Made by a program: the position numbers and the translations under genes
The notes under the pieces: generated by a model
The model's database searches: none
Seen by the model: the letters and a program-made list of their open reading frames with translations, nothing else
Told to the model about the DNA's origin: nothing
Shown here: in pieces, positions 1-33,411 of the stretch
How the letters are laid out: each line of letters begins with the position of its first letter
Numbering within the stretch: position 1 is the first letter of the stretch
Assembly (NCBI GenBank): GCA_946183145.1
Contig: CAMGZM010000007.1
Span: 1-33,411, forward strand
Direction of reading: 5' to 3'
Source of the DNA: an uncultured Fretibacterium sp.
GTDB lineage: Bacteria; Synergistota; Synergistia; Synergistales; Aminobacteriaceae
DNA length: 33,411 nucleotides

Positions 1-55
1 GCAGACAGCAGACAGCAGACAGCAGACAGCAGACAGCAGACAGCAGACAGCAGAC
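1..55 (+). repeat. Heptanucleotide tandem repeat (GCAGACA)n
   Basis: Seven perfect copies of GCAGACA plus a six-base partial copy run from the first base of the window to position 55, so the array may extend upstream. It lies in the open reading frame of the acyltransferase: three units (21 nt) encode Ala-Asp-Ser-Arg-Gln-Gln-Thr, and the frame continues without a stop into the conserved acyltransferase N-terminus. Seven is not a multiple of three, so gain or loss of one copy would shift the frame. Confidence 0.95.
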
Positions 56-1077
56 GCTACTATTTTGACTTTTTGCGGGTAATTGGTGTATTAGCTGTAA
101 TATTCTGGCACATTGCACTACCTTCATGGCGTTCTGTTCCTGTGAAATCTCCTGAAGGAATCACAATGAGTATTTATTACGGTGCGCTAGGCGGGTGGGC
201 AGTTCCTATTTACGTGATGATAAGCGGATCATTATTCCTGAGCAAAGATATTCCCATACGGAAAATTTACAGCAAGTATATATTCAGGATATTAGTAGCG
301 TTTTTGTTCTGGTCATTCTTTTACGCGGCAGCAGGATATTTGCGGAACAGGGACATCATGAAGGCAATTGGGCATTTCATCGAGGGGCGTTATCATCTTT
401 GGTTTCTGTTCATGATTTCAGGATTGTATATGATTGTGCCGTTTATGAAAAAAATTGCTGAGTCTGATTCAATGACGAAATATTTTCTTGTCCTCGCGTT
501 AATATTCGGCTTCGCAATTCCTCAGTGTATCGATTTAGTTTCTTTATTCTCAGAAAAATACGGGGATTTTTTCAGGATTGTTGCAGAAAATTTTCACATG
601 ACATTTCCGGCAGGCTATACTGGATATTTCTTGCTTGGCTTCATTCTTAGCAGGATAAATTTTTCTGACAGAATCAGGCGGGCAATATATATTCTTGGCC
701 TTCTCGCTATTGTCTGTTCTGTAAGTTTGTCGTTATGCGCTTCATTCATTAACAACAAGCCGGTAACATTATCCTATCATCCGCTGAAATTAAGCACTCT
801 TATTTACAGCTCGGCTATCTTTCTATTATTCAGAAGCAATTTTGACTGTCAGACGAAAATCGTCAGGGCATTATCGCAGTATTCATTCGGGGCGTATCTC
901 GTTCATGACGCAGTTATAGAGTCAGTGAAAGCCGTCATGAAAATTTGCGGCCATGATTTTGCGTTATTCAGCCCGGTATTTTCTGTGCCTGTGATTTCTG
1001 TGATGGTGTTCGTGATTTCGTTCACAATTTCCGCAGCTCTAAATCGTATTCCCGTCCTCAAAAAATACATCGTATAG
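1..1077 (+). CDS. Acyltransferase 3 family membrane protein (5' end outside window)
   Basis: An integral-membrane O-acyltransferase of the acyltransferase 3 family, which usually modifies surface polysaccharide or other envelope glycans. The family's N-terminal signature is visible as YYFDFLRVIGVLAVIFWH, including the His of the first membrane segment, and several further hydrophobic helices follow up to about residue 355 of the visible part. A TTG at 73 could be read as a start, but it falls inside the signature and has no ribosome binding site. The frame is open back to base 1 through the heptamer array, so the true start probably lies upstream of the window. The gene ends at TAG 1075-1077, just before a bidirectional terminator. 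The acceptor substrate cannot be told from sequence. The in-frame heptamer suggests phase-variable expression (inference). Confidence 0.85.
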   Translation, partial: ADSRQQTADSRQQTADSRRYYFDFLRVIGVLAVIFWHIALPSWRSVPVKSPEGITMSIYYGALGGWAVPIYVMISGSLFLSKDIPIRKIYSKYIFRILVAFLFWSFFYAAAGYLRNRDIMKAIGHFIEGRYHLWFLFMISGLYMIVPFMKKIAESDSMTKYFLVLALIFGFAIPQCIDLVSLFSEKYGDFFRIVAENFHMTFPAGYTGYFLLGFILSRINFSDRIRRAIYILGLLAIVCSVSLSLCASFINNKPVTLSYHPLKLSTLIYSSAIFLLFRSNFDCQTKIVRALSQYSFGAYLVHDAVIESVKAVMKICGHDFALFSPVFSVPVISVMVFVISFTISAALNRIPVLKKYIV

Positions 1078-1081
1078 GCAA

Positions 1082-1122
1082 AACAAAACCCCCCGCCGTA
1101 AAAAGCAGGGGGCAAAATTTTT
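1082..1122. terminator. Bidirectional intrinsic terminator
   Basis: A C5/G5 stem (1090-1094 with 1108-1112), extended by GC pairs around a bulged A, is flanked by an A-rich tract on the left and a T tract on the right. It lies between the convergent acyltransferase and ychF genes and can serve both. Confidence 0.8.
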
Positions 1123-1131
1123 CTCACAGTC

Positions 1132-2229
1132 TCAAACGTTAAACCGAATCTCTATCATGTCGCCGTCCTTCACTATGTACTCTTTTCCCTCAAGCCGCAA
1201 GACTCCTTTTTCACGGCACTGCGCTATACTCGCGTTGTTCGCAATGAAATCATCATACGAAACAACCTGCGCCCGGATGAATCCCCGCGCCAAATCGCTG
1301 TGAATAGTCCCGGCCGCGTCAACTGCATTGCTTCCAGCCTTCAGAGTCCACGCTCTTACCTCGTCCGTTCCTGACGTGAAAAACGAAATCAGCCCAAGAA
1401 GTTTATACGCCTCGTGAATGAGTCTCTCGCGTCCAGGCTCATCAATCGACAAATCCCGCATAAATTCGGCTCTGTCATCATCATCAAGCTGTTCTAACTC
1501 CATCTCCGTAGCTCCGTAAACCCGGACGGCCTTCATGTTTTTCGACTCAAGCTCCGACATTAACGGCGAAATTTCCGGGACATCTCCTGTCTGTGTGTCG
1601 TCAAGATTCAGTACAACAAGCTCCGGCTTCAGAGTCAGGAACGCATAGCCCGATAACATTCTCTTCTGCTCGTCATCAAGAGGATATTCACGCAATGGCT
1701 TCTCTTCAAGCATATGCGCTTCAAGCTCACGGATTAATTCAAGCTCTGTGATTTCCTGCGGCGTAAGTTTCTTCTTTGCTTTCTTCTCCTCAAGACGTGA
1801 GAGCCTGTTTGTTATGACTCCTAAATCGCGGTAAATCAATTCAGCCTCTACAATGTGAAAATCTCGCAAAGGGTCAATGCTGTTTTCAGGGTGAGGAACT
1901 GAGTCATTCCTGAAGACTCTCACGACATGCAATAACGCTTCACTTTCAGACACGAACGACAAGAAAGAATTTCCGAGTCCCGCGCCTTTTCCGGCATCTT
2001 TTGAGAGTCCGGCCAAGTCAACAAATTCTACGTCAGCGGGCTTTTCACTTTTCGGCTTGAATATCTCAACGAGCTTCACGAATCTTTCATCAGGGACATT
2101 AACGAGGGCTTTATTCGGCTCAGTTTTTCCTGACGCATAGGGCTTGACTTCCGCGCCTGCCCTTGTGATTACGTTGAAGACTGTAGATTTTCCCGACAAA
2201 GGAAGACCGATTATTCCGCATTTCAGCAT
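1132..2229 (-). CDS. ychF: Obg-like ATPase YchF
   Basis: A universal TRAFAC-class P-loop ATPase that associates with ribosomes and is linked to translation and stress responses. The 365-residue length matches the family. The N-terminus has the G1 P-loop GLPLSGKST (about residues 8-16); the DLAGLSKDAGKGAGLGN segment is the G3 region; and the C-terminal TGS domain contains the FFTSGTDEVRAW and IHSDLARGFIRA stretches typical of YchF. The G4-like position reads NLDD, where the family usually has an N-x-x-E motif. The ATG is preceded by a strong GAGGAGGA site at 8-nt spacing. It follows the L,D-transpeptidase on the same strand with a short gap and is probably the last gene of that operon. Confidence 0.95.
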   Translation of the reverse strand: MLKCGIIGLPLSGKSTVFNVITRAGAEVKPYASGKTEPNKALVNVPDERFVKLVEIFKPKSEKPADVEFVDLAGLSKDAGKGAGLGNSFLSFVSESEALLHVVRVFRNDSVPHPENSIDPLRDFHIVEAELIYRDLGVITNRLSRLEEKKAKKKLTPQEITELELIRELEAHMLEEKPLREYPLDDEQKRMLSGYAFLTLKPELVVLNLDDTQTGDVPEISPLMSELESKNMKAVRVYGATEMELEQLDDDDRAEFMRDLSIDEPGRERLIHEAYKLLGLISFFTSGTDEVRAWTLKAGSNAVDAAGTIHSDLARGFIRAQVVSYDDFIANNASIAQCREKGVLRLEGKEYIVKDGDMIEIRFNV

Positions 2230-2242
2230 GATTATTCCTCCT

Positions 2243-3082
2243 CTAGTTTTCGCGGATTGTTACGGGCATGTTCTTATACGCATACTGCCTTAGCTCGGCT
2301 ATGTCCTCGTTGCTGAGACGTATACAGCCTTCAGTCGCCATTGTCCCCCGCGAGTCCGGGTCATGAGTTCCGTGAATGCCGATTCCCTTCCAGCCTTTTG
2401 CGTCAAGCCTCAAAAACCACGGGCCGTAAGCACCTTTGATTTTCCCTTTTCCGTCCCTGAAATCATGACTCCATCCTGAAGCATTCTCAATCGATACAAC
2501 TTTGAATTTTCCCGTCGGAGTCCTGTTGTCGCCGATTCTCTGTTTGTCGCCGGGGTTGCGCCCTATTGCTACGGGGTATTCCTTCACTATTTCGCCGTCT
2601 TTGTAGAGCGTCAATGTGTATGTTGATTTGTTCACGTCAACGCTGTATTTCGTCCTGTCTGAGATGTCCGGCGCGGGTAATTTTTGCGGTGACTGCGATG
2701 TTCGGGGACGCATGTTTTCTGACGGGGCTATGATTCTGTCAGTGCCGGGATTTGACTCGGAGGGCAATATTATCTCTGTGTGCCTTGCTGAATCTCTCAG
2801 GGGGATAACTAACTCTTTCTTGACGGGGGGAGCTGGTGAGATCTCTTCAGGCTCAGGAATTGAGGCAAAAATTTTCGGCTCTGCTGTTGCCGGTGAATTT
2901 CGCGGAGTGTTTATGCTTGAATATATCCCCGCTCCGACAATAACAGCAAGTACCCAGAAAGCCGAGCGCAATAAAGGGTGAAAGCGTTTCTTCACCGCCC
3001 ATTTTCCATAACCTTTATCAATCCAAACCGTTCGCAATGTGAATAAATCTTTGATGAAATTTATCGCGTCTTCTTTTGTCAT
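2243..3082 (-). CDS. Membrane-anchored L,D-transpeptidase (YkuD domain)
   Basis: A peptidoglycan L,D-transpeptidase forming 3-3 cross-links or attaching proteins to the wall. The N-terminus is cytoplasmic and basic, followed by one membrane segment at about residues 38-56 and a Pro/Glu/Ser-rich spacer to about residue 140. The catalytic YkuD domain follows, starting around the YSVDVNKSTYTLTLYKDGE strand. The active-site region has GIHGTH (His about 237) and TEGCIRLSN (Cys about 253). The usual residues before the catalytic Cys are S-x-G, so Thr-Glu-Gly is a mild variant. The ATG has an AGGAG site upstream. It lies 67 nt downstream of the antiporter gene and just before ychF on the same strand. 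Which substrate it acts on (cross-link or lipoprotein) is not visible. Confidence 0.88.
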   Translation of the reverse strand: MTKEDAINFIKDLFTLRTVWIDKGYGKWAVKKRFHPLLRSAFWVLAVIVGAGIYSSINTPRNSPATAEPKIFASIPEPEEISPAPPVKKELVIPLRDSARHTEIILPSESNPGTDRIIAPSENMRPRTSQSPQKLPAPDISDRTKYSVDVNKSTYTLTLYKDGEIVKEYPVAIGRNPGDKQRIGDNRTPTGKFKVVSIENASGWSHDFRDGKGKIKGAYGPWFLRLDAKGWKGIGIHGTHDPDSRGTMATEGCIRLSNEDIAELRQYAYKNMPVTIREN

Positions 3083-3149
3083 GGCTGATTATCTCCTGAT
3101 GTGCAAAGTTTTCTGTGATGATGAAATATTAACGCACTCACGCGCAAAA

Positions 3150-4640
3150 TCAAGACTCTTTGCCGTCATTTTCAGCGCGTTCAGAAAGTTTTTTCACAAC
3201 GTCAGGAAGTTTCGCCCTGTCTCCGAAAAGCAATAATGTATCATCTTGTTCGAGAACTGTCCCGCCTTTGGGTATCATGTACTTGTCGCCGCGATTTATG
3301 AGGAGTATTGTTACGCCGTCAGGGAAGCGGAGATCTTTCACGGCCTTTCCGACAACAGCAGACTCATCCGTCAAATCAAGCTCGTATGTCTCATCAGTTC
3401 CGGAAGCGGGCGTAATGTCAAAGTTAAGCGTCCACGTTTTAGCCTCCCTCACAGCCTCGTCAATCCCCAAAAATTTCGCGAACCATGCGAGAGTCTTCCC
3501 CTGAATCATTACGGAAGTCAGCACAACGAAAAATATCACGTTGAACATGTATTTAGCCTGAGGATGTCCCGCCGTCAAAGGATATGTAGCGAGGATAATC
3601 GGCACTGCGCCGCGCAATCCCGTCCAAGCGACAAACAATTTCTCGCGCCAGTTGAAGCGGCTGAATATCATTCCGGCAAAAACAGCAACAGGCCGCGCAA
3701 TAAACATAAGGCAGAACGAAATCAAGAGTCCCATGCTCATAACGGGGAAATTCACGACCTCAGAAGGCGTAACAAGCAATCCCAACACAAGGAACATGAT
3801 AATCTGCATAAGCCACGCGAATCCGTCATGAAATCTCTGAAGGCTGTATTTGTACAGGAAATCCCCTCCGCCCATAACGATTCCGCATACGTAGACAGCA
3901 AGATAGCCATTCCCGTAAACAGTCTCAGTTATACCGAACGTAGCCATTACGATAGAGATTCCCCAAACGGGATATAACGCCTCATTCACGACATGAAGAC
4001 GCTGAATCGCCCAGCACGAGAATTTTCCCATCAAATAGCCCATAACACCGCCCGCAACCATCTGAACGACGAAATTCACAGCAAGCTCATCAACAGGGAC
4101 ATCGGGAGAAGTCAGCCACGTCATGGCCGTAATCGTCAGGAACACCGCCATCGGGTCATTGCTCCCGGACTCGAACTCAAGCAGAGGTTTCAGCGCACCG
4201 CGAACGCCGACTTTCTGAGTCCTCAATATCGAGAACACCGCCGCCGCGTCAGTTGATGATACGATTGCGCCTAGAAGAAACGCATCTTTGTACGTGAACA
4301 TAGGAAGGAACGCTATCGGTATTGCCATCACTACAGCCGTAAGAAGAACACCGAGAGTCGAAAGCACTACGCCTTGAGTCACAATGGGCTTTATGTCGCT
4401 CCATTTCGTCTGGAATCCTCCCGCAAAAAGTATGAAGGCAAGCGCGAACGTTCCCACGCTGTTAGCCGCGTTTGCGTCCGAAAAGTTCAGTCCGCCGGGG
4501 CCGTCAACACCCGCAAGCATTCCGATACCGAGAAACAATATTAACGCAGGGACTTTGATTTTCTCCGAGAGTGCGCCCGCAACAAGGCTCATGAAGAACA
4601 ACAAGCCAGTAACGAGGAAGGGATTTATTGCCTGAAGCAT
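3150..4640 (-). CDS. K+/H+ antiporter, CPA1 (NhaP2/CvrA-like) with C-terminal RCK_C domain
   Basis: A cation/proton antiporter for potassium and pH homeostasis in the inner membrane. About twelve hydrophobic segments fill residues 1-385. The ion-pocket motif is FESGSNDPMAVFL, with the Asn-Asp pair typical of electroneutral CPA1 transporters. The C-terminal 85 residues form a TrkA_C/RCK_C fold (ESAVVGKAVKDLRFPDGV, then a glycine-rich strand and a DDTLLLFG end) that may bind a regulatory ligand. At 496 residues it is shorter than Escherichia coli NhaP2, which carries an extra C-terminal domain. An extended -10 lies at 4678-4686 and an AAAGGAT site precedes the ATG. It appears to be the first gene of an antiporter, L,D-transpeptidase, ychF operon. 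The ion specificity is inferred from the family. Confidence 0.88.
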   Translation of the reverse strand: MLQAINPFLVTGLLFFMSLVAGALSEKIKVPALILFLGIGMLAGVDGPGGLNFSDANAANSVGTFALAFILFAGGFQTKWSDIKPIVTQGVVLSTLGVLLTAVVMAIPIAFLPMFTYKDAFLLGAIVSSTDAAAVFSILRTQKVGVRGALKPLLEFESGSNDPMAVFLTITAMTWLTSPDVPVDELAVNFVVQMVAGGVMGYLMGKFSCWAIQRLHVVNEALYPVWGISIVMATFGITETVYGNGYLAVYVCGIVMGGGDFLYKYSLQRFHDGFAWLMQIIMFLVLGLLVTPSEVVNFPVMSMGLLISFCLMFIARPVAVFAGMIFSRFNWREKLFVAWTGLRGAVPIILATYPLTAGHPQAKYMFNVIFFVVLTSVMIQGKTLAWFAKFLGIDEAVREAKTWTLNFDITPASGTDETYELDLTDESAVVGKAVKDLRFPDGVTILLINRGDKYMIPKGGTVLEQDDTLLLFGDRAKLPDVVKKLSERAENDGKES

Positions 4641-4677
4641 GAATTAATGAATCGATCCTTTCATGTGATAATTTCTG

Positions 4678-4686
4678 AGTATAGCA
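4678..4686 (-). promoter_or_regulatory. Extended -10 promoter element for the antiporter gene
   Basis: On the minus strand the sequence reads TGCTATACT, an extended -10 (TGnTATACT), about 40 nt upstream of the antiporter ATG and just after the surface-protein terminator. No good -35 is seen, as expected for this promoter class. Confidence 0.5.
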
Positions 4687-4694
4687 GAAAAAAT

Positions 4695-4728
4695 ATAATA
4701 AAAACTCCCCGGTTTGATTCGGAGAGTC
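4695..4728 (-). terminator. Intrinsic terminator of the surface-protein gene
   Basis: On the minus strand ACTCTCCG (4727-4720) pairs with CGGGGAGT (4711-4704), with one G-U pair and an 8-nt loop, followed by TTTTATTATATTTTTT. It lies 36 nt after the stop of the large surface-protein gene. Confidence 0.78.
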
Positions 4729-4763
4729 TCAGAATTAATACTGCGTTTGAAAATCAATGTGCT

Positions 4764-7700
4764 TTACTTTTTCCGGGCAATGATGAATCCGAGTCCCAGA
4801 AGCATAACAGGTATCATCATTCCAAAATTGCAGCCTCCGCTTGATGATCCGACTCCTATCTCTGTTCCTGTCTCAGTGCTTGATGACGTTGTTGTGATTG
4901 TCGGGTAATAAGTCTTGTCCGCTTCCAGATATGCCGCAACATTAACGTGTTTGTTGCTTGGGACTGTAGCAACTTCATTCCCGCTGTCATTCATGATTAT
5001 CACAGCTTCATCATCATCCGCCGCGCTCAGAAATTCACCCGTTGAAATGCTGACTGCGTTTGAGTTCCAGAATATCGGAGAATTAACCGCAAATTTGTCC
5101 AGTGATACGCCGAAAACGTAAACTTTATCCTCGCTGACCTCAATAACAGGAAGATATATCACAGAGTCGGAGCTTGCTGCCGTCTGAGTTCCTTTTATGG
5201 CTGTTGACGGGAGTTCTGTTACTTCTGTTGCGCCTGAAACTTTTTCCGACTGTAACGAAAGTGCCTGCCTTATGTCAGCCTTCCTTGAGTCTGTGAGTGA
5301 TATTGCGGGTCTTCCCGGTGTTACTATGTTCGAGATTGTGCCGGGAGTCGGAGCCGGAGTCGGGGTTGGGTCGCCTGACGCTGGAGTCGGAGTCGGGGTC
5401 GGAGTCGTGTCGCCTGATGCCGGAGTCGGAGTCGGAGTCGTGTCGCCTGAAATCGGAGTCGGAGTCGGTCTCGTGTCGTCTGACGCTGGAGTCGGAGTCG
5501 GAGTGTTTGCAGGTGTCATGACGTACCATGTAGCTGTGATTTTTCCGTCATAAGCTCCGTCGCTCATTGTGCCTTCGCCCTCGTCTGAAAGCGCGTAAAC
5601 TTTTCCCTCTTCTGACGGCGTAAATTCCCTGTCAACAAGTACAGTACCGTATGTGAATGTTATTGTGCTGCCGTCGATTCTGATTCCGCTTGAGACGTAC
5701 CCGGTAATGTCGCGTGAGATTCCTTCAGGATACACACCAACAACAGCGAGTCCAATATCACGGAGCTGCGATTCTGTAGGGACTCTCCAGCCGTAAGCGA
5801 CATCAGGAAGCGCGAGAATTTTTGCTGACATGGCCGAGAAATTTTCACTGCCGATTTTCGCCGGGGTAATCTCAAGATTCTTGCTGAAGCCCAATATACC
5901 CCGTTTGCCCGACGGGACTCCGTTAAGTGTTACGTCAAGTGTGAAGCCTGAGTCCGCTATCATGCTTGCGCCCGTGAAATTCTCCGTATAATTCGCGTCA
6001 ACAGATGTATATTCCGTAGCGTTCACGAAATTCTGAGCGGTCAAAACAGCGTCCGTTGAGTCATTGACTCCCGCAGGCGTAAGAAGGAACATCAAGCCCG
6101 CCGCGTTTTTGTCGGCTGAAATGATTTTGTCCGTCGCAACTGTCGTGAACACGTTGATTGTCGCCGAAATATTCGCGTAAGTCTCATCGCTGAATGTCGC
6201 TGTGTATGTCCCCTCTGAAACATCGCCCGAAATCGTCAGTACATCGCCCGACATTGTGCAGCCCGTTACAGCTGTTCTTCCCCGGCCTGTTCCGAATGTT
6301 ACGCCCGAAAGCGAGTAATCCGCGCTTGATGGTACATTGCTGAACGATAGCGGAATCTCTACATTCTGCCCGGCCATGACAGCATGACAGCCAGTCTCAT
6401 AAACTGGTGAAACACTTGCGCTTGTCTTGAGCTTGAGAAATACATCACAGCTTATCACTTCATCAGGAAGATTCTTGAGCATGTATGTTATCTTCTTGAT
6501 TGTCTTGCCTTCCATGTCTGACGTGTATTTGTAGCTCCGTGATACTCCGTGTACTTCAACAAATTCCGCTGTCGATATTGCGAGGTCTTTTGCGTTGAAC
6601 CAGAGATTATTGTTGTGCCTCATCGCGTAGATTTTGCCGTCTGATGTCTCAACCAGCGCACCGAGATAATATCTTGTGTCTCCGCTGCCTAATGTTATGT
6701 CTATGCTGTTGACCGACATAACGTAATCGCCCCAAGTCCCCGGAGAAGTGAGCGTTACTGCTGCGCCTTCCTGAGTGTGATACTCCGTGAGCATTGCGCC
6801 GAATGAGCCATCCGCAGAAACCTCTTTGTACTCGTCAAAACTTTCATCGCTGAACGTGTAGCGTGTATCATTGCTGAGAGTGTTATAGACTGTATCATTC
6901 ATTCTGACTTGAACGGCCGCGACTCCTGTTATGCTTCTTCCGCCCAAATCATTCGACTCGCTCGTGAGCTGTGTGAATCTTGTCGCGATTCTTGATGTCG
7001 GTGATGATATTGCGTCAAGCCCCGCCGCGTATAAGTCTGCTGATGGCTCGCCCAATTCACCCGCGTAAAACTCTGCCCATGTCATATTTGTTGTCGCATA
7101 GTGATATGACTCGTTGACCGTGAAAACTACTCCGATGTCAGAATAATTCTCCGTCTCAAAGATTGCCTGATAACGTCCCGCAGGTAATGAGCCTTTCACC
7201 GTTAATGTGTTGTTGCTGTACGTGTAATCGGTTATCGCCGTGCGTCCGCGTCCTGTTCCTGAGTAAAGAGCCTTCAACGTATACGTAACGCCCTCAGGAA
7301 GCCCCGTGAACGTAAACGCTACAGGAACGTTATTGCCTGAATATATTTCTGCTGACGGTGATACTGCTGCTGTGCTAATCGGCTTGAGATATATATTGCA
7401 GTCAAGAACTTTTGCGGGCTGATCCTTGAGGAGATATGTTATGCGCGTGATAGTTTTTCCGGGAAGGTCAGACGTGTACGCATAATCCCTCGATACTCCG
7501 TGAGGCTCGCTGTAATTTCCGTTGACCGTGAAAGCGATATTGCCCGCGCTGAACCACAAATTATTGTTGTGCCTGAGACCGTAAATTTTCCCGTCTGAAG
7601 TTTCCGCCAATGCTCCGAGATAATAATTCTCATCACCGCTTGAGAGAGTAATATCAATGCTTGTGATGTTGAGCATATAGCTTCCCCATGTTGAGCTTGC

Positions 7701-10100
7701 TCCGCTTGAGAGTGTTACGCTTGCGCCGGAAATGTCTTCTGACTCCGTAACCATCGCCGAGAATGCTCCGTCAGCACTTACTGTCTTGTACTGTGTGAAC
7801 GCCGTATCACTGAGAGTGTAGCGTGATTTGTCCGTGATTGAGTCATAAACCTCACCCGGTATTCTCACATGAACATCCTTAACGCCCGTTATGCTCCGTC
7901 CGCCAATATCGTTTGACTCTGATACGAGCTGTGTGAAGCGTGTTGCGACTCTCGCTGTTGGTGATGATACTGCGTCAAGACCCGCTGAAAGTAATTCTGA
8001 AGCTGTCTGCCCTGTTTCACCCGCATAAAATTCCGCCCATGTCATATTAGTTGTGGCGTAATAGTCGCTTGTTGTGAAACTTGCTGAAATGTCAACGTAT
8101 TTTTCATCGCTGAATGTTGCTGTATACGTTCCTGATTTGCTGTTTGCGATTGTGAGAACTCCGGCTGAATACGAGTAATCCGCGCTCGTTAGGGTCTGCC
8201 TGTTTCTTCTGTTGCCTCCCTCTGGAATGAATGTTACTGATGACAGGGAATAATTTGCGTCATTCGGAACGCCTGCGAATGTAAGATTTACCGGGATATT
8301 TGCGCCCGTCTTCACACTGCCCGAAACAGAAACATCCGCGCTTGTCTGATTCTTCAGGAACACATCGACGCTCAAAACGACATCGGGATTATCCTTTAGC
8401 ATGTACGTTATCTTTGTGATAGTTTTCCCGGCCATGTCGGATGTGTATTGATACCCGCGGCTGACTCCGTGAGGCTCTACAAATTCTTTCACCGATATTG
8501 CGAGATCTTTTGCCTGAAACCACAAATTATTATTGTGCCTCATGCCGTAAATTTTCCCGTCAGAAGTCTCAACGAGCGCGCCAAGGTAATATCTCGTATC
8601 CCTGTCTCCGCTGCCTAATGTTACGTCAACGCTTTCAATGTCGAGAACGTAATCTCCCCATACTCCAGGAGCTGAAACGGTGATTACTGCGTCTGAAACT
8701 TCTTGAGTCTCAGTTGCCATTTTCCCGAATGAGCCATCTGCGCTGACAATTTTATACTCGTCAAAAATATCACTGCTGAACGTATAGCGTGAGTCATTGC
8801 TGAGAAGGTTATAGACATCACCTGTCATTCTCACATGAACATCCTTAACGCCCGTAATGTTTCTTCCGCCAATATCGTTTGACTCTGATACGAGCTGTGT
8901 GAAGCGTGTTGCGACTCTCGCTGTCGGTGAACTCACTGCGTCAAGCCCGGCTGAAAGAAGATTTGCTGACGTTTCGCCGACCTCGCCCGCGTAAAATTCC
9001 GCCCACGTCATATTAGTTGTGGCGTAATAGTCGCTTGTCGTGAAACTCGCTGAGATGTCCGCGTAAATTTCGCTCGTGAATGTTGCTGTATATGTTCCTG
9101 CTTTGCACTCATTGAGCGTCAATACGTTTCCTGAATACGAGTAATCCGCGCTCGTGAGAGTCTGAGTGTCTGAGCGTCTGTTTCCGCCTTCTTTGAGGAA
9201 TGTTACGGACGAAATCACATAGCCCGCATCATTCGGCACGTCAGAGAACACGAGATTGACCGGGATATTTGTGCCTGTCTTGATGTCGCCTGAAACAGAA
9301 ATATCCGCGCTTGTGAGTTCCTTGAGGTAAATATTGAGATTGCTCAAAACTACATCGGGGTGATCTTTGAGCATGTATGTGATTTTTGTTACGGTTTTTC
9401 CTGAAAGATTTTTTGTGTACTCTGGGAATCTCTTTGTCCCGACTCCGTGAGGCTCAATGTAATTTTCATTCACTGTGAAAGCAATATCCGTGTTGCTCCA
9501 CAAATTATTATCGTGCCTCATGCCGTAAATTTCTCCGTCAGAAGTCTCAAGCAACGCGCCCAAGTAATAATCACAATACCTGTTTGCGCTCCCGATTGTT
9601 ATATCTGCGCTCGAAACGCTGAAAACGTAATGCCCCCATCTTGCGCTTGAACCTGTTGCGAGGCTCACACTTGCGCCGGACTCTGTTGCGTCTGTTGACT
9701 CGCTGATCATTTTCCCGAATGTCCCATCAGCGGAAACTTCTTTGTACTCGTCAAAACTTCCGTTGATTACGCTGTAACGTGAAGTATCTGCTAGTGAGTC
9801 GTAAACGTCCTGAGTCATTCGCACCTGAACAGCTTTAAGCCCGGTGATAGTTGTACCGTTGTCGCCTGACTCGCCCAAGAGTAATGGGAATCTCGCAAGG
9901 CCGTGCGTTGTCGGTGTGCTGATAGCGTCAAGCCCTGATGAAAGCAAATCTGCTGACGTTTTGCCGACTTCCCCGGCGTAAAATTCCGCCCACGTCATGT
10001 TTGTTGTTGCGTACACGTAAGAGTCTGAAGCGTAACTGACTCCCAAACTCAGCGAGAGCATGAGAGACAGCAGAAACAGTAAAATTCCTGCACGTTTCAT
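4764..10100 (-). CDS. Large repetitive secreted surface protein with Synergist-CTERM-like sorting tail
   Basis: A 1778-residue predicted surface protein. The ATG at 10100 is preferred over upstream in-frame starts because it has an AAGGAG site and opens directly into a signal peptide (MKRAGILLFL... to SYAS, about residue 25). Four tandem domains of about 320 residues follow, each opening with YATTNMTWAEFYAGE (residues about 30, 358, 680 and 1000). Each then has a conserved SSPT...TRFTQL block, a TSDGKIYGMRHNNNLW block and an immunoglobulin-like AGTYTATF strand. A unique region follows (about 1315-1530), then a Thr-Pro-rich linker (about 1530-1590) and another small domain. The tail is SSSGGCNFGMM, a hydrophobic helix and ARKK, resembling the Synergist-CTERM signal. 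The repeats recall proteins annotated with the Tp47 penicillin-binding-protein domain, but I cannot confirm that. The role may be adhesion, S-layer or binding (inference). Confidence 0.85.
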   Translation of the reverse strand: MKRAGILLFLLSLMLSLSLGVSYASDSYVYATTNMTWAEFYAGEVGKTSADLLSSGLDAISTPTTHGLARFPLLLGESGDNGTTITGLKAVQVRMTQDVYDSLADTSRYSVINGSFDEYKEVSADGTFGKMISESTDATESGASVSLATGSSARWGHYVFSVSSADITIGSANRYCDYYLGALLETSDGEIYGMRHDNNLWSNTDIAFTVNENYIEPHGVGTKRFPEYTKNLSGKTVTKITYMLKDHPDVVLSNLNIYLKELTSADISVSGDIKTGTNIPVNLVFSDVPNDAGYVISSVTFLKEGGNRRSDTQTLTSADYSYSGNVLTLNECKAGTYTATFTSEIYADISASFTTSDYYATTNMTWAEFYAGEVGETSANLLSAGLDAVSSPTARVATRFTQLVSESNDIGGRNITGVKDVHVRMTGDVYNLLSNDSRYTFSSDIFDEYKIVSADGSFGKMATETQEVSDAVITVSAPGVWGDYVLDIESVDVTLGSGDRDTRYYLGALVETSDGKIYGMRHNNNLWFQAKDLAISVKEFVEPHGVSRGYQYTSDMAGKTITKITYMLKDNPDVVLSVDVFLKNQTSADVSVSGSVKTGANIPVNLTFAGVPNDANYSLSSVTFIPEGGNRRNRQTLTSADYSYSAGVLTIANSKSGTYTATFSDEKYVDISASFTTSDYYATTNMTWAEFYAGETGQTASELLSAGLDAVSSPTARVATRFTQLVSESNDIGGRSITGVKDVHVRIPGEVYDSITDKSRYTLSDTAFTQYKTVSADGAFSAMVTESEDISGASVTLSSGASSTWGSYMLNITSIDITLSSGDENYYLGALAETSDGKIYGLRHNNNLWFSAGNIAFTVNGNYSEPHGVSRDYAYTSDLPGKTITRITYLLKDQPAKVLDCNIYLKPISTAAVSPSAEIYSGNNVPVAFTFTGLPEGVTYTLKALYSGTGRGRTAITDYTYSNNTLTVKGSLPAGRYQAIFETENYSDIGVVFTVNESYHYATTNMTWAEFYAGELGEPSADLYAAGLDAISSPTSRIATRFTQLTSESNDLGGRSITGVAAVQVRMNDTVYNTLSNDTRYTFSDESFDEYKEVSADGSFGAMLTEYHTQEGAAVTLTSPGTWGDYVMSVNSIDITLGSGDTRYYLGALVETSDGKIYAMRHNNNLWFNAKDLAISTAEFVEVHGVSRSYKYTSDMEGKTIKKITYMLKNLPDEVISCDVFLKLKTSASVSPVYETGCHAVMAGQNVEIPLSFSNVPSSADYSLSGVTFGTGRGRTAVTGCTMSGDVLTISGDVSEGTYTATFSDETYANISATINVFTTVATDKIISADKNAAGLMFLLTPAGVNDSTDAVLTAQNFVNATEYTSVDANYTENFTGASMIADSGFTLDVTLNGVPSGKRGILGFSKNLEITPAKIGSENFSAMSAKILALPDVAYGWRVPTESQLRDIGLAVVGVYPEGISRDITGYVSSGIRIDGSTITFTYGTVLVDREFTPSEEGKVYALSDEGEGTMSDGAYDGKITATWYVMTPANTPTPTPASDDTRPTPTPISGDTTPTPTPASGDTTPTPTPTPASGDPTPTPAPTPGTISNIVTPGRPAISLTDSRKADIRQALSLQSEKVSGATEVTELPSTAIKGTQTAASSDSVIYLPVIEVSEDKVYVFGVSLDKFAVNSPIFWNSNAVSISTGEFLSAADDDEAVIIMNDSGNEVATVPSNKHVNVAAYLEADKTYYPTITTTSSSTETGTEIGVGSSSGGCNFGMMIPVMLLGLGFIIARKK
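5344..5503. repeat. Hexanucleotide-based minisatellite encoding the Thr-Pro linker
   Basis: Runs of GGAGTC-type hexamers (minus-strand ACTCCG-like, coding Thr-Pro) are interleaved with TCGCCTGA-containing segments. They form about four higher-order units of roughly 36-42 bases encoding Thr-Pro runs separated by Ala-Ser-Gly-Asp-Thr. Units are multiples of three, so copy-number change alters linker length rather than frame. Confidence 0.85.
6140..10012 (-). repeat. Four tandem repeats of about 960-985 bp inside the surface-protein gene
   Basis: Copies begin near 10012, 9026, 8060 and 7100 and run to about 6140, each encoding one domain. Identity is uneven. A 60-base stretch is identical between copy 2 (8865-8924) and copy 3 (7899-7958), while copies 1 and 4 differ more. 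The pattern fits gene-internal duplication with partial recombination between the middle copies. Confidence 0.85.
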
Positions 10101-10140
10101 GAAAATACATCTCCTTGCTAAAAATATGGATTGTTCGGTA

Positions 10141-10169
10141 ATTAAAACATGCAAAGTTTGCAAAGTCAA
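10141..10169 (-). promoter_or_regulatory. Sigma-70-type promoter for the surface-protein gene, with palindrome in the spacer
   Basis: On the minus strand TTGACT (10169-10164), a 17-nt spacer and TTTAAT (10146-10141) lie about 40 nt before the ATG. The spacer contains the perfect 13-base palindrome TGCAAAGTTTGCA (10150-10162), which could be an operator. Confidence 0.6.
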
Positions 10170-10210
10170 ATTAATGTTGTGCGTGTGAGATTTGAACATG
10201 GCCGTTAAAG

Positions 10211-10239
10211 TTGACAGAATAAATTTTCACGTTTAGAAT
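10211..10239 (+). promoter_or_regulatory. Consensus promoter of the lysine (dap) operon
   Basis: TTGACA (10211-10216), exactly 17 bases, then TAGAAT (10234-10239). Transcription would start near 10246, giving a leader of about 220 nt before dapA that contains a small ORF and an intrinsic terminator. This is one of the best promoter matches in the window. Confidence 0.78.
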
Positions 10240-10278
10240 TTCCCGCAAATCCGAAAATTTAAGAAGGGAGCATAAATC

Positions 10279-10368
10279 ATGTCAGCAAAATTTTCATGTG
10301 TTGATATATTTGTTGCTTCCTGCGCGTCATTCCTCAAGATAAAACGTAATTGTGTCGTCTTGCCTTAG
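10279..10368 (+). CDS. Small leader ORF (29 codons) upstream of dapA, possible leader peptide
   Basis: ATG at 10279 follows AAGAAGGGAG at good spacing and opens 29 codons ending at TAG 10366-10368. The product has three Cys and ends in LKIKRNCVVLP; Lys codons 20 and 22 lie eight to ten codons before the stop. It starts about 33 nt after the predicted transcription start and ends 34 nt before a terminator hairpin, the layout of an attenuator leader peptide. The stop region can pair with the terminator loop and 3' arm. I recognise no family. It could also be an independent small protein, or chance; the strong ribosome binding site argues for translation. Confidence 0.5.
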   Translation: MSAKFSCVDIFVASCASFLKIKRNCVVLP

Positions 10369-10402
10369 TGAATGACGGTCTCATATTCCCGCATAAAATC
10401 AG

Positions 10403-10433
10403 CCGCTCATTTCCTAAGGTGGGCGGTTTTTTT
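10403..10433 (+). terminator. Intrinsic terminator in the dapA leader, candidate attenuator
   Basis: CCGCTCA (10403-10409) pairs with TGGGCGG (10420-10426), with one U-G pair, followed by seven T. It sits between the promoter and dapA, so it must be read through for the operon to be expressed. CTTGCCTTAG (10359-10368) can instead pair with CTAAGGTGGG (10414-10423), including three wobble pairs, which would break the 3' arm. Confidence 0.75.
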
Positions 10434-10466
10434 GTGCGTATTAATTCGTGAAAGGAAGATTATTTT

Positions 10467-11354
10467 ATGACAGACAAGCCCATTTTCAGAGGAGTCGCAA
10501 CAGCACTCATTACCCCGATGAATGAACGCGGAGTCGATTATGATTCGTTCGCAAAGGTTATCGACTGGCAGTGTGAGCAGGGCATTAACGCTCTTGTGAT
10601 TGCAGGGACTACGGGAGAAGGCTCGACTCTTGATGACGCTGAACACAAAGCGGTTGTAGATTTCGCCGTGAAGAGAATCGCGGGAAGGTGCGTAGTTATC
10701 GCCGCGACAGGTTCAAACGATACACGTTACGCCGTACAGCTCTCGAAATATTGCTGTGATGCAGGTGCTGACGCATTGCTTCTCGTTACACCGTACTACA
10801 ACAAGACGACTCAGGGCGGACTCATCAAGATGTACGAGACAATAGCAGACGCTTCATCAAAGCCCGTAATCCTCTACAACGTTCCTTCACGCACAGGGAT
10901 AAACATTGAGCCTGAAACCTACGAAAAATTATCGTATCACCCGAAAATCAACGGCATAAAAGAAGCAAACTCCAACATAAGCAAAATCGTGCACACAGCG
11001 CAGTTAGTCGGCAACAGAATGGATATATATTCCGGCAATGATGATCAGATTGTACCGATTCTCTCGATGGGTGGGCAGGGCGTAATCTCTGTGCTGTCGA
11101 ATCCTATGCCGCGTCAGACGATGGAAATATGCGAGAAATTTTTTGCCGGAGATGTCAAAGGAGCTGCGGAATTACAGTGCAAGTATCTTCCGTTGATTAA
11201 CGCGCTTTTCTGTGAGACAAATCCGATTCCCGTCAAGGCCGCAATGAGCGCGATGGGATTCTGCGAGGATTATTTGAGGCTTCCTCTTGTGCCGATGGAG
11301 AAAACGCACAGGGAGAAATTGTTTGCACTCATGAAAGAGCAGGGGGTAATTTAG
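10467..11354 (+). CDS. dapA: 4-hydroxy-tetrahydrodipicolinate synthase
   Basis: Condenses pyruvate with aspartate semialdehyde in the cytoplasm, the first committed step to diaminopimelate and lysine. It is a 295-residue TIM barrel of normal family length. It shows the GTTGEG substrate-binding loop (Thr-Thr about 48-49), YNVPSRTG with the catalytic Tyr about 137 and the carboxylate-binding Arg about 142, and NGIKEAN with the Schiff-base Lys about 165. ATG 10467 follows GGAAG. It is the first structural gene of the operon, behind the promoter at 10211 and the leader terminator, with dapB starting 3 nt after its stop. Lysine control may act through the leader (inference) and through allostery known for some family members. 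Confidence 0.97.
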   Translation: MTDKPIFRGVATALITPMNERGVDYDSFAKVIDWQCEQGINALVIAGTTGEGSTLDDAEHKAVVDFAVKRIAGRCVVIAATGSNDTRYAVQLSKYCCDAGADALLLVTPYYNKTTQGGLIKMYETIADASSKPVILYNVPSRTGINIEPETYEKLSYHPKINGIKEANSNISKIVHTAQLVGNRMDIYSGNDDQIVPILSMGGQGVISVLSNPMPRQTMEICEKFFAGDVKGAAELQCKYLPLINALFCETNPIPVKAAMSAMGFCEDYLRLPLVPMEKTHREKLFALMKEQGVI

Positions 11355-11357
11355 GTC

Positions 11358-12086
11358 ATGAAGATTATCATTAACGGCGCAGGGGGAAAAATGGGTAATA
11401 TCCTCGCTGACATGGCAGGACATGAAAACATTGCGGCTCTCGTTGACGTTGCGTTTACGACTGCTGACGGGAAATATCACGCGCTTGATGATTTTGGCGG
11501 TGAAGCTGATTGTGTTATCGACTTCAGCAATCATTCAGCGACTCAGGCCGTAACATCTTACTGTGTGAAAAGAAATTTGCCCGTCCTCATTGCGTCAACA
11601 GGACAGACAGAAAACGAGATGACTCTAATCCGTGAAGCCTCAGGGAAAATTCCCGTCTTCATTTCCCCGAATATGTCGGTAGGAGTTGCGTTAGTTGCTG
11701 ACATTGCAGAGAGAGTCGCAAAACTTTTCGGAGATTGCGATATTGAGATGATAGAGGCTCACCACAACCAGAAGTTAGACGTTCCCAGCGGAACAGCGTT
11801 AATGCTCGCAAAAAGACTTCAGGAAGCCCGCAAAGATTCAACGCTCAATATCGGCCGTCATGAGAACGGCAAGAGACCCGCGAACGAAATCGGTATACAC
11901 TCATTGCGTTACGGCTCAGAAGTCGGGACTCACGAGATAATTTTCTCGAACGGACTCGAAACCATAACGATACGTCATGACGCAAAGAACCGGGCATTGT
12001 TCGCGAACGGCGCATTATCGGCGGCAAAATGGCTCATCAATCAGAAGCCGGGACTCTACGGAATGAAGGACTATATAGCGGGGTAA
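11358..12086 (+). CDS. dapB: 4-hydroxy-tetrahydrodipicolinate reductase
   Basis: Reduces the DapA product with NAD(P)H in the diaminopimelate pathway. The N-terminal Rossmann fold carries GAGGKMG (about residues 7-13). The catalytic segment is [15 protein letters not shown], with His-His about 135-136 and Lys about 139, and the Ser-Gly-Thr anion loop. At 242 residues it is a little shorter than many DapB proteins (about 250-270), with a compact region after the cofactor domain. It starts 3 nt after dapA and ends 4 nt before dapH, so the three are surely co-transcribed. Confidence 0.97.
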
Positions 12087-12090
12087 CGTC

Positions 12091-12789
12091 ATGGAAGCGC
12101 ACGAAATCATAAAATTCATAGCAGACGCAAAGAAATCAACGCCCGTAAAAATATATCTCAAGGAAAAATCCCCGGTCGACTTCTCGCAGACTCACGCGAA
12201 AATTTTCGGTGCTTCCGACAAGATTATTTTCGGCGACTGGTCAGAGCTTCAGCCCGTAATAGAGTCTAACCGTCATAATATCGCTGACATTGTGATAGAA
12301 AACTCTTCACGTAACAGCGCGATTCCCCTGCTTGACCTGAAGGATATTCCCGCGCGAATCGAACCGGGCGCAATAATCCGGGACAACGCCGAAATCGGCA
12401 AAAATTCCGTCATAATGATGGGAGCTGTGATAAATATCGGTGCTGTTGTCGGTGAAGGAACGATGATAGACATGAACGCCGTGTTAGGAGGCCGCGCTAC
12501 TGTCGGCAAAAACTGCCACATAGGAGCAGGGGCGGTGCTTGCAGGCGTAATCGAACCAGCGTCAGCAAAACCAGTTGTTGTTGAAGATAATGTTCTTGTC
12601 GGTGCTAATGCTGTCGTGATTGAGGGCGTTAGAATCGGTGAAGGCTCTGTAGTTGCGGCGGGGGCGGTTGTGATTGAGGATGTCCCAGCCGGAAAAGTTG
12701 TAGCAGGATGCCCCGCAAGAGTCATAAAGGACAAAGACGATGCAACAACCCTGAAGACAGCGTTGCAGGAATCATTGAGGAAGATTTGA
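12091..12789 (+). CDS. dapH: 2,3,4,5-tetrahydropyridine-2,6-dicarboxylate N-acetyltransferase
   Basis: Acetylates tetrahydrodipicolinate with acetyl-CoA, which places this organism on the acetylase branch of the lysine pathway rather than the succinylase branch. The 232 residues fit the DapH (YkuQ-like) length. An N-terminal alpha/beta cap ([19 protein letters not shown]) precedes a left-handed beta-helix built of hexapeptide repeats from about residue 90 ([19 protein letters not shown], then [23 protein letters not shown]). The C-terminal [19 protein letters not shown] end is typical. It lies 4 nt after dapB and directly before the deacetylase gene. Confidence 0.95.
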
Positions 12790-12791
12790 CG

Positions 12792-13940
12792 ATGGGAATA
12801 AATTTTCTTTCTGAAGCTGAGAGTCTCAGGGAAAAACTTACGGAGATTCGCAAAGAATTTCACCGAATACCCGAAATCGGCGACAACGAATTTCACACGG
12901 CCGAATTGATTGAACACTATCTTGACATGGCCGGAATATCTCACAGGCGGGTAATCAGCACGGGCATAATCGCAAAGGTTGAAGGGAATTTGCCGGGGAA
13001 AAATTGCGCTGTACGTTCGGACATTGACGCACTGCCCATAACCGAGAATACTGGCTGTGATTTCGCGAGCCAGAATCCCGGAATGATGCACGCATGCGGC
13101 CATGACGTTCACATCACGGGGGCATTAGGCGCGGCGATGATTCTTCAGTCTCACAGGGACGAACTTCCCGGGACAGTAACATTTCTCTTTCAGCCCAACG
13201 AGGAAGGCGACGGCGGAGCAAAACGAATGATTGAGGCGGGATGTCTTGACGGTGTGAGCGCGGTTTTCGGCTGCCATGTTGACCCTGCATTGAAGGTCGG
13301 ACATGTCGGGATAAAGTACGGTGATTTTTACGCGGCTTCAGCAACGTGGGAATTAACGGTAATCGGCAAATCCTCACACGGCGCAATGAGGGATAAAGGC
13401 ATCGACAGCATAGAGGCGGCTTCTCACATTGTCCCGGAAATTTTGCGTATACCGGGCGGAGTCGTGAGTGCCGGGAAATTTCACGCGGGGACGGCGAATA
13501 ACATTCTCGCGGGAAAAGCTGAGTTAGCCGGAATAATACGCACATACGGACTCGAAAAACGTTCGGCCATGTGCAAAGAGCTTGAGAGAGTTTCTGCTGA
13601 CGTGGCAAAAAGATTCGGCGCAAAATCTCAATGCGTCATCACTGACTCTTGCGCGGGAATCGTCAACAACAACGACAAACTTACAGCACTATGCGAACAT
13701 TCAGCGCGTGAAACTTTCGGCAATGAACGAGTCGACATCATCACAAAGCCGTTATTCATCAGCGAGGATTTCGGCAATTACATTATGGCGAAAACAGGCT
13801 GCTTCTATCACGTAGGCGCGGAGTCTGAATATCCGTTGCACAGCGATAAATTTCTCCCGCCGCCTGACACAATAATTGCGGCCTCAGCAATGCACTCATC
13901 AACAGCATACAACTATAACAAGACAGGAGATAACGATTAA
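12792..13940 (+). CDS. M20D-family amidohydrolase, likely N-acetyldiaminopimelate deacetylase
   Basis: A zinc-dependent amidohydrolase of the M20D family, 382 residues. Metal-ligand motifs are HACGHD (about 100-105), FQPNEEG (Glu-Glu about 137-138) and LHSDKF near the C-terminus; the dimerisation domain has SSHGAMRDKGID. The ATG at 12792 is chosen over an in-frame start inside dapH (12708) because GAGGAAG lies 8 nt upstream and the family N-terminus (KEFHRIPEIG) begins soon after. Position just after dapH makes removal of the acetyl group from N-acetyl-diaminopimelate the likely role, as for Bacillus YkuR. Other M20D enzymes hydrolyse hippurate or N-acyl amino acids, so the exact substrate is inferred from context. 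No matching aminotransferase gene is present here. Confidence 0.88.
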   Translation: MGINFLSEAESLREKLTEIRKEFHRIPEIGDNEFHTAELIEHYLDMAGISHRRVISTGIIAKVEGNLPGKNCAVRSDIDALPITENTGCDFASQNPGMMHACGHDVHITGALGAAMILQSHRDELPGTVTFLFQPNEEGDGGAKRMIEAGCLDGVSAVFGCHVDPALKVGHVGIKYGDFYAASATWELTVIGKSSHGAMRDKGIDSIEAASHIVPEILRIPGGVVSAGKFHAGTANNILAGKAELAGIIRTYGLEKRSAMCKELERVSADVAKRFGAKSQCVITDSCAGIVNNNDKLTALCEHSARETFGNERVDIITKPLFISEDFGNYIMAKTGCFYHVGAESEYPLHSDKFLPPPDTIIAASAMHSSTAYNYNKTGDND

Positions 13941-14011
13941 TTGAGGACAATCACAGCGAAATGCACACGAGGAACGGCGGCACTTCATCACTTCATGACA
14001 GGAGAAAAATT

Positions 14012-15331
14012 ATGAGCAAAGTAATCACGGCAAAATTCGGCGGTACATCACTCGCGGACGCTTCACAGATTCGCAAAGTTGCTGAAATCATCAAGTCAAA
14101 TCCCGAAAGAAAATATGTCGTAGCTTCAGCACCGGGAAAAAGATTCAGCGATGACATAAAGGTTACAGATCTGCTTTACAGCTGCTATTCAGAGTTTGCA
14201 AAGGGCAATGAATATTCCGGTGTTCTGGCAAAAATCAAGGCTCGTTACGCTGACATAATCTCGGAGTTAGGGATAAATTTTGACATCACAGAAGAGATTG
14301 AAGCGATTGAGGACGAATTGAGACGATACCCCCCGGCGGATTACTTAGCGAGCAGGGGCGAATATCTTAACTCGAAAATTATTGCTCAGTTCTTGGGATG
14401 GCCGTTTGTTGACGCAGGAGAAGCAATATTTTTTGACGAGAACGGAATCTTTGACTCCGCGAAAACTTATCAGGCACTCGGCGAAAAACTGAAGGCATTA
14501 TCACACGCAGTAATCCCCGGCTTTTACGGCTCAATGCCCGACGGACAAATCAAAACTTTCTCGCGGGGAGGAAGCGACATAACAGGCTCAATCGTCGCAC
14601 GCTCAGTTAATGCTGACTTATACGAGAACTGGACAGACGTATCCGGGATGCTCAGCGCAGATCCGCGAATCGTCGACAAGCCAAAGCCTATAGAGTACAT
14701 CACGTACACAGAATTGCGCGAACTCTCGTACATGGGCGCAAGCGTACTTCATGAGGATGCTGTTTTCCCCGTTCGTACAGCAGGAATCCCCGTAAATATC
14801 CGAAACACAAATTCACCCGATGACGGCGGGACTCTCATTGCCGCGTCAATCCCTTCTGACGTAAAACGAAACCCCGTAACAGGAATCGCAGGCCGCAAAG
14901 GCTTCACGAGCATTAGAGTCGAGAAATCACAGATGAACGGGCAGACAGGATTCGGCGCAAGGCTGTTGTACATTTTCTCACGCAACGGAGTCCCCTTTGA
15001 GCATTGCCCGACTGGTATCGACACAATTAGCGTTGTCGTAAGCTCGTCAGCATTTGACGCAAAACGTGATGACATTCTCCGGGAAATCAAGAACGAATTA
15101 TCCCCGGACTTCATCACAATCGAGAAGAATCTAGCCGCGATTGCTGTTGTCGGCGAGGGTATGATAAGCGTTAAGGGAATGGCCGCAAAAGTCTTCACAT
15201 CACTTGCTGAAGCGGGAATAAATATCCGAATGATAGATCAGGGTTCTGACGAGCTGAATATCATAATAGGCGTTGACGAATCAGACTACGAGAAATCCAT
15301 AAAGGCACTATACGCCGCAATGATAAATTAA
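14012..15331 (+). CDS. lysC: Aspartate kinase
   Basis: Phosphorylates aspartate, the entry step to lysine, methionine and threonine. It has 439 residues: an amino-acid kinase domain followed by two ACT domains that normally sense lysine or threonine. Motifs are AKFGGTS (about residues 7-13), SRGEYLNS, SRGGSDITG (about 184-192), TDVSGMLSADPRIVD (about 207-221), and the C-terminal ACT stretch AVVGEGMISVKGMAAKVF. ATG 14012 follows CAGGAG at good spacing and is preferred over an in-frame start at 13961. It is the last gene of the dap operon, closed by the terminator at 15342. A divergent paralogue starts about 100 nt downstream. Confidence 0.95.
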   Translation: MSKVITAKFGGTSLADASQIRKVAEIIKSNPERKYVVASAPGKRFSDDIKVTDLLYSCYSEFAKGNEYSGVLAKIKARYADIISELGINFDITEEIEAIEDELRRYPPADYLASRGEYLNSKIIAQFLGWPFVDAGEAIFFDENGIFDSAKTYQALGEKLKALSHAVIPGFYGSMPDGQIKTFSRGGSDITGSIVARSVNADLYENWTDVSGMLSADPRIVDKPKPIEYITYTELRELSYMGASVLHEDAVFPVRTAGIPVNIRNTNSPDDGGTLIAASIPSDVKRNPVTGIAGRKGFTSIRVEKSQMNGQTGFGARLLYIFSRNGVPFEHCPTGIDTISVVVSSSAFDAKRDDILREIKNELSPDFITIEKNLAAIAVVGEGMISVKGMAAKVFTSLAEAGINIRMIDQGSDELNIIIGVDESDYEKSIKALYAAMIN

Positions 15332-15341
15332 GAATCACATG

Positions 15342-15368
15342 CCCCCTTCAAAGCGAGGGGGTTTTTTT
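15342..15368 (+). terminator. Intrinsic terminator of the dap-lysC operon
   Basis: CCCCCT (15342-15347), an 8-nt loop and AGGGGG (15356-15361), followed by seven T. It lies 10 nt after the lysC stop and separates the two aspartate kinase units. Confidence 0.88.
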
Positions 15369-15381
15369 CTGCCCTCACAGT

Positions 15382-15387
15382 TATAAT
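15382..15387 (+). promoter_or_regulatory. -10 element for the second aspartate kinase unit
   Basis: A perfect TATAAT lies 45 nt before the ATG at 15432, just after the dap operon terminator. There is no clear TTGACA at the right distance; the T-rich terminator tail occupies that place. It suggests separate transcription of the downstream unit. Confidence 0.45.
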
Positions 15388-15431
15388 TATTGTGTAAATC
15401 CCATGAAACTTTTTGTGAAGGAGTGATGATT

Positions 15432-16769
15432 ATGAATGACGTTGTTGTGTCAAAATTCGGAAGCGCGGCATTCTCGACTTCTGACATGATCATGAAGACC
15501 GCGCAAATCATTCTGTCTGACCCAAGACGGCGTTACGTAATCGTTTCAGCACCCGGAATACGTCCTGATGTGCCTGAAGACATGAAGATGACAGATATGC
15601 TTTTCATCATGAACGCACGTTATCTCAACCGTGAAAATTTTGATGAGATGATGATACAGATTCGCGACAGGTATATAGAGATTGCGAGGGGATTGGGAGT
15701 CGCCTTTGACGTTGAAGCGGAAATCATGCAGATGAAGAAAAATCTGTTTTTCGGCAAGGGAAATGATTACGTTGTGAGCCGGGGAGAATATATCATGTCA
15801 AAAATGTTTGCTGAGTTCCTCGGCTGGAAATTCATCGACGCTGCAGACTTCGTATTTTTCGCCAAAGACGGAACACTTGACCGTGAGAAAACTTTTGCCG
15901 CGGCATCAGACATTCTCAGCAAGACGGATCACGCTGTAATACCCGGATTTTACGGCACAATAGGAATGAGCTCGATAAAACTTTTTCCGCGGGGAGGAGG
16001 AGACATAACAGCCGCGATAACAGCAAGGGCGGTGAATGCAGTCTTGTGCGAGAAATGGAGCGAGACAACAAAAATTTTCAGCGCAGACCCCGGAATCGTC
16101 AAAGATCCCGCAGTAATCCGCAACATAACTTACGAGGAGTTAAAGCAGCTGACGTACATGGGAATCAGCGTAATTCATGAAGATGTAATATTCCTCATGC
16201 AGAACATAGGAATCCCCTGGGCAATCCGCAACATCAACGACATCAACGACACAGGAACTTCCGTAACATCAGACCTTCCTGAAGAAAGCAAGCGCAGTGT
16301 AGCGGCATGTATCGCGGGAAAAAGAAATTACCGGATAATCCACATCGAGAAATTCGGACTCAACCGCTTAACGGGTATAGGCATGAAAGTTTTCGGAATC
16401 TTCACCGAGAGAAATATACCCTGCGAGCATTACATGTCAGGAATTTACCGCTTCTCAATCGTCGTCAAAAATCCCCTTTTCGACCTCAAACGCCCGGAAA
16501 TTTTAGCCGCACTCAATGACGCGATAAAGCCCGAAAATATAACAGTCGAAAAAAATTTATCGCTTATCACAGTTGTAGGCAAGGGAATGGGAACAACAAA
16601 GGGAATATTCGCGCGAATCTTCAACTCTATTGCAGAGGCCGGGATAAAAGTCCGAATGATTGAGCAGGGAAGCGATGACTTGAACATAATAATAGGCGTT
16701 TACGATGAAGATTATGAAGAGGCTGTAAGAGCTTTGTACAGCGCGATGATTATTGCTGAAGGAGATTAA
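15432..16769 (+). CDS. Divergent aspartate kinase paralogue, possibly altered in catalysis
   Basis: 445 residues, colinear with the upstream lysC over the kinase and both ACT domains, so clearly a duplicate. Retained residues include the N-terminal Lys (SKFG), SRGEYIMS and the Arg and Asp of PRGGGDITA. Conserved positions that have changed are FGGTS to FGSAAF (about residues 9-14), the Ser of GGSD to Gly, TDVSG to SETTK (about 209-213), and ADPRI to ADPGI. The ACT region (TVVGKGMGTTKGIFARIF and SDDLNIIIGV) is well conserved. It could be a slow kinase, a regulatory partner of LysC, or an enzyme with another substrate. ATG 15432 is chosen over 15426 because AAGGAG lies 8 nt upstream. It has its own -10 at 15382 and is 3 nt from the next gene. 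Confidence 0.8.
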   Translation: MNDVVVSKFGSAAFSTSDMIMKTAQIILSDPRRRYVIVSAPGIRPDVPEDMKMTDMLFIMNARYLNRENFDEMMIQIRDRYIEIARGLGVAFDVEAEIMQMKKNLFFGKGNDYVVSRGEYIMSKMFAEFLGWKFIDAADFVFFAKDGTLDREKTFAAASDILSKTDHAVIPGFYGTIGMSSIKLFPRGGGDITAAITARAVNAVLCEKWSETTKIFSADPGIVKDPAVIRNITYEELKQLTYMGISVIHEDVIFLMQNIGIPWAIRNINDINDTGTSVTSDLPEESKRSVAACIAGKRNYRIIHIEKFGLNRLTGIGMKVFGIFTERNIPCEHYMSGIYRFSIVVKNPLFDLKRPEILAALNDAIKPENITVEKNLSLITVVGKGMGTTKGIFARIFNSIAEAGIKVRMIEQGSDDLNIIIGVYDEDYEEAVRALYSAMIIAEGD

Positions 16770-16772
16770 CAG

Positions 16773-17324
16773 ATGGCGGCAAATAACACACTAGGCTACA
16801 TTATCATTGACGGAAGCGAGGCACTAATACGGGGCGCGGCACTTGTTACTGACGCTAAGGGATTTCCTGTTGACTTTGTGAGGACTGAGCCATTAAGACC
16901 CGACCAGCTTTCGAGGATACTATACGGCGAATCATTCGGGAAATATGCGAAAGAAAAACTTGTGCTTGAGAGTCTTCTTGACGCTGTAGAGACTGACCCG
17001 CAATTATGGATCTGCAATGACCCGGATATTCTCGCGCCATTGAGGGCAAACAGCCGGATAAAGTCAGTGCTTCTTGAGGAATCTCCGCATGTGCCTCTTG
17101 ACGCTGCCGGGCATATTGAGACGACAGCAGACCTGGGAGTCTTCCTGATTCAGGCGAACACGAACGGCGCGCCATTCAGGGCGGAATTTCCCGGAGGAGT
17201 TAAGCCCGATGAGATTCAGCAGACAGCCGCAATACTCACGGAAGCAGCGCAGACTATGAATATCCTTGAGCCTTTTGCGAGAGTCGAGAAGGCTTTGAAC
17301 TTCCTCGCGTCAGGAGTCAGATAG
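16773..17324 (+). CDS. Conserved-looking protein of unknown function
   Basis: 183 residues, soluble and acidic, with no signal peptide or membrane segment. I do not recognise a family. The N-terminus (GYIIIDGSEALIRGAALVT) looks like a beta-strand/turn start, and the middle holds a long amphipathic helix (AKEKLVLESLLDAVE). AAGGAG lies upstream of the ATG. It starts 3 nt after the kinase paralogue and its TAG directly abuts the next ATG, so translation of all three is likely coupled. A role linked to the paralogous kinase or to the translation-related genes downstream is possible, but only by position. Confidence 0.7.
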   Translation: MAANNTLGYIIIDGSEALIRGAALVTDAKGFPVDFVRTEPLRPDQLSRILYGESFGKYAKEKLVLESLLDAVETDPQLWICNDPDILAPLRANSRIKSVLLEESPHVPLDAAGHIETTADLGVFLIQANTNGAPFRAEFPGGVKPDEIQQTAAILTEAAQTMNILEPFARVEKALNFLASGVR

Positions 17325-17912
17325 ATGGGACTGCGTGATTTCCTTGCGGGGCTTATTCCTCGTCATGTTGATGTCTATACGATTGATGATTTCAGCATTG
17401 AAGCTCCCGAAACAGTGAGCATGATTAAGCGTGTTGAAACCGTGAGAATGAAGCCGGAAATTTCCTGCGAAGCCTCAAAAATTTATGACGCTGGCGAAAT
17501 TACAGAACGACTCAAAGCACGAGCCGTGAACGTGAAAATCTCAGGGAAAAAAGTTACGTCAAAAACTTACCGCATAAAACGTTACGTGAAAGAAGACGTG
17601 AAGACTCACCGCCACAAATTAGCAGGAAAGCCGAAAGTCTCAAACATGACGAAACAGATTCAGGCAGTCCCGCTCGAACTTTCCAACGTGATAAAGAGCA
17701 TGAAGAAACGCCCTGACTCATTGCGCAATGAAGCAGTGCTTGCGTGTTACGGGCCAATAGTTGAAGGCGGCGTGTTAAAATTAGCGTTGAACAAACAGCG
17801 GGGTACTTTGCTAGTCTGGTACAAACCGGGAAGCCGTCAGCTCAAGGCAAAATATGTTTATCTTATCCGCCGTCTTGGGCTTGGCGGAAAACCCGAATGG
17901 CGCTGGGAGTAA
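17325..17912 (+). CDS. Basic protein of unknown function
   Basis: 195 residues with no recognised family. The middle (about residues 65-110) is strongly basic (KISGKKVTSKTYRIKRYVK and following), which suggests RNA or other nucleic-acid contact. The C-terminus (KLALNKQRGTLLVWYKPGS, then YLIRRLGLGGKPEWRWE) looks structured, with many aromatic and basic residues. There is no membrane segment. It starts directly after the TAG of the preceding gene and lies 30 nt before an S1-domain RNA-binding protein, so an RNA-linked role is a reasonable guess rather than a finding. Confidence 0.7.
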   Translation: MGLRDFLAGLIPRHVDVYTIDDFSIEAPETVSMIKRVETVRMKPEISCEASKIYDAGEITERLKARAVNVKISGKKVTSKTYRIKRYVKEDVKTHRHKLAGKPKVSNMTKQIQAVPLELSNVIKSMKKRPDSLRNEAVLACYGPIVEGGVLKLALNKQRGTLLVWYKPGSRQLKAKYVYLIRRLGLGGKPEWRWE

Positions 17913-17942
17913 AAATCTATTTTAGGGGAGTTAAAGTTTCAC

Positions 17943-18527
17943 ATGGCCGAGGCTAATAGCACAGTAACATCAGCCGGAGTTGAAGTCGGAGAAATCGTTG
18001 AATGCACCGTAGAACAGATAATGCCTTACGGGGCGTTCGTGAGAATAGCGAAGACGGGCCGAAAAGGAATGATACACATTTCGGAGCTTTCGTATTCGTT
18101 CGTGAAAGACATAAACACTGTCCTGAAAATTTCTGACGTTGTGAAGGCAAAAGTCATAAAGATAGACGAGAAGGGCAGAATAGACTTGTCATTGAAGCAG
18201 ACGCAGGAGCCTCCCGAAAGACCTTCAAGGCCGCCGAGAAGATTCGCCCCGCCCGCTCAGGACACAAACGGAAGACCGCCGAAAGAATACAGATCCGTAA
18301 CGCGCGAAACACGATCCGCGCCGCGTGAAATGAGAGGGACGAGAGATTTTCACGATATGCAGGCCGAATACAGAGAACAGAATCCCGAAGAGGCCGACAG
18401 CTTTGAGAAGAAAATGGCTTCATTCCTCAAGACGAGCGAGGCAAAAATCACTGACCTCAACACAAGAAACTCCGCGAGATCAGGACGCTCATCACCCAGG
18501 CGCAGGAACAATGGCAGGGATTACTAG
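17943..18527 (+). CDS. S1 RNA-binding domain protein (YugI/GSP13-like)
   Basis: A 194-residue protein with one N-terminal S1 domain (about residues 13-82): GEIVECTVEQIMPYGAFVRI, the GMIHISELS signature and a KVIKIDEKGRIDLSLKQ end. This is the form found in polynucleotide phosphorylase, ribosomal protein S1 and the small YugI/GSP13 proteins that bind ribosomes. The remaining 110 residues are low-complexity, rich in Pro, Arg, Ser and Glu, and end in a basic tail (RSGRSSPRRRNNGRDY) likely to add RNA affinity. GGGGAG lies upstream of the ATG. Its last codons overlap the start of the DUF501-like gene. Confidence 0.88.
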   Translation: MAEANSTVTSAGVEVGEIVECTVEQIMPYGAFVRIAKTGRKGMIHISELSYSFVKDINTVLKISDVVKAKVIKIDEKGRIDLSLKQTQEPPERPSRPPRRFAPPAQDTNGRPPKEYRSVTRETRSAPREMRGTRDFHDMQAEYREQNPEEADSFEKKMASFLKTSEAKITDLNTRNSARSGRSSPRRRNNGRDY

Positions 18528-19041
18528 ACAGACGGGAAATCATTGCGGGGGGTGCGTAAAAGCATCTCCCGTTTTTGTTGCGGGGGAAAAATTATGCTCT
18601 TTCGGCCATGTGATGATTCAGATATGCAGGCCGTTCGGACGAAAGATTTTCCCGACAAGTTTCTGGCTGAAATGTCCGTATCTCGTTAAGCTCGCGGGGA
18701 AAATTGAGAGCCTCGGCGGCGTTCATGAGCTTGAAGAATATATTTACGCGAATAATCTCATTCACGAATGGCGGAAATACAACATCATTCATCAGTCATT
18801 GCGCGTGATTTTGGGCGGACGTTATGAGAATGACTTTGCGAGAAAATACAGGACAAAAATTTTCCGGGACGTTATGCGCGGGGGCGTGGGAGGGATTCGA
18901 GTCGGCGGGGGCGTGAACGTGAAGTGCCTGCACTTGCAGACAGCATCATTTATCGGGCTGAATTATCATCCCGCAAGTGAATGGCTGAAATCTCACGGAT
19001 TATGCGGTGAATGTGAAAACGGATTGTGTGAAATACGTTAA
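18511..19041 (+). CDS. DUF501-like protein
   Basis: 176 residues. The segment LKCPYLVKLAGKIESLGGVHELEEYI and the Cys-rich C-terminus (HGLCGECENGLCEI) resemble the DUF501 family, found in many bacteria without a known function; I assign it from memory of the pattern. A second HxxxxxHQ-like stretch (HEWRKYNIIHQS) follows the conserved block. ATG 18511 overlaps the last 17 nt of the S1-domain gene in another frame and follows AGGAAC, a coupled arrangement. Eight Cys residues, two of them in a C-terminal CxxC, could bind metal (inference). No terminator is visible after it. It converges with the gene ending at 19051. Confidence 0.7.
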   Translation: MAGITRQTGNHCGGCVKASPVFVAGEKLCSFGHVMIQICRPFGRKIFPTSFWLKCPYLVKLAGKIESLGGVHELEEYIYANNLIHEWRKYNIIHQSLRVILGGRYENDFARKYRTKIFRDVMRGGVGGIRVGGGVNVKCLHLQTASFIGLNYHPASEWLKSHGLCGECENGLCEIR

Positions 19042-19050
19042 TCATATCAT

Positions 19051-19725
19051 TCAACTGTCAGCACGGCCGCTTCTCCACGTTGCAAGCTTGAAACTAAGCA
19101 TATTAACGATAAATGTCATATCAATATCCTTGAAGTAGAACATCTGAATTATTTTAGGATTCCCGCTTGCAGGATTGTACTGCTCATACTTCCCGAAACG
19201 TTTCACCATTGCGCTGGGTTCCCACTTAGTGTCAATAAAAATATTCTTCATAACCCAATACCGCTTCCTGTTTACGGCTGGCGGATAGTCAGAGAGCTTT
19301 ATATTTGACCCCGCATAGCCTTCACTATCATCAGCTAAAGGTACGGGCGGACGCAGACTTTCTTCAACCGAGAAAACATCACCGGCCTGTATTCCATATT
19401 TCTTGGCTATAGCGCGTACAGCTTTTAACACTTTGTTTTTTCGGACTGCTTCCTGATACATAGATTTTTCCAGCTTATCAGTGATGCTCGTTCCGAATCC
19501 CTGCGAACTTTCTTCACTGTCTTCTTCAGCTTTTTTCAGCTCTTCCGCTATTGCTTTCTTCTGCACCTCTGAGAGTTTTTCCAGAATGCCCGGTGTTTTC
19601 TCCGTTTCAAATACTATTTCAACTTCATCATCAAGCAGGAAACCGTTAGCCTTCAGCTTTTGTTCTGCGTTTTCTGCTGACTGAAGCGGGGACTTTGGTT
19701 TTGACGCTTTAATGATGGCAAGCAA
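19051..19725 (-). pseudogene. 3' part of a secreted-protein gene cut off by an in-frame TGA
   Basis: 224 residues are readable from a TTG at 19725, in exactly the same frame as the gene ending at TGA 19750-19752; only eight sense codons lie between. The simplest reading is one gene of about 346 codons interrupted by a nonsense codon. The predicted product is hydrophilic with Lys/Glu-rich helices (about residues 47-100), a VFSVEESLRPPVPLAD segment and a C-terminal domain with YWVMKNIFIDTKWEPS and IIQMFYFKDIDMTFIV strands. I do not recognise a family. A GAAGG about 12 nt before the TTG leaves open separate translation as a second protein. Confidence 0.55.
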
Positions 19726-19749
19726 ATCAGAATTATCGCCTTCTCTGAA

Positions 19750-20091
19750 TCACCCCGCAAACATCATGCCGAGCAAAGCTACCGAGTTCGTGTTTTCTTT
19801 GTCAAGAGATTTTGTATTCTTGGAGGCTTCATCAATATAGTCAACTAGAGCTACAGTACACTTCTTCAAGTCTTCAGGCCCTGAGATAAGGAGATTAAGT
19901 TTGCTGTTCATGTACAATGCTGATATCCAGTCCGCGCAGGTGGCTATTTTGTTCTGCTTTGCAGCTTTTTTCCACTGTGCTATTGCAGCTTCATGAAGAG
20001 TTCCGCCCTCGTACCATTCCTTTGCATGAGCCAGCGCACAGAATGTTAGTCCGATAAATACGAACAACATAACATATGAAACCTTCTTCAT
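19750..20091 (-). CDS. Secreted protein of unknown function, probably the truncated 5' part of a longer gene
   Basis: 113 residues. The signal peptide is clear: MKKVSYVMLFVFIGLTFCA, then LAHA, with cleavage likely after residue 23. The mature part is mostly helical (HEAAIAQWKKAAKQNKIATC, then DLKKCTVALVDYIDEASK) with Cys pairs that might form a disulphide outside the cytoplasm. It resembles a tetratricopeptide-like helix pair but no family is assigned. AAGGAGG lies before the ATG. It ends at TGA 19750 after GMMFAG, with the same frame open for 232 more codons. It sits 85 nt downstream of the tRNA-Ala on the same strand. Confidence 0.65.
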   Translation of the reverse strand: MKKVSYVMLFVFIGLTFCALAHAKEWYEGGTLHEAAIAQWKKAAKQNKIATCADWISALYMNSKLNLLISGPEDLKKCTVALVDYIDEASKNTKSLDKENTNSVALLGMMFAG

Positions 20092-20176
20092 ACGTAACTG
20101 CCTCCTTACTATTCAGAATATATTTTTACATAACTCTACAGAGAAAATAAATTAGGAAGTTTAGTATAAATACGAA

Positions 20177-20249
20177 TGGAGCTGAGGAGATTCGAACTCC
20201 CGGCCTCGACAATGCGAATGTCGCGCGCTCCCAACTGCGCTACAGCCCC
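20177..20249 (-). tRNA. tRNA-Ala (anticodon CGC)
   Basis: The 73-nt minus-strand sequence folds as a full cloverleaf. The acceptor GGGGCTG pairs with CAGCTCC and contains the G3-U70 pair that marks alanine tRNAs, with discriminator A73. The D arm has GCGCAGTTGGGAGCGC, the anticodon stem is CGACA/TGTCG, and the loop TTCGCAT gives anticodon CGC (reads GCG). The T arm contains GTTCGAATC. CCA is not encoded. A promoter lies at 20349-20377 and a decayed copy lies between it and this gene. Confidence 0.95.
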
Positions 20250-20260
20250 ATATGTTTATT

Positions 20261-20330
20261 GCTGAGAAGATTACGTGCGGGCGGCCTCAAAATGCTAATG
20301 TGAAGACGCTCACTACTGGGATATAGCCCC
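20261..20330 (-). pseudogene. Decayed tRNA-Ala copy
   Basis: The stretch aligns along its whole length with the neighbouring tRNA-Ala, including shared GCTGAG, GGCCTC, AATGCnAATGT and TAGCCCC blocks, but the stems no longer pair and the T-arm TTCGAA is lost. The loop position would read AGC. It lies 11 nt from the intact gene in the same orientation, so it looks like a tandem duplicate that has degenerated. Confidence 0.75.
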
Positions 20331-20348
20331 AATAAAGCAACGAAAGGT

Positions 20349-20377
20349 ATTTTATTCCCGTAATAATTTCTTGTCAA
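20349..20377 (-). promoter_or_regulatory. Promoter for the tRNA-Ala unit
   Basis: On the minus strand TTGACA (20377-20372), 17 nt, then TAAAAT (20354-20349). Its -35 overlaps the -35 of the divergent exonuclease promoter. Transcription would enter the pseudo-tRNA first, then tRNA-Ala. Confidence 0.72.
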
Positions 20378-20399
20378 CTTAATTCACGAAATGTACAAT
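20371..20399 (+). promoter_or_regulatory. Promoter for the exonuclease III gene
   Basis: TTGTCA (20371-20376), 17 nt, TACAAT (20394-20399), about 41 nt before the ATG at 20441. The -35 shares nearly all its bases with the -35 of the minus-strand tRNA promoter. Confidence 0.68.
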
Positions 20400-20440
20400 C
20401 AAAATTATCATTCCACAAAAAATTTCTTGAGGTGAAAATT

Positions 20441-21205
20441 ATGATCGTCGCAACTTTCAACGTTAACTCCGTAAGATCACGACTTCACATTTTAGAGCGA
20501 TGGCTGAAGATTAACGCGCCTGATTTGCTGTTCATGCAGGAGACTAAAACGCAGGATGAATTTTTCCCTGAGATTGCGTTTCATGAATTTGGTTACCGCT
20601 CGTACTTTCACGGCGGAAAAAGCTACAACGGTGTTGCGGTTCTCGTGAAAAATTGCGTTGATGATGTTGATGTGTCATTCGGATTTGATGACGGAGAATT
20701 TGACACACGCGTTATGACTCTGAGGCACAAAAATTTTACCGTGCTTAATACGTATGTCCCTCAGGGGAAATCTATCGACAGCCCGGACTTTGTTGTGAAG
20801 AAAGAATTTCTTGCTCGCGTAAAGAATATCATTGAGCGTGAAAAGAAAGGCTTGTTCTTGTGGCTCGGTGATTTGAACGTTGCGCCCGAACCTGAAGACG
20901 TTAATCACCCTGAGGCAAAAAGAAATCACGTCTGCTTCTGCGATGAGATCCGTGAAATTTTCCGTGAAACAAAAAAGAGCCTCGTTGATGTATTGAGACT
21001 CTTCGACAAAAATTCTTGCGTGTATACTTTCTATGATTATCGGGTAAAAGATGCCGTCAACCGTAATATAGGCTGGCGAATCGATCACATGTTAGCGTCA
21101 CAAAAACTTGCGGACATGGCCGAATGGTGCAAGCCTGACATTGAGCCGAGAAAATGGGAGCGTCCTTCAGATCACGTGCCGTTAACCGCGGGTTTCAGGC
21201 TGTGA
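20441..21205 (+). CDS. xth: Exodeoxyribonuclease III (AP endonuclease)
   Basis: A metal-dependent nuclease of the EEP superfamily that cleaves DNA 5' to abasic sites and degrades 3' ends in base-excision repair. It has 254 residues, normal for ExoIII. Motifs are FNVNSVRSRL, MQETKTQ (the metal-binding Glu), HGGKSYNGVAVLV, TYVPQGK, WLGDLNVAPEPEDV (Asp and Asn of the active site), WRIDHMLAS and the terminal SDHVPL with the catalytic His. ATG 20441 with GAGGTG 8 nt upstream is preferred over a GTG at 20432. It is driven by the promoter at 20371. The HEPN-like gene follows after 43 nt with no promoter of its own. Confidence 0.95.
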   Translation: MIVATFNVNSVRSRLHILERWLKINAPDLLFMQETKTQDEFFPEIAFHEFGYRSYFHGGKSYNGVAVLVKNCVDDVDVSFGFDDGEFDTRVMTLRHKNFTVLNTYVPQGKSIDSPDFVVKKEFLARVKNIIEREKKGLFLWLGDLNVAPEPEDVNHPEAKRNHVCFCDEIREIFRETKKSLVDVLRLFDKNSCVYTFYDYRVKDAVNRNIGWRIDHMLASQKLADMAEWCKPDIEPRKWERPSDHVPLTAGFRL

Positions 21206-21248
21206 TAATATACGCTCAAATATTTTCAGGAAGGGAGCATCTTTCACA

Positions 21249-21989
21249 ATGAGAGAGTCAAAAGCACATAATACTTTTGTCAACAGAGTTCTTCATTTTG
21301 ATGATGATATTGAGTTCATGGATATTATATGCCGTCATGTAACGCGTACAGAATTTGCTGAAGGCAGCAGAATCTTCACATGTTTTGACAAGGACAGGCA
21401 TCCCAATATAGCAAGGTACACAGTAACGCAGCACAGCCGGAAACTTATAGCTAATCACTGCAAAGCCACTCTTTACGCTTCATATGTGAAGGATATTTAC
21501 GAGGAATTCACAGAATACCTTAGGAGCATAATAGCAGAAGCATACGACAACGCTACAATTTCGCCCGAACGAATAGCAGGAGGCCAAGAAACAATCAGTA
21601 TGACAGCAAAGGATATACTGAAATTCCAAATAAACGGGACTTTGACCGACATCATTATAGACCGTATATTTCAGGCTCTGGAGAATGAGAGAAGCACTAT
21701 AAAACTGATAAACAAGGTATGCAGCAAATTAGGGCTGACAGTTGATAAAAGTATCATACAGGATGCCTTGTGTTATCTTGAAATCAGGCACAAACTTGTA
21801 CATACTGACGGCCTTGCAGATGAAGATTTCAGGAAATTATACCCGGAACTGACTTATACCCATGATTCACATATTGACCTTACATATGATACTATCATTT
21901 CTATGAGGAAAAAGGTTACAGCCTTAGTTGATGCAATAGACAGAGAAGCATTGTCAAAACAAATACTTACGTTCCATACAATGCCGTAG
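21249..21989 (+). CDS. HEPN-like domain protein, possible RNase
   Basis: 246 residues, soluble, mostly helical. Near the C-terminus, ALCYLEIRHKLVHTDGLADE contains R-x4-H (Arg about 180, His about 185) at the end of a helix, the pattern of HEPN-domain RNases, in which Arg and His form the active site. The N-terminal half is rich in helices (NRVLHFDDDIEFMDIICRHV) and might be a partner or nucleic-acid-binding module. AAGGGAG lies upstream of the ATG. No antitoxin-like gene (nucleotidyltransferase or small acidic protein) is adjacent. It follows exonuclease III and ends at the terminator at 22000. The HEPN assignment rests mainly on one motif; the role (abortive infection, toxin or RNA processing) is open. 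Confidence 0.6.
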   Translation: MRESKAHNTFVNRVLHFDDDIEFMDIICRHVTRTEFAEGSRIFTCFDKDRHPNIARYTVTQHSRKLIANHCKATLYASYVKDIYEEFTEYLRSIIAEAYDNATISPERIAGGQETISMTAKDILKFQINGTLTDIIIDRIFQALENERSTIKLINKVCSKLGLTVDKSIIQDALCYLEIRHKLVHTDGLADEDFRKLYPELTYTHDSHIDLTYDTIISMRKKVTALVDAIDREALSKQILTFHTMP

Positions 21990-21999
21990 CAGAAAAACT

Positions 22000-22030
22000 C
22001 CCCCTCGTTCAGGCAAGGGGGATATTTTTT
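22000..22030. terminator. Bidirectional intrinsic terminator
   Basis: CCCCCT (22000-22005), a 10-nt loop and AGGGGG (22016-22021), then ATATTTTTT on the plus side and, read from the other strand, TTTTT. It serves the convergent HEPN-like and gltX genes, overlapping the 3' end of neither stem-critical region of gltX except its last bases. Confidence 0.83.
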
Positions 22031-23369
22031 ACAGCAGTCCGTAAAATTCGAGGCGTTTCCTGCATTCCTCACGTCCCATTAATTCGGCGACCTCGAAAAT
22101 TCCCGGACTCACTTTCATTCCCGTCAATGCGAATCTCAGAGGCATTGCGTAATCCTTCATCTTTGCCCCTTCATGCTGGCTTATCCATGAGCGCGCAACC
22201 GCTTCAAGCTCTTCTGCCTTCCAGTTTTCATGAGCGAAAATCGCCGCGAAAAATGGCTTCAGCTTCTCACGGTCAACACCTTCCGCGTTCCATCTTGCTT
22301 TCACAGGCTCAAACGAGACAAAGTAATCCGCAAACTCTGACATCTCTTTTGCCGTGCGCCCTCTTCCGTCCATTAACGTTAATGCGTCCTCAAGATACTT
22401 CACGCCTCTTGACGCTTCAACCTCTTCAACAGGCAATCCCGCTTCAACCCAGAAAGGACGAATCATTGAGAGCCTAACGGAAGGTGATAACGCCTTCAAA
22501 TGTTCCTGGTTGATGTGATTCAGCTTGTCGAAATCAAACACAGCCGCTTTTCTTGTTACGCGTGAAAGCTCGAACAGGCTCGCCGCTTCATCTCTCGTGA
22601 AAATCTCTTTGTCGTCCCCTGCTGACCATCCCAATAACGCGAGGAAGTTGAACATTGAGTCGGGCATATATCCCATGTCGCGATATTCGTAAATGCTCGT
22701 TGCTCCGTGGCGTTTGCTGAGTTTCTTTTTGTCCCGGCCAAGTATCATGGGCAGGTGCGCAAATTCGGGAACGTCCCAGCCTAATGCGCGGTAAATCAAA
22801 ATCTGCTTGGGAGTGTTTGAGATGTGATCTTCTCCCCTGATTACGTGAGTGATATTCATCAAATGATCGTCAACAACAACAGCGTAATTATATGTCGGCA
22901 TTCCGTCGCTCTTAATGATTACGATGTCTTTCAGCTTGTCAGAATCTTTCTCCCGTAATCCGTCGCTCATAACGTCAATTTGTCCGTAAACTAAATCTTT
23001 GAACGATATATCCTGCCCGGACTCAACGCGGAAAATTATTGCGTCGCCGTCTTTGTACGCCTTCCCCATGTCAACGAGCTTGTTCGCGTAATCCCGGTAA
23101 ATGTCGAGTCTCTCTGACTGCCGGTAAGGCCCGTAATCCCCGCCGATGTCAGGCCCTTCGTCCCAATCGAGTCCAAGCCAGACCATTCCCGACATGATTG
23201 TCTGCTCGTATTCTTTCGTTGAACGCGCAAGATCCGTATCCTCAATACGCAGAATGAATTTCCCGTGATTGTGGCGCGCCCATAACCAGTTGAACAATGC
23301 CGTATGCCCTCCGCCTATGTGCAACGCGCCCGTAGGACTCGGAGCGAATCTCACTCTTACTTCTGACAT
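22029..23369 (-). CDS. gltX: Glutamyl-tRNA synthetase, form lacking the zinc-module sequence
   Basis: A class I synthetase that charges tRNA-Glu (and tRNA-Gln where GatCAB is used). It has 446 residues, somewhat shorter than the usual 465-500. Motifs are APSPTGALHIGG (HIGH-like, about residues 9-20), LRIEDTDLARS, DGMPTYNYAVVVDDH, THVIRGEDHISNTPKQ and KLSKRHG (KMSKS-like, about 216-222). The segment after the family's AY motif, which in typical enzymes has CxC...C zinc ligands and a long helix, is replaced here by KAYKDGDAIIFRVE, with no Cys. The conserved R of HIGGxRTA reads H (HIGGGHTA). The ATG has AGGAGG upstream. The C-terminal anticodon-binding domain is compact. It is clearly gltX, but the variant is unusual. 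Confidence 0.93.
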   Translation of the reverse strand: MSEVRVRFAPSPTGALHIGGGHTALFNWLWARHNHGKFILRIEDTDLARSTKEYEQTIMSGMVWLGLDWDEGPDIGGDYGPYRQSERLDIYRDYANKLVDMGKAYKDGDAIIFRVESGQDISFKDLVYGQIDVMSDGLREKDSDKLKDIVIIKSDGMPTYNYAVVVDDHLMNITHVIRGEDHISNTPKQILIYRALGWDVPEFAHLPMILGRDKKKLSKRHGATSIYEYRDMGYMPDSMFNFLALLGWSAGDDKEIFTRDEAASLFELSRVTRKAAVFDFDKLNHINQEHLKALSPSVRLSMIRPFWVEAGLPVEEVEASRGVKYLEDALTLMDGRGRTAKEMSEFADYFVSFEPVKARWNAEGVDREKLKPFFAAIFAHENWKAEELEAVARSWISQHEGAKMKDYAMPLRFALTGMKVSPGIFEVAELMGREECRKRLEFYGLL

Positions 23370-23412
23370 GATAAATTTTCCTCCTGATGTGAAATCTTGA
23401 ATGACTCGAAAA

Positions 23413-23418
23413 ATTATA
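23413..23418 (-). promoter_or_regulatory. -10 element for gltX
   Basis: On the minus strand a perfect TATAAT lies about 44 nt before the gltX ATG, with TG directly before it. No convincing -35 is seen. The 153-nt gap to the divergent terD-like gene carries no other clear element. Confidence 0.4.
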
Positions 23419-23522
23419 CACGCACAGGAAAATTATCGCCGCCGGAAATCTAATGCACTGGGTGTAGCAGGAATATTGATGTAATCTATCAGATAAATTC
23501 CAACATAACAGGAGGAGATCAA

Positions 23523-24092
23523 ATGTCAATAAGTCTCACGAAAGGCCAGAAAATTGACCTGACAAAAGGCAATCCGGGACTCTCAAAAATTCTTGTCGGA
23601 CTCGGATGGGATGTAAACAAATATGACGGAGGAGCAGCGTTCGACCTTGACGCTTCAGCATTCCTTCTCAATGCAAACGGAAAACTTCAGGACCCCAAAG
23701 ATATGGTGTTCTTCAACAACCTTAAGCACTATTCCGGCTCAGTCATCCACACTGGCGACAACCTCACAGGTGAAGGAGAAGGCGACGACGAGCAGATCAA
23801 AGTTGACCTCAGCAAGATACCGGCCAGCGTCGAAAAGATAGATTTTACCGTAACGATATATGAAGCAGATTCACGCAAGCAGAATTTCGGGCAGGTCTCG
23901 AACGCATTCATACGCATAGTAGACGAGTCGAACGGAAAAGAGTTAATACGCTACGACTTGGGCGAGGATTTCTCGGTTGAGACGGCTGTTGTTGTCGGAG
24001 AATTGTACAGGCATGCGGGGGAATGGAAGTTCAGCGCAATAGGTTCGGGCTTCAAGGGCGGACTTCAGGCACTCCGGGCGAACTTCAGTTAA
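23523..24092 (+). CDS. TerD family protein
   Basis: 189 residues covering a complete TerD/CABP domain: [20 protein letters not shown] at the N-terminus, [20 protein letters not shown] with the acidic residues that bind calcium, [17 protein letters not shown] (read as a second acidic loop), and the [19 protein letters not shown] end. TerD proteins are part of tellurite, stress and phage-resistance modules and bind Ca2+ in the cytoplasm. Here it stands alone, without TerC, TerA or TerZ, in an isolated two-gene unit. The ribosome binding site (AGGAGGAG) is very strong, suggesting high expression. It precedes the small glycine-rich gene by 21 nt. Confidence 0.93.
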
Positions 24093-24113
24093 GCGGTCTA
24101 GGGGGAAACGGCG

Positions 24114-24365
24114 ATGATACGAAGCGTGATAAAGGGTGCGGCATCTGTTTGCTCAGGTGTAGTCGGAGAGGTAGCCGGAAATCTTATTGACGATTGCATA
24201 GGAGGATACTGCTGGAAAAAATGCGATGAGTCGGACTCAATAATCGCAAAGGGCATTTTCGGCACGATTGGTTTAGCAGCATCGACAATAGGGTTTGCTG
24301 GTGATGTGATTAAGGCTGGCTCTGACGCGATCGGAGATATAGTAGCTGACAGCTCCGGGGTCTGA
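24114..24365 (+). CDS. Small glycine/alanine-rich hydrophobic protein of unknown function
   Basis: 83 residues with four Cys (one near residue 12, three at about 28-37 in DDCIGGYCWKKC) and two Gly/Ala-rich hydrophobic stretches (GAASVCSGVVGEVAGNLI and AKGIFGTIGLAASTIGFAG) with small residues at regular spacing, as in glycine-zipper membrane proteins. There is no classical signal peptide. GGGGGAAA lies upstream of the ATG. It follows the TerD gene by 21 nt and precedes a terminator, so the two are probably co-transcribed. A bacteriocin, a channel-forming peptide or a TerD partner are all possible, and none is shown by the sequence. Confidence 0.6.
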   Translation: MIRSVIKGAASVCSGVVGEVAGNLIDDCIGGYCWKKCDESDSIIAKGIFGTIGLAASTIGFAGDVIKAGSDAIGDIVADSSGV

Positions 24366-24392
24366 TTCCGAATCAATCCCAAAAAACAACGG

Positions 24393-24425
24393 GCACTCTC
24401 AGAAATTTTTCCGGGAGTGCTTTTT
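24393..24425. terminator. Terminator after the TerD unit
   Basis: GCACTCTC (24393-24400) pairs with GGGAGTGC (24413-24420), with one U-G pair, followed by TTTTT. Upstream A-runs allow use from the rlmB side as well. Confidence 0.75.
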
Positions 24426-24433
24426 GTTGTGTA

Positions 24434-25174
24434 CTAAATTCTATTTACCCTTGACCACTCGAATATACCAAGTGCCGCCGCGACGCTCGCATTCAATGAG
24501 CTGACTCCGTCCTTGCTGATTGGAATCTTCCTGAGCATGTCGCAGTTGCTTTTTACGATACGTGAGAGTCCCTCGCCTTCTGCGCCTATGACTATTGCAC
24601 AGCGTCCGGGCAAATCTTCAGCCCATAATGATTCCTCAGCGTTAGAGTCAAGTCCTACAGTCCAGAAATTTGACTCCTTGAAGCGTTCTATAGTCCGTGT
24701 GATGTTGCTGACGGCTATTAACGGGAGTCGCAATGAAGCTCCCGCGCTTGTCTTTATCACTGTGTCATTAGGGATTGCAGAACGTCTTTTCGCGTAAACA
24801 ACGCATGATGCCCCGCCTGCTTCCGCTGAACGTATAACCGCTCCGAGATTGTGCGGGTCTTCTATGTGGTCGAGAATTACGGCTAATGAGTCTGATTTTG
24901 CGTCAATACTCTTCAGGAAGTCTTCAAGGTCTAACGTTTTCGCCTGAGTGAGTCGGCATATTACTCCCTGATGCTTTTCACCGCCTGAAAGTTTGTCGAG
25001 TGCTTCGGGTGCCGCGATCTGCCACGAAACATTAGCGGCCCGGGCCATGTCGAGAAGTTCATCGAGGAACGGCGGACGTACGTTATTTGCGATTATGAGT
25101 TTTGCGCAGCGCGAGGGGGTTTTTGTGAGGAGGTCTGTTACGGGTTTTCGCCCCCTGCAAATGTCATCGGTCAA
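24434..25174 (-). CDS. rlmB: 23S rRNA 2'-O-methyltransferase, RlmB/TrmH family
   Basis: A SPOUT-class methyltransferase that 2'-O-methylates a guanosine in 23S rRNA (G2251 for RlmB). 246 residues fit the family. The N-terminal substrate-binding domain (GRKPVTDLLTK...) precedes the SPOUT knot with the three motifs LDHIEDPHNLGAVIRSAEA, IGAEGEGLSR and VSSLNASVAAALGIFEW. The start is TTG at 25174, the only candidate before GRKPV; AAGAAGG lies about 9 nt upstream. Closely related TrmH-family enzymes act on tRNA, so target assignment is by similarity. It is divergent from the copper ATPase and convergent with the TerD unit. Confidence 0.9.
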   Translation of the reverse strand: MTDDICRGRKPVTDLLTKTPSRCAKLIIANNVRPPFLDELLDMARAANVSWQIAAPEALDKLSGGEKHQGVICRLTQAKTLDLEDFLKSIDAKSDSLAVILDHIEDPHNLGAVIRSAEAGGASCVVYAKRRSAIPNDTVIKTSAGASLRLPLIAVSNITRTIERFKESNFWTVGLDSNAEESLWAEDLPGRCAIVIGAEGEGLSRIVKSNCDMLRKIPISKDGVSSLNASVAAALGIFEWSRVNRI

Positions 25175-25216
25175 TTTTGTGCCTTCTTTCGTGTGAAAAT
25201 TTTTGTGAACGCTGAA

Positions 25217-25222
25217 ATTATA
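25217..25222 (-). promoter_or_regulatory. -10 element for rlmB
   Basis: A perfect TATAAT on the minus strand lies about 43 nt before the TTG start. No clear -35 is found. Confidence 0.4.
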
Positions 25223-25268
25223 CGTAAGCAGACGGAAAACTTCACGGAATAAATTTTTGCAGGCCGTA

Positions 25269-25274
25269 TATAAT
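25269..25274 (+). promoter_or_regulatory. -10 element for the copper ATPase gene
   Basis: A perfect TATAAT lies about 37 nt before the ATG. A -35 match is weak, as would be expected for an activator-dependent (for example CueR-like) promoter, but no clear operator dyad is visible. Confidence 0.4.
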
Positions 25275-25310
25275 GAGTTTTATCTCACAAAGAAAAGGCC
25301 GTGAATATTC

Positions 25311-27563
25311 ATGTCAGATCAATATAACGTTACAGGTATGAGCTGCGCGGCATGTTCAGCGCGGGTTGAAAGAGTCGTGAAGAAAATTCCCGGCGTAACT
25401 TCATGCGCTGTCAGTCTCCTCACAAACTCAATGACCGTTGAAGGCACAGCAGAATCATCCGCAATAATCGCAGCCGTTCAGAAAGCGGGTTACGGAGCAT
25501 CGCTCAAATTGCCAGAAGCCCCTAAAGTCGCGCCCGGAAGCACACACTCTCAGGAGGAGGACGCATTAGCCGACCATGAGACTCCAATTCTCAAACGCCG
25601 GCTTGTTTCCTCGCTCGTATTTCTCATAGCGTTAATGTATTTCTCAATGGGTCATATGATTGGCTTGCCATTGCCGGAATTTTTTGCTGACAATCATATA
25701 GCGCAGGGACTCGCGCAGATGATTCTTGCCGCAATAATCATGATCATCAACCAGAAATTTTTTGTGTCGGGATTCTCTTCTCTCCTTCACGCAGGCCCTA
25801 ACATGGATACTCTTGTAGCTATGGGTTCATTCGCGTCATTTTCGTGGAGCGTTTACGTTCTCTTCATGATGACCCGCGAACATGCCGGGCTTTTCTCGGT
25901 TCATGATTTCTACTTTGAGTCAGCCGGAATGATTCTGACTCTGATTACTGTCGGGAAAATGTTAGAGGCTAAATCAAAGGGACGCACTACAGACGCGTTG
26001 AAGAGCCTCATGAAGCTCGCGCCGAAAACAGCAACGGTACTTCACGGCGGTAAACATCACGTAATCCCCGTTGAAGATGTTACGCGGGGTATGATCTTCA
26101 TCGTCAAGCCCGGAGAGAATATCCCCGTTGACGGCATAATCACAGAAGGATCTACAGCCGTAAACGAGTCAGCCCTCACAGGTGAAAGCATACCAGTCGA
26201 CAAAACACAAGGCGATTCAGTCTCAGCAGGAACGCTCAACCAGTCAGGCTACATTAAGTGCGAGGCAACGAGAGTCGGCCATGACACAACGCTATCACAG
26301 ATTATACGTATGGTGAGTGATGCCGCCGCCACAAAAGCCCCAGTCGCAAAAATTGCCGATAAAGTTTGCGGAATTTTCGTGCCGTCAGTAATCGTTATTG
26401 CGATTCTTGTTGTTACGGGATGGATTATCGCGGGAAAATCTTTCGGCGACGCATTGTCTTACGGAATCGCAGTACTCGTTATCAGCTGCCCATGTGCATT
26501 GGGACTCGCGACTCCTGTTGCTGTTATGGTCGGAAATGGAGTCGGAGCGAAAAACGGTATACTCTTCAAGACAGCCTCATCACTTGAGGAGACCGGGAAA
26601 ATCAAAATCGCGGCACTCGACAAAACAGGAACAATTACGAGCGGTGAGCCTAAAGTTACGGACATATTCACGGCGGGTGATTTCCTTGAAGAAGAGCTTG
26701 TGAAGTTCGCGTATTCTCTTGAGTCGAAAAGTGAGCACCCGTTAGCAAAAGCTGTAGTGCAATACGCAAAGGAGAAGGGCATAAACTTTCAGGAAGTCAG
26801 AAACTTTCAGGCATTGCCCGGCAACGGATTAACAGCAGCTCTCAATGACGGCTCAACACTTACGGGCGGAAGCGTGAAATTCATCGGGGAAAAATTTTCC
26901 GTGAGTGAGAGATTTACCCGTGAGGCTGAAAGATTTTCGGAGAACGGTAAGACTCCGTTAATGTTCGTGAAGGATGATGAATTAATCGGCATAATAGCAG
27001 TAGCAGACACAATAAAGCCTGACAGCAAAGAGGCCGTTAAAGAGCTTCAGGAAATGGGAATAAGAGTCGTAATGCTCACGGGCGACAATGAGCGCACAGC
27101 AAAGACTATCGCAAAAGAGGCGGGCGTTGATGACATTATAGCGGGGGTATTGCCTGACGGAAAAGAGTCGGTGATACGGAAATTGCAGAATGACGGACGA
27201 GTCGCGATGGTTGGTGACGGAATCAATGACGCACCCGCATTGACTCGCGCTGACATTGGAATCGCTATCGGCGCTGGGACTGATATTGCGATTGATGCCG
27301 CTGATGTTGTACTCATGAAAAGCTCCCTTAATGATGTTCCTGCCGCTGTGAGATTGAGCCGTGCGACTCTGCGCAACATCCGTGAAAATTTGTTCTGGGC
27401 ATTCATCTATAACGTTATCGGGATTCCTTTGGCGGCGGGCTTGTGGGGGTTGAAACTCGATCCTATGTTCGGAGCTGCTGCTATGAGCCTCTCAAGTTTC
27501 TGCGTTGTAACTAATGCTTTGAGGCTGAATCTTTTTGACGTTCACGGAGGCCGGAAATCATGA
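25311..27563 (+). CDS. copA: Copper-exporting P-type ATPase
   Basis: A P1B-type ATPase pumping Cu(I) out of the cytoplasm. 750 residues: one N-terminal HMA domain with GMSCAACS (Cys about 12 and 15), about eight membrane segments, and the cytoplasmic ATP domain. Motifs are SCPCALGLATP (CPC about 393-395), the phosphorylation site DKTGTITSGE (about 436), the SEHPLAKA motif and GDGINDAPAL (about 634). The last membrane region has IYNVIGIPLAAG and MSLSSFCVVTNALRLN, as in copper-type pumps. The ATG at 25311 has only a weak ribosome binding site. The last bases overlap the next start as ATGA. Copper specificity is inferred from the motifs. Confidence 0.93.
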   Translation: MSDQYNVTGMSCAACSARVERVVKKIPGVTSCAVSLLTNSMTVEGTAESSAIIAAVQKAGYGASLKLPEAPKVAPGSTHSQEEDALADHETPILKRRLVSSLVFLIALMYFSMGHMIGLPLPEFFADNHIAQGLAQMILAAIIMIINQKFFVSGFSSLLHAGPNMDTLVAMGSFASFSWSVYVLFMMTREHAGLFSVHDFYFESAGMILTLITVGKMLEAKSKGRTTDALKSLMKLAPKTATVLHGGKHHVIPVEDVTRGMIFIVKPGENIPVDGIITEGSTAVNESALTGESIPVDKTQGDSVSAGTLNQSGYIKCEATRVGHDTTLSQIIRMVSDAAATKAPVAKIADKVCGIFVPSVIVIAILVVTGWIIAGKSFGDALSYGIAVLVISCPCALGLATPVAVMVGNGVGAKNGILFKTASSLEETGKIKIAALDKTGTITSGEPKVTDIFTAGDFLEEELVKFAYSLESKSEHPLAKAVVQYAKEKGINFQEVRNFQALPGNGLTAALNDGSTLTGGSVKFIGEKFSVSERFTREAERFSENGKTPLMFVKDDELIGIIAVADTIKPDSKEAVKELQEMGIRVVMLTGDNERTAKTIAKEAGVDDIIAGVLPDGKESVIRKLQNDGRVAMVGDGINDAPALTRADIGIAIGAGTDIAIDAADVVLMKSSLNDVPAAVRLSRATLRNIRENLFWAFIYNVIGIPLAAGLWGLKLDPMFGAAAMSLSSFCVVTNALRLNLFDVHGGRKS

Positions 27564-27970
27564 AACGCATAATTCTTTGTGTGATATTTCTGCTGATGTC
27601 TTCATGTTCGTTTGCTGACGTTGAGGAGTTCCGCTACTTTTCGCTGAATGTCCCTGAAGGATGGACGGCAGAAGAGTCCGGCGATGTTGTGAGCGTTAAT
27701 GCTGATGACAAATCCGGCTCACTCGTCATAACTTCCGGCAATCCTAACGGCGAAACGATAACGAGTCTTGCGCTGAAATTCTCCCGTGAGATGAATGGCA
27801 CTGAACCTTTGAGCGATGATGAGGGCGGTTACAGCTTCGAGTTCAACAACGGAATAAGCCAGGCTGTTATTGCGGGCGATGAAGATTTCTACATGCTCAT
27901 AGTAGGCACGGGCTTTGTGAATAATGCTGAGGCACTCGGAGAAATTCTAGACTCCCTCGAAATGAAGTAG
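27560..27970 (+). CDS. Small secreted protein of unknown function, coupled to copA
   Basis: 136 residues with a signal peptide (MKRIILCVIFLLMSSCSFA). Cleavage by signal peptidase I after SFA is likely; the Cys at about 16 does not fit a good lipobox. The mature part is a small alpha/beta domain (RYFSLNVPEGWTAEESGDV, then SFEFNNGISQAVIAGDEDF) resembling PsbP/DcrB-like folds, though I cannot assign it firmly. It overlaps copA by 4 nt (ATGA), so translation is coupled. A periplasmic role in copper handling is suggested by position only; it has no Met- or His-rich motif. No terminator is visible after it. Confidence 0.75.
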   Translation: MKRIILCVIFLLMSSCSFADVEEFRYFSLNVPEGWTAEESGDVVSVNADDKSGSLVITSGNPNGETITSLALKFSREMNGTEPLSDDEGGYSFEFNNGISQAVIAGDEDFYMLIVGTGFVNNAEALGEILDSLEMK

Positions 27971-28046
27971 CATGATAAAATATGCATGTTACATCACAAA
28001 AAATTCACGCAAAAAGGGGTAGACAAAATTGATTCAGGCCGCTAAA

Positions 28047-28106
28047 ATCGGTTATCGGTTATCGGTTATCGGTTATCGGTTATCGGTTATCGGTTATCGG
28101 TTATCG
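28047..28106. repeat. Heptanucleotide tandem repeat (GTTATCG)n
   Basis: Eight perfect GTTATCG copies (28051-28106) preceded by a partial ATCG. It lies in the gap between the secreted-protein gene and the methyltransferase gene. It would encode Gly-Tyr-Arg-Leu-Ser-Val-Ile repeats in a short open frame, but that frame has no family and runs into the methyltransferase in another register. Confidence 0.95.
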
Positions 28107-28213
28107 GGGAATAGTCTGACCTCTGACGAAATAAGCACACGAGAATATTACCGCTCTGTCGGCGTAAATGTCGGCGGAGCGTTTTTTGTGTGTGCGAGTC
28201 GGGGGTGCGGAAA

Positions 28214-29101
28214 ATGATTCACTATGAAGAGTTTGAGCGCGAGAGGTTAGACCCGATATATGACACTGTTGCGCCGTATTCGGAGATGAAGAAAAATGAG
28301 CGTTACTTCCTCAACGGTATAATCAGAGCCATGAAGCCGAAAAAAATTCTTGAAGTCGGAGTCTCAAGCGGAGGAGGAAGCGCAATAATCCTCAACGCAA
28401 TAAGGGACATTGACGGAGCGGAATTGTATTCTGTCGATTACACGGAGAAGTCATACAGATACCCGGATAAGCCTTCAGGATTTCTTGTTGAGGAGAAATT
28501 CCAGGCTCTCATGGACAAATGGCACATATTTAGGGGCGGTGATGTTTCACGTTTTCTTGAGGAAATCGGCGGGGATATTGATTTTCTCATGCTTGATACA
28601 GTTCACGCGCACCCTTGGGAGACGCTGAATTTTCTTTGCATACTTCCTTTCATGAAGAAGGATTCATCATGGACAGTGCTTCATGACATTTCTATTTTCG
28701 CATACCTCCAAAACGGCCGCATTAATTCTCTTGCCTGCCGTTACCTTTTCACTGACGTTGCAGCCGAAGAGAAAGTTAAGCCAGTCTCAGACTATGACAA
28801 TAATCCGGCTAATATAGGCGCGTTCAGAATCTCAGAAGCTACAATGAAGTATTCGGATAACCTTTTCGAGAGTCTGCTGATTCCGTGGGAGGCTGAAGTT
28901 CCAGAGTCAGATTATGACAGCATGAAGAAAATTATTGAGAAGTACTACAAGCCGGAGCAGTATAAATTATTCTGTGAGGCATTCCCTTTCCAGCAATATC
29001 TGATGGGCAGAAAGGCAAGTTTTGTATCCTCGCTGAAAGTCTTTCTCAAAACGTGGCAGCCCAAATTATTCTATTGGCTCAAACACTCCCTGCAAGGTTA
29101 G
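28214..29101 (+). CDS. Class I SAM-dependent methyltransferase
   Basis: A 295-residue protein with the Rossmann motif ILEVGVSSGGGSAIIL (about residues 40-55), an acidic motif II (GAELYSVDYTEKSY), DIDFLMLDTVHAHPWE and LHDIS, which fit the methyltransf_24/cephalosporin-hydroxylase-like group. These enzymes often act on glycans or small molecules. ATG 28214 follows a GGGGG stretch and is preferred over a GTG at 28190. The C-terminal 100 residues (EKYYKPEQYKLFCEAFPF) appear unique. A heptamer array lies about 110 nt upstream, and the next gene is convergent. The substrate is unknown; a surface-glycan role is an inference. Confidence 0.8.
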   Translation: MIHYEEFERERLDPIYDTVAPYSEMKKNERYFLNGIIRAMKPKKILEVGVSSGGGSAIILNAIRDIDGAELYSVDYTEKSYRYPDKPSGFLVEEKFQALMDKWHIFRGGDVSRFLEEIGGDIDFLMLDTVHAHPWETLNFLCILPFMKKDSSWTVLHDISIFAYLQNGRINSLACRYLFTDVAAEEKVKPVSDYDNNPANIGAFRISEATMKYSDNLFESLLIPWEAEVPESDYDSMKKIIEKYYKPEQYKLFCEAFPFQQYLMGRKASFVSSLKVFLKTWQPKLFYWLKHSLQG

Positions 29102-29116
29102 CCGAGTCTTTGCACA

Positions 29117-29157
29117 CAAAAAAGCGGTCAATCCCAAAAACGGAACTGGCCGCAAAA
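29117..29157 (-). terminator. Intrinsic terminator of the serpin gene
   Basis: On the minus strand GCGGCCA (29153-29147) pairs with TGACCGC (29130-29124), with one wobble, followed by TTTTTT. It lies 11 nt after the serpin stop. On the plus strand the T tract is weaker. Confidence 0.78.
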
Positions 29158-29167
29158 TTTCTTCACA

Positions 29168-30331
29168 TTAATCAATAAACGCCTGATAGCCCATAAAGAG
29201 AATCGCTCCCGAATAATTATCCCGGATGAAATACATGAACGGCCTGTCAGCATGGAACACCGCAAAAGGTTTCCTCACAGGCATTGCGCTTCCTACCATC
29301 ATCGGAACAGCTGTAGCCGCCGCCGCCTCTGTTCTTTCCTCGTCAACATCGATAAACGTCTGATGTATCACTTCATCGGCCTTCAATGGCTCGTCAGAAG
29401 TCATCCCGGAAAAATCCGCGTTATTCGTGAACGCAAGTTTTATCCCAAGCGACTCAAATATATTCTTGAGTTCATATCTCTTCTCGGTCTTGAATTTCGG
29501 CAGCCATAAATCTACGTCATATTCACTCATTGACTCAATCATGGCCGAAAATTTTCCCGCGTCAATCTCCTTCAGGGCTTCGGGATTCTCTTCAGGGGTC
29601 AGAATTGCGATCATCGAGAATCTGTTCGCTTTGTACGGAATCGAAATCACTTTTACGCCGTCAGACTCGCAATACATGAAATCATTTCTCTGTCTCATCA
29701 TCGGGACTTCTTTGTCGCCTTTTCCCGTGTGAAATTTCTCGTTCTTTGTTTCTGACTTTCTGAATTTACTTCTCCATTCCGCATTGAAGTATACAGCGTT
29801 CGTTATCACCATCCGCGTTTCGGGGTCAAGAGTCTGCAAAAGGTTGTTGATTTTCCCTTTCGTTTTCCTGCTTACCCAATTGTTGATCTCCTTGCGTGAG
29901 GCTTCTGTTTTTCCCTTCATGTCAAGCTCTTTGACTCCGCTGCCGTAATTGAGGCTCAATATTTCGGTGTAAGTTTTTCGGAGATTGAGTCCGTTCTTGA
30001 GCCATACGCGGTTTGCTGATGAGATTATCCCGCTGTTGTCCAAATCCCGCGCAAGTTCTCCGAGTGATGAGTGAATGCCCTGCGTTATTCCCAGAGATGA
30101 CTCTATTTCCCCCGCTGTATCACCTGACGCGCCCGCATAAGCCATCCCGAAAGCTGAAATTACGCTGAAAGGTGAGAAGAAAAAATTTCCCGCTGAATTT
30201 TCCATTATGATTTTTCCCGCTCTGAACGCAAAATTGTTCACTGCTTCCGATGACTCTGACGCAAAAACTGATGACGCGCACGAAAATATTACCGTAACAA
30301 CAAGCAGCACTCTCAAAAATTTTTCTGTCAT
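29168..30331 (-). CDS. Secreted serpin
   Basis: A serine-protease inhibitor of the serpin superfamily, 387 residues. Signal peptide MTEKFLRVLLVVTVIFSCA..SVFA (cleavage about residue 24). The serpin core shows NFFFSPFSVISAFGMAYAGA, ANRVWLKNGLNL, ITNAVYFNAEWRSKF, and FIDVDEERTEAAAATAV in the hinge, ending in ADRPFMYFIRDNYSGAILFMGY. The Ala-rich hinge (P12-P9 all Ala, P14 Thr) is that of inhibitory serpins. By hinge counting the P1-P1' bond is Gly347-Ser348, though the loop is shorter than in alpha-1-antitrypsin and the assignment is tentative. P15 is Arg where Gly is usual. The ATG has GGAGGAG upstream. It likely acts in the envelope or outside against host or competitor proteases. Confidence 0.93.
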   Translation of the reverse strand: MTEKFLRVLLVVTVIFSCASSVFASESSEAVNNFAFRAGKIIMENSAGNFFFSPFSVISAFGMAYAGASGDTAGEIESSLGITQGIHSSLGELARDLDNSGIISSANRVWLKNGLNLRKTYTEILSLNYGSGVKELDMKGKTEASRKEINNWVSRKTKGKINNLLQTLDPETRMVITNAVYFNAEWRSKFRKSETKNEKFHTGKGDKEVPMMRQRNDFMYCESDGVKVISIPYKANRFSMIAILTPEENPEALKEIDAGKFSAMIESMSEYDVDLWLPKFKTEKRYELKNIFESLGIKLAFTNNADFSGMTSDEPLKADEVIHQTFIDVDEERTEAAAATAVPMMVGSAMPVRKPFAVFHADRPFMYFIRDNYSGAILFMGYQAFID

Positions 30332-30388
30332 GATTTGCTCTCCTCCTTGTGTGAGTTTATTATCGTCATTATGTGTGAATATATTTTG

Positions 30389-30397
30389 ATTATATCA
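30389..30397 (-). promoter_or_regulatory. Extended -10 promoter for the serpin gene
   Basis: The minus strand reads TGATATAAT, a TGnTATAAT extended -10, about 58 nt before the serpin ATG. Confidence 0.5.
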
Positions 30398-30418
30398 GCA
30401 TATTAACTCCTTCCCCTG

Positions 30419-30427
30419 TGCTACAAT
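30419..30427 (+). promoter_or_regulatory. Extended -10 promoter for the gtrA-ade unit
   Basis: TGCTACAAT, an extended -10, lies about 34 nt before the GtrA ATG and is divergent from the serpin promoter, about 22 bp away. Confidence 0.45.
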
Positions 30428-30460
30428 CTCAATAACTTTCAAGGAGGAATTTGCCATCAC

Positions 30461-30859
30461 ATGAACTTCAAGAACACAAAGCAGCTCATACTTTACGGGA
30501 TATGCGGAGTCCTTACGACAGTCATAAACATTGTCGCTTATTGGCTCGTGAGGAAATTTGATGTCGGCATAACATCTTCAACAGTTATTGCGTGGCTTGT
30601 GGCTGTATTTTTCGCTTACTGGTCAAACCGCAAGTACGTTTTTCACAGCACTAACACTTCTTTTATCGCAATATTATTCGAGGCAATATATTTCTTTGCG
30701 TGCAGAATCGCAACGGGAGTTTTTGATGTCGCATTCATGTATTTGTTTGCTGACGTTTTAGCCTTCAACGAGGTATACACTAAAACAGCGTCAAATATTA
30801 TTGTGATTGTCCTGAACTATATAGCCAGCAAGTTATTCATCTTTAAGGAGGCAAAATAG
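30461..30859 (+). CDS. GtrA family membrane protein
   Basis: 132 residues with four membrane helices. The N-terminus LILYGICGVLTTVINIVAY matches the GtrA family, which helps move lipid-linked sugars (or works with glycosyltransferases) across the inner membrane. The family's FxxNRKYVF motif appears as YWSNRKYVFHS, and the C-terminus has the NYIASKLFIF end. AAGGAGG lies upstream of the ATG. The adenine deaminase gene follows after 1 nt, an odd partner for GtrA; no glycosyltransferase is in the window. Co-transcription may be incidental. Confidence 0.88.
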   Translation: MNFKNTKQLILYGICGVLTTVINIVAYWLVRKFDVGITSSTVIAWLVAVFFAYWSNRKYVFHSTNTSFIAILFEAIYFFACRIATGVFDVAFMYLFADVLAFNEVYTKTASNIIVIVLNYIASKLFIFKEAK

Positions 30860-30860
30860 A

Positions 30861-32582
30861 ATGAACAGATTAGCCGCCGCAGCGAGGGGAGATATACCCG
30901 CAGACCTAGTTATTCACAACGCGAAAATAGCAAACATCTTCACACAGAGCTACGAACATTCCGACATCGCTATACATTCGGGGAAAATTGCGGGCATAGG
31001 CGAAAATTACGAGGGGCGTGTGAATTATGACGCTGAAGGAAGAGCAGTAATCCCCGGAATGATTGACGGACATATTCACATCGAGGACACAATGATGACT
31101 CCTCCTGCATTTGCATTCACAGCCGCATTGCATGGAACATCGGCGGTAATGGCTGACCCTCACGAAATCTCCAACGCTTTGGGCATGGCCGGATTAGAGT
31201 ACATGTTCAGAGCCTCGCAGGGTCTTCCCATCGATATATTTTACGGCGCGCCTTCGTGCGTTCCTGCGTCAGATTTTGAGACACCGTATGAAGAGCTTGG
31301 CATGACCGCGATAAAATCCATGTTTGACCGCAATATGACTCAGCATTTAGGCGAGATGATGAATTTCCCTGCCGTAATCGCCGGAGACTCTGAAGCATGG
31401 GGGAAAATTCTCGCAGCCGGTAACGTTCCATTAACGGGACATGCACCGGGTGTTACCGGGAAATCTCTCAACGCTTACATGTCCAGCGGCATAAACTCAG
31501 ATCACGAATGCACAACGCTTGATGAAGCACGTGAAAAAATCTCGCGGGGAATGTGGCTGATGATTCGCGAGGGTGCTACATTCTTTGACCTTAAAACTTT
31601 GCTCCCAATTGTGAAAGAAAATCCCCTCAACGCCTCAAGATGTATGGCAGTAAGCGATGACATTACAGCAAGATATTTGCTTGAGCGCGGACACATGGAC
31701 GAGAAAATGCGAATCATGATTAGTGAAGGCTTGAATCCTTTTGTCGCTCTGAGAATGGTTACGCTTTCACCCGCAGAATATTTCAGGCTTTACGACAGGG
31801 GGATAATTGCGCCGGGGAAAATTGCCGATTTCGTTATACTTGACGACGAGGAAATGACAGAGGATTTCAGGGTAAATTCTGTGTGGAAAAATGGCCGTCA
31901 AGTTGTCCGTGATGATGATGTATTTGCACAGCTTGAACACGAACATTTAGCCCCCGTGATAAAAACCCGCGTAACAAAAATCCCTTCACCCGAAAATTTG
32001 CGCGTAAAAGCTCAAGGCTCAATCATAAACGTAATCGGCGTAACAGAAGGCACTGTGATAACGAAAACGCTGAATCTTCCGGCAAAAATTGAGAATGGCT
32101 ATGCTGTTCCTGACGCTGAGAATGACACCGCAAAAATCGTAGTGCTTGAACGACATCATGATACGGGTCATTACTCCGTCGGTTTCGTGAAAGGATTGGG
32201 GATAAAGCGCGGCGCAATCGGCTCAAGCGTTGCTCATGACGCACATAATTTTGTTGTCGCCGGTGCTGATGACGTATCAATCTTCACGGCTCTGAAGACT
32301 CTCGCTGAAATGGGCGGAGGATTAGCGGTTACTGACGGTGAAAATGTCATGTCATCTTTTGCGCTTCCTATTGGTGGGTTAATGTCGTATCTTCCTCCCG
32401 AAAAGGTTTCGTCAAATCTCGCCATGATGGACAATGCAGCGTCAGATTTGGGCGTGAGAATCGGCCATCCGTTTATGGTTTTGTCGTTCCTGTGCTTGAG
32501 CGTGATACCTGAGCTTAGAATCACGGATAACGGCTATGTAGACATAACGCACTGGGGCAGGCAAAATATTTTTGTGAGATAA
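30861..32582 (+). CDS. ade: Adenine deaminase
   Basis: Converts adenine to hypoxanthine and ammonia for purine salvage. 573 residues in the amidohydrolase superfamily, standard length for the Ade/AdeC group. Motifs are GMIDGHIHIEDTMM (metal-binding His about residues 69-71), DPHEISNALG, PLTGHAPG, SDHECT (the catalytic-site region) and the DDITARYLLERGH segment. The C-terminal part (LERHHDTGHYSVGFVKG and HDAHNFVVAG) is the domain specific to adenine deaminases, which use manganese or iron. AGGAGG lies upstream of the ATG. The permease gene starts 36 nt downstream, consistent with adenine import feeding this enzyme. Confidence 0.96.
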   Translation: MNRLAAAARGDIPADLVIHNAKIANIFTQSYEHSDIAIHSGKIAGIGENYEGRVNYDAEGRAVIPGMIDGHIHIEDTMMTPPAFAFTAALHGTSAVMADPHEISNALGMAGLEYMFRASQGLPIDIFYGAPSCVPASDFETPYEELGMTAIKSMFDRNMTQHLGEMMNFPAVIAGDSEAWGKILAAGNVPLTGHAPGVTGKSLNAYMSSGINSDHECTTLDEAREKISRGMWLMIREGATFFDLKTLLPIVKENPLNASRCMAVSDDITARYLLERGHMDEKMRIMISEGLNPFVALRMVTLSPAEYFRLYDRGIIAPGKIADFVILDDEEMTEDFRVNSVWKNGRQVVRDDDVFAQLEHEHLAPVIKTRVTKIPSPENLRVKAQGSIINVIGVTEGTVITKTLNLPAKIENGYAVPDAENDTAKIVVLERHHDTGHYSVGFVKGLGIKRGAIGSSVAHDAHNFVVAGADDVSIFTALKTLAEMGGGLAVTDGENVMSSFALPIGGLMSYLPPEKVSSNLAMMDNAASDLGVRIGHPFMVLSFLCLSVIPELRITDNGYVDITHWGRQNIFVR

Positions 32583-32618
32583 TTAGCACTCATTCTCAAA
32601 ACGGAGCGTGATATGTAG

Positions 32619-33411
32619 ATGTCATTATTCAGGATACGCGAGACGGGAAGCACATTTATCACGGAAGTTCTCGCCGGCATTACTACGTTCGTAACAATGA
32701 GCTACATCATATTCGTGAACCCCGGCATTCTCAGCAATACGGGGATGGATTTTGACGCGCTTGTTGTCGTAACATGTTTAGCGTCTGCGCTCGGTACATT
32801 ACTCATGGCAATTTTCGCAAACTACCCTATAGCACTTGCGCCCGGAATGGGGTTAAACGCGTTCTTTGCTTTCGGCGTTGTGTTGAGCATGAAGATTAAC
32901 GGCGCGCCCGTAACATGGCAGATGGCACTTGCTGCGGTCTTCATTGAGGGGGCAATATTCGCAGTGCTGACACTCACGAACATACGCGAGGCGATAATGA
33001 ACTCTATACCCAAATCGCTGAAGATAGGAATTTCGGCGGGCATCGGGTTGTTCATCGCGTTTATCGGCCTTCAGTCAGCAGGAATAATCGTAAAGAATGA
33101 CGCTACACTTGTAGGATTGGGGCATCTCAGCGGGAACACAAATATGATGCTCTCACTTTTAGGGCTGTTCATAATGAGCGTGCTAACTGCGTGGAACGTG
33201 AAAGGCGCGTTGCTTATCGGCATAATAGCAGTAACAGGAATCGCGGCGGCTTTGGGATTGGTTGAAGTCCCTAAAGAATTTGTGTCTGAGCCTCCCTCAA
33301 TAATGCCTCTTGTAGGCCAGCTTGATTTCAGCCTAATAAAAGAGCCTCAATTCTGGGTAGTAGTCTTCACATTCTTCTTTGTCGATTTCTTTGACACTCT
33401 TGGAACTCTCG
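32619..33411 (+). CDS. NCS2/AzgA purine permease (3' end outside window)
   Basis: The first 264 residues of a nucleobase:cation symporter of the AzgA-like (adenine/guanine/hypoxanthine) family. The N-terminus FRIRETGSTFITEVLAGITT, then YIIFVNPGIL and ALAPGMGLNAFFAF, are the family signatures, along with SIPKSLKIGISAGIGLFIAF and the FFFVDFFDTLGTL segment at the end. Several membrane helices are visible. ATG 32619 follows GGAGCG. It is cut by the window edge; a full member is about 430-450 residues. Directly downstream of adenine deaminase, it probably imports adenine or hypoxanthine. Confidence 0.93.
   Translation, partial: MSLFRIRETGSTFITEVLAGITTFVTMSYIIFVNPGILSNTGMDFDALVVVTCLASALGTLLMAIFANYPIALAPGMGLNAFFAFGVVLSMKINGAPVTWQMALAAVFIEGAIFAVLTLTNIREAIMNSIPKSLKIGISAGIGLFIAFIGLQSAGIIVKNDATLVGLGHLSGNTNMMLSLLGLFIMSVLTAWNVKGALLIGIIAVTGIAAALGLVEVPKEFVSEPPSIMPLVGQLDFSLIKEPQFWVVVFTFFFVDFFDTLGTL

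Follow-up and report, generated by a model that had tools for sequence, protein, structure and literature searches.

The dapA-dapB-dapD-deacetylase-lysC operon of an uncultured Fretibacterium sp. is very probably controlled by a ribosome-mediated transcription attenuator that senses the supply of lysyl-tRNA, as suggested by comparative sequence analysis and modeling of the RNA leader preceding dapA. The window, i.e., the whole stretch of DNA analyzed, comprises 33,411 nucleotides of a 2.55-Mb genome (G000), which, among named relatives, is closest to MAGs from uncultured Synergistaceae, mostly recovered from goat, deer, and sheep (rumen, reticulum, or omasum). The genus in which the attenuator is found consists of gut Synergistaceae, many members of which are ruminant derived. 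The elements of the control region and the operon are as follows.

10211 to 10239, plus strand: sigma-70 promoter TTGACA-N17-TAGAAT, matching the consensus at 11 of 12 positions
10265 to 10272, plus strand: pairing segment with the SD of the leader ORF (AGGGAG at 10265 to 10270); pairs with 10314 to 10321 in the fold (SD-sequestering hairpin)
10279 to 10368, plus strand: leader ORF of 29 amino acids, MSAKFSCVDIFVASCASFLKIKRNCVVLP followed by the stop codon; in frame, with start codon and SD, in 33 of 33 leaders
10314 to 10321, plus strand: anti-SD arm inside codons 12 to 15, from the fold and the arm-swap test
10325 to 10340, plus strand: arm A, pairing with B (10357 to 10377) as an anti-antiterminator or protector hairpin
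10336 to 10347, plus strand: putative control codons Lys20 (AAG), Ile21 (AUA), Lys22 (AAA, 10342 to 10344), and Arg23 (CGU), from conservation and terminator modeling
10357 to 10378, plus strand: arm B, including GAAUGACGG; overlaps the leader stop codon (10366 to 10368) and pairs with A or, through 10364 to 10378, with C
10401 to 10433, plus strand: intrinsic terminator, C:D hairpin with U run (stem 10401 to 10428, then the T run)
10403 to 10418, plus strand: arm C, the terminator 5' arm and loop and the antiterminator partner of B
10467 to 11354, plus strand: dapA, 4-hydroxy-tetrahydrodipicolinate synthase, the first regulated gene (NCBIfam TIGR00674, 325 bits versus a cutoff of 206)
11358 to 15331, plus strand: remaining lysine/DAP operon with dapB, a DapD-type N-acetyltransferase, an amidohydrolase, and an aspartate kinase (NCBIfam)

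Judged by gene identity (NCBIfam matches), the products of the operon are DAP and lysine, and its amidohydrolase is probably an N-acetyl-DAP deacetylase. Directly 3' of the aspartate kinase gene of the operon lies a second aspartate-kinase-like gene (15390 to 16769; translation judged by eye). On the other side, an ORF of about 1,811 codons on the minus strand (4764 to 10199) is divergent from the dap promoter; with its signal-peptide-like start, internal repeats, and Thr-Pro-rich tail, it likely encodes a surface protein. A promoter of the type TTGACA-17/18-TATNAT occupies the same position in all leaders whose contig extends that far. Across the genus, the promoter spacer (10217 to 10245 in the window, and homologues; consensus GAATAAATTTTC.CGTTTA) shows more conservation than is usual for spacers and is possibly an operator or a shared promoter feature. 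An inverted-repeat link between the spacer sequence TCACGTTTA and the leader sequence TAAACGTGA was dropped, as the promoter is untranscribed and no covariation was seen by eye.

Promoter, leader ORF with a good SD, and terminator were all found where an earlier sequence-only reading of this region had placed them, the terminator lying between the ORF and dapA, the first gene, as in ribosome-mediated attenuators. Computation supports an antiterminator that is mutually exclusive with the terminator, a protector arm inside the ORF, and codons for the end product (Lys) at a position where a modeled stall frees the antiterminator. Pairing of arm B with A precludes its pairing with C, and C in turn can join either B or D, which yields the logic of protector, antiterminator, and terminator. 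Folding of the 195-nt leader, a check that the sequence-only reading had proposed, gave -66.8 kcal/mol, far more stable than the shuffled sequences (-40.3 +/- 3.9 kcal/mol; z = -6.7), none of which was as good among 200.

The sequence-only reading had further proposed that CTTGCCTTAG (10359 to 10368) pairs with CTAAGGTGGG (10414 to 10423) and thereby breaks the 3' arm of the terminator. These segments can indeed form 10 bp (-10.4 kcal/mol), and native arms are better than species-swapped ones (z = -4.1), but the register is offset from the conserved one. The conserved antiterminator joins 10364 to 10378 with 10403 to 10418 (-13.3 kcal/mol; a shuffled C was as good in 17 of 5,000 cases) and, within the terminator, engages mainly the 5' arm with the loop instead of the 3' arm. 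Pairing of -7 kcal/mol or better is available to the revised B:C in all 33 species and to the earlier register in 8. The latter, which overlaps the outer B:C pairing, was accordingly rejected as the main antiterminator and is best seen as a partial view of B:C. Two elements had gone unreported in that reading, i.e., arm A (10325 to 10340 with 10357 to 10377) and the SD-sequestering hairpin (10265 to 10272 with 10314 to 10321).

A covariance model built from 29 leaders was used to search 188 genomes of the phylum. It matched 34 of the 43 genomes of the genus (best E value of 6e-5 or lower in each) and none outside the genus, and the fetched loci lie upstream of dapA. Each genome has one such site, except for G007, in which an insertion splits the match (L028 and L148; G007:C73, about 10560 to 10680). 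Situated between arms B and C, this insert of about 100 nt terminates with a CCCCCGACTTCAGTCGTGGGG hairpin that looks similar to an IS200/IS605-type end. Nine genomes of the genus gave no match: five with no orthologous dapA or an unchecked one, three more divergent genomes with a different region upstream of dapA (L031 to L033), and G010. In the last (L007; G010:C11, about 38188 to 38300), the terminator is gone along with the greater part of the leader ORF, and the promoter and the core of B, with GTGAATGACGG, are kept before dapA.

For the comparison of leaders, 33 species were used, with one species carrying an insertion omitted; in all of them, the homologous dapA leaders retain both the ORF and the pairing. 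The ORF has few Lys codons, only two or three, as had been remarked from the sequence. Lys22 is nonetheless invariant (21 AAG and 12 AAA codons), Lys20 is present in 32 of the 33 species, and the use of both AAG and AAA at these two positions indicates that it is the amino acid that is selected. At codon 21, 31 species have AUA and two have AUG (Met), with neither AUU nor AUC in any, and Arg23 is found in 31 species (Leu or His in the other two), encoded by CGU in 30. The conserved peptide block thus reads Leu-Lys-Ile-Lys-Arg-Asn/Asp/Glu; the rest of the ORF is not conserved, and its N-terminal length varies. The leader stop codon falls 6 to 16 nt before the end of B in every leader.

Coevolution of the pairing arms was assessed by an arm-swap test, in which the energy of each species' own duplex was compared with those of arms exchanged between species in 20,000 permutations, a procedure that leaves some shared ancestry in the statistics. 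Native B:C duplexes had a mean energy of -13.18 versus -10.93 for swapped ones (z = -6.9), a difference equaled in none of the permutations. Native pairing also exceeded swapped pairing for A:B (z = -3.5; 3/20,000), SD:anti-SD (z = -3.2; 12/20,000), and C:D (116/20,000), whereas control combinations of unrelated arms showed no significant coevolution in the same test. With the set reduced to 15 cluster representatives, B:C retained a z value of -5.5 (0/20,000), and A:B, SD:anti-SD, and E:E2 each remained at or below 247/20,000. The pairing designated E:E2, between the codons after Lys22 and the stretch just 3' of B, coevolves (4/20,000) and is weak in the window; as a guess, it may keep ribosomes that stall too far upstream from causing read-through. 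Compensatory versions of the arms occur in separate lineages, i.e., GAGGAUUGGCGG with CCGUCCGUCCUC (L004), GCGGAUUGACGG with CCGUUCAUUCCGC (L011), and UUCUAUGGUGAA with UUUCACGAUAGAA (L014), as well as in a close sister species (L151), where UUAGAGAA pairs with UUCUCUAA and the window has UUAGUGAA. Counted in fixed columns, the arms are paired in 80 to 93% of cells, compared to 26 to 54% when slid; C:D is paired in 93% of cells across 29 species, with a covariation score matched by none of 500 shuffles. Column-based covariation in the MAFFT alignment is modest to weak for A:B and B:C owing to indels that displace the arms between columns, which is why per-species duplexes were used.

The effect of ribosome position was modeled with a partition function from the leader to the end of D, placing a 28-nt footprint (an E. 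coli-like value) at each codon; the resulting probabilities reflect equilibrium energies and not kinetics. For the window, the terminator probability was 0.92 for naked RNA, 0.00 to 0.01 with the A site at codons 13 to 24, and 0.92 to 0.97 from codon 25 to the stop codon. Averaged over the 33 species, it was about 0.6 at codons 2 to 12, 0.35 at Lys20, 0.16 at Lys22, 0.17 at Arg23, and 0.89 when the A site was placed on the stop codon, compared to 0.65 for naked RNA. As the lowest value is reached at Lys22, the invariant Lys codon sits where stalling would favor read-through most. A simpler truncation model agreed: a stall at Lys22 gave the antiterminator in 29 of 33 species even with D exposed, and a stall at the stop codon did so in none. 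The proposal of the sequence-only reading that a ribosome at Lys22 frees the antiterminator, while one at the stop codon masks B, thus gains support from both comparison and modeling. Naked RNA is predicted to antiterminate in 10 of the 33 species, and in these, basal termination may depend on translation.

From the computed anatomy, conservation, coevolution, and ribosome-position effect, we infer that the ORF is translated, that ribosomes stall at its Lys codons, and that the operon responds to lysine. A pioneer ribosome would translate the 29-codon leader behind RNA polymerase. With charged tRNA-Lys scarce, it would stall at Lys20 or Lys22, its footprint covering A and ending before B; B would then be free to pair with C, the terminator would be blocked, and the operon would be transcribed. 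With ample lysine, the ribosome would reach the stop codon inside B and mask this arm, the C:D terminator would form, and transcription would end near position 10433. If the leader were not translated, A:B pairing would allow the terminator to form. The SD hairpin probably restricts the loading of further ribosomes.

Other lysine-responsive RNA devices were searched for in parallel. The lysine riboswitch (L box, RF00168) elsewhere also controls lysine genes by transcription termination; as the sequence-only reading had held, none is present in the window, and none exceeded the cutoff in 61 relatives, while control genomes did match. T-boxes (RF00230) gave no match at the leader of the window and none above the cutoff in its genus. 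Subthreshold T-box matches before a trpD-like gene occur in only two genus genomes (L163, G013:C3:2371-2631, minus strand; L164, G025:C44:10792-11075, plus strand). In the sister genus g16 (L165 to L167), by comparison, a T-box lies about 50 nt upstream of dapA (75 bits, E value of about 1e-16, below the Rfam gathering score of 93 bits), with AAG (Lys) aligned at the specifier position. With this apparent Lys specifier, it is a nonhomologous counterpart of the attenuator. A Lys-type T-box also reads tRNA-Lys charging; in the leader studied here, the sensor would be the translating ribosome. Rfam leader families had no match in the window, and the Rfam matches that did fall in the leader (mir-90, trpB motif) were at chance level only.

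Lysyl-tRNA is the likeliest signal since the operon serves DAP and lysine synthesis, g16 carries a T-box of apparent Lys type, and no match above the cutoff was seen for the lysine riboswitch in 61 relatives or for the T-box in the genus. Considering structure alone, arginyl-tRNA would be compatible as well because Arg23 is an equally good modeled stall site; that Arg23 is nearly as conserved as Lys22, with the same modeled effect, and that the attenuator is found in one genus only are points against our reading. An attenuator responding to general translation speed or to a charged tRNA other than lysyl-tRNA, mainly that for Arg (CGU, codon 23) or Ile (AUA, codon 21), would draw on this near equality and on the his-leader assay in Salmonella by Chevance et al. 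(PMC4046918), in which ribosome stalling was intermediate at AUA and high at CGU. We consider it very unlikely, given that the operon yields DAP and lysine, that a T-box with an apparent Lys specifier serves the same operon in the sister genus, and that only Lys22 is invariant, Arg23 and Ile21 each being replaced in two species. At the far end of the range, a fixed, unregulated terminator next to an incidental small ORF is scarcely credible: neither leader ORFs nor terminators are rare, and scanning for terminators by itself gave a result only a little above shuffles (1 found versus 0.6 expected), but such a combination would not account for mutually exclusive arms that coevolve, an invariant Lys codon at the modeled optimum, and conservation over 33 species.

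The same A/B/C/D switch could also be set by a nascent-chain arrest peptide of the TnaC or SpeFL type, with LKIKR in the tunnel and free lysine or another small molecule arresting the ribosome. An arrest peptide would suit the amino acid conservation of LKIKR, the constraint found at codons 21 and 23 in addition to the Lys codons, and the Pro-stop ending of many leaders. On the other hand, the residues before LKIKR, which would be in the tunnel for a stall there, are not conserved, an observation that says nothing on a stall further downstream. The C-terminal residues vary by clade (VVLP, CLCE, FYGE, and FHA), the CCUUAG sequence is explained by its pairing with C, and the best modeled stall site is the Lys codon itself. 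We regard an arrest peptide as improbable and favor stalling at Lys codons for want of charged tRNA-Lys.

The classical attenuation model does not account for a constrained third base in codons 21 and 23. In the dapA genes of the same species, AUA makes up 17% of Ile codons and CGU 18% of Arg codons, i.e., fixation in the leader is far higher. At the nucleotide level, AUR is held at codon 21, and codon 23 is almost always CGU followed by RA, so that a URA stop codon is kept beside the Lys codons in both other frames (10339 to 10350 in the window, and homologues), in 33 and 30 of the 33 species, respectively. Tentatively, and at rather long odds, Lys-AUA-Lys-CGU may be more than two Lys codons: the out-of-frame stops could catch, before B is masked, any ribosome that slips on a starved Lys codon, hungry-codon frameshifting having been reviewed in PMC5009743, or, alternatively, AUA read by a lysidine tRNA could act as a second lysine-dependent slow codon. 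The two AUG cases keep UGA in the other frame and speak against a strict need for AUA. Further ideas are that both are slow codons or that the constraint acts at the RNA level.

Control of lysine synthesis is known from the riboswitch and from T-boxes, and the amino acids with established leader-peptide attenuators are Trp, Phe, His, Thr, Leu, and Ile/Val. With the enterobacterial trp, his, thr, leu, ilv, and phe leaders, the dapA leader shares the promoter, an ORF with control codons, successive mutually exclusive anti-antiterminator, antiterminator, and terminator hairpins, and a stop codon positioned for masking of the antiterminator arm by a ribosome that has completed the ORF; its Lys-Ile-Lys-Arg block resembles the Trp-Trp-Arg of trpL. 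It differs in its lysine control codons, in the dapA...lysC operon, in its occurrence in Synergistota, and in an antiterminator arm that spans the terminator loop in several clades, and there is no sequence similarity. In PMC1262725, leader-peptide attenuators are described for other amino acids, and lysine operons elsewhere are assigned to the L-box riboswitch. A further parallel is SEP5 of Sinorhizobium meliloti, an sORF rich in Thr and Lys that lies in the 5' UTR of what the paper calls aspartate dehydrogenase; the SEP5 passages considered here (PMC10117765) propose that it is a leader peptide, and so it too would place Lys codons close to a gene of the aspartate family. With six Thr and three Lys codons, it would read mainly threonine, and these passages give no terminator/antiterminator comparison. 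An established lysine leader-peptide attenuator was not found in the open-licence literature.

The alignment of 33 species is a ready data set for testing which leader codons matter and what underlies the third-base fixation at codons 21 and 23. If the leader does read lysine, the reach of ribosome-mediated attenuation would grow by one amino acid and would include Synergistota. Within a single family, sister genera would in that case monitor one and the same tRNA, at one and the same operon, by two unrelated RNA devices, a contrast that would provide a clean case for studying the replacement of regulatory mechanisms.
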